In this document: positions 1 to 64,000 of the stretch, piece by piece
Layout: each line of letters opens with the position of its first letter
Numbering within the stretch: the stretch's first letter is position 1
Origin: Clostridium pasteurianum
GTDB lineage: Bacteria; Bacillota; Clostridia; Clostridiales; Clostridiaceae
DNA: 64,000 nucleotides
Direction of reading: 5' to 3'
NCBI RefSeq assembly: GCF_001705235.1
Contig: NZ_MCGV01000001.1
Location: 1,302,001 to 1,366,000 of the forward strand
Made by a program: the position numbers and the translations under genes
Notes under the pieces: model-generated
Told to the model about the DNA's origin: nothing
What the model saw: only the letters and a program-made list of their open reading frames with translations
The model's database searches: none

Positions 1-559
1 GAGGATCCTCATAAAAATTTACCTTCAAATTATTTTTTTCAAAAATTGCAACAGCTTCTGCAATACACTCTGCAGTAATATTTGTAAGATTAAGCTTTTC
101 TATTTTAAATTTTGGTTCTGCATTTATAAGATATGTATACTCAAAAAAGTGCTCAATAAGAGCACCTAATTCATCAGCATGTTTTTGTGCGATTTTAAGT
201 TTACCTCTCTCATCATCTGTCAATGTTCCTTTGGCTATGAGCTGCTGATATCCTTTTATAGCAGTAAGCGGCGTCCTTAAGTCATGAGAAATATCTGAAA
301 TCATTTCTTTAAAATGTTTTTCCTCACGAATAGCCTCAAGACGAAGATTTTCCTCCTCTTTGAGACATCTATTTATATTAGAAGCTAAAGTATTAAGTTC
401 TTTATTAAATAATGCTAAAGTAAGAGGCTTACGAGTATGTTCTGTAAGCCTTTTAGTTAAATCTTTATTAATGCCACGTAATTGCAGCTTCAAAAATGCA
501 ATATATAAAATAGATAGTATACTTAATATAATCAAAATACAAACTACAATTACTAACAT
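1..559 (-). CDS. Sensor histidine kinase, partial (3' end beyond window)
   Basis: Reading the minus strand from the ATG at 559 gives 186 residues open to the window edge. Residues about 1-24 form one hydrophobic membrane anchor, so there is almost no extracellular sensor. A phosphoacceptor box ISDISHDLRTPLTAIKGY follows, with His at about residue 92. The catalytic ATPase domain lies outside the window. This architecture (short anchor, HAMP-less linker, HisKA) is typical of intramembrane-sensing kinases paired with peptide-antibiotic ABC transporters. The gene follows the ABC permease by 17 bases and ends the series regulator, ATPase, permease, kinase, so it is probably the partner of the OmpR-type regulator at 2388-3068. 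The inducing ligand is not deducible. Confidence 0.9.
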   Translation of the reverse strand, partial: MLVIVVCILIILSILSILYIAFLKLQLRGINKDLTKRLTEHTRKPLTLALFNKELNTLASNINRCLKEEENLRLEAIREEKHFKEMISDISHDLRTPLTAIKGYQQLIAKGTLTDDERGKLKIAQKHADELGALIEHFFEYTYLINAEPKFKIEKLNLTNITAECIAEAVAIFEKNNLKVNFYEDP

Positions 560-576
560 TTTAATCAACCTTTCAA

Positions 577-1374
577 TTACTTAATTTCTGCTCTCCTAAA
601 TGCATAGCAAGTAATAGCAATCATTATAATTATACATATTAAGCTAACAATAAATGCCCTTGCAATATCTCCTGCTCCTGTATTTAGTGCCATAAAAACA
701 TATTTACTTCCATATGGAGTGCATTCAATAATATTTTTAAATGTTTTAGCGCTTGCTTCTAATTTGCTCATCTGTGAAAAAAGAATTGTAATGCCATAAT
801 ATACAGCCACGACAACAACTGGTTTCTTAAAAACAATAGCAAATGGTATACAAAGGCCTAGCTGTGCAATATATATAAATACCAAGGCAAACATAATTGC
901 TAATATTTTAAATCCTTGTAATAAAGAAATAGCTTTACCACCTTCAGTTGTAATTAAATTTAAAAAACCAACTGATACTCCACCCATATTAAATTTATAA
1001 CCAGTTTCAATTGCAATACCTGTTGCTATAAAATATGGCAGTAAAATAACAAGGCAACTTATGAAAAATACAATGGCTTTACTAATAACAACCTGACATC
1101 TACTATTTCCATTTACAATAGCTTCATGAATTGTTCTATTATCAAAATCGCCACAAATAAAAACACCTGCAAGAACAGCTCCAAGAATACCCATCATATT
1201 TGCATCAGAAAACAGAAATCCAATTCCCGTTGTACCCGTATTAAGTTTTCCTTTCTGTATTAAATATGCCATTATAGTCATAGTTAATGCACTTATAACT
1301 GTAATTGCAAATATAATTTTAATTGCCTTTGATTTACGTAACTTGAATAAATCGGCCTTAATTAAATTATACAT
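577..1374 (-). CDS. ABC-2 type permease of a BcrA-like exporter
   Basis: Integral membrane protein of 265 residues with about six hydrophobic segments and the layout of ABC-2 permeases that pair with BcrA/LtnF-like ATPases. It opens with MYNLIKADLFKLRKS, a common cytoplasmic start for this family. The ATG at 1374 is chosen over an upstream in-frame ATG at 1428 because it has AGGTGG seven bases in front. That start overlaps the ATPase stop by eight bases, indicating translational coupling. Probable role: membrane part of an exporter giving resistance to, or immunity against, a peptide antibiotic. The substrate is inferred only from family and context. Confidence 0.87.
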   Translation of the reverse strand: MYNLIKADLFKLRKSKAIKIIFAITVISALTMTIMAYLIQKGKLNTGTTGIGFLFSDANMMGILGAVLAGVFICGDFDNRTIHEAIVNGNSRCQVVISKAIVFFISCLVILLPYFIATGIAIETGYKFNMGGVSVGFLNLITTEGGKAISLLQGFKILAIMFALVFIYIAQLGLCIPFAIVFKKPVVVVAVYYGITILFSQMSKLEASAKTFKNIIECTPYGSKYVFMALNTGAGDIARAFIVSLICIIIMIAITCYAFRRAEIK

Positions 1375-2290
1375 TTTCGCCACCTCTGGCAACAGATACA
1401 AAGTAATCCTCAAGTGTATCGCCTTCACTCGAAAAATTTGTAACTATAATTTCATTTTCAAAAAGAGTTCTTGCAATCCGCTCTTTTTCATCTGCATAAT
1501 CATATAGTTTAATTGATTTGTCTGACATAACTTTATAGTTTGTTGTCTTCAGCTTCATTTCTAAAACACTAGCTAATTTTTCTGGTTCCGTTGAATTTAT
1601 GAGAATATAATGTTTGCAGCTTTCTTCAAGCTCATCAAGTGTCAGTCTTTGCTTGATTTCTCCTTTGTGAATGATTATATAATTAGTTGCAGTCTGGTAC
1701 ATCTCCGGTAGGTTATGGCTAGAAATTAAAATTGTCATTTGCTTCTCTTCACATAATTTCTTTAATAAATTGCGAATCTCAACCACGCCTATTGGATCAA
1801 GCCCATTTATTGGTTCATCCAAAATAAGCAATTCTGGATTACCAAGGAGAGCAATAGCAATTCCTAGGCGCTGCTTCATACCAAGAGAAAAGTTTTTTGC
1901 TTTCTTTTTGCCTGTACCTGTAAGATTAACAAGTTCCAAAACTTCATCCTCAATTTTTTCATCTGGAATACCTTTCATAATTCTATGAAACCTTATATTT
2001 TCTTTCGCCGTCATGTTAGGATCAAGACTTGGATACTCAATCATGGAACCAAGCCTTTTTCGTTCAACCTGTAAAGCCTTTTCACCAGTATGCCCAAAAA
2101 GTTCAATACTTCCGCTAGTTGGAAAAGTAAGTCCTGTAACAAGCTTCATAAATGTAGATTTTCCAGCACCATTTCGTCCAATTAGCCCATATATTTTACC
2201 AGACTCCATAGTCACTGATACATTATTTAAAACAGTAACACCATGATAGCTTTTAATAAGATTCTCTGTTTTTAAAACATATTTAACCAT
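1367..2290 (-). CDS. ABC transporter ATP-binding protein, BcrA-like
   Basis: Single nucleotide-binding domain of 307 residues. Walker A GRNGAGKS is at about 38-45, the signature NFSLGMKQR at about 137, and Walker B LLILDEPINGLD follows by about 20 residues. The C-terminal ~80 residues are the variable tail typical of BcrA-type ATPases. It is encoded between the response regulator (gap 97 bases) and the permease it overlaps, so the two form one exporter. By family it would couple ATP hydrolysis to removal of a peptide antibiotic such as bacitracin or a lantibiotic from the membrane. The actual ligand cannot be read from sequence. Confidence 0.92.
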   Translation of the reverse strand: MVKYVLKTENLIKSYHGVTVLNNVSVTMESGKIYGLIGRNGAGKSTFMKLVTGLTFPTSGSIELFGHTGEKALQVERKRLGSMIEYPSLDPNMTAKENIRFHRIMKGIPDEKIEDEVLELVNLTGTGKKKAKNFSLGMKQRLGIAIALLGNPELLILDEPINGLDPIGVVEIRNLLKKLCEEKQMTILISSHNLPEMYQTATNYIIIHKGEIKQRLTLDELEESCKHYILINSTEPEKLASVLEMKLKTTNYKVMSDKSIKLYDYADEKERIARTLFENEIIVTNFSSEGDTLEDYFVSVARGGENV

Positions 2291-2387
2291 TCTTGTTCAC
2301 CTCTGTCCTTCCTACAATACACAGTATAATGTCCAAAGGTTTAGAAAAAGTTAAGTTACTCACAGAAAGTGTCAAGAAAAAGATAAT

Positions 2388-3068
2388 TCATTCTTTATAT
2401 AGACGATAGCCAAGTCCCCATACCGTTTCAATATATTTTTCCTTTGAATTTGCCTTTTTTAGTTTATTTCTTAAATTACTTATATGAGTTTTAACTGCAT
2501 TGTCATCACCAAGATATTCCTCTTGCCATATTGATTCATAAAGATTAGCTTTTGTAAATACCTTTCCTTTATTCTCCATTAGCATTTCTAATATCATGTA
2601 TTCTTTAGCCGTTAATTCTACTAAAACATCATTTACATTAACACGCTTAATAATATTATCAAGCACCATATCCTTGTACTTAAATGTTTCCCCTGCTTGT
2701 GCTTTGTTTCGTAAGCGTCTTAAATTAGCTTCTACCCTTGCTGTTACTTCACCTAAATCAAATGGCTTCGTAATATAATCATCAGCTCCAAGCTTCAAAA
2801 TATCTATCTTTGTGCTAACCATATCCTTTGCAGAAATAACTATAACAGGAGTTTGACAAAATTTCCTCATTTCTTTTAATATTTCATCTCCACTTTTATA
2901 TGGAAGCATAATATCAAGCAAAACCAAATCATATTTTAAACTTTTAATTTCCTTTATGCCTTCTATACCTGTATAGGCTGATTTCACATCATAACCCGCA
3001 TCTGTCAAAGCTTCTTTTAGCATTAAATTAACATCTTTATTATCTTCAACAATAAGTATGGTATTCAT
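2388..3068 (-). CDS. OmpR/PhoB-family response regulator
   Basis: 226-residue two-domain regulator. The receiver domain has acidic pair Glu8/Asp9, phosphoacceptor Asp52 in LVLLDIMLP and conserved Lys in ITKPFD. The C-terminal winged helix (about 130-226) ends with ETVWGLGYRL, the OmpR-type wing. The ATG at 3068 is preferred to one at 3104 because AAGGGGG lies seven bases upstream and the protein then begins MNTILIVEDN, exactly at the receiver. It heads the group with the ABC exporter and partial kinase and probably activates the exporter in response to that kinase. Confidence 0.94.
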   Translation of the reverse strand: MNTILIVEDNKDVNLMLKEALTDAGYDVKSAYTGIEGIKEIKSLKYDLVLLDIMLPYKSGDEILKEMRKFCQTPVIVISAKDMVSTKIDILKLGADDYITKPFDLGEVTARVEANLRRLRNKAQAGETFKYKDMVLDNIIKRVNVNDVLVELTAKEYMILEMLMENKGKVFTKANLYESIWQEEYLGDDNAVKTHISNLRNKLKKANSKEKYIETVWGLGYRLYKE

Positions 3069-3150
3069 AGAATCCCCCTTAATAGCTTTAGTATATAACT
3101 TCATTATACACTGATTATTTTAGCAATATATATACTTAATCATAAAAATA

Positions 3151-3190
3151 AATACGCATAGCAAAAATTAATATCTCTACTGTGCGTATT
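3151..3190 (-). terminator. Probable intrinsic terminator after the chemoreceptor gene
   Basis: Inverted repeat AATACGCA (3151-3158) / TGCGTATT (3183-3190) around a 24-base loop. Read on the minus strand, the second arm runs into TATTTATTTTTA. It lies between the chemoreceptor stop and the response-regulator start, in the right direction to end the chemoreceptor transcript. Confidence 0.5.
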
Positions 3191-3236
3191 TTATATAATA
3201 TCTTAAATTTGTATATTTACAAGCCAGAATAACCTA

Positions 3237-4952
3237 TTATGCTATTTTAAACTTTGATACCATTTCGTTAAGATTTTGAGCTAACTGTGCCTGATTTTGA
3301 GCTGTTATTGCTACCTGTTCTGTTGCTTTTGATACCTCATCGACACTTGCTTTTATTCCTTCAGCATGTTCAGATGATGCTTGCTGAGTTTCAGCCATAC
3401 TTTGAGAAGCGCTGCTTACCTGATCTACTGTAGCAGCAAGCTCTTCCGACATTGCAGCAATTTCCTCTGATACTTTACTTATAAAATCAGCATCATCATA
3501 ATACTGCTGTCCAACTTTATTGAATGCTGTAAACCTCTGAAGTACATCTTCATTTATAAATTTCAACACTTCATCACTATTTGAAGAAAGATTCTTAAAT
3601 GCCTCTTGTACTTTGGTTATAGTAGAATCGATCCCAGCTACAGATTGAGCTGATTGTTCTGCAAGCTTTCCAACTTCATCTGCTACTACAGCAAATCCTT
3701 TACCTGCCTCGCCTGCTCTTGCAGCTTCTATTGATGCATTTAAAGCTAATAGATTTGTCTGCTCTGAAATGCTTGCTATAGTATCTGCCATAACTTTTAT
3801 ATTATCAACTACTTTTCCCTCTTCTATAGCTTCAACTATTTTATTTTTCTTTTCTGAATATAAGTTTTTAGTCTCTTCTGTAGACTTTTTAACATATTCA
3901 TTACTCTCTACAGCTCTATTTTTTGAATCATTTGAGCTATTACTTTGGTCCATAGTTTTTGACGATAATTCATTTATACTTGAATTTACTTCTTCTACTG
4001 ATGCATTTATTTCCTCTGAAGAAGCACTCATATTTTCAATTCCTGACACAATATTACTTACAGCATCATCTATACTAGCTGCCTTAGATGATAATTCTTC
4101 AGAAGTAGCCGAAAGTTCTTCACTTGCAGCACTCATATCCTCGGCATTACCCATAATTGTTTTTACAAGTCCTGCAACATGTTTCTGTGAAGAATTAAGA
4201 GAAGCTCCTACTTTTCCAAGCTCATCTTTACGTGTTATTTCAATAGGTGTTGAAAAATCAAATTTACTAAAACGTTCTGCCATTTTTTCAATTTTCTTAA
4301 GTGGTCCGTTTATATGGTTTGCCATAAGTATTCCAAGTATAATTGAAAGCGCTATACTAAGAATAATCACACCTATTGATATGTATACAGCACTAATAAA
4401 AATCTTCTGACTGCTATTATAATCATTATCAGCTAATTTTAAGTTAAGGCTTATTTCACTATCTAATACAGAAAAAGCTAATTTTCTATTTTTTGAAACA
4501 TCTTCATAGTAAGCTTCAGCCTCATCATAATTGTTCTGCTTAACCAATTCAATAAATTTTTCCCTTGATGATCTCCACTTAGCTAAATAATCATTAAGTT
4601 TAGAGTATTCTTCCCTATCCTGTTCTGTAACAATTGTAGATTTATATTCACTTAATAACTTGTTATCCTGAACTTTCAAATCATCAATTTCTTTAATAAC
4701 AGTGTCTATATTATCTTTATTCTTTTCATTTCTTAAATATATGATATCTGCTCTTATTTCTGTTAGATTTGTCTTTAATTCTTTTAACTCATTTGTACCC
4801 TTTAAATCAATGTTATATATATTTTTTAAATTATTATTTATGCTTCTACTTCCATTTATACCAATTATGCCAACTATAAGTGTTAGTAAAGAAACAATTA
4901 TAAATACTAAAGTCAGTTTTTTAAATATTTTCATATCCGATATTACTCTCAT
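3237..4952 (-). CDS. Methyl-accepting chemotaxis protein (4HB sensor, HAMP, signalling domain)
   Basis: 571-residue membrane chemoreceptor. A first membrane segment spans about 15-35. An extracellular helical region (about 36-185) resembles the 4HB_MCP sensor. A second membrane segment is at about 188-210, HAMP at about 211-265, and a long coiled signalling domain carries the hairpin tip [20 protein letters not shown]. The tip is intact, so it should couple to CheA/CheW encoded elsewhere. AAAAGGAG precedes the ATG at 4952; an internal ATG six codons later lacks a comparable site. The gene stands alone. The ligand is unknown, as is usual for 4HB sensors. Confidence 0.93.
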
Positions 4953-5040
4953 ATTTTTCTCCTTTTATATATTTTTATTATAGGTGCTTGCAAAATTATA
5001 TAAATACTTACATGCTGGCTTTAAAATAATATATATTTAT

Positions 5041-5067
5041 AATTCTCATTAATTCTCATTTTTAATT
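5041..5067. repeat. Short direct repeat, AATTCTCATT
   Basis: The decamer AATTCTCATT occurs twice back to back and a third partial copy (AATTCTC) follows after three bases. It lies upstream of the chemoreceptor gene, about 90-115 bases from its start. No function is evident; it may be replication slippage. Confidence 0.5.
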
Positions 5068-5222
5068 CTCAGTGCCATTACTTTATATAACAATTACAAG
5101 CTTAAAATTTTGGGTTATTAACCTTTAGTAATTTAATTTTGTAGTTTCCAAATTTTCCAGCAGCTTTCTACCATAATTCACCCCCCAATAAAGCTAAAAA
5201 TGAACTAAATACCATAATCGAA

Positions 5223-5450
5223 AGAATGCGCTACCAATGGAACAAAATATGCAATTTGTTTCATTAGTAACGCATTCTATAAGTACTTTTTAATTCATAA
5301 TAAGCAAATAATCAAAACTATATCACTTATAGTAAGATGATATGCAAACTTTTTTTGTTATATTATAGATAATTCTGCAATATAAGGTTCTATATTGTCT
5401 TATAAAATGGTATAATAAAGATGTTAATGAAACAAATTGCATATTTTGTT
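5223..5450. repeat. Intergenic hairpin plus inverted 26-base copy of its loop (MITE-like)
   Basis: Bases 5223-5278 form an imperfect hairpin whose arms begin AGAATGCG and end CGCATTCT, about 23 paired bases with three mismatches that become G-U pairs in the minus-strand RNA. Its central 26 bases (5241-5266) recur exactly, inverted, at 5425-5450. The 26-mer pair thus bounds a 210-bp AT-rich segment. The gap 4953-5608 has no convincing gene. This looks like a non-autonomous mobile remnant or a regulatory inverted repeat; no coding content was found inside. Confidence 0.6.
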
Positions 5451-5608
5451 TATTAATTTTTTAATGTTATAAAAATCCTGAACTTACTATTTTAACTGAC
5501 CTAACAAAGAAAACCTTTAGAATTATTTAAAATCCTAAAGGCATAAATTTTTTTAACAAATTCATAAAATAAATCTTAATTTTTCAAATGATTTTGCAAC
5601 TTTTATTT

Positions 5609-6346
5609 TTATTTTTTACAATAAATTTTAATTGCCTCTGACATAAATGCTGCTGTTCCTTCACCAGTTTTGTCAATATTTTTCTTAAATCGCTCATCGG
5701 CCAAATACATTTCTCCAAGACCACTTAAAATTTCATTTGTACATTTATAAAATCTTTCTGTAATAAAATTCTGCCACTTACTTACAAGCGCCTGAACCTC
5801 CTCACTATCTGGAGCCTTATCCTTATTATCCGCAAAAGCTTTTAAAATTTCTTTGCTTTCTTCATTTATTTGCTGCCAATTTTTCTTACTGTAATTCTTA
5901 GTCTTCTTCTCACTTTCAGCATAGGCATCAGAATTACCCCATCGCTCTTTAACTTCCTTCTCATATTTTATCTTCATATTTTCAATCTCAGTCATATCAA
6001 ATTCATTAAAACTCATACTACCCTCTCCTCCTATTGTTTTATCTACAAGATTTATTAATCTATCAATTCTCTCACGCTTTTTAATGAGCAGTTCTTTGTG
6101 CTCCTTTAACGCTTCTGTTTTATCAAATTTGGAACTTGTAACAATGTCCTTGATTTCATTAAGTGGGAAATCTAACTCTTTAAAAAATAATATTTGCTGA
6201 AGAAGTGCAATAGCATCCTCATCATACAGACGATACCCCGTCTCAGTGATTTTACTTGGTTTTAGTAAATCTATTTCATCATAATAGTGAAGTGTTCTTA
6301 CAGTTACTCCTGCTAATTTTGCAACCTCATTTATCTTCAATTCCAA
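5609..6346 (-). CDS. MerR-family regulator with TipAS domain (TipA-like)
   Basis: 245 residues. The N-terminal MerR winged helix (about 1-70) contains VTVRTLHYYDEIDLL and TGYRLYDEDA. A coiled coil follows (about 75-105), then a C-terminal all-helical region (about 110-243) matching the TipAS drug-binding domain. The start is read as TTG at 6346 because an upstream ATG at 6357 runs into a stop after eight codons; AGGAGG stands about ten bases ahead. TipA-type proteins bind thiopeptides or other drugs and activate their own and efflux promoters. A MerR-type promoter directly upstream suggests autoregulation. The effector and other targets are unknown. Confidence 0.9.
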   Translation of the reverse strand: MELKINEVAKLAGVTVRTLHYYDEIDLLKPSKITETGYRLYDEDAIALLQQILFFKELDFPLNEIKDIVTSSKFDKTEALKEHKELLIKKRERIDRLINLVDKTIGGEGSMSFNEFDMTEIENMKIKYEKEVKERWGNSDAYAESEKKTKNYSKKNWQQINEESKEILKAFADNKDKAPDSEEVQALVSKWQNFITERFYKCTNEILSGLGEMYLADERFKKNIDKTGEGTAAFMSEAIKIYCKK

Positions 6347-6435
6347 AAATCATTTACCTCCTTTAAAATATGAGCAGTAGGTATTACGCTAGCTTCAAAT
6401 ATAGTTTTACCTTGTCTAATTGCTTTAATGTTCAT
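6337..6435 (-). CDS. Possible 32-residue leader peptide overlapping the MerR gene
   Basis: Minus-strand ORF from ATG 6435 to TGA ending at 6337. It begins MNIKAIRQGKTIFEA and ends VNDFWN. AGAGGTAAAG sits just before its ATG. Its stop overlaps the TTG start of the TipA-like gene by ten bases, and the ribosome binding site of that gene lies inside it, so translation of the two should be coupled. It is the first ORF after the MerR-type promoter. I do not recognise the peptide. It could be a regulatory leader, or the remnant start of an older fused reading frame. Confidence 0.5.
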   Translation of the reverse strand: MNIKAIRQGKTIFEASVIPTAHILKEVNDFWN

Positions 6436-6466
6436 ACTTTACCTCTTTCCGTCCCAGGACAATTAT

Positions 6467-6497
6467 AGAATACACTATTACGGTACGTTAAAGTCAA
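6467..6497 (-). promoter_or_regulatory. MerR-type promoter with 19-bp spacer and operator dyad
   Basis: Minus strand: TTGACT (6492-6497), 19-base spacer, TATTCT (6467-6472). The spacer region holds a dyad of the form ACTnTnACG-nnn-CGTnAnAGT at 6474-6494. A long 19-20 bp spacer with a symmetric operator between -35 and -10 is the hallmark of promoters activated by MerR proteins, so the TipA-like gene just downstream probably regulates itself. Confidence 0.75.
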
Positions 6498-6607
6498 GCA
6501 TATTTTTTGCAAATAAAAAAGTAGCTCACTTTTTATGATATTATATAAAGTGTGTCACTTATCACATATAGTTATAGTAAAAACTGATTTTATTTAGGGG
6601 GATTTAT

Positions 6608-7570
6608 ATGAAAATATCAATATTTGAAGTAGCACTTTTAGGATCAGATGATGCTGATTGGAAAAAATTAAAACAGCTAGACCCAGTTGAAAATATAGAA
6701 AAATACATCGATGTTATGAATGATGAACTTATAGAAAAAGCTCAAAACGCAGACATGATTATTTGTAATAGTGGTAATTATATGAGTGGAACTCTATCTA
6801 AATTACCTAATTTAAAATATCTAGGACTTATGACAACAGGCTATAACCAAGTGGATATGGGATATGCTCGAAAAAACAATATCACTGTAACCAATATACC
6901 TACATATGGTACAATGTCTGTAGCACAACATATTATGGGATTATTGCTTGAAATATGCTCCAAAGTTGGATTTTACAACGAAGCAGTCAAAAGAATATAC
7001 TGGCAGGATGAAAATCAATTTATGTTCCGTATCGGAAAACAATTTGAATTAGCTGGAAAAACCATGGGTATATTGGGTCTTGGTAATATTGGATTTGCCC
7101 TTGCAAAAATGGCACATGGTTTTGGTATGAACGTAATTGGCTATACAAAACATAGAAACCCTAGTTTCGATGATGATTTTATTGAATATGTTGATAAGGA
7201 AACCTTATGGTCCCGTTCAAATGTTATATCTTTAAATGCAACTCTAAATGAAGAGACCATTAAAATCATTAATGATGAAACCATATCTAAAATGCAGGAC
7301 GGAGTAATTATCTTAAATGGAGCAAGAGGGCAAATGATTGATGAAGAAGCTCTTGCTAGAGGAATTTACAGCGGTAAAATATATGCTGCTGGCCTTGATA
7401 CCTTAGCCAAAGAACCTCCAAAACCAAACAATCCACTATTAGGTCTTCCACAATGTATAATCACACCTCACATGGCATGGTCAACTAAAGAAGCAAGGAA
7501 GCGTATTGTAGATATTGCTATAGATAATGCTATAAATTACATTAATGGTACTCCTACTAACGTAATTTAA
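6608..7570 (+). CDS. D-isomer specific 2-hydroxyacid dehydrogenase
   Basis: 320-residue NAD(P)-dependent oxidoreductase that interconverts 2-oxoacids and D-2-hydroxyacids, close in type to glycerate dehydrogenase/hydroxypyruvate reductase. The Rossmann motif GLGNIG is at 157-162. The catalytic triad is visible as Arg240 (NGARGQ), Glu269 (AKEPP) and His288 (TPHMAWS). Full length and intact. GGGGG lies before the ATG. It is one of only four plus-strand genes, convergent with the sugar locus and divergent from the MerR gene. Exact substrate (glyceraldehyde-derived acids, lactate or others) cannot be assigned. Confidence 0.9.
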   Translation: MKISIFEVALLGSDDADWKKLKQLDPVENIEKYIDVMNDELIEKAQNADMIICNSGNYMSGTLSKLPNLKYLGLMTTGYNQVDMGYARKNNITVTNIPTYGTMSVAQHIMGLLLEICSKVGFYNEAVKRIYWQDENQFMFRIGKQFELAGKTMGILGLGNIGFALAKMAHGFGMNVIGYTKHRNPSFDDDFIEYVDKETLWSRSNVISLNATLNEETIKIINDETISKMQDGVIILNGARGQMIDEEALARGIYSGKIYAAGLDTLAKEPPKPNNPLLGLPQCIITPHMAWSTKEARKRIVDIAIDNAINYINGTPTNVI

Positions 7571-7578
7571 CAAAAATA

Positions 7579-7612
7579 CAAGGGTGAGAATTTATTTTTA
7601 TTTCCACCCTTG
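7579..7612. terminator. Bidirectional terminator between convergent genes
   Basis: Arms CAAGGGTG (7579-7586) and CACCCTTG (7605-7612) around an 18-base loop. A-rich and T-rich flanks occur on both sides. It lies between the stops of the plus-strand dehydrogenase and the minus-strand GH13 gene. Confidence 0.75.
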
Positions 7613-7647
7613 CATTTAAAATATTTATATAAAAATTGATTTTACTG

Positions 7648-9117
7648 TTATACTAAATAAACATCATTTTCACCTTTATCATTAATATAATATATTTCAG
7701 TCTTATTGTTTTTTAAATCTATAAACAAACTGCATTTTTTATCATCCTTACTCCAGGCAAGTTTAATTTCATCTTTAGGAGAATCTACAACTTTAAAATC
7801 TCCATCAAATGCATCATACTCATTTCTAAATCTAATAAGCTTTAATAACCTTTGAACTACTTTCTTTTGAATTGCCTCTTCTATTTCCTCTGTGCTGAAG
7901 TTATGACGATTAATTTCTCGCCTTTCACCAGTACTCTTTGCACGCTCAAAATCATTTTCTCCAGCAAGCAATCCAACATAATACACTTGCGGTATTCCTG
8001 GTGTAAAAAATTGAATAGCTCTTGCAGCTAGATATGCATCATCATCACAGTTTAAGGCAGAATAATATGAACATTGAATTTGGTGAACGTCAAAGCCATC
8101 TTTATCCTTATACTTATCTGTTAAAATACGGCTTAAAGTTGCCCCTCTTTCTACGCATAAATCCACCACTTTTCTAGCAGCTTTACTATCAATAAGATCA
8201 TCCATATCAGGTTTTACTGGTATACCATCATGACAGTCAAGAGTTGTAAACTGCTTATTAGGCCGATTTTTTAAATACTCACAAAGTTTCTCACTTGATT
8301 TATTTATTAGTGTATCAAGAACAGTGTATGGCAAAATAAAATCATAAATCCAAAAGCCATGCTCTGCTAGTTTATATTGAGTTTCATACTGTGAATGTAC
8401 TTCCGGTAAAAGTTCTATTCCTAAAGAATTTGCCAGTTCCATAATCCAATCTAAAAATTCATATATATCCGGTTCTACAAAAAAACAGCTTGTTCCAAGT
8501 TTCTTTATAACATATCCCACAGCATCTAATCTTACTATTTTGATACCATGCTTGCTAAAATTAACAAAGAAATCTTTAAGCAGCTCTTTTACCTTTTCAG
8601 ATCTTATATCTAAATCTATCTGCTCTGATGGATCTGTTTTTCCAAAAGTTGTCCATACTTTTTCTTCATCATAAGTTTCCTCTATTTTGAAAGTAGAATA
8701 CGGACGCCCTCTTCTAAGAAATATCTTTTCTATATCTTCTTTATTAGGTTCACCATTTTGCCAGAACTTATCTAAAGTAATAAAGAAATCAGCATACTTA
8801 GATTTTCTTCCTTTCTTTAGAAAATCCTGAAAATACTCCGACTTTCTAGAGATATGGTTAACCATTAAATCCACTAATATATCAAAGTTTTCACCTATAG
8901 AACTTATATCCTCCCATGTGCCAAATTTAGGTTCTATCTCGAGATAAGTAAGCGGCGCAAATCCCCTATCACCAGAGGACGGAAATGGCGGTAAAATATG
9001 AACACCTCCGCTGCAAATATCTAAAAAATTTTTTAATAAAACACTATTAAGAGTTTTTAAATCTCCGCCCAAGGAATCTGCATAAGTAATAAGTTGTACT
9101 TTATTTTTTACTGACAT
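7648..9117 (-). CDS. gtfA: Sucrose phosphorylase-type GH13 enzyme
   Basis: 489 residues in GH13 subfamily 18. The (beta/alpha)8 catalytic residues are visible: nucleophile Asp198 in IVRLDAVGY, acid/base Glu239 in LLPEVHSQY and Asp297 in TLDCHDG. The late segment PGIPQVYYVGLLAG is characteristic of sucrose phosphorylases. The enzyme cleaves sucrose with phosphate to glucose 1-phosphate and fructose, in the cytoplasm (no signal peptide). Related activities in the subfamily (sucrose 6'-phosphate, glucosylglycerol or glucosylglycerate phosphorylase) cannot be excluded. ATG 9117 is chosen over 9165 because GGGAGGT precedes it and the protein then starts at the domain. It is last in the sugar operon, 16 bases after a PfkB kinase that could handle the fructose. 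Confidence 0.88.
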   Translation of the reverse strand: MSVKNKVQLITYADSLGGDLKTLNSVLLKNFLDICSGGVHILPPFPSSGDRGFAPLTYLEIEPKFGTWEDISSIGENFDILVDLMVNHISRKSEYFQDFLKKGRKSKYADFFITLDKFWQNGEPNKEDIEKIFLRRGRPYSTFKIEETYDEEKVWTTFGKTDPSEQIDLDIRSEKVKELLKDFFVNFSKHGIKIVRLDAVGYVIKKLGTSCFFVEPDIYEFLDWIMELANSLGIELLPEVHSQYETQYKLAEHGFWIYDFILPYTVLDTLINKSSEKLCEYLKNRPNKQFTTLDCHDGIPVKPDMDDLIDSKAARKVVDLCVERGATLSRILTDKYKDKDGFDVHQIQCSYYSALNCDDDAYLAARAIQFFTPGIPQVYYVGLLAGENDFERAKSTGERREINRHNFSTEEIEEAIQKKVVQRLLKLIRFRNEYDAFDGDFKVVDSPKDEIKLAWSKDDKKCSLFIDLKNNKTEIYYINDKGENDVYLV

Positions 9118-9133
9118 GCAATGTACCTCCCAT

Positions 9134-10090
9134 TTATAAATTATATATAGCTTTAATCTCTTCAAGCTTAGGTAAGTCTACTACTGCTCCTAAATATTTT
9201 AATTTATAAGCACTAACTGCAAATCCCAGATTCAATGCCTCTCTTATAGTGTAACCTTTAACGATAGCTGCATAAAATCCAGACCAAAATGCATCTCCTG
9301 CCCCTGTAGTATCCACAACTTCTGATGCCATAGTTTTAAACTTAATAGTTTCAACCCCATTAGATACTATAGCGCCATCTTTTCCTAAGGTCATTATTAC
9401 AAGTTTCGCTCCAAGTTCTAAAAACTTCTGTATCTGATTTTCATAAGTATCCTTACCAAATAATCTCTCTGCATCATCTTCAGAAGGCTTAACTATATCT
9501 ACTTTATTAATTATACTTTTAACATAAGCTACTCCATCTTCGCCCTTTTCCCATATCATAGGATGATAATTAGGGTCAAAACATATAACCATTTCATTTT
9601 TTGCTGCTTCTTCAATAATTTTTTCTATTGCTTCACGTACCGGAAGCCTAGATATTGGCCAGCAAGAGAAATGAATTATCTTTGACTTTTTTAAAACTTC
9701 TTTAAGCTTTAAATCATAATTCAAATGATAATCTGCATCTCTATAAAATATTGGGATTGGACTATTTTTACTTTTGTTAACTACTACCATACTAGTAGAA
9801 TAATCAACTTCCTGTATATAGCTTGTATCCATTTCACATTTTTTTAAATGGTTCAATAAAAATTTTCCTAATCCATCTTTTCCAACTGAAGAAGCTATAA
9901 TTGAATTTATTCCTAACCTTTTCACATTCATAGCAATGTTAGCAGGAGAGCCACCAAAAAACCTATTGTATGTACTGCATTCAAAATTTTCTCCATAATC
10001 AGCTGATATCATATCTATAAGCAATTCTCCTATAGTTATAATATCATTTTCTTTATTCTTAAACTTTATACTATCATCAAATTTAATCAT
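9134..10090 (-). CDS. PfkB-family sugar kinase, probably fructokinase
   Basis: 318-residue ribokinase-fold enzyme. The N-terminal substrate motif GGSPANIAMNVKRLG is at about 46-60 and the C-terminal PfkB signature DTTGAGDAFWSGF at about 260-272, with catalytic Asp at about 266. No transmembrane or signal sequence. Placed directly before the sucrose phosphorylase, it most simply phosphorylates the released fructose. The substrate motif is also seen in 5-dehydro-2-deoxygluconate kinases, so another ketose is possible. Strong GGAGGG site before ATG 10090. Confidence 0.85.
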   Translation of the reverse strand: MIKFDDSIKFKNKENDIITIGELLIDMISADYGENFECSTYNRFFGGSPANIAMNVKRLGINSIIASSVGKDGLGKFLLNHLKKCEMDTSYIQEVDYSTSMVVVNKSKNSPIPIFYRDADYHLNYDLKLKEVLKKSKIIHFSCWPISRLPVREAIEKIIEEAAKNEMVICFDPNYHPMIWEKGEDGVAYVKSIINKVDIVKPSEDDAERLFGKDTYENQIQKFLELGAKLVIMTLGKDGAIVSNGVETIKFKTMASEVVDTTGAGDAFWSGFYAAIVKGYTIREALNLGFAVSAYKLKYLGAVVDLPKLEEIKAIYNL

Positions 10091-10119
10091 TATATCCCTC
10101 CAATCCCTGCCATTATTAA

Positions 10120-10542
10120 TTATTTCATTTTGTATATTTTTATATTAACACTTGGTATTTCAGTTTTACCGCCTTCCAAGGAACCTACAAAAACGCCACT
10201 ATTTAACCAAGCATATTTTCCGTGAGGAGCCTGAAAACGCGGTGTTGTTTTAATTAAAGCTTCTGATGCTTTTAAATTAATATAGCCCTCATTTTCTATA
10301 GAAATACATACGCCATCATCCGTTTGTATTCCGTATTTCGCCAAAGCATGTGCTGAACCTTTATCGGTAGTTACATTCCAATCATATCCGCCAGGTAAAA
10401 TCTTACCTTTGATTTTATCCCCAGAAAATGTACCTCCTACAATAGGAATTAATCTTAAATATCCCTCGCAAGTTTCTCCAACATCTTTAGTTTCTGCTAA
10501 TTCTACCGTAAGCTCCATAACTAATTCAGCTTCTAGTAACAT
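10120..10542 (-). CDS. DUF3237 family protein
   Basis: 140 residues, no signal peptide, with the family's pattern of a central KILPGGYDW motif and a repeated beta-strand layout expected for a small barrel. No catalytic function is established for DUF3237. It lies between the CE4 deacetylase (15 bases) and the PfkB kinase (29 bases), so it belongs to the acyl-sugar operon. AGGAAGGGG precedes the ATG. A role in binding or processing an acylated sugar or small acid is only inferred from position. Confidence 0.75.
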   Translation of the reverse strand: MLLEAELVMELTVELAETKDVGETCEGYLRLIPIVGGTFSGDKIKGKILPGGYDWNVTTDKGSAHALAKYGIQTDDGVCISIENEGYINLKASEALIKTTPRFQAPHGKYAWLNSGVFVGSLEGGKTEIPSVNIKIYKMK

Positions 10543-10557
10543 TTATCCCCTTCCTAT

Positions 10558-11388
10558 TCATCTTAAATTTTTAGTTTCACCTGGATTTATTTCAATAGGT
10601 ATCTCATTAAAATTTATCCACACCGAAATTGCGGAAGGGTTATAAACAAACGTACAATCCGATGAAAATCTTAATCTATTCCATGCTGCAATATAATCTA
10701 TAATTTCAATATTTGTAGCATACCAAATATCATCTTTACCACTTATATACTCACAAAGCTCCTCTATTACCTTCCAATTACTATCTAAATCAAATTCATA
10801 ACTATGACCCCATAAATAAAAAAGTCCTAATTCAAAAAAATCTCCATCTACAAAGCGTTTTGCAATTTTCATTAGATTAGGGTTACTGTGATGACACGTT
10901 GGATTCCACTCTAATGGATCTATAGGCAAGCTAAAATTCTCATTATTATTAACCGTTCTTGAATACTCAATGCCTAAGCCTTTTAGCACTTCTAAAACTT
11001 CTTTGTTATATGTTCCATAGGGATATGCCATTCCCCTTACTGGATATTTAAATAGGGCTTCATGGTTCTTTTTATCTTCAATAATCTCTTTAAGCATAAG
11101 CTCTCTTGGTATATCTGTAAGTGAAAGATGGGTTAATCCATGAATTGCAATTTCATGTCCTTTATATAATTCGAGTATACACTCTATATTCATTCTTTTT
11201 ATAAGTAAATCATTTAACATAAAGCTACCTAATTCATTTTGCAAACCCGAGTTTAAATTAAATGTTGCTTTCAAATTGTACTTATTGAATATTTTAACAA
11301 GCCTCATATCTTGAGTAATTCCATCATCATAACTTAATGTGAATGCTTTTCTTCTACCCTTTGGAAAAAGTTTATTTATTCTAATCAT
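10558..11388 (-). CDS. Polysaccharide deacetylase (NodB/CE4 family), cytoplasmic
   Basis: 276 residues. CE4 motifs are visible: SYDDG (Asp21/Asp22), metal-binding HGLTH (His83, His87) and RGMAYPYGTYN. There is no signal peptide or membrane anchor, which is unusual for peptidoglycan or chitin deacetylases and suggests an imported, small substrate. The metal-dependent enzyme would remove N- or O-acetyl groups from a sugar. It sits 12 bases downstream of an esterase gene and 15 bases before DUF3237, all co-oriented with the sugar transporter. Confidence 0.87.
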   Translation of the reverse strand: MIRINKLFPKGRRKAFTLSYDDGITQDMRLVKIFNKYNLKATFNLNSGLQNELGSFMLNDLLIKRMNIECILELYKGHEIAIHGLTHLSLTDIPRELMLKEIIEDKKNHEALFKYPVRGMAYPYGTYNKEVLEVLKGLGIEYSRTVNNNENFSLPIDPLEWNPTCHHSNPNLMKIAKRFVDGDFFELGLFYLWGHSYEFDLDSNWKVIEELCEYISGKDDIWYATNIEIIDYIAAWNRLRFSSDCTFVYNPSAISVWINFNEIPIEINPGETKNLR

Positions 11389-11400
11389 AATTATCAGCTC

Positions 11401-12192
11401 CTAAATTGCCCATTCAATTGCTTTTTCGATATATTCATTCCAGAATGTCCAATCATGTGTACCAGAACCTTCCTCATAATCATGTTCTATATTTTCTGAG
11501 GTTAAAAAAGCGTGAAACTTTCTATTTTCACTTAATAAAAAATCCTCCGTTCCACATGCTATATATATTTTAGGAATGTCTCTGCCGCTTCCCTTTAAAT
11601 TATGAGCAATTGCTTCTGGATCTTTGTCACTTCCAATAAGCTTATTTAAATCGCCAAAAACTCTAGTATAATATTTATAATCCGCAACTGGATCTTTATA
11701 ATCCTCCGGGATTCCTGCAATATTATAAGTTATAAGTGCAGATGATAGTGCAATGATACGTCCAAAGGTATCTGAATATTTTAGTCCATTTCTAATTGCT
11801 CCATATCCCCCCATGGATAGCCCGCCTATGAAGGTATCCTCTTTTTTATCTGATAAATGAAACATTTTTCTTGTGACTTCTACAAGTTCTTTTCCTACAA
11901 ATTCTCCATATAATGCTCCCATATCAATATCATCTATGTAAAAACTATTCTCCCCTGTTGGCATAAATACTGCTATATTGTGCTTTAATGCCAACTCCTG
12001 AATTTTACTTCCTGAAATCCAATCATGCTGACCACCAGAATATCCATGTAAAAGGTAAATAGATTTCATAGGTCCATCCGGTGGTGCCTCCATTATTCCA
12101 GGGATCGTAACAGTGTCTACTGGTAAAACAGCATTAAAATTAACTAATCTCTTTAAAGATTTCGAATAAAAATTTATTTGTAAAAAAGCCAT
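11401..12192 (-). CDS. Alpha/beta-hydrolase esterase (esterase D / tributyrin esterase type)
   Basis: 263 residues of the putative-esterase family that includes S-formylglutathione hydrolase, tributyrin esterase and feruloyl/acetyl esterases. Nucleophile Ser126 lies in GGLSMGGYG, the oxyanion region in YLLHGYSGG, and catalytic His at about 246 in GTHDWTFW. No signal peptide, so it acts on an imported ester. AGGAGG precedes ATG 12192. It lies 15 bases after a second, unrelated esterase gene and 12 before a deacetylase, suggesting stepwise removal of acyl groups from one substrate. Confidence 0.88.
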   Translation of the reverse strand: MAFLQINFYSKSLKRLVNFNAVLPVDTVTIPGIMEAPPDGPMKSIYLLHGYSGGQHDWISGSKIQELALKHNIAVFMPTGENSFYIDDIDMGALYGEFVGKELVEVTRKMFHLSDKKEDTFIGGLSMGGYGAIRNGLKYSDTFGRIIALSSALITYNIAGIPEDYKDPVADYKYYTRVFGDLNKLIGSDKDPEAIAHNLKGSGRDIPKIYIACGTEDFLLSENRKFHAFLTSENIEHDYEEGSGTHDWTFWNEYIEKAIEWAI

Positions 12193-12207
12193 TTTCTCTC
12201 CTCCTAA

Positions 12208-13146
12208 TTATTTATTTAGAGCCTTTGATAATGCATCTATAAAGCCGCTCCTAGCCTGTTTACTAATCTCCGCATCGTTAAAAATTGAATCAAAGCCATG
12301 AAAACATCCTGGATATAAGTGAAACTCAACTGGAACACCAGCTTTGGCTAATCTCGAAACATATTCTAAAGTTTCATCTCTAAAGGGATCAAGCTGACCT
12401 ATAAATATATACGCAGGGGGAAGTCCCGTCAAATACTTAGCTCTAGCTGGAGCTGCATAATAAGATATCTCATTTGAATCCTTATCTCCTAAATACATTT
12501 TCCAGGCAATCTCATTAGCTTCCCTGTTCCATGCCTTTGGTAAATTTTCTTCATTTATTTCATGACTTGAAAAAGTTACATTTCTATCATCTAACATTGG
12601 GTACAAAGGTGCCTGAAATGCTACCTCTATTTCACCTCTGTCACGTACCATAAGTGCAAGTGCTGCTGTGAGTCCACCTCCAGCACTAGCTCCTGCAATT
12701 GCAATTCTTGAAATATCTATTTTTAATTTTTCTGCATTGTTAATTGTCCATTTAAGTCCAGCATAACAATCTTCTATCGCCGCTGGATATTTATGCTCAG
12801 GTGCTAACCTATAATCAATTGAGATTACAACACAATTGATTTCTGTAACAAAACATTCACACAAGGCATCATCCCCATCAGGATGTCCCATCACATAGCC
12901 ACCACCATGAATCCAAAACACTACAGGCAAATTTGTATTTTTTCTATTATTCGGTTCATAAATCTTTACTAATAGTTCTGATTCTGGACCACTAATCATA
13001 CATGTTGTTGTTAGTACATTAGGCAACTTTTCTATAGTTGGAATTGTGAGTTTTCTCATCATATACAAATCCTTGTTTAAATCAAATTTTATATTGTTTT
13101 GCAGCATAGGCATTAATTCTGGCAAAACTCTTTTTTCGTATGACAT
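12208..13146 (-). CDS. Alpha/beta-hydrolase, hormone-sensitive-lipase type esterase
   Basis: 312 residues. HSL-family marks: oxyanion HGGGYVMG (about 80-87) and nucleophile Ser154 in AGASAGGG, with catalytic Asp in GQLDPFRDE and His in CFHGFDS near the C-terminus. Cytoplasmic by lack of a leader. Enzymes of this type hydrolyse short-chain acyl esters, including acetylated sugars. It lies in the same transcription unit as the esterase at 11401 and the Nif3-like protein (12-base gap), again pointing to an acylated substrate. Confidence 0.88.
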   Translation of the reverse strand: MSYEKRVLPELMPMLQNNIKFDLNKDLYMMRKLTIPTIEKLPNVLTTTCMISGPESELLVKIYEPNNRKNTNLPVVFWIHGGGYVMGHPDGDDALCECFVTEINCVVISIDYRLAPEHKYPAAIEDCYAGLKWTINNAEKLKIDISRIAIAGASAGGGLTAALALMVRDRGEIEVAFQAPLYPMLDDRNVTFSSHEINEENLPKAWNREANEIAWKMYLGDKDSNEISYYAAPARAKYLTGLPPAYIFIGQLDPFRDETLEYVSRLAKAGVPVEFHLYPGCFHGFDSIFNDAEISKQARSGFIDALSKALNK

Positions 13147-13158
13147 AAATTCACCTCA

Positions 13159-13965
13159 TTATAAATAATTAAAAGGTTCTTTTGCATCTATAAAATGTAC
13201 AGGAACACCATTAAGCATTGGAAATAACCATTTAGCCATATATTTCATTCCTGCCTCTTCACTGCGCTCATGACCCAAAACAAGCATTGCCTTATTCATT
13301 CCAAGTGATGCTGCATCTCTTACGTATGGGCATAAGGTCCATTCTGTTATATCACCGCATACCATAACATCTAAATTTTGTTCCTTCATTAACTTCATTG
13401 GCATTTCTTCTACACCTAACCCTAAGCTTCCACCTCCAACGAGTATTCCAACTCTTTTGCATTTAGTATCCGGAGAACCAACTATTTGAATAACCTTCAT
13501 ATCTAGTTTTTCTTTAAAAAACCATGATAACTCTCTTAAGCTCATCTCTGGTATCTCATAACAATGTGGAAATTGTAACCCCTTAATTAAATAATCCTCC
13601 CATACAATTTCCTTTATTAAACCAGCATAAATTAAATCAAAAGGTGCCGCATGCATATGATCATGAAAACGCCAAATAGCGATACCATGCTTGTCAATAA
13701 GTTTCTTTTTTTCTATATATACTGGATCATCTTTTACCCATTCTATGCTATCAATTCCCGTATAATAGGTTGGTTCATGAGTAATGATAAAATTAGCACC
13801 TTTATTAATTGCTTCTCTAATTACATCTACTGTAGCCATAAAGGTAGTTACAACTCCTGTAACTTCTGTATCATAGCTGCCGCTCATAAGCTTGTCACAA
13901 GTTTCTTCGAACTTAACTCCTCCAAATTTGTTTAAAATTTCACTGACAATTTCTTTTACCTTCAT
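13159..13965 (-). CDS. Nif3-like dinuclear metal centre protein
   Basis: 268 residues. Family motifs: IITHEPTYY (family usually THHP), RFHDHMHAAPFD and LVLGHERSEEAG, which supply His/Asp/Glu metal ligands in a dinuclear centre. The molecular role of Nif3/YbgI proteins is debated (GTP cyclohydrolase-like or metal-dependent hydrolase). Within this operon, between ABC permease and esterase genes, a hydrolase acting on the imported compound is a reasonable guess. ATG 13965 is preferred to an overlapping TTG because GGAGG stands eight bases ahead of it. Confidence 0.83.
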   Translation of the reverse strand: MKVKEIVSEILNKFGGVKFEETCDKLMSGSYDTEVTGVVTTFMATVDVIREAINKGANFIITHEPTYYTGIDSIEWVKDDPVYIEKKKLIDKHGIAIWRFHDHMHAAPFDLIYAGLIKEIVWEDYLIKGLQFPHCYEIPEMSLRELSWFFKEKLDMKVIQIVGSPDTKCKRVGILVGGGSLGLGVEEMPMKLMKEQNLDVMVCGDITEWTLCPYVRDAASLGMNKAMLVLGHERSEEAGMKYMAKWLFPMLNGVPVHFIDAKEPFNYL

Positions 13966-13994
13966 CAATATAACCTCCCCTAAGTTTATGGCTA

Positions 13995-14891
13995 TTAACC
14001 TTTAACTGCACCCACAACAACACCTTTTATGAAGTACTTTTGCATAAATGGGAATATAATTATTATTGGTAACACACCTATTACCGCTAAAGCCATTCTT
14101 ATTCCATTACTTGGAAACTGAACTGCTACATTTCCTACTGCACTAGCACTTCCAGATTGCAAGAATTGAATATTATTCATAGTTGTAACAAGTAAGTTTT
14201 GTATACTATAAAGATTTGGATTAGTAATGTAATATAGTGCGTTAACCCAATCATTCCAATATGCTAATCCTGTAAATATTCCAATAGTTGCGATTGCTGG
14301 TATTGACAGAGGTAATATTATCTTAAAAAATATTTTAAATTCACCAGCTCCATCTATTTGTGCCGATTCTATAAGAGAACTTGGAATATTGTTACTATAA
14401 TAATTTCTCATTAAAAAAACATTAAATGCACTCATTAAATAGTTTGGAAGTATTAACGCAAATATTGTATCCTTAACATGAAAAACTCTTGTCCACATCA
14501 TGTATGAAGGTGCCACTCCGCCGCTAAATAGCATAGTAAAAAGAACAATAAAAGAAATTAATTTTCCATATTTAAAATCTATTCTTGATAGTGGATATGC
14601 TAGCATTGCAGTTATAAAAATGCTTATTGTTGTTCCTACTACTGTAACAAATATTGATATTCCATATGCTTTTACAATTGTTCCAGCTTCTTTCATAATA
14701 TAGTTATACGCATCAAGGCTAAATGCTTTTGGAAAAAAGCTGTAACCATATTTCACAAGAGCAGTTTCTTTTGTAATAGATGCCATAATAATTAGAACAA
14801 ATGGTGCTAAACACAATATAACAAGCACAATTATAGTTACTTCCGCAAAAATACTAAACGCTTTTTCTCCTCTACTTTTTATATCTTCCAT
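13995..14891 (-). CDS. Sugar ABC transporter permease (LplC/YtcP type)
   Basis: 298 residues with about six membrane helices, of the CUT1 carbohydrate permease family. The EAA-loop region ESAQIDGAGEFKIFF lies about two thirds along. The C-terminus (KYFIKGVVVGAVKG) is the usual LplC/YtcP ending. It pairs with the permease at 14904 and the lipoprotein at 15904. No ATPase is encoded in this locus; such LplABC systems normally share an MsmX-type ATPase encoded elsewhere. Confidence 0.93.
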   Translation of the reverse strand: MEDIKSRGEKAFSIFAEVTIIVLVILCLAPFVLIIMASITKETALVKYGYSFFPKAFSLDAYNYIMKEAGTIVKAYGISIFVTVVGTTISIFITAMLAYPLSRIDFKYGKLISFIVLFTMLFSGGVAPSYMMWTRVFHVKDTIFALILPNYLMSAFNVFLMRNYYSNNIPSSLIESAQIDGAGEFKIFFKIILPLSIPAIATIGIFTGLAYWNDWVNALYYITNPNLYSIQNLLVTTMNNIQFLQSGSASAVGNVAVQFPSNGIRMALAVIGVLPIIIIFPFMQKYFIKGVVVGAVKG

Positions 14892-14903
14892 TTTACATCC
14901 CCC

Positions 14904-15839
14904 CTAAAATAATGAATTTGATTTATCTGATTTTCTTACAATTCCATTGGCAAATAACACTAAAACTAATCCTATAATTGATTGATACAATCCAGAAGCA
15001 GCTGCCATACCTGTATCATTAAGCTGCATCATAGCACGATATACATAGGTATCTATTGTCTGTGTAGTACTATAAAGTGCTCCTGAGTTCATTGGTACCT
15101 GATAAAATAATCCAAAATCAGAGTTCATAATTCTTCCTACAGCCATAAGAGTCATAATAATTATTGTAGGTTTAAGCATAGGAAGAGTTATGTATCTTAT
15201 TTGTTTTAACTTACCAGCACCATCAATTTTAGCTGCTTCATAAAGGCTCTTATCAATACCAGCTATACTTGCCATATAAACAATAGAAGCATATCCAACA
15301 TTTTTCCATAAATAAACTACTACCAAAATTGCTGGCCAGTATTTAGGTTCTGAATACCACGAAATACCCTTAGACCCTAATGCATGTAAGATTGTTTTAT
15401 TTATAAGTCCTGTATCTGAATTTAAGAATGCGAATCCTATATAAGACACGACTACCATTGAAATAATACTTGGTAATATCAAAGCATTTTGATAAAATTT
15501 ACCTAATACCTTTTTTGTTAATTCAGTCATTAATATTGCAACTATTATAGAACAAACTGTTCCTAATATAATAAACACTAAATTATATAAAATTGTGTTT
15601 CTAGTCATAATCCACGCATCTTTAGTTTTAAATAAAAAAGCAAAATTTTTAAGACCAACCCATGAACCACCAAACATCCCCTTCGATAGATCTTGACTTT
15701 TAAAAGCAATAACTGCTCCTGCCATTGGGATATAGTTATTAACAATGAGATATAATAATCCTGGAATTGTAAGCATTAATAAAGGTAATGAACTCTTAAA
15801 ACTTTTCTTTTTCTTTTTTACTTGTCTTTCCATATTCAT
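14904..15839 (-). CDS. Sugar ABC transporter permease (LplB/YteP type)
   Basis: 311 residues, about six membrane helices, CUT1 family. The EAA-loop motif YEAAKIDGAGKLKQIRY is the contact site for the cytoplasmic ATPase. A basic N-terminus (RQVKKKKKSFKSS) precedes the first helix. It forms the translocation pore with the permease at 13995. Two ATGs three codons apart (15839 and 15833) are both plausible starts. A strong stem-loop separates it from the upstream lipoprotein gene, which probably lets the binding protein be made in excess. Confidence 0.93.
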   Translation of the reverse strand: MNMERQVKKKKKSFKSSLPLLMLTIPGLLYLIVNNYIPMAGAVIAFKSQDLSKGMFGGSWVGLKNFAFLFKTKDAWIMTRNTILYNLVFIILGTVCSIIVAILMTELTKKVLGKFYQNALILPSIISMVVVSYIGFAFLNSDTGLINKTILHALGSKGISWYSEPKYWPAILVVVYLWKNVGYASIVYMASIAGIDKSLYEAAKIDGAGKLKQIRYITLPMLKPTIIIMTLMAVGRIMNSDFGLFYQVPMNSGALYSTTQTIDTYVYRAMMQLNDTGMAAASGLYQSIIGLVLVLFANGIVRKSDKSNSLF

Positions 15840-15856
15840 TTTCCTTTCTGTTTTAT

Positions 15857-15893
15857 AAATGAAGTAAAAAGCTCAAAACTTTTTACTTCATTT
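15857..15893 (-). terminator. Stem-loop between binding-protein and permease genes (attenuator)
   Basis: A perfect 15-bp stem (15857-15871 with 15879-15893) and seven-base loop, with T-rich bases after it on the minus strand. It follows the stop of the lipoprotein gene by 10 bases and precedes the permease start. This position fits partial termination or mRNA protection, giving more lipoprotein than permease. Confidence 0.7.
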
Positions 15894-15903
15894 ATACTTA
15901 ACA

Positions 15904-17421
15904 TTATTTTTTATTCTTAGAAAGCCATTGATCTAGCTGTTTTTGTTTTTCCTTAACAATTGTATCCATTCCTGCTTCCTTTAATTTCTTAATGAAATTT
16001 GGAAGTTCTGTATCAGGGTCTAAACTACCACAATTCAATCCTGGTAAATATTGATTAATTACATTCATAACAGCAGAGTATTCTGTTTTTACATTTGAAC
16101 TATCAAAAGTAAAACCAAATGCCTTAGACATAGCTGAATTCTTATTTTCCTTTTCCATAAGTTTCAAATCATCTGTGCTTTGTCCTTCTAGCGAGTATTG
16201 ATTAAATTGATTTCCTATAATTCCGCAACTAAGTGCAGCAGTATATGGTACTGAATTAGAATCTTTACCATTAGGATATTTCAAATGGTCCTTATCTGTT
16301 TTTACATAATCCTGGCCTTCTATTCCATAAACAAGTAGGTTTACTATATCTTTGTTAGAATATGTTAAGTTCAAAAATTTCATAGCTGCTTCTTGTTTTT
16401 TACTTGTTGAAGCAATTCCCCAGCTAACAGCATTAACACTTGTAGTTGATAAATATGGCTCAGCTAATCTTACCATGCCCATTTTCTTTCCTGTAAGTGC
16501 TGAAATTTGAGCTGCTGATTCTTTTCCTGCATAGCTTGCAACATAGGAGAAACATTTATCCGCTGAAATAAGTTCTGTAGCTAAAGTAGTTGTAGTTGCT
16601 GCATCCTTAGAAAGATATCCTTTATTGTACCAATCTCTAGCTATTTTAATTTTTTGTTTAAATGCATCAGTTTCATAATAATCTTGTACTTTAGTGTTAT
16701 TTCCCATTAAAACGGCTGTTGGCTTAAATAAATCATCAGTAAGATAATCTACATCGGTTAATGTTGCTAAAACACCTGAATATCCTTGATTTGTAGGTGC
16801 TATTGGAATCATACTAGGATATTTTTCTTTTACCTTTGCAAAAAGTGCATTTAAATCATCTATGCTTTTAATGCTATTTGGATCAACTCCTAAATCCTTC
16901 ATTATATCCGTTCTATATACTAAATTAGGAGCAATTGCTACACCCTTATATGATGGAACAGCATAAGTTTTTCCATTAGCCTCCGTAGTCTTTAAAAAAG
17001 TATTTCCAACAATCTCTTTGGTTTCTTTTCCATATTTATTTAGCAAATCATCTAGTGGTAACAGTTCATTTTTAGAAATATATTGATTTAAATCTCCAAG
17101 AGTATGAAATACATCTAATTGTTCACCACTTTGTATTGACAACGATATTTGCTGACTATAATTTGAAACAGATAACGGTTTCAACTTAACTTTAACATTA
17201 ATTTTAGGTACCGTAATTTTATCAATAGCACTTTCTACAGTTTTCAATTGGCTGTCATCTGGAACCTTATTAAAAGTTACATACGCATATACAATCTCAT
17301 CTGGATTACCTTTTTTACTTTCTGTAGAATTTTGAGAACTATTACTGCCGCAACCAGCTAGCATTGAAGTACTAAGCACTGTTGCAAGCAAAATTCCTAA
17401 AAGTTTCTTTGACCTTTTCAT
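15904..17421 (-). CDS. Sugar-binding lipoprotein of ABC transporter (LplA/YtcQ type)
   Basis: 505 residues. Lipoprotein leader MKRSKKLLGILLATV with lipobox LAGC (Cys at about 24), then a Ser/Asn linker and a family-1 extracellular solute-binding fold. The start at ATG 17421 is chosen over ATG 17442 because GGGGG lies just before it and the leader then begins correctly. The protein is tethered outside the membrane and delivers a carbohydrate to the permeases downstream. The LplA/YtcQ group often binds oligosaccharides such as uronides or alpha-linked sugars; the downstream enzymes suggest an acylated di- or oligosaccharide here. It is the first gene after a candidate CcpA site. Confidence 0.92.
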   Translation of the reverse strand: MKRSKKLLGILLATVLSTSMLAGCGSNSSQNSTESKKGNPDEIVYAYVTFNKVPDDSQLKTVESAIDKITVPKINVKVKLKPLSVSNYSQQISLSIQSGEQLDVFHTLGDLNQYISKNELLPLDDLLNKYGKETKEIVGNTFLKTTEANGKTYAVPSYKGVAIAPNLVYRTDIMKDLGVDPNSIKSIDDLNALFAKVKEKYPSMIPIAPTNQGYSGVLATLTDVDYLTDDLFKPTAVLMGNNTKVQDYYETDAFKQKIKIARDWYNKGYLSKDAATTTTLATELISADKCFSYVASYAGKESAAQISALTGKKMGMVRLAEPYLSTTSVNAVSWGIASTSKKQEAAMKFLNLTYSNKDIVNLLVYGIEGQDYVKTDKDHLKYPNGKDSNSVPYTAALSCGIIGNQFNQYSLEGQSTDDLKLMEKENKNSAMSKAFGFTFDSSNVKTEYSAVMNVINQYLPGLNCGSLDPDTELPNFIKKLKEAGMDTIVKEKQKQLDQWLSKNKK

Positions 17422-17452
17422 ATTATTTCCCCCTAATTTCATTTGATTTTTT

Positions 17453-17496
17453 ATTATAGTTAAATTATATTCATTTTTTTAAGTAAACGCTTTCAA
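17453..17496 (-). promoter_or_regulatory. Operon promoter region with candidate CcpA site (cre)
   Basis: Bases 17481-17496 read AAGTAAACGCTTTCAA, matching the cre consensus WTGNAANCGNWNNCAW with one mismatch in either direction. Downstream on the minus strand are two TATAAT-like boxes (17464-17469 and 17453-17458), 30-60 bases before the lipoprotein start. A cre overlapping the promoter would give glucose repression of the sugar operon, as expected for an alternative sugar. Confidence 0.65.
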
Positions 17497-17533
17497 AAAT
17501 ACGCACTAAACTTTTAATTTTAAGTGAACATAA

Positions 17534-17729
17534 AGCGAAGTAACAATGATGAAGGAACGCTAAAAGAATTCTATACATCTAAGGTAAAAAAATCATAAAA
17601 TCTTAAGACATTTCAATAACTCGCTGAAAAAATGTTCAAATAAATTGACATATCTAAGTATTTTATGATTTTTTTACCAAGATTCATTAAAATTCTTTTA
17701 AATTGTTCCTTCATCATTGTTACTTCGCT
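17534..17729. repeat. Dispersed hairpin repeat, copy R1
   Basis: A 196-bp inverted repeat between yesN and the sugar operon. The outer 25 bases (17534-17558 and 17705-17729) are perfectly complementary, further inner blocks pair with few gaps, and the centre holds the family core ATAACTCGCTGAAAAAATG followed by TTCAAATAAATTG. It is one of five copies in this window. No ORF inside. In RNA it would fold into one very long hairpin. Confidence 0.88.
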
Positions 17730-17741
17730 CCTACAGGAATA

Positions 17742-17880
17742 CAAGGAAAAAATTCCTCCGTACCTACGGAATTTTATGGCATAAAGCTTTGTGGTACTAG
17801 GATTTTTATAATATAACCACTTCCATTTCCACTAGTGGAAATGTTCTTTTCTAAAATGTAGATTTTCCAGAGCAAAGCGC
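17742..17880. repeat. Satellite motifs B and C-like beside R1, with 20-bp palindrome
   Basis: Motif B (GGAAAAAATTCCTCCGT then CCTACGGAATTTTA) occupies about 17744-17776; the same unit occurs at 33985 and 39690. A perfect 20-bp palindrome, CATTTCCACTAGTGGAAATG, lies at 17824-17843. A degenerate motif C (GATTTTCCAGAGCAAAGCG) lies at 17861-17879. None of these falls in a gene. The palindrome could be the yesN terminator or a protein site. Confidence 0.65.
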
Positions 17881-17916
17881 CGTAAAATTATCTTTCACAC
17901 TATTCCATTCTACAAA

Positions 17917-19506
17917 TCAGCTTTCCTCTTTTCGGAATAAAACTGGGCTTACACCTGTTATTTTTTTAAAGACGGTTGAAAAATATGAAAAATTATCAAA
18001 TCCTACCTGAGAAGCTATCATACTAATACTAATATCGCTGCTTCTAAGTAACCCCTTAGCTTTCTCAATACGGTAGTTGTTAATATAATCTTTAACAGCA
18101 ACACCAGTTTCTGCCTTAAAAATTTTAGCCAAATAATCTGGTGTTAAAAAAACGCTTGCAGCAACATCTTTTCTTGTAATGTACTCCTTATAATTCTCAT
18201 ATATATATTTCTTTGCTTTATCTATAATCGTATATGATTTTTTAACTTCTTTTGCATATTCAACAGTTTTCGTTGTAATAAAATGAATCCACTTTAACAT
18301 ATCAAACATAGAATTGTTAGCATTATTACTTAAATTTTGTGACACTTTATCAGAAAATAAATTATGCGCTTGTATCTCATTCTTATATAAAAATGCATAT
18401 ATAACCTGCATAAAATCTTGATGTATAGAGTACATAACAGAGGAATCTAAGTTTTTTCTTGCCACCAGCAATTCTAGCTCGCCTTTCATATAATTAACAA
18501 CTTTAATTTTTTCTCCCTTTTCTAATAAATCACTTAAAATATTTGTATCAATACCATATTGCCCTTTAGTATTAAAAATATCTTTATCACCATATAAAAA
18601 TACATTGTTTCTAAACACTATATTGTTTTGATCCATCTCCTCAAGCTTTACCCTAATATCAGCTAATGAGCTCATAGTAGTTATATCACTTATGTAACAA
18701 GCAGCTCTACACTTTAAGTATTTATGACAATTGTCTATAAAACTCAAGCATAAATCTTTTATTTGCTCGGTAACTTTGCTACTAGGTAATATTATTAAAA
18801 CATTATGAGTTCTGCTATTTACATAATACAAAACATTATCAAAATCCAGTTGGCCTAATATAGTTTCGGTTGAAAGCTTTTTAAGTGCATATTCAAAAGT
18901 TTGACTATTCATTAATACACCTTTATTTTCTGATTTAATTACACTGATAAGCAATAAATAATAATTATCATCTACATTTAATTTAAGATTTCTAGTTTCT
19001 ATTTCCTCCTGTATTGAAGCACGGTCGTTTGAAATTCCCAAAAACAAAAGTTCTCTCCAAAAGTTTTCAAGCATTATTTTTCTATTGTTCAGCCAATATT
19101 CACCATACTCACTGTATTCATTGAGATGCCTTTCCTTTTTAATTTTTTCTACCGCTTTAGCAATAGCTACTTCCGTTTTATCTATATTAAAAGGTTTTGT
19201 TATATAACTTATAGCGTTATACTCCAGTGCAGTTGATGCAAATTCAAAACTCTCATGACATGTTAAAAAAATGAACTCACTTTTGTACTCATTTTTTCTT
19301 ATCCATTTTAAAAAATCAATTCCAGAACCTTTTGGCATTTCTATGTCACAAATAACAACATCAGGCACACTTTTTTCAAATAATTTCTTTGCCCCCGCTA
19401 CATTGTATGCTGTATCAACTTCATCAATGCCCATTACCCCCCAATTAATAGAATCTCGAATTGCTTCTACAGTGAGTAAATCATCATCAATTATTATCGC
19501 CCTCAA
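17917..19506 (-). CDS. YesN-type response regulator with AraC DNA-binding domain
   Basis: 529 residues: receiver domain (acidic DDD at 7-9, phosphoacceptor Asp54 in VVICDIEMP, Lys in YITKPF), a variable middle region, and a C-terminal AraC double helix-turn-helix (about 430-525, with FDNFSYFSTVFKKITG). It overlaps the upstream YesM kinase gene by 20 bases. YesMN pairs normally activate neighbouring carbohydrate ABC operons on sensing an extracellular sugar, so the likely target is the operon starting at 17421, about 500 bases downstream. Confidence 0.93.
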   Translation of the reverse strand: MRAIIIDDDLLTVEAIRDSINWGVMGIDEVDTAYNVAGAKKLFEKSVPDVVICDIEMPKGSGIDFLKWIRKNEYKSEFIFLTCHESFEFASTALEYNAISYITKPFNIDKTEVAIAKAVEKIKKERHLNEYSEYGEYWLNNRKIMLENFWRELLFLGISNDRASIQEEIETRNLKLNVDDNYYLLLISVIKSENKGVLMNSQTFEYALKKLSTETILGQLDFDNVLYYVNSRTHNVLIILPSSKVTEQIKDLCLSFIDNCHKYLKCRAACYISDITTMSSLADIRVKLEEMDQNNIVFRNNVFLYGDKDIFNTKGQYGIDTNILSDLLEKGEKIKVVNYMKGELELLVARKNLDSSVMYSIHQDFMQVIYAFLYKNEIQAHNLFSDKVSQNLSNNANNSMFDMLKWIHFITTKTVEYAKEVKKSYTIIDKAKKYIYENYKEYITRKDVAASVFLTPDYLAKIFKAETGVAVKDYINNYRIEKAKGLLRSSDISISMIASQVGFDNFSYFSTVFKKITGVSPVLFRKEES

Positions 19507-21244
19507 TTACATACCCTCCATCTCTAGGAATTATAATCTCAACTCTTCCTCCAGTTGCCTCCTCATTAGAAATTTTTAAAAGATTATCTTTTCCGTAAAA
19601 TATGGCTAAAGTTCTTTTTATATTAGAAATTCCAATTTTGTATCCATCTGAATCATCCGTATTATATGATCCATTTACCTTATTTAAAATATCCTCTGGA
19701 AAACCTTCACCGCTGTCCTCTATAACTATTTTTATAGCTTCATCACCTTCAAACGTGCAGTACTTTACATTAATAAAAACAGAAAGAGTTTCCTCAAGTG
19801 TCATTGCATGTTTAAAAGAATTTTCAACAAAAGTGTGAATAAGAAATTGTGGTATTTTTTCTTTCTCAAGAGAAGGTTCCACATCAATAACATAAAAAAC
19901 ACTGTTAGGGAATTTAATTTCCTGCATATAAAAATAGCTTTTTACATACTCTATTTCCTCTTTTATTGATACTAGTATCGTACCTCCTTTAAACATATAT
20001 CTAAGATGATTTGATAAAGCGTCTATAAACTTTCTTATTTCTTCATCTTTATTTTTATACGTCAAACTATGTATAGTAGTTAATGCATTCAAGAAAAAAT
20101 GTGGCCTAATCTGCATATGTAGGTATTTTAATTCAGCTTTTTGCAGCTCAATTTTCTTTTCGTATTCACTTATTTTTAAAGTTTTGATTTCTCCAATCAT
20201 TAAGTTAAAAGACTTATTTAGAGTTTGGAACTCAAATAAATTTCCTGGGTACTTTACCCTGTAATCAAAATTTCCTTTCTCAACTTCTTTTGTTCCTATA
20301 ATCAATGCTTTTACAGGTTTTATAACCTCTTTGTTTAAATAATAAACTACATACAACAATAATAGTAATGAGCTAGCACCCAAAATAGCAATAATCCACT
20401 GAACATAATTAAGTCCAAGAAATAAATTTTTTTCTTCTATAATTGAAAATAGTCTAGCATAACTTGTTTCTATATTATATGAATTTATAATATATTGTCT
20501 ACCACTACTGCTAATACTATTCTTATTAACTGGCAAAGGATAATTTATATTAGAAAAGCTTGCATTTCCCGATTTTATTAAAGGATTTCCTTTTTTATCA
20601 GACAATACTATCTGCTGACGTATATTAGAATCAGATTTATTAACAAATTTCATTAAAGTATCCGAACTGATAAATGCAGCTATTATATTCCCAGAAAAAT
20701 TATATGCTTTAAAGAAAACTATCTTATCATTAATCTTTATTGGAGCCCATAAATCCTCTAAAGTGTATTTTCTTTTATATAAATTGCTTTTAATACTTTC
20801 GCTTAACTCCAATTTGTCAAGATAACTGAGTTCCTTATTGTAACTAGATAGTAAAATATTATGTTCAATATTATAAATTACAAAAGCATGTGCATACTTG
20901 TTATTACTTATTCTTTCTGTCAAAATGTCTTGCAATTTCTCCTGTGAAAAATATCTTAATGATTCATTTTCACTGCCAATATCCAATATTTCACCGACAT
21001 TGGAAGCGATTTCATTGAGATCATTTAATGTGCCATTAAATGAATTGTTTATATCATTTATATATATTTTAAGTTCATTTTGAGATGAATTTATAGTATT
21101 TGTTCTAACTACATAGAATGAATATATATTATTAATTATTAAAGTTAACATTAGTATGAGCATTACTATAGTTGCTGCTAAAGCGGCCTTAAACACTAAG
21201 GAATTTTTATATTCACTTATATATTTTCTCATATGAATAATCAC
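19487..21244 (-). CDS. YesM-type sensor histidine kinase
   Basis: About 585 residues. First membrane segment about 18-42, extracellular sensor about 43-280, second membrane segment about 285-308, HAMP, then a LytS/YesM-type kinase domain with phosphoacceptor box HMQIRPHFFLNAL and ATP-lid motif EDSGEGFPED. The start is uncertain. GTG 21244 lies only two bases after GGAG, and ATG 21232 lies 14 bases after it. Partner of the overlapping YesN gene. The ligand is probably the sugar handled by the adjacent transporter, perhaps through its binding protein. Confidence 0.92.
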   Translation of the reverse strand: MIIHMRKYISEYKNSLVFKAALAATIVMLILMLTLIINNIYSFYVVRTNTINSSQNELKIYINDINNSFNGTLNDLNEIASNVGEILDIGSENESLRYFSQEKLQDILTERISNNKYAHAFVIYNIEHNILLSSYNKELSYLDKLELSESIKSNLYKRKYTLEDLWAPIKINDKIVFFKAYNFSGNIIAAFISSDTLMKFVNKSDSNIRQQIVLSDKKGNPLIKSGNASFSNINYPLPVNKNSISSSGRQYIINSYNIETSYARLFSIIEEKNLFLGLNYVQWIIAILGASSLLLLLYVVYYLNKEVIKPVKALIIGTKEVEKGNFDYRVKYPGNLFEFQTLNKSFNLMIGEIKTLKISEYEKKIELQKAELKYLHMQIRPHFFLNALTTIHSLTYKNKDEEIRKFIDALSNHLRYMFKGGTILVSIKEEIEYVKSYFYMQEIKFPNSVFYVIDVEPSLEKEKIPQFLIHTFVENSFKHAMTLEETLSVFINVKYCTFEGDEAIKIVIEDSGEGFPEDILNKVNGSYNTDDSDGYKIGISNIKRTLAIFYGKDNLLKISNEEATGGRVEIIIPRDGGYVIEGDNN

Positions 21245-21336
21245 ATCTCCAGTTTATTTAAGTATGATTTTATATTGTTAATGTTAGTATGTCAACTACC
21301 CTAAGTAATTTTTATAATAATATTATACGCTAAATA

Positions 21337-21373
21337 AAGGTACTCAAATTTACTTATATAATCTGGGTACCTT
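21337..21373. terminator. Possible terminator after the acetyltransferase gene
   Basis: Arms AAGGTACTCA (21337-21346) and TGGGTACCTT (21364-21373), nine of ten paired, with moderately T-rich flanks. It lies between the acetyltransferase stop and the yesM start, both on the minus strand. Confidence 0.45.
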
Positions 21374-21437
21374 CTAAGTATTTTTAGTTTATAAAATTTA
21401 TTATTCTTAAATGTATAATAGTAATAGCTAAACTAGC

Positions 21438-22046
21438 TTAATAATCTTCAACATCAAATTTTCTGTCTTTAAAGTAATATTTTCTATCATCATACGTTAT
21501 TTTTCTTACAACCCTGCATGGATTTCCTACTGCAATAACATCATCAGGTATATCCTTTGTAATTACACTACCAGACCCTATTACAGCATTATTTCCTATT
21601 TTAACACCTGGATTTATTATAACATTTCCGCCTATCCATACATTATCTCCTATTATTACCTTAATACCATATTCATATCCCGAATTTCTGGGCTCTGGAT
21701 GAATTGGATGACCTGCTGTATAAACCGATACATTTGGTGCAAATAAAACATTTTCTCCAATTACTACTTTACCTACATCTAATATTACACAATTGTAATT
21801 TGCAAAGAAGTTATTTCCAACCTCAATATTTTTGCCATAATCACAATGAAAAGGCTGTTCCACATGAATGCTCTCACCTGTTTTACCAAGTATATCTTTA
21901 ATCAATTTGTTCATTTTGCTCTTTTCATCAGGACGAAGCAAATTGTATTCATATATTTTGAGCTTATTTTTAATTCTTTCTTCCTCAAGCCCATCCAACC
22001 ATGCTTTGTAAGGTAGTTCTGATAGCATTCTTTCCTTTTGATTCAT
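21438..22046 (-). CDS. maa: Maltose/galactoside O-acetyltransferase (left-handed beta-helix)
   Basis: 202 residues with an N-terminal Mac domain (ERMLSELPYKAW) and then hexapeptide repeats (IGENV, IGDNVWIGG, IGNNAVIGS) that build a left-handed beta-helix trimer. Catalytic His lies in YTAGHPIHPE. It transfers acetyl from acetyl-CoA to a sugar hydroxyl, generally seen as detoxifying surplus sugars in the cytoplasm. AAGGAGG precedes ATG 22046. It lies just upstream of yesM in the same direction but separated by a likely terminator. Confidence 0.9.
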   Translation of the reverse strand: MNQKERMLSELPYKAWLDGLEEERIKNKLKIYEYNLLRPDEKSKMNKLIKDILGKTGESIHVEQPFHCDYGKNIEVGNNFFANYNCVILDVGKVVIGENVLFAPNVSVYTAGHPIHPEPRNSGYEYGIKVIIGDNVWIGGNVIINPGVKIGNNAVIGSGSVITKDIPDDVIAVGNPCRVVRKITYDDRKYYFKDRKFDVEDY

Positions 22047-22200
22047 GTTCAGCTTCCTCCTTAACTTTTATATAAATAGCTGATTTTATATCTATATTAT
22101 TTGATCTTTAAATATATTAGTATGTATTAATCATCCTTAATTTATTAGTAATCGAATCATACGCAAATCCAATTATCATTCTATAATAATATGTTATCGC

Positions 22201-22284
22201 ATTTTTCGTAGAGAAGGGCAGAAAAATTTACCTTGCTTTTACTTTAATCAGGATAATAGTATTTAGGGAACAGTTTAAATAAAC
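22201..22284. repeat. Partial dispersed repeat R6 (motif C plus one arm)
   Basis: Contains GAAAAATTTACCTTGCTTTTA followed shortly by ATAGTATTTAGGGAACAGTT and TAAATAAA, closely matching 34110-34172 near hairpin R2. No second arm or core is found, so this is a decayed or truncated copy. The rest of 22047-22416 shows only AT-rich sequence and the start region of the next gene. Confidence 0.6.
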
Positions 22285-22416
22285 ACTCTATATATAATAA
22301 GCAAAAAGTAGTAATATATATAATGGATATAGGTTTTCATGAAAGATTAGGTGAATTTGTATACCTTACTCTTAATCTGATCATTATTAATTTTTATAAA
22401 AAAGAAGGAAAATCAC

Positions 22417-23100
22417 GTGTTTAAAAAAAACAAAGACAATAAAGCTTTGCTTCAAATTTTTATTTATATTGCTTTAGTAATAATCTTTTTAATAGAAGAT
22501 AACATCAACCTTGGAGGGCATAGAATTTATTGTAAATTGGACGATATGATTCCTTTTGTCCCCATATTTATAATACCATATTGCCTGTGGTTTTTACTTA
22601 TTGCAGGAACATGTATTATTTTCTTTTTTAAATCAAAAATTGATTTAAGAAAAACTTTTTTATCAGTTAATATATGTATGGCAATTGGTTTATTAGCTTA
22701 TTTCATATACCCAAGTTATATAACACTCAGACCAACAACTTATGGCAAAGATATTTTTTCACAGGCTATAAAGCTTTTACAAGAAGGTGATTCACCATCA
22801 AGTGTATGTCCAAGTTTGCATGTTGCTGTTTGTATTTCACTTTGTACAGGTATTATGAATTCAATTTGCTTTAAGAATAACCTAAAGGTAAAAATTCTTG
22901 TAATAATTCTTAGTTTTTTTATTTGTATTTCAACACTTTTTGTAAAGCAACATTCTATAATAGACGTTTTCTGGGGACTAATACTTGGCTTTGCTTCATA
23001 CATATTTGTATATAAAATATACTTTAATGAAAAACTATTCCCTCAACATGTAAATAAAAATATTAATAATAATTTACCGTATAAAAACAGTAACTTTTAA
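22417..23100 (+). CDS. PAP2-superfamily membrane phosphatase
   Basis: 227 residues, about five or six membrane helices. Phosphatase motifs: RPTTYGKD (motif 1 region), CPSLHVAV (motif 2 PSxH with Cys before Pro) and KQHSIIDVFWG (motif 3, H-x3-D). Family members dephosphorylate lipid phosphates such as phosphatidate or undecaprenyl pyrophosphate, or act as phosphotransferases of the inositol-phosphoceramide synthase type. GTG 22417 follows AAGGAAAATCAC. It runs opposite to its neighbours and ends at a bidirectional terminator shared with glf. Confidence 0.85.
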   Translation: MFKKNKDNKALLQIFIYIALVIIFLIEDNINLGGHRIYCKLDDMIPFVPIFIIPYCLWFLLIAGTCIIFFFKSKIDLRKTFLSVNICMAIGLLAYFIYPSYITLRPTTYGKDIFSQAIKLLQEGDSPSSVCPSLHVAVCISLCTGIMNSICFKNNLKVKILVIILSFFICISTLFVKQHSIIDVFWGLILGFASYIFVYKIYFNEKLFPQHVNKNINNNLPYKNSNF

Positions 23101-23128
23101 AGCCGCATTAAAAATCTGATACGGCTTT
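23099..23128. terminator. Bidirectional terminator between PAP2 gene and glf
   Basis: Arms AAAGCCG (23099-23105) and CGGCTTT (23122-23128) with further weak internal pairing, followed by TTATTATATT on the plus strand. It lies between two convergent stops and overlaps the PAP2 stop codon. Confidence 0.8.
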
Positions 23129-23145
23129 TATTATATTGAAATAAT

Positions 23146-24261
23146 TTATTCTACGTTTTTTAAAACTTTTTTTGCTTTCTCCAGTGCCACTTCTACAACT
23201 TTATCCATATCATAATATTTATATTCGCCTAAGCGCCCACCAAAAATAACATTATCCTGAGTTTCAGTAAGTCCCTTATATTTTTCATACAAAGCACTAT
23301 TTTTTTCATCATTGACAGGATAATATGGCTCATCACCAAGTTTCCATTCTGTGCTATATTCACGACTTACAACCGTTTTAGATTGATTTTGGAACTCAAA
23401 ATGCTTATGTTCTATAATACGCGTATACGGAGTTTCTCTATCCGTATAGTTAACTACTGCATTACCCTGAAAATTAGGTATATCTAAAACTTCCGTTTCA
23501 AATCGTACGCTTCTATACTGCAAAACACCAAATTTATAATTAAAGTAAGCATCAACAGGTCCTGTATAAACTACTTTTTCCGCAATACTATCCCATTTAT
23601 CTTTATTTTTAAAATAATCTGTATCAAGTTTTACTTCAATACCAGCTATCATTTTTTCAATCATAGCAGTATACCCACCTATGGGTATTCCCTGATAAAG
23701 TGCATTAAAATAATTGTTGTCATATGTAAATCTTACAGGAAGTCTTCGTATAATAAATGCTGGTAATTCCCTGCACGAGCGCCCCCACTGTTTCTCAGTA
23801 TAGCCGCGAATAAGTTTTTCATAAATATCTGTACCAACTAAATTAATAGCCTGCTCCTCTAAATTTTGTGGATGCTCTGTAAAGTTAGCACTACGCTGAT
23901 CCTCTATTTTCTTCTTTGCCTCATCCGGAGTTACAACTCCCCACATTTTATTAAATGTATTCATATTAAAAGGTAAGTTATAAATTTCTCCATGATAATT
24001 TGCCACCGGGCTGTTAGTATATCTATTGAATTCAGCAAATTGATTTACATACTGCCATACCATTTTATTATTAGTATGAAAAATATGAGCTCCATATTTA
24101 TGCACATTAATGCCTTCAACTTTTTCTGTATAAATATTTCCCCCAATATGACTACGCTTATCAATGATTAAACAGCGTTTTCCTTGCTTTTTCGCTTCAT
24201 TTGCAAAAATAGCACCATATAGTCCTGCACCTACAATTAAAAAATCATATTTATTATTCAT
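23146..24261 (-). CDS. glf: UDP-galactopyranose mutase
   Basis: 371 residues. FAD-binding motif VGAGLYGAIFANEA at the N-terminus. GLF-family blocks include GGNIYTEKVEGINVHKYGAH, NLPFNMNTFNKMWG, YTEKQWGRSCRELP, and a C-terminal FGGRLGEYKYYDMD. The flavoenzyme interconverts UDP-galactopyranose and UDP-galactofuranose for surface glycans. Full length. It lies 25 bases after a GT2 glycosyltransferase gene, probably co-transcribed, which suggests a galactofuranose-containing cell-surface polymer. Confidence 0.96.
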   Translation of the reverse strand: MNNKYDFLIVGAGLYGAIFANEAKKQGKRCLIIDKRSHIGGNIYTEKVEGINVHKYGAHIFHTNNKMVWQYVNQFAEFNRYTNSPVANYHGEIYNLPFNMNTFNKMWGVVTPDEAKKKIEDQRSANFTEHPQNLEEQAINLVGTDIYEKLIRGYTEKQWGRSCRELPAFIIRRLPVRFTYDNNYFNALYQGIPIGGYTAMIEKMIAGIEVKLDTDYFKNKDKWDSIAEKVVYTGPVDAYFNYKFGVLQYRSVRFETEVLDIPNFQGNAVVNYTDRETPYTRIIEHKHFEFQNQSKTVVSREYSTEWKLGDEPYYPVNDEKNSALYEKYKGLTETQDNVIFGGRLGEYKYYDMDKVVEVALEKAKKVLKNVE

Positions 24262-24286
24262 AAAATTTATTCTCCTAAAATATTTT

Positions 24287-25303
24287 TTAATTGAATCCCA
24301 CTATTCTTTGTGATATTTTATATGCTCCTAAAGAAATTTTACGTCCTATTCTACCTGGTAAATTTATTACCCGACCCATAATTCCATATCTAAGATTATT
24401 ATAAAGTTCTAAGTCTCTATCCTTAATGTATTTCCATAGTTCTTTTTCTTTTTTCAAATTTTCTTCAGTACCTGAACGTATCAATAAGATAGACGATATT
24501 ACTGTAATAATTTCCAGGTAATTGAACATATAATGTTGAAGCTTTAAATTTTCAATACTACTAAGATTTACTTCTTCCATCATAAGCTTATTTACTTTTA
24601 TCTGCTGATCAATTCTCTTTATCATGACACTCTCGTGAACTGATTGATCTTCTCGCCCAATAAAGTATCTATAAAAATCAACATTTATATAAAACATCTT
24701 CTTTACATATTCAAGTGGTACATATACAAATAGATTGTCCACATAAAAAGTATGCTTAGGCAATTCTAATTTGCAATCCCTCAAAAGCTGTGTTCTATAT
24801 ATAACAGAATGCATTAATATATACTGACCTTTGCGAAAATGCTTAACATCATCCCATGTAAAAACTCTTCCCACGGGAAGTACATTTTCGTATTTCATAA
24901 CTTTCTTATATCTTGCACCTTTTTTTTCATATACAAAATTACTAATAAACATATCAAGAAGTTCTTCACTATCAGTAAAGTCTTTAATTGTATTTAATAT
25001 CTTTTTGTATGCACTAGTATCTACCCAATCATCACTGTCCACTACTTTAAAATACAAGCCAGATGCATTTTTTATACCAGTATTTACAGCTTCACCATGT
25101 CCACCATTTTCTTGATGTACAGCTTTTATTATAGATGGATATGTTTTTGCATATTCATCTGCAATTTCTGCTGTTTTATCTGTTGATCCATCATCTACTA
25201 TTATAAGTTCTACGTCATCGCCACCTTGCAAGATAGACTCTATACAATGTCTCATATATTGCTCAGAATTGTAGCAGGGAACTACTACTGATAATAATTT
25301 CAT
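24287..25303 (-). CDS. Glycosyltransferase family 2
   Basis: 338 residues. GT-A fold with VVPCYNSEQYMRHCIES at the N-terminus, IIVDDGSTDKTAEIAD and the DxD-type metal site in FKVVDSDDWVD. The C-terminal half lacks clear membrane helices. ATG 25303 is chosen because the conserved domain begins immediately after it; 27 extra upstream codons look non-conserved. Located just before glf. It may transfer galactofuranose or another sugar to a surface glycan; donor and acceptor are unknown. Confidence 0.88.
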   Translation of the reverse strand: MKLLSVVVPCYNSEQYMRHCIESILQGGDDVELIIVDDGSTDKTAEIADEYAKTYPSIIKAVHQENGGHGEAVNTGIKNASGLYFKVVDSDDWVDTSAYKKILNTIKDFTDSEELLDMFISNFVYEKKGARYKKVMKYENVLPVGRVFTWDDVKHFRKGQYILMHSVIYRTQLLRDCKLELPKHTFYVDNLFVYVPLEYVKKMFYINVDFYRYFIGREDQSVHESVMIKRIDQQIKVNKLMMEEVNLSSIENLKLQHYMFNYLEIITVISSILLIRSGTEENLKKEKELWKYIKDRDLELYNNLRYGIMGRVINLPGRIGRKISLGAYKISQRIVGFN

Positions 25304-25401
25304 ATTCACACTACCTTTACTATTTATCCTGTTTTTTAAGACTATTTTTTCAAATATCAAAAAAACTTCACAAAGAAATAGCAAATTTTACAGTTACATC
25401 A

Positions 25402-25452
25402 ATGAGAAATTATGGGAGAATTTAGCCTCCTATAATTAAATGTATTTCTCAT
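25402..25452. repeat. Imperfect inverted repeat between MFS and GT2 genes
   Basis: Arms ATGAGAAAT (25402-25410) and ATTTCTCAT (25444-25452), with inner arms TATGGGAG/CTCCTATA. No T-run follows on either strand. It could be a weak terminator for the MFS gene or a regulatory site for the GT2-glf pair. Confidence 0.4.
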
Positions 25453-25541
25453 AAAATCACTTAGATAAAATCTGCTATCATTATTATTAATACACGCACG
25501 TTAATTGCTAAAATAATAAAACTAGTATAGCATAATGAATA

Positions 25542-26759
25542 TTATTTTACAACCTGAGCCATTTTTTTAGTTTGTTTTGCATTTAATCTTTTATAAACTG
25601 AAAAATAAACCCATGCAGCATTTATAAGCAATAATGAACTTGTAACAAAAAATACATACCGTATGCCTAAGTAGGCAGATACTTGTCCTCCTAAAATAGA
25701 ACCTCCAAATACGCCTAAGTATTGAGCCGACATACTGAAACCAAAGATTCTACCTGTAAGAGAATCAGGTGTAAGCCTCTTAATTAATGTATTAACTGAA
25801 GGTACAAGTCCTGCTGTTGCTAATCCTAATAAGAATCGAAGTCCCATTAACTGCCATGGATTTTTTACAAATGCCTGTGGTATAAAAATTATGCCTGCCC
25901 ATAAAAGTGCACACAGCATAACCTTATGTGCGCCAATCTTATCAGAAAGTTTTCCCAGCCTTGGAGCCGCAATTATACTTGCAAGACCTGATGCTGAAAA
26001 TGCCATTCCTGCTATTAACGCCACATGACTGCTCCTAGATAACTGAGTAACGTACACTGTTATAATAGGTTCTATAGAATATAATGCCAAATTTAATATA
26101 AAAGCTGTTACAAACATTATTATAATTAATTTTCTGTTTGGAATAATTCTCCATACTTCCTTAGTACTAAGAACTTTCTTATCTTCTCTATTAAATGATT
26201 CCTTTACAAAAAATACGCTTGTAAAAAATGCAATAACCATAAGTGCCCCTGTTATAAAAAATACATTTTGCACTCCAAAGTTTTCTTCTATATAACCACC
26301 AATCATAGGACCAAATAGTGTCCCAGAAATAGATGCCGTCGAGAGACAGCCTAAAGCCCATCCTGCATGCTCTTTATCTGTTTGAGTTGCAATTAATGTG
26401 GTGCAAGCCGTTGTATAACCAGCTATAACTCCCTGCAGCCCCCTTAATCCTATAAGCTGATACACATTTCGTACAAATCCCATACTACAAATAACTATTG
26501 ACATACCAAAACTTGACCTAAGGAGCATAGGTTTTCTACCGTATTTATCAGCTGCACGCCCCCATACTGGAGAAAAAATTGCTAAAGTTATAAAATTAAT
26601 ACCAAAAGCAATTCCTGAAAATCTCTCAATCATCGCAGTATTTTGAACTCCAAGATGTCTTATATAAAGAGGCAGTATCGGAGCAATCTGACTCATTCCT
26701 ATACTTGTTACAAACACTCCAAACCAGCAAACTATTAAATTTCTTTTCCATAACTTCAT
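25542..26759 (-). CDS. Major facilitator superfamily multidrug-type transporter
   Basis: 405 residues, about twelve membrane helices. The cytoplasmic loop 2-3 motif appears as GRAADKYGRKPML and the repeated half as GKLSDKIGAHKVM. Motif C-like GTLFGPMIGGYIE in helix 5 is typical of drug/H+ antiporters. It resembles Bmr/TetA-like and sugar-efflux MFS proteins; the substrate is unknown. It lies 100 bases downstream of an AraC regulator in the same direction, which may control it. Confidence 0.9.
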   Translation of the reverse strand: MKLWKRNLIVCWFGVFVTSIGMSQIAPILPLYIRHLGVQNTAMIERFSGIAFGINFITLAIFSPVWGRAADKYGRKPMLLRSSFGMSIVICSMGFVRNVYQLIGLRGLQGVIAGYTTACTTLIATQTDKEHAGWALGCLSTASISGTLFGPMIGGYIEENFGVQNVFFITGALMVIAFFTSVFFVKESFNREDKKVLSTKEVWRIIPNRKLIIIMFVTAFILNLALYSIEPIITVYVTQLSRSSHVALIAGMAFSASGLASIIAAPRLGKLSDKIGAHKVMLCALLWAGIIFIPQAFVKNPWQLMGLRFLLGLATAGLVPSVNTLIKRLTPDSLTGRIFGFSMSAQYLGVFGGSILGGQVSAYLGIRYVFFVTSSLLLINAAWVYFSVYKRLNAKQTKKMAQVVK

Positions 26760-26859
26760 GCATATAAGCCTTCCTTCTTTTATACTTCAATTATTGTAAA
26801 AAGCTTAACAATAACATCTTAATTTTATATTAAGAATAGGCTTTATACCATGCACTATA

Positions 26860-27690
26860 TTAAACGCCATGGATATTTTTGCTGTAAAATTCAGATGGAC
26901 TTATTCCCTCCACTTTTTTAAATATTCTACTAAAATAAAATTCATCATTAAATCCAACCTCATGTGCTATATCCTTCACCTTTTTATTTCCTTCAATCAT
27001 AAGTTCTTTAGCTTTATCAATTTTTATCTTATTAAAAAGACCAATTACAGTATATCCCGTGCTACTTTTAAAAGCTCTTGATAAGTAAGCTGGTGACAAC
27101 TTAACTCTGTCTGCTAATTCAGTTAACGTTAATTTATTTTTCATATTTTCACGCATATATTTAATAATATTTTCAACTTTTAACGTTACTGAATAATTAT
27201 GATTTTCTTTTTTTTCATTTTGATAAATTTGAAAAATCAATTGCTCGAGTAATACCTTTGTAACAAACTCATAACTAGGTAATTTTTCATTCCAACTATC
27301 AGTTAGCCTTCTAAATAAATAATTTATTTCATAGCAATCTTTTACTTCCTGCATTGAACTTAATGGTAATATCTTAGTTCTATTTTTAATATCCCACTTA
27401 TTATTGCTGAATAACACATTTACAAAACTAAAATGAATAGATATAAAATACAAATGATTTTTAAAATCTGATTCTATAGACTGAAGAGTATCCGCAGGAA
27501 TATAAAATATCACACCTTCTCTAGCTTTATATTTTCTATTTTGTATAATAATATTACCATTTCCTCCGGTAATAAGAATTAGTTCATGGTGTTCAAGTGT
27601 CCTTGTAATTTTAGGCTTATACTTCCATTCTTCATTAGGCTGCCTTCTGCCACAATAATGAATGTAAAAAAAAAGATTACTTATACTCAT
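26860..27690 (-). CDS. AraC-family transcriptional regulator
   Basis: 276 residues. An N-terminal cupin-like ligand-binding domain (about 20-110) precedes a C-terminal double helix-turn-helix (about 175-272), including LTLTELADRVKLSPAYLSRAF and VGFNDEFYFSRIFKK. Such proteins usually sense a sugar or small molecule and activate adjacent genes. Candidate targets are the MFS transporter downstream and itself. GGAGG precedes ATG 27690. Confidence 0.92.
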   Translation of the reverse strand: MSISNLFFYIHYCGRRQPNEEWKYKPKITRTLEHHELILITGGNGNIIIQNRKYKAREGVIFYIPADTLQSIESDFKNHLYFISIHFSFVNVLFSNNKWDIKNRTKILPLSSMQEVKDCYEINYLFRRLTDSWNEKLPSYEFVTKVLLEQLIFQIYQNEKKENHNYSVTLKVENIIKYMRENMKNKLTLTELADRVKLSPAYLSRAFKSSTGYTVIGLFNKIKIDKAKELMIEGNKKVKDIAHEVGFNDEFYFSRIFKKVEGISPSEFYSKNIHGV

Positions 27691-27728
27691 ATTTTCCTCC
27701 GCAATACGAACTTCCTTTTAACTCCACA

Positions 27729-28568
27729 TTAAATTAACTTATATTTTTTAAAACTATTATAAATTCCGCCTTCATCATGAGTATCTGTAACATCATCAGC
27801 CACATTTTTTAACTCTTCCTTAGCATTTCCCATTGCAATACCAGTATTTACATACTGTATCATTTCAGCATCATTAATTCCATCTCCATACGCAAAAGTA
27901 TCTTCTCTTTGCAAATTTAAATACTTTAATAATGTTTCAATTGCTAGTGCTTTATGAATCCCTGGAATTGATAATTCCCCGCTATTTTTTCCAAACGCCG
28001 GTACTGTACTTGGAATTACATTAAACTTTCCTTCAAATTCCTCTTTTATAGTTTCAATTGGTATAGGTGATCCTAAAAATGACACTTTATTTATATCGTC
28101 TCTTATCAAATTCTCACCCTCAATTAAGCATTCGATAAATGGATTCATCCCTTTGTCTAATTCAGCTCTTTTTTTAGAATCCAAATTATTATCTCCATAT
28201 ATGATTTTTCTTAAATGATTCTTGCAATTTTGACTTGCAAATAACCCTCCATTGGATTCTAAATAAAAATCAATATTATTTTCATTAAAATATTTAACCA
28301 AATGCTTAACATCCTCATTCTGCACTTTTTTATGCATTATTACTTTATTATCAAATTCAATGTATCCTCCAGATGCAGCTATAATTCCATCAAACCCAAT
28401 CTCAATTATATGATCAAATAGTTCTGCCTTTGAACGGCCTGTACACAAAAATATATAATGCCCATTCTTTCTTGCTTTTTTAATAGCTGCCGCAGCTGAA
28501 TCTGGAACAATATCATTGTCATTAACAAGTGTTCCATCTACATCCATAAAAATTATCTTTCGTTTCAT
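27729..28568 (-). CDS. HAD-superfamily Cof-type phosphatase
   Basis: 279 residues. HAD motif I DVDGTLV (nucleophile Asp8), motif II in LCTGRS, motif III Lys, and motif IV YGDGINDAEMI. The large C2-type cap lies between them, as in Cof/YwpJ/YidA phosphatases that hydrolyse sugar phosphates or flavin and pyridoxal phosphates. Cytoplasmic and Mg-dependent. It lies 38 bases upstream of the AraC gene in the same direction; the substrate is unassigned. Confidence 0.93.
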   Translation of the reverse strand: MKRKIIFMDVDGTLVNDNDIVPDSAAAAIKKARKNGHYIFLCTGRSKAELFDHIIEIGFDGIIAASGGYIEFDNKVIMHKKVQNEDVKHLVKYFNENNIDFYLESNGGLFASQNCKNHLRKIIYGDNNLDSKKRAELDKGMNPFIECLIEGENLIRDDINKVSFLGSPIPIETIKEEFEGKFNVIPSTVPAFGKNSGELSIPGIHKALAIETLLKYLNLQREDTFAYGDGINDAEMIQYVNTGIAMGNAKEELKNVADDVTDTHDEGGIYNSFKKYKLI

Positions 28569-28647
28569 TTTATCCCCTCATCTATTAACGTTTTTAATAT
28601 TATATCATAATTTTTGTATACTACTAATATAACTTTTTATAAAAAAA

Positions 28648-28676
28648 GAAAACCCTGCTTCAATAGCAAGATTTTC
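28648..28676 (-). terminator. Intrinsic terminator after the L,D-transpeptidase gene
   Basis: Twelve-pair stem (28648-28659 with 28665-28676, two G-U pairs in the minus-strand RNA), five-base loop, followed on the minus strand by TTTTTTTAT. It lies 28 bases beyond the stop of the transpeptidase gene. Confidence 0.85.
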
Positions 28677-28703
28677 AATATACTTTAACATTAAAAAATT
28701 ACA

Positions 28704-30104
28704 CTAAAAACAAACAACTGGAGTGCCTGCATCTATATTATTAAAGATAGTCTCTGCTAATTCAGGTGGACAATTTACACATCCATGAGATCCACCATTA
28801 AGATATATGCTTCCACCAAACTGTCCTTGTCTCCAAGGTGCATCATGAAGTCCGATTCCGCCATTAAATGGCATCCAATAGCTAACAGGTGAAGCATAGC
28901 CCTGGCCCTTCAAAGTAGCATTTCTTTCTTTATATTTTACGCTGTAAACACCTGGTGGAGTTGCATCATTAAGACTTACATTTCCTGTAACAACATCTCC
29001 CTGAGTTACCAATGAACCATTTTTATAAAACCACACATGCTGTTTTGACAAATCAACTTCTACATAAGTATTTCCAATATCATTGGCATCATGCGATGCG
29101 GCTTTTTGACTGTATGTTGGCTGTTCTGTTATAGTCTGTCCTTTTTTTATAGCATCATTCAAATTCTGCATTTCCTTATTAGTATTAACAAGCCAACCAT
29201 AGTCACCACCACTGACACTTACAGTATTTCCTGAAGATGTAGTAAAGCTTCTTGTTTTTCCAACTGTATTATACTTACCGAAGATTCCTTTTAAATATGT
29301 TTTTTCTTGATTTTGATCAATTGTAACGTCAAGATTATCATTGACATTAAGCCACTTATTTATTTCAGAACCATCTACGCTTTCTTTTTGATTTCCAAAT
29401 TCATAAGTAACCTTTGTAGCCACATATTTATTGAGGAGTTCCTTAGTTGTATTAACTTTTGGAGATTTTGAAGTATACTTAGGACTAACATAACAGCCAC
29501 TAGTCTCCATGTCTATTGTAGATTGTTGATCTAATACTGCCTTTTCTGCAGCCTTATACAAAGCATCTTTATTGACCTTATTTCCCATTACTTCATTTAC
29601 AACTACATAACCTTTATCTGTATACTTAAAACTAGGACTTTTAGGTTCAACTACTTTACTCCCAGCAACACAGGAAAGTTTATCTATCTTTTGTTTTAAT
29701 AAATTAGAATCATATGAAACTCCATCTGTCATTTTTGAGTTACCTGAACTAAATACTCCTAAAATCCATTTATAAGGATTTTGACTATTTTTAAGTTTTT
29801 GATATTCACTACCAGAACTATATTTCACATTAATATCCTGTGATTTTATAGTCTCAGTTTTTCCATCTCTTTCTTTTATAGTTAATGCATAACTCTGTAG
29901 TGCAGATGCCATCTTAGTCTTTGTTTCACCTACAGTTTTTCCTGAGACACTAATTCCATTAATCTTGGAACCAAAATAAAAATGGCTTTGAAAATATTGT
30001 GCTACTCCAATATAAATAACAATTAAAGCACAAAAAGAAATTATAATACCTTTAGCAACTTTATTGGATTTGCTTTTATCTTTTTCCATTTCCGTAATAT
30101 CCAT
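28704..30104 (-). CDS. L,D-transpeptidase (ErfK/YkuD) with peptidoglycan-binding-4 domains
   Basis: About 466 residues. A short cytoplasmic N-terminus, a single membrane anchor (about 20-40), two PG_binding_4-type domains (about 45-340) and a C-terminal YkuD catalytic domain. Its motif HDAPWRQG...NGGSHGCVNCP holds the active Cys. The enzyme forms 3-3 cross-links in peptidoglycan on the outer face and resists most beta-lactams. ATG 30104 directly abuts AAAAGGGG, so ATG 30089 may be the true start. Monocistronic with its own terminator. Confidence 0.93.
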   Translation of the reverse strand: MDITEMEKDKSKSNKVAKGIIISFCALIVIYIGVAQYFQSHFYFGSKINGISVSGKTVGETKTKMASALQSYALTIKERDGKTETIKSQDINVKYSSGSEYQKLKNSQNPYKWILGVFSSGNSKMTDGVSYDSNLLKQKIDKLSCVAGSKVVEPKSPSFKYTDKGYVVVNEVMGNKVNKDALYKAAEKAVLDQQSTIDMETSGCYVSPKYTSKSPKVNTTKELLNKYVATKVTYEFGNQKESVDGSEINKWLNVNDNLDVTIDQNQEKTYLKGIFGKYNTVGKTRSFTTSSGNTVSVSGGDYGWLVNTNKEMQNLNDAIKKGQTITEQPTYSQKAASHDANDIGNTYVEVDLSKQHVWFYKNGSLVTQGDVVTGNVSLNDATPPGVYSVKYKERNATLKGQGYASPVSYWMPFNGGIGLHDAPWRQGQFGGSIYLNGGSHGCVNCPPELAETIFNNIDAGTPVVCF

Positions 30105-30862
30105 CCCCTTTTATAACTACAATAATAATTTTAATTTTGTATTTACTTTTTTTAGTTTAATAAATTAACACATATATTTATATATTATGTGGGGACACTC
30201 CTTCTTAAAACAATATAATAGCAACTTTTATTAATTATTTAATAAATTAATTCTCTTAAAAAGTGCTCTGCATACTTAGGTTTCCCATTTTTCTTTTATT
30301 TTTTCCTAAAAAAACTTTTTAATTCTGCTCTTCATGTATTCTGATTCCAATTCCATATGATATTTTTTCCTCTTTAAAATATGAAATACTTTCTACCACT
30401 AATCAGTTTACCACATTTTAATAAATAAATTTCTGATTTTCTCACATAGATTGTCCACTATATTTTATTAATATTTCATTTCTAAAAGCCATAAAATGAA
30501 TATCTAATATATCCTACTATACAACTTAATCTTTAAATATAAGAAGGTGGACATGCTGAATCATTCAATATTACTTAAACTGAAAGATTCCATGTAATCA
30601 ATATTTATTACTAAATTACTTTTTCACAAATCGCTTTCTAAAAATCTCCCCCTTAATTTATTCAAATGTTTTTCGTAAATATTATCATTTGAATAGTCGT
30701 TCCTCTCTCTATTATATACTTTCTTATAGTACTATGAAAGTATCTTAGTACTAATTTTTTATTAACAATAATCAATAATTATTAAATTTAGTATATTCTA
30801 AGTATTATAAGATTAAAATAAAAGCCAAGTTGCCTGCTTGACTCTTATTTATAATATTAAAA
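30105..30862. other. Long AT-rich intergenic region without a clear gene
   Basis: 758 bases between the L,D-transpeptidase start and the stop of the Ser/Thr-rich membrane protein. It must contain the promoter of the transpeptidase gene. The only ORF with a good ribosome site is a plus-strand 14-codon frame at 30553-30597 (MLNHSILLKLKDSM after AAGAAGGTGG). I see no repeat, RNA gene or gene remnant. Confidence 0.6.
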
Positions 30863-31912
30863 TTATTTACTTGTATTATTATTTGTTCCACCTGTAGTAG
30901 TATTTGCATTCCCGGCTGAACCATCTGTTGAGGTCTTAGTATTTGTACTTCCATTTGTTAAAGATTTTGTGTCATTACCTCCACTTGCCGAACCCGAACC
31001 ATCTGTCGTACTGTTAGTATTTGTATTTTTACCTGCTCCCCCTGTTGATGAATTTGAATTAGGGTTTGTACTTGTTCCTCCTGTTGAATCCTTGGTACCA
31101 GTATTTCCACCTGTGCCCTTTGTTGGAGTATTTTCACCATTCGTACTCGTCCCTCCTGTTGAAGATCCTCTTCTCGCATTTCTGTTTGTGCTACCTGCTG
31201 AAGTTCCAGTACCGTAACCTTTATTAGTTCCACCTGATGGCTTCTGTGTATCAGCATTACTCTTGTTAGCATCAGTGCCTGTGCTGGAAGTTTGAGTAGT
31301 ACTAGGCGATGTACTGTTAAAATAAGACTTCACTAAAATTCCAACAATAACAACTAAAACAATTGATACAGCCGCTATTATTGCTTTCTTATTACCAAAT
31401 ATTGCTTGAACTTTTTTCACTATATTTGAAGTTGATCCATTCGTATTTTTAGGACTATGTAACATTGAAGATAGACCACTATGTTTTTCTACAGAATCTA
31501 TCTCCCTGAAATTTTCAGGTGAATGCAGTACAATAGTAGGCTGCTTATAATTTTCCATATAAACTGTAACTGAAAATTTATCATCCTTACCTAAAAAAGG
31601 TATAAAAATATCTATCATCTTATCTTTTGCTGAAGAATCAAACTTTAACCCCTTTGTTATTTTGGCATCTGCAATCCTTATGCTGCTTTGTGCACTTTGT
31701 ATGTTTAAACTTAACTCATGAACTATTTTCTTCGATAAGTTGCTAACAGTAACTTTGTATGCATAAACTTTTTTATTATTTAATTTTATAGGTGTACATC
31801 TTCCTATATTACATAATATCCTAGGTGCTAAATTTTTAAAACGCTCTACTAATAGTCCTGATATAATTGATATTATTATAGTAACAATTGCGGTTTTAAT
31901 AATATTCATCAT
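30863..31912 (-). CDS. Membrane protein with Ser/Thr/Gly/Asn-rich C-terminal tail
   Basis: 349 residues, not a family I recognise. Membrane segment 1 at about 4-20. A soluble domain follows (about 22-150), with a beta-rich feel (AYKVTVSNLSKKIVHELSL, DKFSVTVYMENY). Membrane segment 2 is at about 175-197, flanked by Lys on its N side, then a ~150-residue tail built of Thr, Ser, Gly, Asn and a few Lys. Positive charges place the tail outside the cell. Two adjacent ATGs (31912, 31909) follow AAGGAAG; upstream in-frame TTG is less likely. The tail could span or bind the cell wall. Function unknown. Confidence 0.75.
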   Translation of the reverse strand: MMNIIKTAIVTIIISIISGLLVERFKNLAPRILCNIGRCTPIKLNNKKVYAYKVTVSNLSKKIVHELSLNIQSAQSSIRIADAKITKGLKFDSSAKDKMIDIFIPFLGKDDKFSVTVYMENYKQPTIVLHSPENFREIDSVEKHSGLSSMLHSPKNTNGSTSNIVKKVQAIFGNKKAIIAAVSIVLVVIVGILVKSYFNSTSPSTTQTSSTGTDANKSNADTQKPSGGTNKGYGTGTSAGSTNRNARRGSSTGGTSTNGENTPTKGTGGNTGTKDSTGGTSTNPNSNSSTGGAGKNTNTNSTTDGSGSASGGNDTKSLTNGSTNTKTSTDGSAGNANTTTGGTNNNTSK

Positions 31913-32205
31913 CTTTATTTCGCTTCCTTGCTTTTCCAATTTCTTAATAAATTATAAAGTAGATAGATACTTGTGTCAAACTAAAAATTAATTATACTAA
32001 ACTCAAAAATTTAATTAGTCAAAACGAATACACAAAAGCCTATGAATTCATTACAATATAGCATTTATCAATGATCTACGAAGTCTCTATCTATTTCAAA
32101 ATTTATTATATGCTTGTTCAATTTCATATAGACTTAACAAAAATTTAACTTTTTTATATAAGTAAACAATATAATAAATAAACCAGCGATTTAATCAGTA
32201 AAAAA

Positions 32206-32255
32206 CAATATTAAAAACCCATACCAAATTTCTTTAGTACGGGTTTTTAATATTG
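32206..32255. terminator. Strong bidirectional hairpin terminator downstream of the peroxidase genes
   Basis: A perfect 15-bp stem (32206-32220 with 32241-32255), extended by an inner TAC/GTA, with T-rich and A-rich sides inside the stem itself. It lies 20 bases after the stop of the second peroxidase. The rest of 31913-32275 shows nothing else of note. Confidence 0.85.
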
Positions 32256-32275
32256 TGATTGCCATCTTACACTTT

Positions 32276-32833
32276 TTACACGTTCATTTTTATTGCCCTT
32301 TTTATATCATCTAACATATCCATAGGTTCTATACTTGGCTCAAATCTTTTTACGGGATTACCTTTTCTATCAATTAAAAATTTAGTAAAATTCCATTTTA
32401 TAGTATCGCCTACTAAGTACTCTGGAAAGTTTTCTCCTAAAAATGAATACAGCATTCTATCCGAAATATTATCTTTATTAAATCCCTCAAAAGGACATTT
32501 ACTAGTTAAATAATCAAATATTGGATCCGAATTAGTACCTCTGACATCTATTTTTTGTGAAAGCTTAAAAGTTACTCCATAATTTAATTTACAAAATTTA
32601 TTTAAGTCACTGTTACTTCCCGGAGCCTGGCTTGCAAATTGATTACATGGGAATCCAATAATCTCAAATTCTTCATTGCTATACTTCTTATATATTTTTT
32701 CTAAATCTTCTAACTGCGGTGTAAATCCACATTTACTTGCTATGTTGATAATTAATATTACTTTATTTTTATAATCTTTAATAGCCACTTCTTTTCCATA
32801 TATATCTTTAAATTTATAATCATATATACTCAT
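32276..32833 (-). CDS. Glutathione peroxidase family thiol peroxidase (copy 2)
   Basis: 185 residues with thioredoxin fold. Peroxidatic Cys35 in [24 protein letters not shown] and the conserved [14 protein letters not shown]. Uses Cys, not selenocysteine. Bacterial Cys-Gpx proteins generally take electrons from thioredoxin and reduce organic or hydrogen peroxide. It carries an insert of about 25 residues near 120 (LTSKCPFEGFNKDN) absent from the neighbouring copy. It lies 17 bases downstream of copy 1, clearly a tandem duplication that has diverged. Confidence 0.93.
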   Translation of the reverse strand: MSIYDYKFKDIYGKEVAIKDYKNKVILIINIASKCGFTPQLEDLEKIYKKYSNEEFEIIGFPCNQFASQAPGSNSDLNKFCKLNYGVTFKLSQKIDVRGTNSDPIFDYLTSKCPFEGFNKDNISDRMLYSFLGENFPEYLVGDTIKWNFTKFLIDRKGNPVKRFEPSIEPMDMLDDIKRAIKMNV

Positions 32834-32850
32834 ATTTTTTCCTCCACTAT

Positions 32851-33330
32851 TTATAATAATTTTTCTATATCATTTTTTATTTTCTCTGGAACTACTGTAG
32901 GCGCATATCTTCTTATAACATTTCCGTCCCTATCTATAAGAAATTTAGTAAAATTCCACTTAATTGCACTTCCTAATATCCCCTTTGCTTTTTCCTTTAA
33001 AAATTTATATATTGGATGTGCATTTTTCCCATTAACATCTATTTTTTCGAACATAGTAAAAGTTACTCCATAATTCACTAAACAAAATTCACTAATTTCT
33101 TTATTTGTACCTGGATCTTGGTTTGCAAATTGATTACACGGAAATCCAAGTATTTCAAAACCCTTATCCTTATACCCCGCATATAAGTCTTCTAAACCCT
33201 TTAACTGTGGTGTAAATCCACATTTACTTGCTGTATTGACAACTAAAATAACCTTGCCCTTGTACTCATTCATATTTATTTCTTTTCCATTCATCTTCCT
33301 TGCACTAAAATCATAAAATTTCACGGCCAT
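32851..33330 (-). CDS. Glutathione peroxidase family thiol peroxidase (copy 1)
   Basis: 159 residues, the usual length. Peroxidatic Cys37 in [24 protein letters not shown] and [12 protein letters not shown] complete the catalytic tetrad region (Gln, Trp, Asn). It detoxifies peroxides in the cytoplasm, relevant for an oxygen-sensitive anaerobe. It lies 98 bases after an OhrR-type repressor gene, with which it is probably co-regulated by organic peroxide. Confidence 0.94.
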
Positions 33331-33428
33331 ACGCTTCCCTTCTAATATCGATTTTGTTGTTTTAAATTTATAAAAATTAAATTTTGCTCAATCTATTAGT
33401 GTAAAAAACAGTTACTTTAATTTTCATA

Positions 33429-33860
33429 CTATCTGAATCTCTTAAGCATGGTATCTAATTTAACTTTTAAATCAATTGCCTCTTCTTTAGTCAATTTAGA
33501 CTTACAGAACATTTTTTCTGGGACTTCAACAATATCATCTTTTAACGTTCTTCCCTTTTCCGTTAATTCAATGGCAACAACCCTGTCATCTTCTTCTGTC
33601 CTATACTTTGTTATTAACCCCATAGATTCTAATCTTTTTAAAACAGGAGTAAGTGTCCCCGAGTCTAAATAAAGTCTTTTTCCCAATTTTTTAAACGTTA
33701 TTTTTTCATCTTCCCACATAACAAGCATTGTAATATATTGTGTATAAGTAAGATTAAATTTATCAAGAAGTGGTTTATACAATTTTATTATTTCTCTTGA
33801 TAACGCATAAAGTGGAAAACATAATTGATTTTCTAATTTTATTTTGTCGTATTTATTCAT
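33429..33860 (-). CDS. ohrR: OhrR-type MarR-family peroxide-sensing repressor
   Basis: 143 residues. MarR winged helix with LGKRLYLDSGTLTPVLKRLE as recognition region and a DDRVV wing. The single N-terminal Cys14 in LENQLCFPLYALSR is the redox-sensing Cys of OhrR proteins, oxidised by organic hydroperoxides to release DNA. No ohr gene is next to it; the likely targets here are the two peroxidases downstream, an uncommon but logical pairing. I could not identify a clean operator by eye. Confidence 0.88.
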   Translation of the reverse strand: MNKYDKIKLENQLCFPLYALSREIIKLYKPLLDKFNLTYTQYITMLVMWEDEKITFKKLGKRLYLDSGTLTPVLKRLESMGLITKYRTEEDDRVVAIELTEKGRTLKDDIVEVPEKMFCKSKLTKEEAIDLKVKLDTMLKRFR

Positions 33861-33949
33861 AATATACCCCTTATAATTTAACGAAATCTAATTGAGTCAA
33901 ACTGTTTTATATTACATATATCATACTTTCATTTTTATATTTTGTCAAG

Positions 33950-34132
33950 TATCATACCTGAGGTTTGGGCAAATTAACATTGAAAGGAAAAAATTCCTCC
34001 GTGCCTACGGAATTTTAGGCATAAATTACATAGATTAAATTAGTAAATCACTAATTAAACAAGTAAACTTTCAATAAGTTAATATATTATTTTTTCGCAG
34101 TGAAGCGAAGAAAAATTTACCTTGCTTTTATC
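33950..34132. repeat. Repeat fragments: end of a second element, motif B and motif C
   Basis: 33950-33970 reads TATCATACCTGAGGTTTGGG, matching the left end of the nested element at 39920 in all but two bases; its other end is missing. 33983-34024 is motif B (GGAAAAAATTCCTCCGT, CCTACGGAATTTTAGG). 34091-34132 is motif C (TTTTTCGCAGTGAAGCGAAG, then TTTACCTTGCTTTTATC). These satellites lead into hairpin R2. Non-coding. Confidence 0.75.
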
Positions 34133-34139
34133 TTAAGCA

Positions 34140-34324
34140 AAGTAATAGTATTTTGGGAACAATTTAAATAAAATTCAATAAGACTTGCTTCAAATTATAA
34201 AAAGACTTAGAAATTTTAATTTGTCTGAGCTTTCTTTCAGCGAGTTATTAAAATTTCTTAGTATTTTTATAATTTGGAGCTTAGTCTTATGATTTTTATT
34301 TAATGTTTCAAAATACTATTACTT
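34140..34324. repeat. Dispersed hairpin repeat, copy R2
   Basis: 185-bp inverted repeat with arms of about 80 bases (AAGTAATAGTATTTTG... and ...CAAAATACTATTACTT). The core is inverted relative to R1: GTCTGAGC, then CTTTCAGCGAGTTATTA. It ends 20 bases before the aldehyde dehydrogenase stop, so in RNA it would act as a very long 3' hairpin and could stabilise or terminate that message. Confidence 0.88.
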
Positions 34325-34343
34325 CGTAATATTTCTTATTTAA

Positions 34344-35825
34344 TTATTTTACGTACATTCCGCCAGGAGTTTCTGATAAATTCACTATGATATTTTTCTT
34401 CTGAGTATAGGCTTCTAATATAACTTTATGAGTTTCTCTACCTATACCTGATTCTTTATATCCTCCAAATGGTGCTCCGGCTGGAAAAGTATTATAAGTA
34501 TTAACCCACACACGTCCAGTCCTTATTCCCCTGGCTACTCTTATTGCTCTATTTAAATTAGTTGTAAACACTCCCCCTGCTAGTCCGTAATTACTATCAT
34601 TTGCCAAATCAATAACTTCTTTTTCTGTTTTAAATTTTATTACAACACCAACCGGTCCAAATATTTCATCTCTTGCTACCCTCATATCATTTGTAACTTC
34701 TGTAAGTAAAGTTGGTTTCATAAAGTATCCATTTTTAGCATCGCCTTCAACAAATCTTTCTCCTCCAACAGCCACTTTGGCTCCTTCTTCTTCGCCTATT
34801 TTTATATATTTAAGAATTTTTTTGAGTTGAGCTTCACTAACCTGTGCCCCCATTTGCGTATCAGGATCTAAAGGATTTCCAACTTTAACTTTTTTAAATG
34901 CAGCTATTGCCTTTTCCATAAATTCATCATAAAAATCTTCTTGTACAAATATTCTAGAACCTGCTGCGCAAACTTGTCCTTGATTAAATAAAATTCCAAG
35001 TTGAACACCTTCTAAAGCAAGCTTCATATTTGCATCACTAAAGAAAATATTAGCTGACTTTCCGCCAAGCTCTAAGGTAGCAGGAATAATACGTTCAGCC
35101 GCAGATAATCCTATTTGTCTTCCAACTGCTGTTGATCCTGTAAAAGCCAATTTATCAATGCCCTTATTATTTTGCAAATATTCACCACTTTTTGATCCTT
35201 TTCCTGTTATGAGATTAATTACACCCTTAGGAACAACATTTTGTATTAATTTTACAAGCTCCAGCACACTTAAAGAAGTTGTACTTGATGGCTTAAAAAC
35301 CGAAACATCACCAGCCGCTAATGCTGGAGCTAATTTCCATGCCGCCATTAAAAATGGGAAGTTCCATGGAACTATTTGTCCAACAACTCCAACTGGCTCT
35401 CTTAATATTATATTCAACGTATTTTCATCCAGCATTGATGCATTTCCTTCATCTGAACGAACAACACCAGCAAAGTATCTAAAGTGATCTGCAGCTAGCG
35501 GTATATCAGCACCTAACGTCTCTCTAATAGGTTTTCCGTTATCCATTGTCTCTACCGTTGCTAAATACTCTTTATTTTCATCAATTATATCAGCGATTTT
35601 ATTTAATATTTGTGCTCTTTCTGCTGGACTACTTTTACTCCATGTAAGAAAAGCCTTTCTTCCAGCATTGACAGCGTCATCTACATCTTTTTTAGAAGCA
35701 TCCGCAATTTCAGCTAATAATTCACCATTGGCTGGATTGTAAGTTTTTATTGTAGCTTTATCTGAAGAATCCTTCCATTCTCCATTAATAAACAATTTAT
35801 ATTTTTTATCCAAATTAATATTCAT
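34344..35825 (-). CDS. NAD(P)-dependent aldehyde dehydrogenase
   Basis: 493 residues, full length for the superfamily. Catalytic and cofactor residues: Asn155 (PWNFP), Lys178 (FKPSS), Glu252 (LELGGK) and nucleophile Cys286 (GQVCAAGSR). It oxidises aldehydes to acids with NAD(P)+ and is close to DhaS/AldA/betaine-aldehyde type enzymes rather than to CoA-acylating ones. Monocistronic: own promoter upstream, hairpin R2 downstream. Substrate not assignable; detoxification of metabolic aldehydes is likely. Confidence 0.93.
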   Translation of the reverse strand: MNINLDKKYKLFINGEWKDSSDKATIKTYNPANGELLAEIADASKKDVDDAVNAGRKAFLTWSKSSPAERAQILNKIADIIDENKEYLATVETMDNGKPIRETLGADIPLAADHFRYFAGVVRSDEGNASMLDENTLNIILREPVGVVGQIVPWNFPFLMAAWKLAPALAAGDVSVFKPSSTTSLSVLELVKLIQNVVPKGVINLITGKGSKSGEYLQNNKGIDKLAFTGSTAVGRQIGLSAAERIIPATLELGGKSANIFFSDANMKLALEGVQLGILFNQGQVCAAGSRIFVQEDFYDEFMEKAIAAFKKVKVGNPLDPDTQMGAQVSEAQLKKILKYIKIGEEEGAKVAVGGERFVEGDAKNGYFMKPTLLTEVTNDMRVARDEIFGPVGVVIKFKTEKEVIDLANDSNYGLAGGVFTTNLNRAIRVARGIRTGRVWVNTYNTFPAGAPFGGYKESGIGRETHKVILEAYTQKKNIIVNLSETPGGMYVK

Positions 35826-35867
35826 AATAATCCTCTTTTCTAAAAATTATTTTTAGTACATACTTTT

Positions 35868-35895
35868 ATTGTACACAAATAATAATTTTTTTCAA
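35868..35895 (-). promoter_or_regulatory. Promoter of the aldehyde dehydrogenase gene
   Basis: Minus strand TTGAAA (35890-35895), 16-base spacer, TACAAT (35868-35873), about 40 bases before the ATG. Sigma-A type. Confidence 0.65.
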
Positions 35896-36069
35896 GAAAA
35901 AATAATTATTTAACAATATTAATTATCAATATCACTATACATTTTTTATTTTAAGCCAAAATTCCATATAAAGATGGAAACTTTGTTAATAATTTATTTT
36001 ATAAAATATTTACTCTAATTCACCTAAACATTGTAGATTAAGCATCATCAAGAATTTCATAACTGTGAC

Positions 36070-36996
36070 TTACTTAATTATACTCAAAAACTCCTCTTCG
36101 TTTAAAAATTTTATATTCTGCCCTCTTGCTTTTAAATCCATTGCTCTTTTAAGCTTATTGCTCATCTCCTCCATTCGTAAATCTTTTATAATATCTTTCA
36201 TATTAGTTACTAAAATTGTTGTCTTTTTCGTAACAGAACTTCCTGTATTTCCACCTAATCTTCTAACTAATCTCATTGCTTCATCTCTTGACATAGAGTC
36301 AAGCCTTCCTGTAAACACCACCACTTGATTTTTAAATTCATCATCTTTTAATCTTTCAAATATTCTTGATTTTTTATGAGCATATATTCTATTAGAAGTT
36401 TTTATTGCTATTCCTTTAGTGCGTGATGGCTTATATCCTGTACTATCTACATTTCCAATAGTCACTCCTACTAATTTAGATATTTCATTAACATCATCAC
36501 ACTTTAATTCTTTTGATATATTAAGGAGTATGTTACCACATGCAAGTGCATCATAAAGTGCATCATGGTGCTTAAACTCATATCCCAAAAAATCATTTAC
36601 TGTATTTAATTTTGCATTATCAATTCCTAAATAAAAGTTTCTGGCAAGCTTCATAGTACAAATATACTTAAATTCAGGAAGCTCTATATCATAAAGCTCT
36701 GCAGTTTTTCTTAAAACCGATATATCAAATGAAGCATTATGTGCTATTACTAAACTTCCATTAAAATAATGTTTAATTTTCTCCCATATCTCATCAAATT
36801 CTGGCTCATTTTCAACCACGGCTGGTCTTATTCCATGAATTCCAATATTAATTGGCATGAACCTCATTTCCTTAGGTCTTATTAAATGATATACTTTTTC
36901 TACAACATGTCCATTTTTTATAACAACAATACCGATTGAGCATGGACTACTTCTTTTTTCATTTGCAGTTTCAAAATCTATAGCTATAAAATTCAT
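36070..36996 (-). CDS. DnaQ-like 3'-5' exonuclease with C-terminal BRCT domain
   Basis: 308 residues. DEDDh exonuclease (about 1-165) with AIDFETAN (Asp7, Glu9), IAHNASFDISVL and HDALYDALAC. C-terminal BRCT domain (about 225-305) with VVFTGRLDSMSRDEA and TTILVTN. Similar to the stand-alone epsilon-like proteins of Firmicutes, thought to act in DNA repair or proofreading outside the replicase. ATG 36996 is chosen because GGAGG is placed correctly and the protein then starts at the exonuclease; upstream codons from 37044 look extraneous. Confidence 0.93.
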   Translation of the reverse strand: MNFIAIDFETANEKRSSPCSIGIVVIKNGHVVEKVYHLIRPKEMRFMPINIGIHGIRPAVVENEPEFDEIWEKIKHYFNGSLVIAHNASFDISVLRKTAELYDIELPEFKYICTMKLARNFYLGIDNAKLNTVNDFLGYEFKHHDALYDALACGNILLNISKELKCDDVNEISKLVGVTIGNVDSTGYKPSRTKGIAIKTSNRIYAHKKSRIFERLKDDEFKNQVVVFTGRLDSMSRDEAMRLVRRLGGNTGSSVTKKTTILVTNMKDIIKDLRMEEMSNKLKRAMDLKARGQNIKFLNEEEFLSIIK

Positions 36997-37082
36997 TTTT
37001 TCCTCCATAACATTACAACATTCTAATTCATTATAATAATGCATACGCTGCTAATCAAATTATAATTGTAACAAAATTTAAA

Positions 37083-37121
37083 AGTGGCAAGCACCAATCT
37101 AATAGTTTTGGGCTTACCACT
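37083..37121 (-). terminator. Probable terminator after pflB
   Basis: Ten-pair stem (37083-37092 with 37112-37121, one G-U pair in minus-strand RNA) followed by TTTTAAATTTT on the minus strand. It lies 35 bases past the pflB stop. Confidence 0.75.
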
Positions 37122-37155
37122 AATCTATAATATAATTTACTACTAAAATCCTATA

Positions 37156-39384
37156 CTACATACTTTCATGGAATGTTCTCTTTATAACTTCTAATTGCTG
37201 CTCCCTTGATAAACGGCTGAAATTAACCGCATATCCTGAAACCCTTATTGTTAATGTTGGGTATTTATCAGGATTTTTCATAGCATCAATCAGCGTCTCT
37301 CTTTTAAGAACATTAACATTCAAATGATGTGCTCCTTGAACAAAATAGCCATCTAGTATAGAAACTAAGTTGTTAATTCTTTGATTTTTATCCTTTCCAA
37401 GCGCATCTGGAACAATAGAAAAAGTATTTGAAACTCCATCCTGGCAAATGGCATTATACGGTATTTTAGCTACTGAATTAAGTGATGCTAAGGCTCCATT
37501 TATATCTCTTCCGTGCATTGGATTTGCTCCTGGTGCTAGTGGTTCACCTTTCTTTCTTCCATCTGGCGTTGTTCCAGTCTTTTTACCATACATGACATTC
37601 GATGTTATTGTAAGTGCCGATAATGTATGTTTAGCATTTCTATAAAGAGGATGTTTCTTAAGTTCACTTGAAAATTTAATAACTAATTCTACTCCTAAAT
37701 CATCTGCTCTATCATCATCATTACCGTACTTAGGGAAATCCCCATTCACTTCAAAGTCTACCGCTATCCCTGCTTCATTCCTAATTGGTTTAACTTTTGC
37801 ATATTTAATTGCAGATAACGAATCTATTGCAACTGAAAGACCTGCTACTCCAAAAGCCATTAATCTTTCAACTGCTGTATCATGAAGCGCCATTTGCCCT
37901 GCCTCATAAGCATATTTATCATGCATAAAGTGTATTATATTCATTGTATCAACATATATTTTTGCAACATATTCTAAAACTTTAAAGTAATTTTCTTTTA
38001 CCTTTTTAAAATCAAGAATCTCATCATTCATTTTTTCTATTTCTGGAACTACCTTTATTTCTTTTATTTCATCTATACCGCCATTAATAGCATATAATAA
38101 TGATTTAGCCAAATTGCACCTAGCTCCAAAAAACTGCATTTGCTTGCCAAGTTTCATAGCTGATACACAGCAGGCTATAGCATAATCATCTCCATAAATT
38201 GGTCTCATAATTTCATCATTTTCATATTGAATAGAATCCGTCTTTATTGAAATATCCGCACAGTATTTCTTAAAGTTTTGGGGTAACTTGTCTGACCATA
38301 AAACTGTTAAGTTTGGTTCTGCAGATGTTCCAAGATTAATTAATGTATGAAGATATCTAAAAGAATTCTTCGTAACAAGTGGTCTACCATTAATACCCAT
38401 GCCACCAATTGATTCAGTTACCCAGGTTGGATCACCGCCAAATAATTCATTATATTCTGGTGTTCTTAAATGTCTAACTAATCTCAATTTGATTATCAAT
38501 TGGTCTACAATTTCCTGAGCTTCTTTTTCTGTAATTAAACCTTTCTCTAGATCCCTTTCAATGTAGATATCTAGAAAAGTCGAAGTTCTCCCAAACGAAG
38601 TTGCTGCTCCATTGTTTTCTTTTACTCCTGCTAAATATCCAAAATATAAATTTTGAGCCGCTTCCTTTGCATTTGCAGCTGGCTTTGATATATCAATTCC
38701 ATACTTTAATGCCATAGATTTCATTTCACCTAAAGCCCTTATTTGCATTGACACTTCTTCTCTTTTTCTTACTAATTCATCCAGCATATCACCTTGAAGC
38801 TTATCTAAATCTTTTTTCTTTTCTTCTATAAGATAATCTATTCCATAAAGTGCAACTCTTCTATAGTCGCCTATTATTCTTCCCCTCCCATAGGCATCTG
38901 GAAGACCTGTTAAAAGTCCTGCACTTCTAGCTGCTCTTATTTCCTTTGTATATGCATCAAATACTCCTTCATTATGAGTTTTTCTATATTTTGAAAAATG
39001 CTTTTCAATATCTGGATCAAGCTTATAACCATATTCTTTTAATGAACTTTGAACCATTCTCATTCCACCAAATGGATTTACTATTCTTTTAAGCGGTGCA
39101 TCTGTTTGAAGACCAACTATGACCTCATTGTCTTTATCTATATATCCTGCATCGTAACTATCTATTCCAGACACTCTGTCTGTTGCAACATCAATTATTC
39201 CCTTTTTAACCTCCTCAACAATTAATGCATAAGCCTTATCCCATACTTTACTTGTTTTTTCCGTTTTGCCCTCTAAAAAACTTCCATCTCCCTCATATAA
39301 TTTATAATTTTTTTGTATGAAGTTTCTTACATCTATTCCATCTTGCCATGTTCCTTCCTTAAATCCTTCCCACTCATTGAACAT
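37156..39384 (-). CDS. pflB: Pyruvate formate-lyase
   Basis: 742 residues. The adjacent active cysteines are Cys405/Cys406 in [11 protein letters not shown] and the radical glycine is about Gly717 in RVSGYAVNF. It cleaves pyruvate with CoA to acetyl-CoA and formate under anaerobiosis. The glycyl radical must be installed by an activating radical-SAM enzyme. No pflA is adjacent: downstream lies a terminator and the exonuclease gene, upstream a repeat region. CAAGGAGG precedes the ATG. Confidence 0.97.
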
Positions 39385-39482
39385 CTTTTTTCCTCCTTGT
39401 AAATTGTAAATATTTTAGAATTTCAACTTTATAATTTTATTATTTTTATATAATTATAGCTTTCCCAAATTTAATAAAAATA

Positions 39483-39675
39483 GATGAAACAATAATATTG
39501 CATGTCAGTAAATAAAGGTCATAAATCTAAGAGACTAATTATTAAAAGACTAAGAAGTTTCAATAACTCGCTGAAAAAATGCTCAGACAAATTGGAACTT
39601 CTAAGTCTTTTAACAATTAGTCTCCAAGATTTATTGACCTTTATTTAAACTGCCCTGCAATATTATTGTTTCATC
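39483..39675. repeat. Dispersed hairpin repeat, copy R3
   Basis: 193-bp inverted repeat upstream of pflB, arms of about 80 bases (GATGAAACAATAATATTGCA ... TGCAATATTATTGTTTCATC). Core ATAACTCGCTGAAAAAATGC then TCAGACAAATTGGAACTT, in the same orientation as R1. Transcription reading toward pflB would have to pass it only if the promoter lies beyond; more likely it flanks the promoter. Non-coding. Confidence 0.88.
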
Positions 39676-39687
39676 CAAACAGTGTTT

Positions 39688-39827
39688 CAAGGAAAAAATT
39701 CCTCCGTCCCTACGGAATTTTAGAACTTTACAGAAAAATAAATTTCAAACTAAAGCTTAGTTTTATGCAAGCTTTAATTTCAGATTTTCGGCAGCAAAGC
39801 GGAAGAAAATCTTCCTTGCTTTTACCT
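39688..39827. repeat. Satellite motifs B and C between R3 and R4
   Basis: 39688-39722 is motif B (GGAAAAAATTCCTCCGTCCC, then TACGGAATTTTA). 39781-39827 is motif C (GATTTTCGGCAGCAAAGCGG, then CTTCCTTGCTTTTAC). The order B, C and then a hairpin repeats the arrangement beside R2, so B + C + hairpin may be one composite unit. Confidence 0.75.
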
Positions 39828-39832
39828 TTTAT

Positions 39833-40150
39833 GTTCAGTAACAGTAGTTTGGAAACGATTTAAATAAAGCTCAATAAGACTTTGCCCCAAATTATAAAAA
39901 GACTTAGATGTTTGAATATTATCATACACGAGGTTTGGGCGAAGCCCATTATCCTTCTTAATCCAATATAGGCACTCTCTAAATTATATGAGGCTTTTGT
40001 TAATTATAAAATGCTAATATGAAGTTGTTAGAGTGTTACTATAGAAAATACCTATTACTAATTAAGAATGATAATGGGTCTTTGACCCAAGCCTCAGTTA
40101 TGCTTAGTCTTATGAACTTTATTTAACGTTTTAAACTACTGCTACTGAAC
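39833..40150. repeat. Dispersed hairpin repeat R4, core replaced by a nested element
   Basis: Outer arms GTTCAGTAACAGTAGTTTGG (from 39833) and CTACTGCTACTGAAC (ending 40150) pair, as do inner AATAAGAC/GTCTTAT blocks. The central core seen in R1-R3 is missing and a second element (39920-40097) occupies its place. The right arm runs into the 3' end of the GGDEF-EAL gene, so its last codons and stop are repeat-derived. Confidence 0.8.
39920..40097. mobile_element. Nested MITE-like inverted repeat
   Basis: Arms at 39930-39962 (GAGGTTTGGGCGAAGCCCAT...) and 40061-40095 (...ATGGGTCTTTGACCCAAGC) are complementary over about 33 bases with few mismatches, with further inner pairing. No ORF. The left boundary TATCATACNYGAGGTTTGGG recurs at 33950. 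It sits inside hairpin R4. Small size, terminal inverted repeats and lack of coding suggest a miniature non-autonomous element. Confidence 0.65.
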
Positions 40151-42969
40151 ATCTTTTCTATAGATTCAGGTTTTACAGGTTTACTAAAAAGATAGCCCTG
40201 TGCCTTGTCGCAGCCATACTCTTTAAGTAAATCTAATATTTTTACATTTTCTACTCCCTCAGCAACCACTTCAATATCAAGATTGTGTGCTAATGAAATT
40301 ATAGTCCTTGCAATTTCAGCTTGTTTTTTATTTTCACATATATCTAAAACAAATTCCTTATCCATTTTCAAAACATCAATTGGAAGTTCCTTTAGATAAT
40401 TTAATGATGAATAACCTATACCAAAATCATCTAAGGATATTTTAATACCACTTTTCTTTATAGCTTTTAGAATTTCTACTGTATTGTCTATATCCTCCAT
40501 AACCATAGTTTCAGTTATTTCAAATTCTAAATGTTTAGGGTCAACACCCTCTTCTGAAATTATATTATTAATACTATTTACAAGATCGTTTTGCTTAAAT
40601 TGTCTTGCTGAAAAATTTACAGCCATGTTTAAATTTTTATAGCCTAAGTCATTCCATTTTCGTATTTGCTTACAAGCAGTTTTTAATACAAATTCACCTA
40701 TTGGAACAATTAGTCCGGTTTCTTCAGCAATTGGTATAAAGTCTATTGGAGATATAATACCCTTTGAAGGACTTTCCCATCGTATCAAGGCTTCAACTCC
40801 AGATATGGTTTCTGTTTTTAAATTCATTTGTGGTTGATAATACACTACAAACTCACTTTTTTCTAATGCCCGTCTTATACTATTCTCAAGCTTAAGCCTT
40901 GAAATTACTTTATCATTCATTGATGTATTAAAAAATGCATATTTATTTTTACCAGAATTCTTTGCACTGTACATAGCAGTATCCGAATTTTTCATTATTG
41001 TAGTTATATCTTGTCCATCTTTAGGATAAATTGCTACCCCAATACTAGATGAAATATAAAACTCCTGTCCATTTAAAACAAATGGAACTTTAAACATATC
41101 CATTATTTTATTTAAAACTTTATTTATTTCATTATTATCTTTTATAAAGGGTAGCAATATTGCAAATTCATCACCACCAAGACGAGAAACAATATCTACT
41201 TTACTAACACACGCAAGGAGTTTTTCACTCACATTCTTTAGCAATTCATTACCATAATTATGACCTAACAAATCATTAACATTTTTAAAATTATCAAGAT
41301 CAATATATAATAGTGCCAACCTTTTATTATTAGTATTTGCTTCATAAAGTGCTGCTGAAAAACTATCGTATAATAAAGTTCTATTTGACAAACCAGTTAA
41401 AGCATCATAGTGTGCCATATAATTTATTTTTTCCTCAATTTTTTTCCTCTCTGTAATGTCCATGTTAGAACCAGATATCCGAATAGTTTTTCCATCATCA
41501 TTCCAACTGATTTTACCCTTACATAAAACCCATCGGTACTCTCCATATTTATCCTTTTCGCGAAATTCACATTCAACATATGGAGATTTTTTAGTAATAC
41601 TATCTTTAAATAGTTTTCTAACATATTCTCTATCATCAGGATGAATCCTACTATGAATTTTACTAATTTCATCTATTGGATTGTAAACTCCTGTACTATC
41701 GGGCGCTCTATAAAAAGAAACCATATTACTATCCATATCACTATCCCAAATATCAATATTAGAACCTTCTGTAGCTAACCTAAAGCGTTCCTCACTTATG
41801 CGTAAAGCTTCCTTACTTTTATGAAGCTCGGCATTATACTCTTTAAGCTCCTCATCAGATGCAATAATTTCTTGATTTGATATTTCTAACGCTTCATAAG
41901 TATTCATTAACTCTTCATAATTGTTTTTAAGGTTTCCTACCATCTTTTCGAAAGTTCTTGATAATCGGCCAATCTCATCTTTTAAATTAATATTTACGGA
42001 ATTCACAGTATATTCTCCTAATGAAATACGATTTGCTTCTACTTCTAAAAGTTCTATTGGTTTAGTAATATGTGATGCCATTAATATAATAGCCTCAATT
42101 ACAATAAGCATCACTATTAATATAGTGGCTAACAAAATCTTAGCAAACCCAATTAGTTTCACATTTATTTCTTGCTTAGGAACCTGAATTACTAAATACC
42201 AATCAGTTTTAGGAACTCTAGAATAAGCTGCATACTGAGAAACACCATTTGATATAAACTTTCCAGATCCTGATGTACTTTTTAACATATTTCTTCCAAA
42301 AGTCTTTAATGAAGTATCAATATTTTTACTTGTAAATATATTTAATGTATTTGCTACCTTCTTATCAGGATGAATAACTACTAATCCATCTTTTCTTACT
42401 AAAAATGCATAACCAGTTTTCTCGATTCTTATTGATAATATGTGCTTAACTATATCATCAACAGTAATAGAAGCAGCAATTACACCCTTAATATTTCCAT
42501 CCTTTATAATAGGTGCCGCAATTTCTACTACACGTTTGCCTGTATATAAAGATATAATAGGATCAGATATAACGGTTTTTCCCTTTAAAGCTTGCTCAAA
42601 ATAATCACGATTTGCAATATTTACACTTATACCAAGAGCACTATACGCATTACCTTTTGTATCTGAACAAAGTATATTGGCATAAAGAGGATTGTTTTTA
42701 ATTTCCTTACGAAGATAATCCATTATTTCTTCATGAGTACCAGAAACTATTATTGGCGATCTAGCATAAGTTGTTATTTGCTGCCTGTAAACATCAAACC
42801 ACAATTTTACGGAATTGCTTTCATCTTCAGCAGTTTTAATTAATTCAGATTTATTATCTTCCTGTATTAGTTTTTTTGCTTGCATATAGTTCATACTGCC
42901 AAGTGTAACAAGTGCAATAATAAGAATAGGAATTATAATAGCTAAAATTTTTAACCTTAAGCTTTTCAT
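40123..42969 (-). CDS. Membrane GGDEF-EAL protein with dCache sensor and PAS domain
   Basis: 948 residues in order: membrane helix (about 5-25), dCache extracellular sensor (about 30-270), helix (about 275-300), HAMP, short coiled coil, PAS/PAC (about 395-505), GGDEF domain with intact SRLGGDEFAILL, and EAL domain with intact GVEALIRWE, DDFGIGYSSLNYL and EGVEN. Both catalytic signatures are preserved, so it may make or break cyclic di-GMP depending on signal. ATG 42969 is chosen because AAAAGG precedes it and the protein then starts at the membrane helix. Its C-terminal SSSSLKR and stop lie inside repeat R4. Confidence 0.93.
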   Translation of the reverse strand: MKSLRLKILAIIIPILIIALVTLGSMNYMQAKKLIQEDNKSELIKTAEDESNSVKLWFDVYRQQITTYARSPIIVSGTHEEIMDYLRKEIKNNPLYANILCSDTKGNAYSALGISVNIANRDYFEQALKGKTVISDPIISLYTGKRVVEIAAPIIKDGNIKGVIAASITVDDIVKHILSIRIEKTGYAFLVRKDGLVVIHPDKKVANTLNIFTSKNIDTSLKTFGRNMLKSTSGSGKFISNGVSQYAAYSRVPKTDWYLVIQVPKQEINVKLIGFAKILLATILIVMLIVIEAIILMASHITKPIELLEVEANRISLGEYTVNSVNINLKDEIGRLSRTFEKMVGNLKNNYEELMNTYEALEISNQEIIASDEELKEYNAELHKSKEALRISEERFRLATEGSNIDIWDSDMDSNMVSFYRAPDSTGVYNPIDEISKIHSRIHPDDREYVRKLFKDSITKKSPYVECEFREKDKYGEYRWVLCKGKISWNDDGKTIRISGSNMDITERKKIEEKINYMAHYDALTGLSNRTLLYDSFSAALYEANTNNKRLALLYIDLDNFKNVNDLLGHNYGNELLKNVSEKLLACVSKVDIVSRLGGDEFAILLPFIKDNNEINKVLNKIMDMFKVPFVLNGQEFYISSSIGVAIYPKDGQDITTIMKNSDTAMYSAKNSGKNKYAFFNTSMNDKVISRLKLENSIRRALEKSEFVVYYQPQMNLKTETISGVEALIRWESPSKGIISPIDFIPIAEETGLIVPIGEFVLKTACKQIRKWNDLGYKNLNMAVNFSARQFKQNDLVNSINNIISEEGVDPKHLEFEITETMVMEDIDNTVEILKAIKKSGIKISLDDFGIGYSSLNYLKELPIDVLKMDKEFVLDICENKKQAEIARTIISLAHNLDIEVVAEGVENVKILDLLKEYGCDKAQGYLFSKPVKPESIEKMFSSSSLKR

Positions 42970-43115
42970 GGTTATACCTTTTACCCTTTCTATATCCTTA
43001 AAACTATATTTCAATTATATAATTAAAATGCAGAAAATTAAAGTTAAAAGATACATTTTCAGCTTTTTTGAGTTATATTGTTTAATTATTGTATTATTTA
43101 GCTGTAAAAGCAAAA

Positions 43116-43151
43116 ATACTATGTATTAATAATTCAATCAATACATAGTAT
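43116..43151 (-). terminator. Terminator of the nucleoside operon
   Basis: Perfect 12-bp stem (43116-43127 with 43140-43151), then TTTTTGCTTTT on the minus strand. It lies 65 bases after the deoC stop. Confidence 0.8.
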
Positions 43152-43216
43152 CCTTAATTTTATAATCTCAATGTTGTATAAATATCCCTAGTAAACAAAA
43201 GCAAATTAATAATACA

Positions 43217-43876
43217 CTATTTTATATTATTACCTTCTCTAACAATAGCAATACCACTGCTAGCTCCTATTCTACTTGCTCCAGCATTAATCATATCCAT
43301 AGCAGTTTTATAGTCTCTGATTCCACCTGAAGCTTTTACACCTAAATCTTCACCTACAGTTTTTCTCATAAGACTTACATCCTCTTTTTTAGCTCCACCA
43401 GTAGAAAAACCTGTTGATGTTTTAACAAAATTAGCTTTAGCTTCTTTAGTTATTTCACATGCCTTTATTTTTTCTTCATCAGTTAATAAACATGTTTCTA
43501 TAATTACTTTGACTAAAGCCTTTCCCTTAGCTGCATTAACTACGCCCTCTATATCTTCTTTAACTAAAGAATAGTTTTTATCTTTTAATGCTCCAATATT
43601 TATAACCATATCCACTTCATCTGCACCATTTTTTATAGCATCAGCAGCTTCAAATTCCTTAGCTTCTTTAGTCGCTGCGCCTAGTGGAAATCCAATTACT
43701 ACACAAGTTTTAACATCGGTTCCAGCAAGCTCATTACTTACCAGCTTCGCATGACATCCATTTACACAAACAGATGCAAATTTGTATTCTTTAGCTTCCT
43801 TGCAAACTTTCTTTACCTCATCTATAGTAGCTTGAGGTTTTAAAATTGTATGATCTATATATTTTGCTATATTCAT
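43217..43876 (-). CDS. deoC: Deoxyribose-phosphate aldolase
   Basis: 219 residues. Schiff-base Lys152 in [14 protein letters not shown], proton-relay Asp/Lys in [15 protein letters not shown]. It splits 2-deoxyribose 5-phosphate into glyceraldehyde 3-phosphate and acetaldehyde, the last step of deoxynucleoside breakdown. AAGGAGG before ATG. It is the last gene of the nucleoside operon, 18 bases after the transporter permease, followed by a terminator. Confidence 0.96.
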
Positions 43877-43894
43877 TTATATCCTCCTTAATTA

Positions 43895-44782
43895 CTAACG
43901 AGCTCCTTTTTCATATGGTAAACCATCAGACTTAGGAGCAACTGATTTTCCAACAAAAAGAATTAAAACTATAATTGTTAAAATGTACGGAAGCATAGCA
44001 AGAATTTCTGATGGAACAGCAAAATGTCCTCCACCTAAAATAACTGTTAAAGCCTCCGAAAATCCAAATAACAAACAAGCTCCATAAGCTCCATGTGGCT
44101 TCCACTTTCCAAATATGACTGCCGCTAAAGCTATAAATCCCTGACCACTAATAGCCGTTTGCGTAAATTGATTAATAATAGCCAGTGTCATTGCTGCACC
44201 ACCAAAACCTGATAAAATACCTGATACTATTACACAAATATATCTGGTCTTGGTTACGTTAATTCCCATAGTATCTGCAGCTGCCGGATTTTCACCAACT
44301 GCACGTATATGTAGCCCCCATTTTGTCTTATAAAGAACAAACCATAAAATTATTGTTAAAGCCAAAGCTAAAACAACTGTACTATCTAAACCATCGAATA
44401 TCTTAGGCAATTGATTTTTAACTGGAGGTGTCATAGCTGCTCCTTTAAAAAATAATCTACATAAAAACACTGCAACACCTGGTCCAATCAAATTTATAGC
44501 AATACCAGAAATAGTTTGATCTGCATTAAAAGTTACAGATGCTATTGCATGAAGAAGCGCAATTATTCCCCCGGCAATACCTGCTGCAAGAAAACCAATC
44601 CATGGATTATTAGAATAATATCCAACTGATGCACCTGTAAAAGCTCCTATTACCATCATACCCTCAATTCCAATATTTACAACCCCAGAGCGCTCTGAAA
44701 TTACGCCCCCTAAAGCTCCAAAAATTAATGGTGCAGAATACATTAAAGTTATTCCTATCAATAGCCCAATGCTACTTAACAT
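43895..44782 (-). CDS. Nucleoside ABC transporter permease (NupQ/YufQ type)
   Basis: 295 residues, about eight hydrophobic helices, branched-chain-amino-acid/ribose-like permease fold (BPD_transp_2) with GIEGMMVIGAFTGASVGY and LHIRAVGENPAAADTMGI. Pairs with the permease at 44772. ATG 44782 is chosen over a GTG at 44791 because AGAGGTG is better placed. It overlaps the upstream permease gene by 11 bases, so the two are coupled. Imports nucleosides together with the NupO-like ATPase and BMP lipoprotein. Confidence 0.93.
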   Translation of the reverse strand: MLSSIGLLIGITLMYSAPLIFGALGGVISERSGVVNIGIEGMMVIGAFTGASVGYYSNNPWIGFLAAGIAGGIIALLHAIASVTFNADQTISGIAINLIGPGVAVFLCRLFFKGAAMTPPVKNQLPKIFDGLDSTVVLALALTIILWFVLYKTKWGLHIRAVGENPAAADTMGINVTKTRYICVIVSGILSGFGGAAMTLAIINQFTQTAISGQGFIALAAVIFGKWKPHGAYGACLLFGFSEALTVILGGGHFAVPSEILAMLPYILTIIVLILFVGKSVAPKSDGLPYEKGAR

Positions 44783-45899
44783 CAATCTCACCTCTTTTTA
44801 AAAGTTTATCAGCTAAAACAGGTACAATTTTAGTTAACGCTACGAAAAATACAATAGTACCTATCATAATATCAATAATTTCCGATGGAGCTCCTATTGT
44901 AGATTGTATAGCTCCTCCTCCATAAATCAATCCTCCAAAAAGTAATCCTGCAAAGATACATCCTACAGGTGAACTACCTGCTATTAAAGCAACTGATAAC
45001 CCATTAAATCCATTGTTCTCAAAAGCAGCTAAAGTTGATATACAGTGAGGCTGAATTCCTGTGATAATTAATGCTCCCGCAAGTCCTGATAGTGCTCCTG
45101 ATATAACCATTGATTGAATAATATTCTTATTAACATCTATACCAGCAAATTCTGCAGCATATTTATTAAAACCAACTGCACGGAGTTCATATCCTTTAGA
45201 TGTTTTATATAACAAAAACCATATTGCTACAGCCATTATAATCGCTACTATAATACCAATATTAAGATCAGTTTTAAGTACAACGTCAGAAATGAACTTA
45301 TTTTTTGATAATGCAGCTATTCCTGCATCAGTATTTTTCCAACTTCCAAGTATTGTTGTAAAACCAGATTTGTTTATTGGATAAGTACTTGTTGAACTAG
45401 GCTGATGAAATCCCTTTAACCCAACTACAAAATTACATAAATACAAAGCAATCCAGTTTAACATTATACTCGTTATAACTTCATGTATTTCAAATTTAGC
45501 CTTCAAAAATCCTACAATTCCTCCATACACTCCTCCTGCTGCTAAGCCTACAAAAATTAAAATAGGAATTTCTAAAAATGCTGGCAGGTTCAATTTAATA
45601 CCAACCATTGTAGCTGCAATTGTTCCTATAATATATTGTCCCTCAGCTCCTATATTAAATAGTCCTGTTTTAAAAGCAAATGCTACACTTAATCCGGTTA
45701 ATATAATTGGTGTAGATTTTATAATAGTATTCGATATGTATTTAGGTTTTGAAAAGACACCCTGAAAAAGTGCACTAAATGCACTAGCCGGATTATACTT
45801 TGCAATACTAAGTACTATTGCTGCAACAATGAAGCCCAAAAATATAGCAATTACTGTTGATGTAAATGGTTTTTTAAGCATTTTTACTACTGTTTTCAT
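44772..45899 (-). CDS. Nucleoside ABC transporter permease (NupP/YufP type)
   Basis: 375 residues with about nine hydrophobic segments. BPD_transp_2 family marks include LFNIGAEGQYIIGTIAA and YELRAVGFNKYAAEFAGI. It has a larger extracellular loop (about 170-205) than its partner. Overlaps the end of the ATPase gene by 26 bases. Forms the heterodimeric pore with the NupQ-like protein. Confidence 0.93.
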   Translation of the reverse strand: MKTVVKMLKKPFTSTVIAIFLGFIVAAIVLSIAKYNPASAFSALFQGVFSKPKYISNTIIKSTPIILTGLSVAFAFKTGLFNIGAEGQYIIGTIAATMVGIKLNLPAFLEIPILIFVGLAAGGVYGGIVGFLKAKFEIHEVITSIMLNWIALYLCNFVVGLKGFHQPSSTSTYPINKSGFTTILGSWKNTDAGIAALSKNKFISDVVLKTDLNIGIIVAIIMAVAIWFLLYKTSKGYELRAVGFNKYAAEFAGIDVNKNIIQSMVISGALSGLAGALIITGIQPHCISTLAAFENNGFNGLSVALIAGSSPVGCIFAGLLFGGLIYGGGAIQSTIGAPSEIIDIMIGTIVFFVALTKIVPVLADKLLKRGEIDVK

Positions 45900-47424
45900 T
45901 ATGCTTACCTCCTGCCATTAGTAAACCTATTGTATTTTCATCTACTTCACCCTGCTTAAAAGTTTTTACAATAGTTCCATTATAAATTACAGCTATAGTA
46001 TCTGAAACATTCATAACTTCATCAAGCTCCAAAGAAATTAAAAGAACTGCCTTTCCTTTATCTCTTTCATTAATTAAAGTCTTATGTACATATTCAATTG
46101 CTCCTACATCCATACCACGGGTTGGCTGTACAGCAATAAGTAAATCAGGGTCATTAGCTATCTCTCTTGCTATTATAACTTTTTGCTGATTTCCTCCTGA
46201 CAAACCTCTAACTTGAGATAATTCACAGTTATCAGGTCTAACATCATATTCTTTTATAAGCTTTTTAGTATGTTCCACAATTTTATATCTATTTAAAAAT
46301 CCTTTTTTACAATATGGTTCACTATTATGTTTTTCAATAACCATATTTTCAGCAACAGTAAAATCTAATACAAGTCCACGTTTTTGTCTATCTTCATGTA
46401 TTGTTGAAATCTTATGCTTAATTACATTTTCAGGTGTTGTATTTTGTATTTCTTCTCCACCTATCTTAATCGTACCACTTTCACATTTTGTAAGACATGT
46501 AATTGCTTCAACTAATTCTTTTTGTCCATTACCATCAACACCGGCAATACCAAAAATCTCTCCCTTACGTACTTTAAGAGACAAATTTTTAATAGCATCC
46601 AGTTTTCTCTCATCCTTGACTACTAAATTATTAATTTCAAATATAGTTTCCTTTGGATTTGCGTGAGTTTTATTAACAACCAAGTTAACTTTATGACCTA
46701 CCATCATAGTAGCAAGATTTTCTTGGCTAACCTCACTTACTTTAACTGTATCTACATATTCACCCCTACGAATAATAGTACAAACATCAGATGATTCCTT
46801 TATTTCCTTTAATTTATGTGTAATTATTATAATAGTTTTCCCTGCTGCTATAAGGTTACGCATAATTTTTATTAAATCCTGTATTTCTTGCGGTGTTAAT
46901 ACTGCTGTTGGTTCATCTAAAATTAATAAATCAGCTCCACGATATAGAGCTTTTAATATTTCAACACGCTGCTGCATACCAACAGAAATATCCTCAATCT
47001 TTGCATCAGGATCTACTTCAAGGCCATACTTTTTAACAATATTAAGTATTTCTTGACGTGCTTTTTTCATATCTGTTATGCCAAATTTACTAGTTACTTC
47101 GCTACCTAAAACAATATTTTCTGTTACCGTAAAATTATCAACTAACATAAAATGCTGATGAACCATTCCAATACCATGTTCAATTGCTACACTTGGATTC
47201 TTTATATTTACCTTTTTTCCATTAAGATAAACTTCACCTTTATCAGCTTTATACAATCCATAAAGTATATTCATAAGTGTACTCTTTCCCGCACCATTTT
47301 CGCCAAGTAGTGCATGAATTGTACCTTTTTTAACGTTAAGATTGATATTATCTAAAGCGCAGAATGTACCAAATGTTTTTGTAATATCATGCATTTGAAC
47401 TGCATATTGTTCGCTGATTTCCAT
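45874..47424 (-). CDS. Nucleoside ABC transporter ATPase, two-domain (NupO/YufO type)
   Basis: 516 residues, two fused ATP-binding domains. The first has Walker A GENGAGKS (about 40-47), signature ISVGMQQRVEI and LLILDEPTAVLT. The second has degenerate Walker A GVDGNGQKE and signature GLSGGNQQKVI. Same layout as RbsA/YufO. Powers nucleoside import. GAAGGAGG precedes the ATG. A stem-loop separates it from the lipoprotein gene just upstream. Confidence 0.95.
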   Translation of the reverse strand: MEISEQYAVQMHDITKTFGTFCALDNINLNVKKGTIHALLGENGAGKSTLMNILYGLYKADKGEVYLNGKKVNIKNPSVAIEHGIGMVHQHFMLVDNFTVTENIVLGSEVTSKFGITDMKKARQEILNIVKKYGLEVDPDAKIEDISVGMQQRVEILKALYRGADLLILDEPTAVLTPQEIQDLIKIMRNLIAAGKTIIIITHKLKEIKESSDVCTIIRRGEYVDTVKVSEVSQENLATMMVGHKVNLVVNKTHANPKETIFEINNLVVKDERKLDAIKNLSLKVRKGEIFGIAGVDGNGQKELVEAITCLTKCESGTIKIGGEEIQNTTPENVIKHKISTIHEDRQKRGLVLDFTVAENMVIEKHNSEPYCKKGFLNRYKIVEHTKKLIKEYDVRPDNCELSQVRGLSGGNQQKVIIAREIANDPDLLIAVQPTRGMDVGAIEYVHKTLINERDKGKAVLLISLELDEVMNVSDTIAVIYNGTIVKTFKQGEVDENTIGLLMAGGKHNENSSKNA

Positions 47425-47483
47425 ATCAAAACCTCCTTCTATTAAATTTACATATAATCAAACTATTCTTTAACCTAGATAAA

Positions 47484-47519
47484 CACTTCCAAACTTTAGT
47501 TTATTTAAATTTGGAAGTG
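47484..47519 (-). terminator. Stem-loop between BMP lipoprotein and ATPase genes
   Basis: Perfect ten-bp arms CACTTCCAAA (47484-47493) and TTTGGAAGTG (47510-47519), in the 113-base gap after the lipoprotein stop. Only TTTATC follows on the minus strand, so it likely slows rather than stops transcription or protects the upstream message, giving excess lipoprotein. Confidence 0.65.
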
Positions 47520-47537
47520 CTTTTGCTTCAATATTTA

Positions 47538-48581
47538 TTATTTTTTGTTATACTTGTCATAACTCTTTTGGTCATATGGAACAACTATTGAACCATCTTT
47601 AATTTTATTTTCTAATTTCATAGCTGCATCATATACTTCTGGACTTAAGTTTTTGTTTTTAGTTGGAATTCCAACAGCTCCATCTTTCAATCCATAAGTA
47701 TAAGTTTTTCCTCCGATTTTCTTACCATCCATAGCATCCTTAGAAACTTTAGCAACAGCAACATTTACTAATTTTAAAGATGAAGTTAAAACATTGTTAG
47801 GAGCAAGATATGATTGGTCACGATCAACACCAATTACATACTTATTAGCTTCTTTAGCTGCATCAATTACTCCTACACCTGTACCACCAGCTGCGTGGAA
47901 AACAATGTCATCTCCAGAAGAGAACATCTTTTGAGCAATTGCTTTTCCCTTTGAAGCATCTGAGAAACTTTCAGCATATTGAACATCTACAGTGATAGGT
48001 TTTCCTAATTCTTTTGATGCATAATCTACACCTGCTTGATATCCAAACTGGAATTGATCAATTACTGGGCTTTTTATACCACCAACAAATCCAACTTTAT
48101 TAGTTTTAGTTGTCTTTCCAGCTATGTATCCTACTATAAATGATGATTCTTGTGCTCTAAAAGTAACACCTGTTACATTGCTTGGTGTCTTATCTCCATA
48201 AGAATTATCTATTATAGCATAGTTAACATCTTTATTAGTTTTTGCAGCATTTAACACTGCATCTGACATTGCAAATCCAACGCCCCAAATTAATTTGTTA
48301 TTACTATCAACAAGTTTATCTAGGTTAGTAACATAATCTGATTCTTGTTTTGATTCCAAATAACTAACTTTTGCTCCTGTACTCTTAGAAAATTGTTGTA
48401 AGCCTTCCCATGAAGATTGATTAAAAGACTGATCACTTATACCACCTGTATCTGTTACCATTGCAGCTTTGTAGTTTTTAGCTGTGTCCTTCTTATCAGT
48501 AGTACTTTGACTACTTCCACATCCTACTAATGAGCCCATTATAAGAGTGGCTGACATTACTAAAGCAATAACTTTTTTCAT
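47538..48581 (-). CDS. BMP-family nucleoside-binding lipoprotein
   Basis: 347 residues. Lipoprotein leader MKKVIALVMSATLIMG with lipobox LVGC (Cys21). PnrA/Med-type fold with AMVTDTGGISDQSFNQSSW at the mature N-terminus, GFVGGIKSPVIDQFQ and GVDRDQSYLAP. These proteins bind purine and pyrimidine nucleosides outside the membrane and hand them to NupOPQ transporters, as encoded directly downstream. AGGAGG before ATG. A remnant of deoD lies just upstream. Confidence 0.95.
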   Translation of the reverse strand: MKKVIALVMSATLIMGSLVGCGSSQSTTDKKDTAKNYKAAMVTDTGGISDQSFNQSSWEGLQQFSKSTGAKVSYLESKQESDYVTNLDKLVDSNNKLIWGVGFAMSDAVLNAAKTNKDVNYAIIDNSYGDKTPSNVTGVTFRAQESSFIVGYIAGKTTKTNKVGFVGGIKSPVIDQFQFGYQAGVDYASKELGKPITVDVQYAESFSDASKGKAIAQKMFSSGDDIVFHAAGGTGVGVIDAAKEANKYVIGVDRDQSYLAPNNVLTSSLKLVNVAVAKVSKDAMDGKKIGGKTYTYGLKDGAVGIPTKNKNLSPEVYDAAMKLENKIKDGSIVVPYDQKSYDKYNKK

Positions 48582-48615
48582 AATTTTTCCTCCTCAAGAA
48601 ATAGTAATTAATATA

Positions 48616-48705
48616 TTATTTTGATATTTCAAGCGCAATCTTCATCATATCTGTAAAGCCTACCTGTCTCTCTTCTGCTGAAAGCAATTCATGCTTTACA
48701 TAAGA
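48616..48705 (-). pseudogene. deoD: C-terminal remnant of deoD (purine-nucleoside phosphorylase)
   Basis: Minus-strand codons from about 48705 to the TAA at 48616 read SYVKHELLSAEERQ then VGFTDMMKIALE and ISK. This closely resembles the DeoD C-terminal helix, for example the known E. coli ending AAERQTTFNDMIKIALE. An in-frame stop (48706-48708) and unrelated sequence lie upstream, so only about 30 codons survive. The position, between deoB and the nucleoside lipoprotein gene, is where deoD would be expected. I infer that deoD was deleted, leaving its 3' end. Confidence 0.7.
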
Positions 48706-48779
48706 TTAATTAAAACCTTATGACTACTATACTCAAGTTATTATTTGTATTATTCTCTAATTCATACTTTTTATTATCT

Positions 48780-49970
48780 TTAGAGAAGTTTTTCTAACAC
48801 TGATTCACCAATTGTATTTTCAGGCATTTTTATTTCAAAATTATCCGCTATAGTGGCTCCTATAGCTGCAAAACTATTACTTGTTTCCATTAATCCATCT
48901 TCAATCATAGATGGCGAATATGCCAAGAATGGGGCAAATTCTCTCGTATGATCAGTTCCTTTATACGTAGGATCATTTCCATGATCTGCTGTAACTATTA
49001 ATAAATCATCTTTTTTTAATTTTTTTAATACATTACCCAGATTAACATCAAATTTTTCTAGTTCCTCAGCATAACCAATTGGATTTCTTCTATGTCCCCA
49101 GAGTGCATCAAAATCAACCAAATTTACAAAACACAATCCTTTAAAATCTTTATCCATCAACTCTAATGTTTGCTCCATACCATGAACAGAACTTTTTGAT
49201 CTATGTGCCTCTGTTATACCTTCACCATCAAAAATATCTCTTATTTTACCGACAGATATTACATCTAAACCATTATCTTCCAATACATTTAACACAGTTT
49301 TTCCATATGGCTTTAAAGCATAATCATGTCTATTACTTGTGCGTTTAAATTCACCTTTTCTTGGTCCAACATATGGTCTAGCTATAACCCTTCCAACCTT
49401 CCATTCATCTTTAAGAGTTAGTTCTCTTGCAATCTCACAACATCTATAGAGTTCTTCTAGTCCAAAGGTTTCTTCATGACCACAAATTTGCAATACAGAA
49501 TCTGCTGATGTATAAACAATCATATCTCCTGTTTTCATTTGATGTTCACCAAGTTCGTCTAATATTACTGTACCACTAGCACTTTTATTTCCCACAATAT
49601 TGTGACCGGTTCTTTTTTTAAGTTCCTCTAAAAGTTCATCCGGAAACCCCGTATCTGTAAATGTTTTAAAAGGAGTATTAATCTTTAGGCCCATCATTTC
49701 CCAATGTCCTGTCATTGTATCTTTGCCTAAACTTGCTTCTTTCATTTTCATAAAATGAGCCAATGGTTTTTTAACTGCATTTACATGTTTTATAGAATGT
49801 AAATTAGCAAGTCCTAATTTTTGTAGATTAGGAATATTAAAACTTTCTACAGATTCTGCTATATGACCTAGCGTATCAACACCAACGTCTCCATATTCTT
49901 TTGAATCACTCATTTCTCCAATACCGAGTGAATCTATTACTATTGTAAAAATTCTGTTATACTTATTCAT
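48780..49970 (-). CDS. deoB: Phosphopentomutase
   Basis: 396 residues, alkaline-phosphatase-fold mutase. Metal and phospho-Thr regions: [11 protein letters not shown] (about 12-22), [12 protein letters not shown] (phosphorylated Thr), and [21 protein letters not shown]. Interconverts (deoxy)ribose 1- and 5-phosphate, linking the phosphorylases to DeoC. It lies 36 bases downstream of cdd in the same direction. Confidence 0.96.
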
Positions 49971-50006
49971 ATCTCATCCTTCTTATAGAATTAATTTTCA
50001 TTAAAA

Positions 50007-50414
50007 TTATAAATCTTTTTCAGTAAATGACATTGGCAATAGTTCTCCAATATTAGTTATCTTCTCTATTTTATGATTAGATAGTACTATTGGAGTATTT
50101 TCTTCTAACAATTCTACTAAAACTTGACGACAAGCTCCGCATGGTGTTGCCAAAGTCTTACCATTGCTTACTATAGCTATTGCTTCTATATCATTTTTAC
50201 GATAACCATTTGAATAAGTTTGAAAAATTGCATTTCTTTCAGCACAATTTGTTAATCCATAAGATGCATTCTCAACATTTGCACCTATAAAATGCTTACC
50301 ATCTTTAGTCAAAACACAAGCTCCAACCTTATATTTTGAATAAGGTGCATATGCATTTTCACATGTTTTAAAAGCTATATCTATTATATCTTTATACTTA
50401 GCTATATCTTCCAT
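50007..50414 (-). CDS. cdd: Cytidine deaminase
   Basis: 135 residues, the small tetrameric form. Zinc ligands and catalytic Glu in NCAERNAIF and TPCGACRQVL (three Cys). Deaminates cytidine and deoxycytidine to uridine and deoxyuridine, feeding uridine phosphorylase encoded just upstream. ATG 50414 is chosen because the ATG at 50423 directly abuts the AGGATAGG site. Confidence 0.96.
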   Translation of the reverse strand: MEDIAKYKDIIDIAFKTCENAYAPYSKYKVGACVLTKDGKHFIGANVENASYGLTNCAERNAIFQTYSNGYRKNDIEAIAIVSNGKTLATPCGACRQVLVELLEENTPIVLSNHKIEKITNIGELLPMSFTEKDL

Positions 50415-50429
50415 ATATATCATCCTATC

Positions 50430-51215
50430 CTATTTAGTCATTTTTTCCTTATCAGCTTTTATCAAATTTCTAATTCCCTCAATTGCAACTTCTATTGATG
50501 TTTCCGTATCGTGAACCTGTATATTTTCTAATCCAGCTTTTTGGCGTTCCTGGTTAGCAATTGCTAAAAATACTGATCCAACTCTTACTTTTAAATAACT
50601 TCCAACAACAAACAATGCAGCTGATTCCATTTCAGAAGCTAATGTTCCACATTTTAACCAAGCATCCCACTTATTAAGTAATTCATAACCAACTGGTTTA
50701 GTTTCTGGAGAATGCTGACCATAAAATGAATCCTTACATTGAACAATTCCAACGTGATAAGCCTTATTTAAAGATTTACACGCTTCTACTAATGAATTTA
50801 CCACATCGAAATTTGCCACAGCAGGAAACTCAATTGGAGCATATTCTTTGCTTGTGCCTTCAGCTCTAATAGCTCCTGTAGCCACAACCACATCTCCGCC
50901 CTTAACATCTATATCCATTCCACCACATGTGCCAACTCTTATAAAAGTATTAGCTCCGCAATTAACTAATTCTTCCAATGCTATAGCCGCAGATGGACCG
51001 CCTATACCCGTTGACGTAACGCTTACTTTAACACCATCTAAGTACCCAGTATAGGTAACAAATTCTCTATTATCTGCTACAAATTTAGGATTATCAAAGT
51101 GCTCAGCTATCTTAGCACATCTTTTTGGATCCCCTGGCAATATAACATATTTTCCCACTTCACCTTCTCCCACATTAATATGGTACTCTTTTCCTGAACC
51201 TTGTGAATAAATCAT
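50430..51215 (-). CDS. udp: Uridine phosphorylase
   Basis: 261 residues, nucleoside phosphorylase-I fold. [17 protein letters not shown] (phosphate site), RVGTCGGMD and the nucleoside-binding [10 protein letters not shown]. Converts uridine or deoxyuridine plus phosphate to uracil and (deoxy)ribose 1-phosphate. The specific loop FYGQHSP supports a UP assignment over PNP. ATG 51215 follows GGAGGAAATAAC. First gene of the nucleoside operon, about 100 bases after a strong promoter. Confidence 0.93.
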
Positions 51216-51309
51216 GTTATTTCCTCCATTGATCATATATAAATAGTGTCATTATAAATCTATACTACTAACTATAAACTTTAATTCTAAAATTATCACA
51301 TATAGCATT

Positions 51310-51338
51310 ACATTATCATGTCATTATTTTTCTGTCAA
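51310..51338 (-). promoter_or_regulatory. Promoter of the nucleoside operon
   Basis: Minus strand TTGACA (51333-51338), 17-base spacer, TAATGT (51310-51315), about 95 bases before the udp start. CATTA and TCATG motifs repeat within and around the spacer and could be a repressor site, but no known operator is recognised. Confidence 0.7.
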
Positions 51339-51445
51339 GTTTTTTATATTTATTCTTTTTTTCTGTTTTTTTATTCATTTGTAATTAATAGCTGTTTGCA
51401 ATTATTAACTTATCAATTTAGCCCCATTAATATTTATAATCTATC

Positions 51446-51483
51446 ATTGCATTAATTTTGCTTTTTACCAAAATTAATGCAAT
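51446..51483 (-). terminator. Perfect 15-bp hairpin between dus and udp
   Basis: Arms 51446-51460 and 51469-51483 are perfectly complementary around an 8-base loop. No long T-run follows. It lies upstream of the dus gene (start 52473 is on the other side of the gene), just past the dus stop at 51502, so it most likely ends the dus transcript. Confidence 0.65.
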
Positions 51484-51501
51484 ACTATAATACTTATATA
51501 T

Positions 51502-52473
51502 TTATTTATCTAATTCATTATAAAACAATCCTGCGCCATCTATAATCTCACATTCGCTAAATAGGCTTGAAACAGCAGCATTATAATTATTTAAATTTTG
51601 TGCCTTCTTAATTTTTTTAGCATACTTTTTATTATCAGAAAATATGTAAATCATATATCCCCACAGTTCTTTCATTCTAAGCATTGCATTTCTATTTTCA
51701 TTATATACTTCTATATATGCATTTAAAATCTCATCATGAAAAACTTTTAATACTTTTTTATCTATATTTGTATTATTTTTTATAGAATTTACTAACCCAG
51801 GATTAGCTAATATGCCTCTTCCAATCATAACCTTTTTTAGTTCTGGAAAAGTTTTTATTAATTTATCATAATCATTAACAGTGAAAATATCGCCATTATA
51901 GCATACCGAATTAGTACTTAACGCTAATGCATCTTTAAATACGTCTAAATTAGGTTTGTTTTTATAAAAATCTTTTTGTGTTCTAGGGTGAATAATCAAT
52001 TCCTCTACAGGATATTTATTGAAAATCTTTATTAATTCATAAAATTCCTCGGGACCATCTTTTCCTATTCTAGTTTTTATAGAAATTTTCATATGATTTA
52101 TTTTAAATATATCATTTAAAAATACGTCCAGTTCCTCTCTCTTTGCTAAAAACCCTGAGCCCCTATTTTTCGAAACAACAGTTCCAGAAGGACATCCTAG
52201 ATTTAAATTAACCTCATTATAACCTAATTGCTGCAATTTTGTACAAGTAGCAATAAAGCCTTCCGAATCGTTAGTAAGTATTTGAGGCACCACGTTTATT
52301 CCTTTGTTGTTCTCGGGCAAAAGATCTCTTAATTCTTTAGTTTTAAGGCTTACACTTTTGTTTGGCACAATGAAAGGTGTAAAGTATTTATCAATATTGT
52401 CAAAAAATTTCTTATAGCAATTCCTATACACATATCCCGTAATGCCTTCCATTGGTGCTAAATAATAGTTCAT
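51502..52473 (-). CDS. tRNA-dihydrouridine synthase
   Basis: 323 residues. FMN TIM barrel beginning YYLAPMEGITGYVYRN; catalytic Cys in NLNLGCPSGTVVSKNRG; FMN phosphate site GRGILANPGL. Reduces specific uridines in tRNA to dihydrouridine. More like the DusC/short clostridial group than the long DusB form. GAGGGG before ATG. Monocistronic, with a hairpin after it. Confidence 0.93.
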   Translation of the reverse strand: MNYYLAPMEGITGYVYRNCYKKFFDNIDKYFTPFIVPNKSVSLKTKELRDLLPENNKGINVVPQILTNDSEGFIATCTKLQQLGYNEVNLNLGCPSGTVVSKNRGSGFLAKREELDVFLNDIFKINHMKISIKTRIGKDGPEEFYELIKIFNKYPVEELIIHPRTQKDFYKNKPNLDVFKDALALSTNSVCYNGDIFTVNDYDKLIKTFPELKKVMIGRGILANPGLVNSIKNNTNIDKKVLKVFHDEILNAYIEVYNENRNAMLRMKELWGYMIYIFSDNKKYAKKIKKAQNLNNYNAAVSSLFSECEIIDGAGLFYNELDK

Positions 52474-52530
52474 TTAATATCCCCTCGATTATTTATTTTA
52501 TATCTTTCCTTCTATCTATTATAGAAAAAA

Positions 52531-52554
52531 ATCCACAACATTTCTATTGTGGAT
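52531..52554 (-). terminator. Intrinsic terminator after proC
   Basis: Perfect eight-bp stem ATCCACAA (52531-52538) / TTGTGGAT (52547-52554), then TTTTTT on the minus strand. It lies 80 bases past the proC stop and just upstream of the dus gene. Confidence 0.85.
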
Positions 52555-52633
52555 TAACCTATGTTTAAAATTCTCTACTTTTAATGTACACATAGTAGTT
52601 ATGGAAGTTTTAACAAAATAGCCATTATAAAAA

Positions 52634-53452
52634 CTAAGATATAGACTTTCCTAATTCGTTTGTTCTTTCTAAAGCTTTTTTTACAGCAGACATAACAATT
52701 CCATGAAATCCGGTTTCAAAAAACACATGAGTTGCACTGATTGTAATTCCAGCTGGTGAATTCATTCTATCCGTAACTTCATAAGGATGCTTTCCTGTTT
52801 TTTCAATGGTTAGTGCAGATGCAATCAAATTTTCTAATGCTATTGCCGTTGAATCCTTACGTGAAAGTCCTGATTCTACACCTGCATCAATTAATGCTGA
52901 AATAAAATACATAACATAAGCAGGCCCTGCACAGCTATATGCTGTAAATGCATTAATAAATTTTTCATCAATAAACATAGTCTTTCCAATGCTGTTTAGA
53001 ATTGTTTCAATAACTTTCTTATCACTATCTGTAATTTTTCCATTTAAACTTGCAGCACTATAGCCATGTTTTGCTTCAATCATAGTATTAGGTATAATGC
53101 GCACAATCTTATGCTTTTCTCCAAATATATTTTGAAGCTTATCTATATTTATTCCTGCACATATAGATATAATAATAGCATTTTCAGATATTTTATCTTT
53201 TATATCTTCTGAAGCCTTTTTAACATCCTGTGGAAGTACTGCAATCACAACAATATCCGCTTCTTTAACAACAGACACTGCATTCTCTGCAGTAGCAATT
53301 CCATATGTGCTGCTAAGATATTTTTTTCTCTCATCTAGTATATCATAAACTATAACATTTTTAGGCTCAAAACTTTCATCGGATATAATCCCTCCAATGA
53401 TGCCCTCTGCCATATTTCCTCCTCCAATAAAAGCAATCTTCTTATCTAACAT
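52634..53452 (-). CDS. proC: Pyrroline-5-carboxylate reductase
   Basis: 272 residues. Rossmann motif AFIGGGNMAEGIIGG at the N-terminus and the P5CR C-terminal signature with SCAGPAYVMYFISAL and SPAGIT. Reduces pyrroline-5-carboxylate to proline with NAD(P)H. It lies 30 bases after the larger ATC-hydrolase-family gene and shares its transcript, an unusual pairing: a reductase of a five-membered cyclic imine next to a thiazoline hydrolase-like protein. Strong GGAGG site. Confidence 0.94.
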   Translation of the reverse strand: MLDKKIAFIGGGNMAEGIIGGIISDESFEPKNVIVYDILDERKKYLSSTYGIATAENAVSVVKEADIVVIAVLPQDVKKASEDIKDKISENAIIISICAGINIDKLQNIFGEKHKIVRIIPNTMIEAKHGYSAASLNGKITDSDKKVIETILNSIGKTMFIDEKFINAFTAYSCAGPAYVMYFISALIDAGVESGLSRKDSTAIALENLIASALTIEKTGKHPYEVTDRMNSPAGITISATHVFFETGFHGIVMSAVKKALERTNELGKSIS

Positions 53453-53482
53453 AAATACTCCTCCAAATCTTATTTTATATTA

Positions 53483-54181
53483 TTATTCCTCTTCATACTG
53501 TCCCTGTAATACATATAAATATTCTTCTCCAAATGTTTCAACATATTTTTCTAATACTCTATCAACAATTGGTTTTGCTTCTAAGCCAAGTTCATTTTTT
53601 AAAGTTTTACTCATTGAATGTAAAAGATGTGCTGTATGAAAATTAAAATTTCTAATACAGCTGCTGCCTAATTCTTCCTTCTTCTTAGCAAGCTTTGCAG
53701 CATCCTCATTAGTCATGGCATTTCCCCAATGGAATTCACAATGATCTGCCCCAAAGCTAAGATTACTTGTTGCCTTCATGTTAAATTTTTCATTATAACC
53801 ATTAAAAAGAGCCGAATCTATATTAATGCAATAATATTTTCCATAATCCAAAAGCTTATGCTTCTTCCAGCTTGCACACCATTCACATTTTGTAACATTA
53901 GTCACATACTCAGGTTCAGTTGCAGAAACTCCAAATTTCATTTTTCCCTTTTCGTCAGTCCACTCACCATAAGCCTGACTATTTACAAAATCTAAAGAAT
54001 CACCATTTGAAATTGTTCTTTCTGCCATTCTTTTTCCACGTTCACGTCCATAGTTTTCAACGCACTTATAAATTATATCTTTGCCATTTTCCTGAAATCT
54101 TTCTATAGTGTACTTTGCAAAGAATGCAAATAGTACTGCATGATGCTCAATAGAGCAACTAACATTATAATTTTCACCCAT
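53483..54181 (-). CDS. L-2-amino-thiazoline-4-carboxylate hydrolase family protein (long form)
   Basis: 232 residues of the ATC-hydrolase family as I recognise it. Helical N-terminal region with VENYGRERGKRMAERT, a Cys-rich centre NVTKCEWCASWKKH, then IDSALFNGYN and DHCEFHW. Family founders open 2-aminothiazoline-4-carboxylate on the way to L-cysteine; most members are unstudied. No signal peptide. ATG 54181 follows AGGAG. It forms a unit with proC and is separated by a terminator from the shorter paralogue and its transporter. Confidence 0.7.
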   Translation of the reverse strand: MGENYNVSCSIEHHAVLFAFFAKYTIERFQENGKDIIYKCVENYGRERGKRMAERTISNGDSLDFVNSQAYGEWTDEKGKMKFGVSATEPEYVTNVTKCEWCASWKKHKLLDYGKYYCINIDSALFNGYNEKFNMKATSNLSFGADHCEFHWGNAMTNEDAAKLAKKKEELGSSCIRNFNFHTAHLLHSMSKTLKNELGLEAKPIVDRVLEKYVETFGEEYLYVLQGQYEEE

Positions 54182-54222
54182 TTTTATCACTCCTATCCTT
54201 ACTATATTTATTAGTATACAGT

Positions 54223-54259
54223 AAAACCTTTAAGTATAGTGGACATACTTAAAGGTTTT
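54223..54259 (-). terminator. Terminator between the two ATC-hydrolase-family genes
   Basis: Perfect 15-bp arms (54223-54237 and 54245-54259) around a seven-base loop. The minus-strand 3' arm ends GGTTTTAC. It begins six bases past the stop of the short paralogue, ending the transporter transcript. Confidence 0.8.
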
Positions 54260-54264
54260 ATCAA

Positions 54265-54762
54265 TTATTTCTTTTTAAATCTTAATCTGCAAACCGGCAG
54301 TCCATCCGCAATAGTTCCATCTAATTTAAATTCCAAATTATCAAATTGTTTAGCAAATGCGTGATCGCCCTCCATAGTAATTTCACACAATTTAGAAATT
54401 TCTTCAGCTGTCTTTCCCTGCCTTGACCATTCTGTTACATACGGGCAGTAATGAAAATCAATCGATAACTTTTCATCAGTTTTTTCTACTGTTTCCATTT
54501 CATATATGTCTTTATTGTGATCTACTCCAAAACTTGATGCAAACTCTTTAAAATCCGATGGATCCTTCATGCTGTCATACAGTTCTTTTCCATTGTCTGC
54601 ACCATATTTTGCAATTGCTTCACGCGCAAATGTATCATCAAGTCCACGTTTTTTTGCCTCATCTATCATATTACTTATTGTAGCGGCTCTTCTTGCACTA
54701 ACATCTCTCATTCCGTTAACTGCTGGATTCACAATCGATGGTTTATTATTTTCAAATGCCAT
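54265..54762 (-). CDS. L-2-amino-thiazoline-4-carboxylate hydrolase family protein (short form)
   Basis: 165 residues. Helical N-terminus (AVNGMRDVSARRAATIS), then FHYCPYVTEW, ISKLCEITMEGDHAFA and C-terminal GLPVCRLRFKKK, the conserved blocks of the ATC-hydrolase family. Cytoplasmic. It is the last gene of the amino-acid ABC transporter operon, 49 bases after the binding-protein gene, which suggests that it processes the imported compound. ATG 54762 follows GGAAGGTG. Exact reaction unproven. Confidence 0.72.
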   Translation of the reverse strand: MAFENNKPSIVNPAVNGMRDVSARRAATISNMIDEAKKRGLDDTFAREAIAKYGADNGKELYDSMKDPSDFKEFASSFGVDHNKDIYEMETVEKTDEKLSIDFHYCPYVTEWSRQGKTAEEISKLCEITMEGDHAFAKQFDNLEFKLDGTIADGLPVCRLRFKKK

Positions 54763-54811
54763 AAATTTCACCTTCCACTATTTATTAATATTTTAGCTTG
54801 TCCACAAGAAT

Positions 54812-55618
54812 TTACTTTTTATAAACGTCTTCGCCATACCATTTTACTGATAACTTTGATAAAGTTCCATCAGCCTTTAATTCTTTAAGAGCCTTATCTA
54901 TATCTTTCTTAAGTTGAGTATCCTTTTTATTTAAGACAAAATATGTTGGTACTTTAGTAACTGTTCCAGCTAGCTTTATATCTAGATTCAATTCTTTCTC
55001 AACTGGCTCATAAGCTGGAGCTGGGTATATCGCTGCATCATATTGTCCTGATGCTACCATTTTAAATGTATCAGCTGCATTTAAAGAGTCGATAGTTTCA
55101 AGTTTAACCTGTTTATCTGGATGTTCTTTATTATATTCCTGTACTATAGTGTATCTTGCATCATTTGCTGGAATTGGAACTAACTTCTTGCCTACCATAT
55201 CATCTAAAGTATTAATATCAGTACGTCCTTTTTTAACAACTAATTTTAAATCACTTAATCCAAATGGCTCATCTGGGAAAAGAAATTTTTGTTCACGATC
55301 TGCATTTTTATACAAATGGCATGTTCCTAAATCATATTTTCCTGTTTGAACTCCAAGTAACATTGCCCCCTGATCCATCCCACTATATTCAAATTTGTAC
55401 TGTGGAAGTTTCTTGTTTAATGCCTGAAGAACATCACCATCATATCCAGAAAGATTTCCATTTTCATCAATGTATGTAAATGGTTTTGCATCATTTACTC
55501 CTGCTACTTTTATTACTTTAACTTTGCTGCTTGATGCCGTACTGCTTTTACTTGAGCATCCAACTGCTCCTAGTAATATTCCTGATACTAGAACCAATGC
55601 CAAAAATTTTTTCTTCAT
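54812..55618 (-). CDS. Amino-acid ABC transporter binding lipoprotein (family 3)
   Basis: 268 residues. Lipoprotein leader MKKKFLALVLVSGILLG with lipobox AVGC. SBP family 3 marks: FTYIDENGNLSGYDGDVLQAL, FLFPDEPFG and a C-terminal DKALKELKADGTLSKLS. Binds a polar amino acid or derivative outside the cell. Related family members carry cystine, glutamine or arginine; the adjacent ATC-hydrolase-family gene favours a sulphur-containing ligand. ATG 55618 follows GGAGGG. Confidence 0.92.
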   Translation of the reverse strand: MKKKFLALVLVSGILLGAVGCSSKSSTASSSKVKVIKVAGVNDAKPFTYIDENGNLSGYDGDVLQALNKKLPQYKFEYSGMDQGAMLLGVQTGKYDLGTCHLYKNADREQKFLFPDEPFGLSDLKLVVKKGRTDINTLDDMVGKKLVPIPANDARYTIVQEYNKEHPDKQVKLETIDSLNAADTFKMVASGQYDAAIYPAPAYEPVEKELNLDIKLAGTVTKVPTYFVLNKKDTQLKKDIDKALKELKADGTLSKLSVKWYGEDVYKK

Positions 55619-55670
55619 AAATATTCCCTCCAAAATAATAATATATATTTTTTATTAGTTAACCTTTTAA

Positions 55671-56375
55671 TCAAGCAATAACTGTTTTATATTTTTTAAG
55701 TCGATTTTCAACAAAGTCAAATAATTTTCCAAAAATAAAACAAACAATAAAATATATTATTGCCGCATCTACATAAACTTCTAAATATTTGTATCCATTA
55801 GATGCCTGTATTGATGCTTTTGCCATTATTTCTGTTACCATAACCGTAAATGCCAGAGATGTATCTTTTGTTATTTCTAAAAAAACATTACTAAAATTAG
55901 GCACAGCTACTACTAATGCTTGAGGTATTACAATCCTCTTCAAGCATTGAAGTTCTGTCATTCCAACTGAATATGCAGCCTCATACTGACCTTTATCTAC
56001 AGAATTTAATGCTGATCTTATATTTTCCGATAAATATGCTGATGCATTTAAGGTAAATGCTATTAAGGATATTGCTAAATTAGGAATTCCCTTCTGGGAC
56101 ACATGTATACCACTTCTATTAATATAAGTAAGTAATTCTGGGATTCCATAAAAAACAACATATAACTGTACAAGTATCGGTGTTCCCCTAACAAAAGATA
56201 TATATATTCCCGCTATTTGACTTAAAACTGGAACTTTTTTTATTTTTACAATTGATATTACAAGTCCAACAACCAAGCCAATCATTATTGCGAATATTGT
56301 GATAAATAGTGTCATAGGAACTCCTGCTAAAATCTTAGGAAATGAGTCCATTGCAAATTTAGTATCAAAAAGCAT
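55671..56375 (-). CDS. Amino-acid ABC transporter permease (HisM type)
   Basis: 234 residues, about five membrane helices. EAA loop EAAYSVGMTELQCLKRIVIPQA contacts the ATPase. Forms a heterodimer with the permease at 56396. The pair implies a two-permease polar amino-acid importer of the TcyLM/YxeN class. It lies 20 bases from its partner gene. Confidence 0.93.
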   Translation of the reverse strand: MLFDTKFAMDSFPKILAGVPMTLFITIFAIMIGLVVGLVISIVKIKKVPVLSQIAGIYISFVRGTPILVQLYVVFYGIPELLTYINRSGIHVSQKGIPNLAISLIAFTLNASAYLSENIRSALNSVDKGQYEAAYSVGMTELQCLKRIVIPQALVVAVPNFSNVFLEITKDTSLAFTVMVTEIMAKASIQASNGYKYLEVYVDAAIIYFIVCFIFGKLFDFVENRLKKYKTVIA

Positions 56376-56395
56376 ACACTTTCACCCCTTCCTTG

Positions 56396-57115
56396 TTAAA
56401 AATCACCTCTAGCCACTTTTTTGTGAAATTTATTATTATGCATATATTCGTATAACTTAATACTCTTTTCAATTAAAATACTTACTGCCCAATATATTAA
56501 TGCAACTGCAATAAATGCTTCTAATTGTCTTACCCCATAACCATATGATCCAATAAGTTTTGCCTTACCAAGAATATCAATAACTCCTATGGCAAATACA
56601 TAAGAAGTTTCCTTTAAAAGACTTATAGTTATATTTCCAAAGCTTGGCACAGCAATTGCAAATGCCTGTGGAAAAACAATCCTTCTAACCATCTGAAAAT
56701 TTGTCATTCCAACACTTAATGCCGCTTCACATTGACCTTTATCCACAGCTAAATAAGCAGATCTCATAACTTCTGACATAAATGCAGCACTATTTAACGC
56801 AAATGCTATTACAGCAAAAATGGACTTGTCTATATTATTTATATCTATACCAATCAAAGACAATACTGGAGGAAGTCCATAATAGATCAAGAGAAGTTGA
56901 AGCAGCGGTGGTGTTCCCCTAATAAATGCAGTGTAAGCATTAGCTATGATCTTAATTATTCTGCTTTTACTTAATTTCATTGTTGTAACTATTAATCCAA
57001 GAATAAATCCCAAAATTAATGATATTATCATAATATAAAGTGTTAACGGCAATGTTTGTAAAATAATGGGGATTGAATGAAATACATATGTAATATCAAA
57101 TATTTTATTATTCAT
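56396..57115 (-). CDS. Amino-acid ABC transporter permease (HisQ type)
   Basis: 239 residues, about five membrane helices, EAA loop EAALSVGMTNFQMVRRIVFP. Clear paralogue of the following permease. AGGGGG before ATG. Second gene of the operon, 12 bases after the ATPase. Confidence 0.93.
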   Translation of the reverse strand: MNNKIFDITYVFHSIPIILQTLPLTLYIMIISLILGFILGLIVTTMKLSKSRIIKIIANAYTAFIRGTPPLLQLLLIYYGLPPVLSLIGIDINNIDKSIFAVIAFALNSAAFMSEVMRSAYLAVDKGQCEAALSVGMTNFQMVRRIVFPQAFAIAVPSFGNITISLLKETSYVFAIGVIDILGKAKLIGSYGYGVRQLEAFIAVALIYWAVSILIEKSIKLYEYMHNNKFHKKVARGDF

Positions 57116-57127
57116 ATTTCTTCCCCC

Positions 57128-57862
57128 TTAATGTAGTATTCGCTTTAAAAACTGTTTTGTTCTTTCCTCTTTAGGTTTCGTAAATATTTCTGCTGGAGTG
57201 CCTTCTTCAACTACAATTCCATCTTCCATAAAAATGACTTTATTTGCTATATCATGTGCAAAAGACATTTCATGTGTAACAACTATCATAGTTATTCCTT
57301 CCTCCGCAACTTGTTTCATAACTGAAAGTACTTCACCAACAAGCTCTGGATCTAAAGCAGAAGTTGGTTCATCAAACAATATAACTTCAGGATTAAGTGC
57401 TAATGCTCTAGCAATACCAACGCGCTGTTGTTGTCCACCTGAAAGTTGAACTGGATAAAAATCATATTTGCCCTTAAGACCAACCTTATCTAAAAGTTTT
57501 TTGCTAGTTTCTTCTGCCTCACTTTTAGACACTTTTCTTGCAACAACTAATCCTTCCATTACATTTTGAACTGCAGTTTTATTCTGAAAAAGGTTATAAG
57601 ATTGAAAAACCATAGCTGTTTTCCTTCTTACTCTTAATATTTCATTTTTTTTAGCATTTTTAAAATTAACCTTTATATCCGCTAGAGTTAATTCTCCATC
57701 ATCTGCTTTTTCTAAAAAGTTAATGCATCTAAGCAGTGTAGTTTTTCCTGATCCACTTGGACCTAAAATTACAACAACTTCGCCCTTCTCTACTTTTATA
57801 CTGGCTCCTTTTAGTACCTCATTTTTACCAAAAGATTTATGAATATTCTTAACCTCAATCAT
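57128..57862 (-). CDS. Amino-acid ABC transporter ATPase (GlnQ/TcyN type)
   Basis: 244 residues. Walker [14 protein letters not shown] (about 28-40), signature [15 protein letters not shown], Walker [15 protein letters not shown] and H-loop VVTHEMSFA. Polar amino-acid transporter class. First gene of the operon. ATG 57862 is chosen over 57886 because AAAGGAAG is properly spaced from it. Confidence 0.95.
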
Positions 57863-57954
57863 TTCATCACTTCCTTTTAATTTCATTAATTATTTGTAAT
57901 AATTTATTATATTTTTTGCTAATTTCAGCCTATTTTCTTCTTGTTTTGTCTTTA

Positions 57955-57983
57955 ATCATATATTATAAAACATACTTTGTCAA
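57955..57983 (-). promoter_or_regulatory. Promoter of the amino-acid transporter operon
   Basis: Minus strand TTGACA (57978-57983), 17-base spacer, TATGAT (57955-57960), leaving a leader of roughly 85 bases. I see no T-box, S-box or other riboswitch signature in the leader. Confidence 0.75.
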
Positions 57984-58009
57984 TATGTTTACTAAAAAAT
58001 CATTTAAGT

Positions 58010-58106
58010 CATGTGCCACAGCTAAGTTGGTGGCTTGATTAATCCCTATAAAGGCATGATAGTGGCAACACTACTGGCGCTTTGAAAAAACCGCCAATCA
58101 CAAAAA
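58010..58106 (-). mobile_element. Possible IS200/IS605-type end or omega-RNA remnant
   Basis: Compact structured segment, distinctly more GC-rich than its surroundings. Minus strand: nested hairpins TGGCGGTTTTTTCAAAGCGC, AGTAGTGTTGCCACTA and GCCACCAACTTAGCTGTGGC, ending CACATGAC. A terminal hairpin of this type followed by a short tail recalls the right end/omega-RNA scaffold of TnpB elements. No tnpB is present. It lies upstream of the transporter promoter, so it is not that operon's riboswitch. Confidence 0.35.
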
Positions 58107-58109
58107 ATC

Positions 58110-58140
58110 GGGTTTTGTAATGTAAACCAAAACCCGACTA
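58110..58140 (-). terminator. Intrinsic terminator after the transaldolase gene
   Basis: Ten-bp stem TCGGGTTTTG / CAAAACCCGA around a ten-base loop, followed on the minus strand by TTTTTTG. It lies about 45 bases past the transaldolase stop. Confidence 0.85.
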
Positions 58141-58184
58141 ATAAAAAACTTAATTATCAATATAAACCTTAATACTCACCTTTA

Positions 58185-58841
58185 CTATTTATTGAAGGCT
58201 TTTTGTGAATCCTCCTTGAATTTTTCTATTCCTTGGTCAGTTAACGGATGTTTTATCATCTGCATAATAACCTTATAAGGTACTGTTGCTATGTCTGAGC
58301 CGGCTTTAGCTGCCTCAATAACATGCATTGGTCCTCTTACGCTTGCCGCAATTATTTCCGTCTTTATACTGTATATCTTAAATATTTCTGCAATATCACG
58401 TACAAGCTGCATTCCTTCCATCGATATGTCATCTAATCTTCCCAAAAATGGACTTACATAATTAGCTCCTGCGTTTGCTGCAAGAAGTGCCTGCGCTGCT
58501 GAAAATATAAGAGTTACATTTGTTTTTATCCCTTCTTTTGAGATAACATTTACAGTTTTAAGACCTGCCGCTGTCATAGGTATTTTTACAACCATGTTTT
58601 TGTGGATTTTTGCTATTTCTCTCGCCTCTGCAATCATCTTTTCGGCATCATCACTTATATCAGCACTTACCTCTCCACTTATAGGTCCATCCACAATAGA
58701 AGCTATTTCCTCTACTGTTTCTTTAAAATCTCTTCCTTCCCTTGCAATGAGCGATGGATTAGTTGTAACCCCACATATTACACCCATATCATTTATTTCT
58801 CTTATTTCATTTACATTTGCTGTATCTAAAAAAAACTTCAT
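58185..58841 (-). CDS. tal: Transaldolase / fructose-6-phosphate aldolase (small type)
   Basis: 218 residues, the short decameric TalC/FSA subfamily. Schiff-base Lys86 in [17 protein letters not shown] near the N-terminus; ASVRGPMHV and [10 protein letters not shown] toward the end. Either transfers dihydroxyacetone units between sugar phosphates or splits fructose 6-phosphate. The two activities differ by few residues and cannot be separated safely here. Monocistronic, with its own terminator. Confidence 0.92.
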
Positions 58842-59173
58842 ATTATCTTATCCTCCTTTTTAATTGCAATAATTATTAATTAGACATTTAATCAACATTT
58901 CCTGTAAATTTCATAAAAATTCTCAAAATATATTTTTTATGTAATCTTTTATTCCTCTATCGTCGTTGATTGATCTATTTTTTTATTTTATGATTTATTC
59001 TCTATGTATTCTTTCTAAAGAAATTTGTTTTTATAAAAAGCACTAACTGCCCAATAAAAATATAATTCATTTAACCACTTGCAGAGCTACTAATTGAACA
59101 CTATACTATAATTTAGATAACATATTTTTTACATTGTATATTAATAAAAACTCATGAAATGAGAGGGTCATAT
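58842..59173. other. Divergent intergenic region between transaldolase and DUF4317 genes
   Basis: 332 AT-rich bases that must hold two divergent promoters. TATAAT occurs at about 59104-59109, but I see no well-spaced -35 box. No repeat, RNA gene or ORF of note. Confidence 0.5.
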
Positions 59174-60541
59174 ATGAGAAAGAAAGATATATTAGAATTA
59201 AAAAAACGTCTAAAGAAAAACGAGTGTACATTTACAAAAATGTGCGGTTGCTATGTAAATTCAGAAAAAAATATTATATTAAAACTTAATGAAACTTTTT
59301 TAAATCTAGAAGAAGAAGAGTTCTTTAAATATTTAGAGATTGCAAAAAAAACATTATCAGGAACAGTAGGAAATAACCTTCTAGAACTTAACTTTCCCCT
59401 TGATGAAGAAAAGGAAGGCGGCAGACAATATTCATTAATGTCATTAAAAATGAGTCAATTAAAAGATGAATCAATGCTGGACAGTTTCTATAAATTAATT
59501 ATAGATAACTATGAATATGCAGGTAATTTTTTAATCCTTGTTTTTCACGATGCCTATGACGTCATGACAAAAACTACTGATAACGCAAAATTAGATGAAT
59601 CTGAAGAAGTATATGAATACATTTTATGTGCAGTGTGTCCAGTAACACTTGCAAAGCCAGCTCTTGGATACATTGAAGATGAAAATAGAATCGGAGCACG
59701 TATTAGGGATTGGATAGTTGGTTCACCTGATCTTGGATTTACTTTTCCAGCCTTTATAGACCGAAGTGCGGATATTGATTCTGTCATATACTATACAAAA
59801 AATGCAAAAGACCCACATCCAGAATTTATGGAAGAGGTTTTAGGCTGCAGTTCAAAAAAGACTGCGACAGAACAAAAAGAAACATTCCATGCCATTGTTC
59901 ATGAAGCTGTTGGAAATGATGAAGAAAAAGCTGAGCATTTATTTGGAGAAATTCAAGAAACTATAAGCAACGCGGTAGATGAACACAGTGCTATGAGTGA
60001 TGATGATAATGAGCCTTTAAATTTAACTAATGATAATATTCAAGACATCCTAGCTGAAAGTGGAATTCCGGAAGAAGTAACTACGAAAATACAAAAATCA
60101 TACACAGAAGAATTTGGTGATACCCCTCCAAATGCTGAACATCTAATTGATAAAAAAGTCATTGCTGCAAACAAACAGCGTAATAAAGAAATAAGACTTC
60201 AAAAGAAAGTAGCAGCACTGGAAGAAGAACTCCAGAAAAGCAAGCAAAATGATGTACTAGAACCAGAAAAAGAATCAGCTCTAGAAGTAGAAAATGATTC
60301 TACAGTAGAAATAAATTCTGATTCTGCTTTAGATCAAACTTCTGACTCTGAAACAGAATCCATGGAAGATAGTACTACAACTGAGGAATCTACTGCTCCA
60401 AACTATGATGTTGTAGTTCATGTAAAACCTGAGAAAGTAGATCAGATAAAGTCTCAAATAATTGACGGAAAGAAATGTATTGTTATTCCTATTGATGATA
60501 ATGAACAAGCTAATGTAAATGGTGTTAGCACTTCACTTTAA
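59174..60541 (+). CDS. DUF4317 family protein
   Basis: 455 residues matching DUF4317, a clostridial family of unknown function. Conserved N-terminal block KKDILELKKRLKKNECTFTK with MCGCYV; no signal peptide or membrane segment. The middle contains ARIRDWIVGSPDLGFTFPAF. The last ~100 residues include a coiled coil (NKQRNKEIRLQKKVAALEEE), an acidic Ser/Glu/Thr-rich linker and a short conserved end. ATG 59174 follows GAGAGGG; an in-frame ATG at 59159 overlaps that site. Monocistronic with terminator. Confidence 0.85.
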   Translation: MRKKDILELKKRLKKNECTFTKMCGCYVNSEKNIILKLNETFLNLEEEEFFKYLEIAKKTLSGTVGNNLLELNFPLDEEKEGGRQYSLMSLKMSQLKDESMLDSFYKLIIDNYEYAGNFLILVFHDAYDVMTKTTDNAKLDESEEVYEYILCAVCPVTLAKPALGYIEDENRIGARIRDWIVGSPDLGFTFPAFIDRSADIDSVIYYTKNAKDPHPEFMEEVLGCSSKKTATEQKETFHAIVHEAVGNDEEKAEHLFGEIQETISNAVDEHSAMSDDDNEPLNLTNDNIQDILAESGIPEEVTTKIQKSYTEEFGDTPPNAEHLIDKKVIAANKQRNKEIRLQKKVAALEEELQKSKQNDVLEPEKESALEVENDSTVEINSDSALDQTSDSETESMEDSTTTEESTAPNYDVVVHVKPEKVDQIKSQIIDGKKCIVIPIDDNEQANVNGVSTSL

Positions 60542-60560
60542 TAAAATTATATAAAGTTGG

Positions 60561-60635
60561 GCTGTCACACCAGAAATTATTAAATCATGATTTTTATAAT
60601 TATGACTTAATATATTTAGTGCGACAGCTTTTTTT
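60561..60635 (+). terminator. Intrinsic terminator after the DUF4317 gene
   Basis: Outer arms GCTGTCACAC (60561-60570) and GTGCGACAGC (60619-60628), nine of ten paired, with a second inner stem (TTAAATCAT with ATGACTTAA). TTTTTTT follows at 60629-60635. Confidence 0.85.
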
Positions 60636-60768
60636 AATAGTTACAGTTATACTTAATAATCCTAATAAGCTGATTGATAAAACATAGAAAAGTTTACTTA
60701 TGAGTATCACTCCTTAAAAAAGTTTATTCAAAATACGATAAAATGTATCCGCTTTGTTTGATTTTGGA

Positions 60769-60792
60769 CAATCATCACAAATGTGATGATTG
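60769..60792. promoter_or_regulatory. Perfect 10-bp inverted repeat upstream of the second chemoreceptor
   Basis: CAATCATCAC (60769-60778) and GTGATGATTG (60783-60792) around a four-base spacer, about 115 bases before the chemoreceptor start. No T-run follows, so an operator is as likely as a terminator. No matching regulator is adjacent. The rest of 60542-60908 shows only the terminator and AT-rich sequence. Confidence 0.5.
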
Positions 60793-60908
60793 CTTTGCAT
60801 ATATGGGTCTATTATAATATATATAAAAATTGAACACTTGTTTAACTTTATAAAAATGTATAATTTTATTCTATGATTAGATAAATTTATAATTAAGGAG
60901 TGTTAAAA

Positions 60909-62210
60909 ATGGAAAAACTAAAAAAAATATTTAATATTAAAGAGGTAAATTCTATTTTAAAAAATACTTTATTTATAGGCATACTCATATTGGTGGCATT
61001 ATCCATCTTTGAAGGAGTTACATTCCAAGAATTTGAAAAGATTATAAAAGCATATAATTCAAATCTTATAATGATACCAGTATGCTTAGCTATGAATATA
61101 ATATTAAGTTTAATAGTTTTTGTTGCTGTATCAAAAATTATTAAAAATATAAGTAATAAATTATCTAATAGATTCCAAGGTCTCCAAAAAGGAAACTTTT
61201 CTTTTACTCTAAGTGATGATGAAGCTAAAAGTCTAGGAACGTTTGCAGAGCCAATACAATCTTTATTAGACGAATTCCATGGAATTATAGAGGGTACCTA
61301 TGGTTTAAGTAAACCAATTATACAATATTCTGATGATATTAATTCTTCTGCAAATGAGGCTACAAAAATAGTTGAAGCTCTATCTGAAACAATAGAAGAA
61401 ATTGCTAATGGAGCAACAGAGCAAGCATCCGAAGCTCAGACGGGAGCTGCTTTAGTTGAAAACTTATCCAAACAGATTGATGTTGTATTTAATAGCTGTA
61501 GTTATGCTATCAATGAGAGTGAAATTATTGATAAATTAAATAAAGAATGTTTTGAAACAACAAATATTCTTAATATGAAATCTTCTGAATACGATGTTTC
61601 ATCTCAAAGAATATTTGCTTCAATTGAAGACCTAATAAATGCATTAAATAAAATAGGCTTATTTGCTGAATCTATAACAAATATCGCTGAGCAAACAAAT
61701 CTTCTTGCACTTAATGCAAGCATAGAAGCTGCTCGTGCAGGTGAGCAAGGAAAAGGTTTTTCAGTAGTCGCTGATGAAGTTAGAAAATTGGCAGAACAAA
61801 GCAGGCAATCTGTAGAAGAAATTAATAGTTTATTGAACAATATTAAGCAAAGTACAAAAAATACAACTGAGGATATGAATTTAATGAAAGCTATTTCTAT
61901 ACAGCAAAAGGAAGCTGTAAGTGCAACTAATATCTCCTTAGATAAAATATCCAAAAGCATTGATTCAATCGTAACTAAAATCAATAATGTTAATAACGCT
62001 GTAATACAAATTAATAATGATAAGGATTCTGTAATATCTGAAATAGGAAGTATTTCCGCTGTAACAGAACAAACAGCTGCATCTACTGAAGAACTAGCAT
62101 CAACAACTCAAACTCAATTAGATATTTTTGAAAAAATGAGAAACACTGCTGATAAGCTTAATAGCTGCACAAAAGAAATGAATGATACATTAAAGAAACT
62201 AAATTTATAA
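60909..62210 (+). CDS. Methyl-accepting chemotaxis protein with no large extracellular domain
   Basis: 433 residues. Two membrane helices (about 16-36 and 51-75) joined by a ~15-residue loop, a HAMP-like region, then a signalling domain with hairpin tip [20 protein letters not shown]. The near absence of an external domain suggests sensing within the membrane or in the cytoplasm. ATG 60909 follows AAGGAG; an in-frame GTG at 60900 overlaps that site. Ends six bases before hairpin repeat R5. Confidence 0.92.
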
Positions 62211-62215
62211 AAAGT

Positions 62216-62321
62216 GAGAAGTAACAATGCTTTGTAACATTAAAAAAATCCTATAAATCTAATGTTACAAAATCACAAAATCCTAAGATATTTCAATAAC
62301 TCGCTGAAAAAATGCCCAAAC
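62216..62321. repeat. Dispersed hairpin repeat R5, left half (interrupted by IS110)
   Basis: Starts GAGAAGTAACAATGCT and runs to the core ATAACTCGCTGAAAAAATGC then CCAAAC, where the IS110 element begins. The right half resumes at 63889. Joined, the two halves give a 192-bp hairpin matching R1 and R3 in length, arms and core. Confidence 0.88.
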
Positions 62322-62442
62322 CTGCTAAGTAAAGTCAAGTGTTTTTATTAAAAAATTTCAAAGAAATTTTTCAGTAAAATAGGGCAACTTTAAAAGAACC
62401 TTCTTACAGAAGATTTTTTTAAAATGCTCTATTTTTATTTTT

Positions 62443-63645
62443 TTAGTTTTTCAAAATTTCTGAAACTCTAGCATAATATATTCTCAAAAATTTATTTAAT
62501 CCTGCTATTTTAGCCTGCTTCTTTGCCTTACCCTCTGATTCTTTTTTTATTATATAGTCATACACTGCTGTATCTTTAGTGGGGACTCTACATTTTATGC
62601 TTTTCATTATCTCATAACCTGTTTTTCTAAGATATCGAGATCCTCGTTTTGATATTTTTCGGTTGTTTCCATTAAAGTTTCCCGATTGATAAGGTGGTGC
62701 ATCTATTCCTGAATAAGCCACAAGAGCCTTTGCACTGTAATACTTTCTTACATCACCTATTTCCGCAATAATTCTTGGTGCCAGTCTTTCTCCTACACCG
62801 TTCATATTCAAAACAACATCATATTCTGGTAATAGCTTGGCAAGTTCCTTCATTCGTGATAATATTTTATTTAAGGTTATTCCAGTCGAATGGATGCCCT
62901 TTATAGTTTCTAAGATGATCATTTTTGTACTTGACATCTTAGAAGGCATAGTTGTGATACTATTTTTAGCGAGAATATATATTTCATGAGCTTTATTCTC
63001 GCTAAATTGGTATCCTTCTTTTTTTGTCCACTTCTTATAGTTTTCAGTAAATTTATTTTGGCTTAATTTAATAATATTGTCATAATGCCAGTATTTTTGA
63101 ACAAAATCTGATAACTTATCTTTTGCAAAGTTAGGTGAATTTGAAGCTAGAAGTCCTGCAATTCCTGGCATTGTTTCATCTAAAAGGTTTGAAAGAATTA
63201 CTTTAAGTTTTATTCTTAAGGACATAAACTGAAAATATTCTCTTGAAAGAGCTTTAAGTTCATAATATATATCTTCTTCTATTTTATAATTACTTAGTTC
63301 ATGCCAATTGTCTAAGCCAAATTTCGAGATTGTTTTTGAGTCTAATTTATCTGTTTTACCTTTTCTAATAGATATACTTGCATACTTTTTCATAAGCATG
63401 GGATTAACAACAGAAACCCAAATTCCTCTTTCCTGTAGATAAGATACTACTGGAATATGATAATGTCCTGTTGCTTCCAAAATTACTTTACTTTCTTCGT
63501 CAAAACTTATAATCTTATCAGCCAGCTTTTTTAGTTCTTCTAAAGTATGTTTAACTTCAAAAGGTTTCTCTAAAATTTCACCATATAATTTGCGAATACA
63601 AACTGTACTTTTGTTTTTTGAAACGTCTATGCCAACACTAATCAT
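62443..63645 (-). CDS. IS110-family DEDD transposase/recombinase
   Basis: 400 residues. N-terminal RuvC-like DEDD domain with SVGIDVSKN (Asp7), ILEATGHYH and KTDKLDSKTI. Middle coiled-coil region. C-terminal Transposase_20 domain with MNGVGERLAPRIIAEIG and YSGIDAPPYQSG, which supplies the catalytic serine. All key motifs are intact. Catalyses bridge-RNA-guided recombination between the circular element and a target. ATG 63645 is chosen over 63696 because AAAGGAG precedes it and the family start (MISVGIDVSK) follows. Confidence 0.95.
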   Translation of the reverse strand: MISVGIDVSKNKSTVCIRKLYGEILEKPFEVKHTLEELKKLADKIISFDEESKVILEATGHYHIPVVSYLQERGIWVSVVNPMLMKKYASISIRKGKTDKLDSKTISKFGLDNWHELSNYKIEEDIYYELKALSREYFQFMSLRIKLKVILSNLLDETMPGIAGLLASNSPNFAKDKLSDFVQKYWHYDNIIKLSQNKFTENYKKWTKKEGYQFSENKAHEIYILAKNSITTMPSKMSSTKMIILETIKGIHSTGITLNKILSRMKELAKLLPEYDVVLNMNGVGERLAPRIIAEIGDVRKYYSAKALVAYSGIDAPPYQSGNFNGNNRKISKRGSRYLRKTGYEIMKSIKCRVPTKDTAVYDYIIKKESEGKAKKQAKIAGLNKFLRIYYARVSEILKN

Positions 63646-63664
63646 AATATCGACTCCTTTGCTA

Positions 63665-63888
63665 AAAATTTTGTCCATCCACTTATTACTACTCATTTTT
63701 GTTCGTTACACGGAAGCTAATTATAGTTCCAACCTGCTTAATCGAATATACGTAACAAGGAATGGGTGATAGTTTGAGCCACGGAAGCAAAATTCCAACA
63801 ATTGAATCATCAGCCCATTTCTTATTATATTAAAATAAGTGTAGGTACTTAATCAAATGAGATTAAGTGTCTACACTTATAGTACAAG
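63665..63888 (-). ncRNA. Candidate bridge RNA of the IS110 element
   Basis: Non-coding left end upstream of the recombinase gene, where IS110-group elements encode their bridge RNA. The minus-strand RNA can form a hairpin at 63835-63880, then a stem-loop 63761-63819 (AATGGG/CCCATT stem). Its 5' loop strand TTCAATTGT matches the right insertion flank for nine bases and its 3' loop strand GCTCAAAC pairs with the left flank for eight (one G-U). A second stem-loop (about 63710-63759) carries AGCAGGT, matching the element's own left end (ACCTGCT at 62320). Both loops include the core dinucleotide. Confidence 0.75.
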
Positions 63889-63976
63889 ACAATTGAAATA
63901 ACTAAGTATTTTGTGATTTTGTAACAAAGATTTATTAGGATTTTTTTAAATCGTTCCTTCAGCATTGTTACTTCTC
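63889..63976. repeat. Dispersed hairpin repeat R5, right half
   Basis: Resumes ACAATTGAAATAACTAAG and ends AGCATTGTTACTTCTC, the exact complement of the R5 left end at 62216. After it come GTGCAAGGATAAAA bases like those that lead into motif B beside R1, so a motif B may lie just beyond the window. Confidence 0.85.
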
Positions 63977-64000
63977 TCAAACAGTAGTGCAAGGATAAAA

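Follow-up and report, generated by a model that had tools for sequence, protein, structure and literature searches.

An IS110-group element of Clostridium pasteurianum with a bridge RNA that matches a dispersed hairpin repeat, and changes of guide and target among its relatives

Results

Anatomy of the element and its recombinase

The window, by which we mean the whole stretch of 64,000 nucleotides of the Clostridium pasteurianum genome that was analysed, carries near its end an IS110 element of 1,567 bp (without the core copies). It lies on the minus strand, with its right end (RE) to the left and its left end (LE) to the right of the window, and its bounds were taken from four copies and from relatives. 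The following features were assigned.

62216 to 62318, plus strand: left arm of the split hairpin repeat, with most of its loop (outer limit approximate)
62319 to 62320, no strand: RE-side core, AA (TT on the element strand), probably donor-derived
62321 to 63887, minus strand: IS110 element, RE to LE
62443 to 63696, minus strand: IS110 recombinase ORF, 417 aa counted from the first ATG
63675 to 63828, minus strand: bridge RNA with target-binding and donor-binding loops (match of covariance model R1, G000:C1:1365675-1365828)
63701 to 63709, minus strand: probable right donor guide (RDG), GTAACGAAC, weak and assigned by eye
63731 to 63743, minus strand: left donor guide (LDG), GATTAAGCAGGTT, resembling by eye the RE end ACTTAGCAGG plus core TT
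63773 to 63780, minus strand: right target guide (RTG), GGCTCAAA on the minus strand, its last bases being the core complement AA
63797 to 63807, minus strand: left target guide (LTG), ATTCAATTGTT on the minus strand, its last bases being the core TT
63835 to 63880, minus strand: 5' stem-loop of LE, ahead of the target loop (inverted repeat I19 and fold)
63888 to 63889, no strand: LE-side core, GA (TC on the element strand), probably target-derived
63890 to 63976, plus strand: right arm of the split hairpin repeat (outer limit approximate)
17534 to 17729, 34187 to 34280 and 39521 to 39634: further places of the dispersed long-hairpin repeat

The recombinase matches PF01548, the N-terminal DEDD RuvC-like domain (121.4 bits, cut-off 29), PF02371, the C-terminal Tnp domain (64.4 bits, cut-off 21.3), and the NCBIfam entry NF033542, 'IS110 family RNA-guided transposase' (189 bits, cut-off 140). 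The active site of IS621 consists of D11, E60, D102, D105 and S241 (PMC11208158). Its counterparts here, in the numbering of the 417-aa frame, are D24, E74, D116 and D119, which were found by motif and whose region was aligned with IS621 (PDB 8wt6), and S338, which aligns to the IS621 'SG' motif in the same structure. Because relatives begin at the equivalent of M17, the recombinase probably starts at this residue (63648), and in that case the non-coding end upstream of the gene measures 239 nt (63649 to 63887). The guide RNA lies upstream of the recombinase gene and not downstream as in the IS1111 group; by its DEDD and serine domains together with the upstream two-loop RNA, the element is assigned from its sequence to the IS110 group of the IS110 family.

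Bridge RNA and guides

At gathering cut-offs no Rfam family was matched anywhere in the window, and a permissive Rfam search of LE returned only four eukaryotic small-RNA families, far under their cut-offs. When LE was folded as a lone sequence the two loops fused, and an alignment fold was used instead. When the two-loop RNA was aligned over nine lineages, 11 of 38 predicted pairs showed a double change with the pair kept. Covariance model R1, built from nine sequences that include the element's own bridge RNA, found matches in 16 of 206 family genomes at E <= 1e-4, the model-building genomes being included in this count. Four of the matches, L129 (G097), L130 (G102), L131 (G134) and L132 (G153), come from genomes in which no recombinase was matched at E <= 1e-80; these are possibly decayed or non-autonomous elements, or elements with a more distant recombinase.

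A preliminary description of this DNA had placed a stem-loop at 63761-63819, with loop strands matching both sides of the insertion site. The stem-loop is present and corresponds to the target-binding loop, with the amendment that it is read on the minus strand. The letters on which the match was based were confirmed, ACAATTGAA occurring at 63798-63806 and again at 63889-63897, and AGTTTGAGCC at 63771-63780 being complementary to the left flank. On the donor side the RDG pairs with LE only in part and discontiguously, as judged by eye, and the element's own ends are too uniform among lineages for a permutation.

The interrupted repeat and its family

As had been described, the element splits a long hairpin; the insertion point is the apical loop, and the empty site rejoined from both flanks folds at z = -7.9. 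The repeat is about 190 nt long, and one uninterrupted copy in the window, folded as 17500-17800, reached -96.8 kcal/mol (z = -13.3). Allowing up to 3 mismatches, a search of the genome with a 20-nt loop motif gave 165 places, some of them flanking element copies, and none when the motif was reversed as a control. With two stricter patterns, 141 uninterrupted copies were listed (54 and 87). The dispersed repeat has no Rfam match. Its arms vary between copies and remain complementary.

The genomic setting was surveyed at 30 loop-motif loci, two of which hold the element. All of the remaining 28 uninterrupted repeats lie outside mechanically called ORFs of at least 80 aa. In 15 of them the nearest upstream ORF, also mechanically called, shares the strand of the repeat and stops 79-95 nt short of the loop, a distance that places its end at or within the hairpin base. 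A small TTCCTCCGTnCCTACGGAA hairpin was seen 126-129 nt after the loop in nine of the 28.

Copies in C. pasteurianum and in congeners

Whole-genome search revealed four copies of the element, one of which lacks 143 bp of its interior, and the protein search concurred. All four sit in the loop of different repeats of one family, with neither the base of insertion nor the orientation differing between them; the loop motif flanks three of them within 2 mismatches, and L003 sits in a divergent loop. The copies are 99.5-100% identical, while the adjoining arm sequence is 37-83% identical (ungapped, 46 nt) and the LE-side flanks, the side that was compared (1.46 kb), have nothing in common beyond stretches no longer than 93 nt with 75-94% identity. 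Near-identical elements beside otherwise unrelated LE-side flanks establish that the insertions were separate and recent, and the sequences of the copies likewise establish the site specificity.

All three copies in C. hydrogenum (protein identity 90-92%) are inserted in the loop of the same repeat family, and in two of them a stop interrupts the recombinase frame. An LE end with bridge RNA (L106) sits in the repeat loop in C. guangxiense, where a decayed recombinase remnant (L076) also runs directly into the right loop half with no recognisable RE. Neither the repeat pattern nor the element was found in G001, one further genome of the genus. The comparative evidence thus agrees with the earlier proposal that the bridge RNA is programmed for the repeat, and no copy at an unrelated site was found among the four here and the three in C. 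hydrogenum. It is very probable, from sequence comparison, that this is an RNA-guided element of the IS110 group with a target loop fitted to the dispersed hairpin repeat. We further infer that it may be adapted to spread among these repeats as a safe multi-copy niche.

Core dinucleotide and junctions

The preliminary description had noted AC at both junctions. This is literally true, but according to the homologues the core lies one base over, at 62319-62320 (AA) and 63888-63889 (GA). AC was set aside as the core because the LE-side base follows the CAGAC/CAAAC polymorphism of the repeats; in addition, TT immediately ahead of the apical stem closes the left guide of the parsed lineages, and AA closes their right guide. 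The core is therefore most likely AA/GA, or TT/TC on the element strand; a GT core is the less probable alternative.

On the element strand, the RE-side core is TT in all seven readable RE junctions of the genus, and the LE-side core is TC in six and TT in two of the eight LE junctions. Among the uninterrupted repeats of the nearest subclass, GA (TC) was found at 48 of 53 parsed sites and AA (TT) at the other five. The simplest reading, drawn from six informative sites, which are few, is that LE retains the core of the target and RE that of the donor. In IS621 the top strand is cleaved just 3' of the core (PMC11208158), and cleavage of this type would therefore be expected to leave, for the top strand, the target core at LE and the donor core at RE. 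If this is true, the junctions would document in the genome that strands were exchanged 3' of the core.

Spacing between the left guide and the site

It had also been suggested that the guide fits the family consensus. This holds for the right guide, whose GCTCA is the order of most of the repeats printed; the AC-AATT spacing of the left guide is a minority form, present at four of the 53 parsed uninterrupted sites of the nearest subclass (three with AATTG). For this count 54 sites within the search pattern were typed, one of which could not be parsed. The shorter AATT spacing, the same as in the guide, is found at three of the four insertions against four of the 53 uninterrupted sites (Fisher p = 0.0045, with only four insertions and a subclass picked after looking), and the excess looks like guide-driven choice.

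Guide and site differ in length by one T at four of the eight sites of the genus (L002, L072, L073 and L074). All three C. hydrogenum sites are one T shorter than their guide, and the L002 site has one T more than its own guide. Such misfits mean either that a one-base bulge is tolerated or that the guides changed after insertion. We rejected the idea that one T is lost on insertion: among the C. hydrogenum repeats listed AATTG predominates by eye, and uninterrupted AATTG also occurs in the C. pasteurianum genome. The idea that the guide tracks the majority spacing of its host was rejected as well, since each host's left guide fits the commoner spacing of the other host.

Guide and target across the clade

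Left guides match their own flanks at 48 of 70 positions over 10 lineages and right guides at 46 of 54 positions over nine lineages; the cross-pair means are 1.83 of 7 and 2.63 of 6, respectively. In 100,000 permutations the observed match was never reached on either side, so that guide and target covary at the level of sequence. One site was used per guide lineage, with seven positions left of the core and six right of it, and L131 contributed its left side only. The lineages are related, L087 and L136 being 96% identical elements of one genome. Since the count is ungapped, L085, L086, L131 and partly L087, with a one-base shift in a T run, weigh against the result. The permutation was confined to sites other than further copies sharing a lineage's guide, L130 (guide unparsed), L132, whose target loop has lost a part, the degenerate L113/L139, L095 with its unreadable left side, and L076 (no guide region).

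By eye, six of the nine single-copy relatives (L085, L088, L138, L090, L091 and L137) lie in or beside terminator-like stem-loops. In these six and in L131 the guides match, again by eye, the T run behind the stem or an arm near the loop. Of the single-copy sites with both flanks, four of nine have z below -2 compared with 12 of 116 control windows, the controls being neighbouring upstream windows and not intergenic ones. A rule that the clade always targets hairpins is not established by these four sites, and because three of them belong to one lineage a general hairpin preference is a lead and not a result.

A second hairpin-targeting case and a re-aimed copy

Eleven bridge-RNA matches were found in G022, a genome of another genus in the same family, whose recombinase is 56% identical to that of C. 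pasteurianum. Ten of its copies carry one common guide, unlike the C. pasteurianum guide. The left flank is readable in nine of the ten, and all nine sit by eye in one dispersed long hairpin; in the tenth (L095) the left side contains N and is unreadable, and the right side lies in the repeat. This hairpin is unrelated to the C. pasteurianum repeat. At least 64 arm matches to a joined-flank query were obtained (40 of 126 candidates scored), and one example folds at -84.8 kcal/mol.

The eleventh, L136 (G022:C16:920600-925400), is 96.2% identical over the element and differs from its sister copies in both target guides, which match its own site at 9 of 12 positions on the left and 7 of 9 on the right. 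This site lies in a second dispersed hairpin with 50 matches, its own two halves included, of which one example folds at -83.0 kcal/mol. Either the guide acquired a new target inside this genome, or two sisters with different aims came together in it. When 38 places of the second hairpin were compared with 40 of the first, 18 of the 38 had a place of the first hairpin on their own strand at a distance of 492-735 bp, and one had such a neighbour on the opposite strand; in many cases the two are therefore parts of one composite repeat.

Discussion

Alternative explanations

A recombinase that itself recognises a hairpin or cruciform structure, the guide match being secondary, is an unlikely explanation of the sites. 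The stem-loops seen by eye in or beside the sites of the six relatives named above would fit it, as would the two long-hairpin repeats that house the G022 copies, but the insertion point varies by lineage (loop, arm or T tract) and follows the guide. No stable hairpin was obtained at L086, L089 and L129 (z of -0.2, -1.6 and +1.0), the scores at L088 and L138 are only -1.9 and -0.8, and at the G022 sites they range between -3.7 and +1.4, in windows of 118 nt that are shorter than that hairpin.

Shared descent, in which a single insertion was copied along with the repeat through repeat mobility or gene conversion, could account for every copy lying at the same base of one repeat family. We consider it very improbable, given the contrast between the near-identical elements and the divergent arms and LE-side flanks reported above, and given that the LE end in C. 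guangxiense shows the spacing CAATCTG, which is usual in that host's own repeats. Least credible of all is a chance resemblance of guide and site in AT-rich DNA. The 14-nt site motif CAAACAATTGAAAT does lend it something: at up to 2 mismatches it was found twice in the window against 3.6 expected, and 226 times in the genome against 169 for the reversed control. As a genome probe this motif was too short, and the loop motif was used instead; its 165 occurrences against none, together with the permutations over lineages, leave hardly any room for chance. Targeting of the repeat by the guides is hence the reading that we retain. Points that tell against it are the one-T misfits between guide and site, the incomplete pairing of the RDG, the presence of an intact CAAACAATTGAAAT motif in two uninterrupted repeats (L012 and L013), and the lack of an Rfam match. 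The wider proposal that the clade re-aims its bridge RNA at long hairpins dispersed in each host, with insertion tolerating a core mismatch (target TC, donor TT), is one that we hold to be evenly balanced between true and false.

Proposed mechanism

The circle, transcription and strand-exchange steps are inferred from IS621. By this analogy the element would move as a circle through RNA-guided site-specific recombination. On excision RE would be joined to LE, and the bridge RNA would thereby gain an upstream promoter-like pair (TTGACT-17-TACTAT). The left guide of the target loop would then pair with one strand of the hairpin loop region and the right guide with the other, the donor loop would pair with the element's own joined ends, and the recombinase would exchange strands at the TT core. 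Recombination directed in this way to the loop would have led to accumulation of the element in these repeats. A lenient pattern, TTGA(C/T)N-17-TANNNT, spans the junction in 10 of 10 joined ends, counted with no shuffled control. A simple promoter scan of the inserted LE found nothing on the minus strand, which fits transcription from the junction only and proves nothing.

Relation to known systems

Bridge RNAs of IS110 elements and the use of REP elements by IS621 of E. coli, a member of the IS110 group, are established (PMC11208160). This element shares with IS621 a DEDD/serine recombinase, a long LE in which a 5' stem-loop precedes two guide loops, and the LTG/RTG/LDG/RDG layout with the core within each guide, the RDG being a probable one here (PMC11208160, PMC11208158). 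Common to both are also a promoter at the circle junction, recognised here by sequence pattern alone, and insertion into a dispersed palindromic repeat, which is REP for IS621 (PMC11208160). They differ in the core, TT here and CT in IS621 (PMC11208160, PMC11208158), and in the recombinase, about 400 aa here against the 328-residue chain of IS621 (PMC11208158). Host and repeat are unrelated to those of IS621, and a hairpin of about 190 nt takes the place of the short REP (PMC11208160). With the loop of a hairpin as its target and not a short REP palindrome, the element falls outside the REP target class; it works like REP targeting, yet on a repeat of another kind.

The REP-specific elements ISPpu9, ISPpu10, ISPa11 and ISRm19, classed as IS110, were catalogued in 2006 (PMC1525189), and ISPa11 has been placed in the IS1111 family (PMC11187229). 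Like the element described here, they had all copies in the host repeat (7/7, 7/7, 6/6 and 4/4, respectively); unlike it, they use proteobacterial REPs, and no guide RNA was known at the time of the catalogue (PMC1525189). In ISEc21 and the seekRNA elements of the IS1111 family an RNA of the non-coding region selects the target, as here. The IS110-type RNA lies upstream of the gene, as in this element, whereas in the IS1111 family, which carries subterminal inverted repeats of 11-13 bp, it lies downstream (PMC11187229). Families of stem-loop sequences have been counted in C. perfringens and C. tetani (PMC2267715).

Bridge RNAs and REP-targeting IS110 elements are thus already known, and the interesting parts are the natural re-aiming and the mismatched core. 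Among the papers listed by a narrow search of the open-access literature, none was, judged by title and start of abstract, about natural retargeting. In these lineages nature offers a series of joint changes in guide and target, one pair of them inside one genome, and sequence data can therefore address how bridge RNAs acquire new targets. The series also adds a TT-core, AT-rich relative of IS621 in which mismatches of core and spacing at the sites are seemingly tolerated in nature.

In L138 (G025:C23:1-4800), an IS110 relative of 2,177 bp, an ORF of 121 aa at 3175-3540 stands between the recombinase and RE; it belongs to the glyoxalase superfamily (PF00903) and is possibly a passenger gene.
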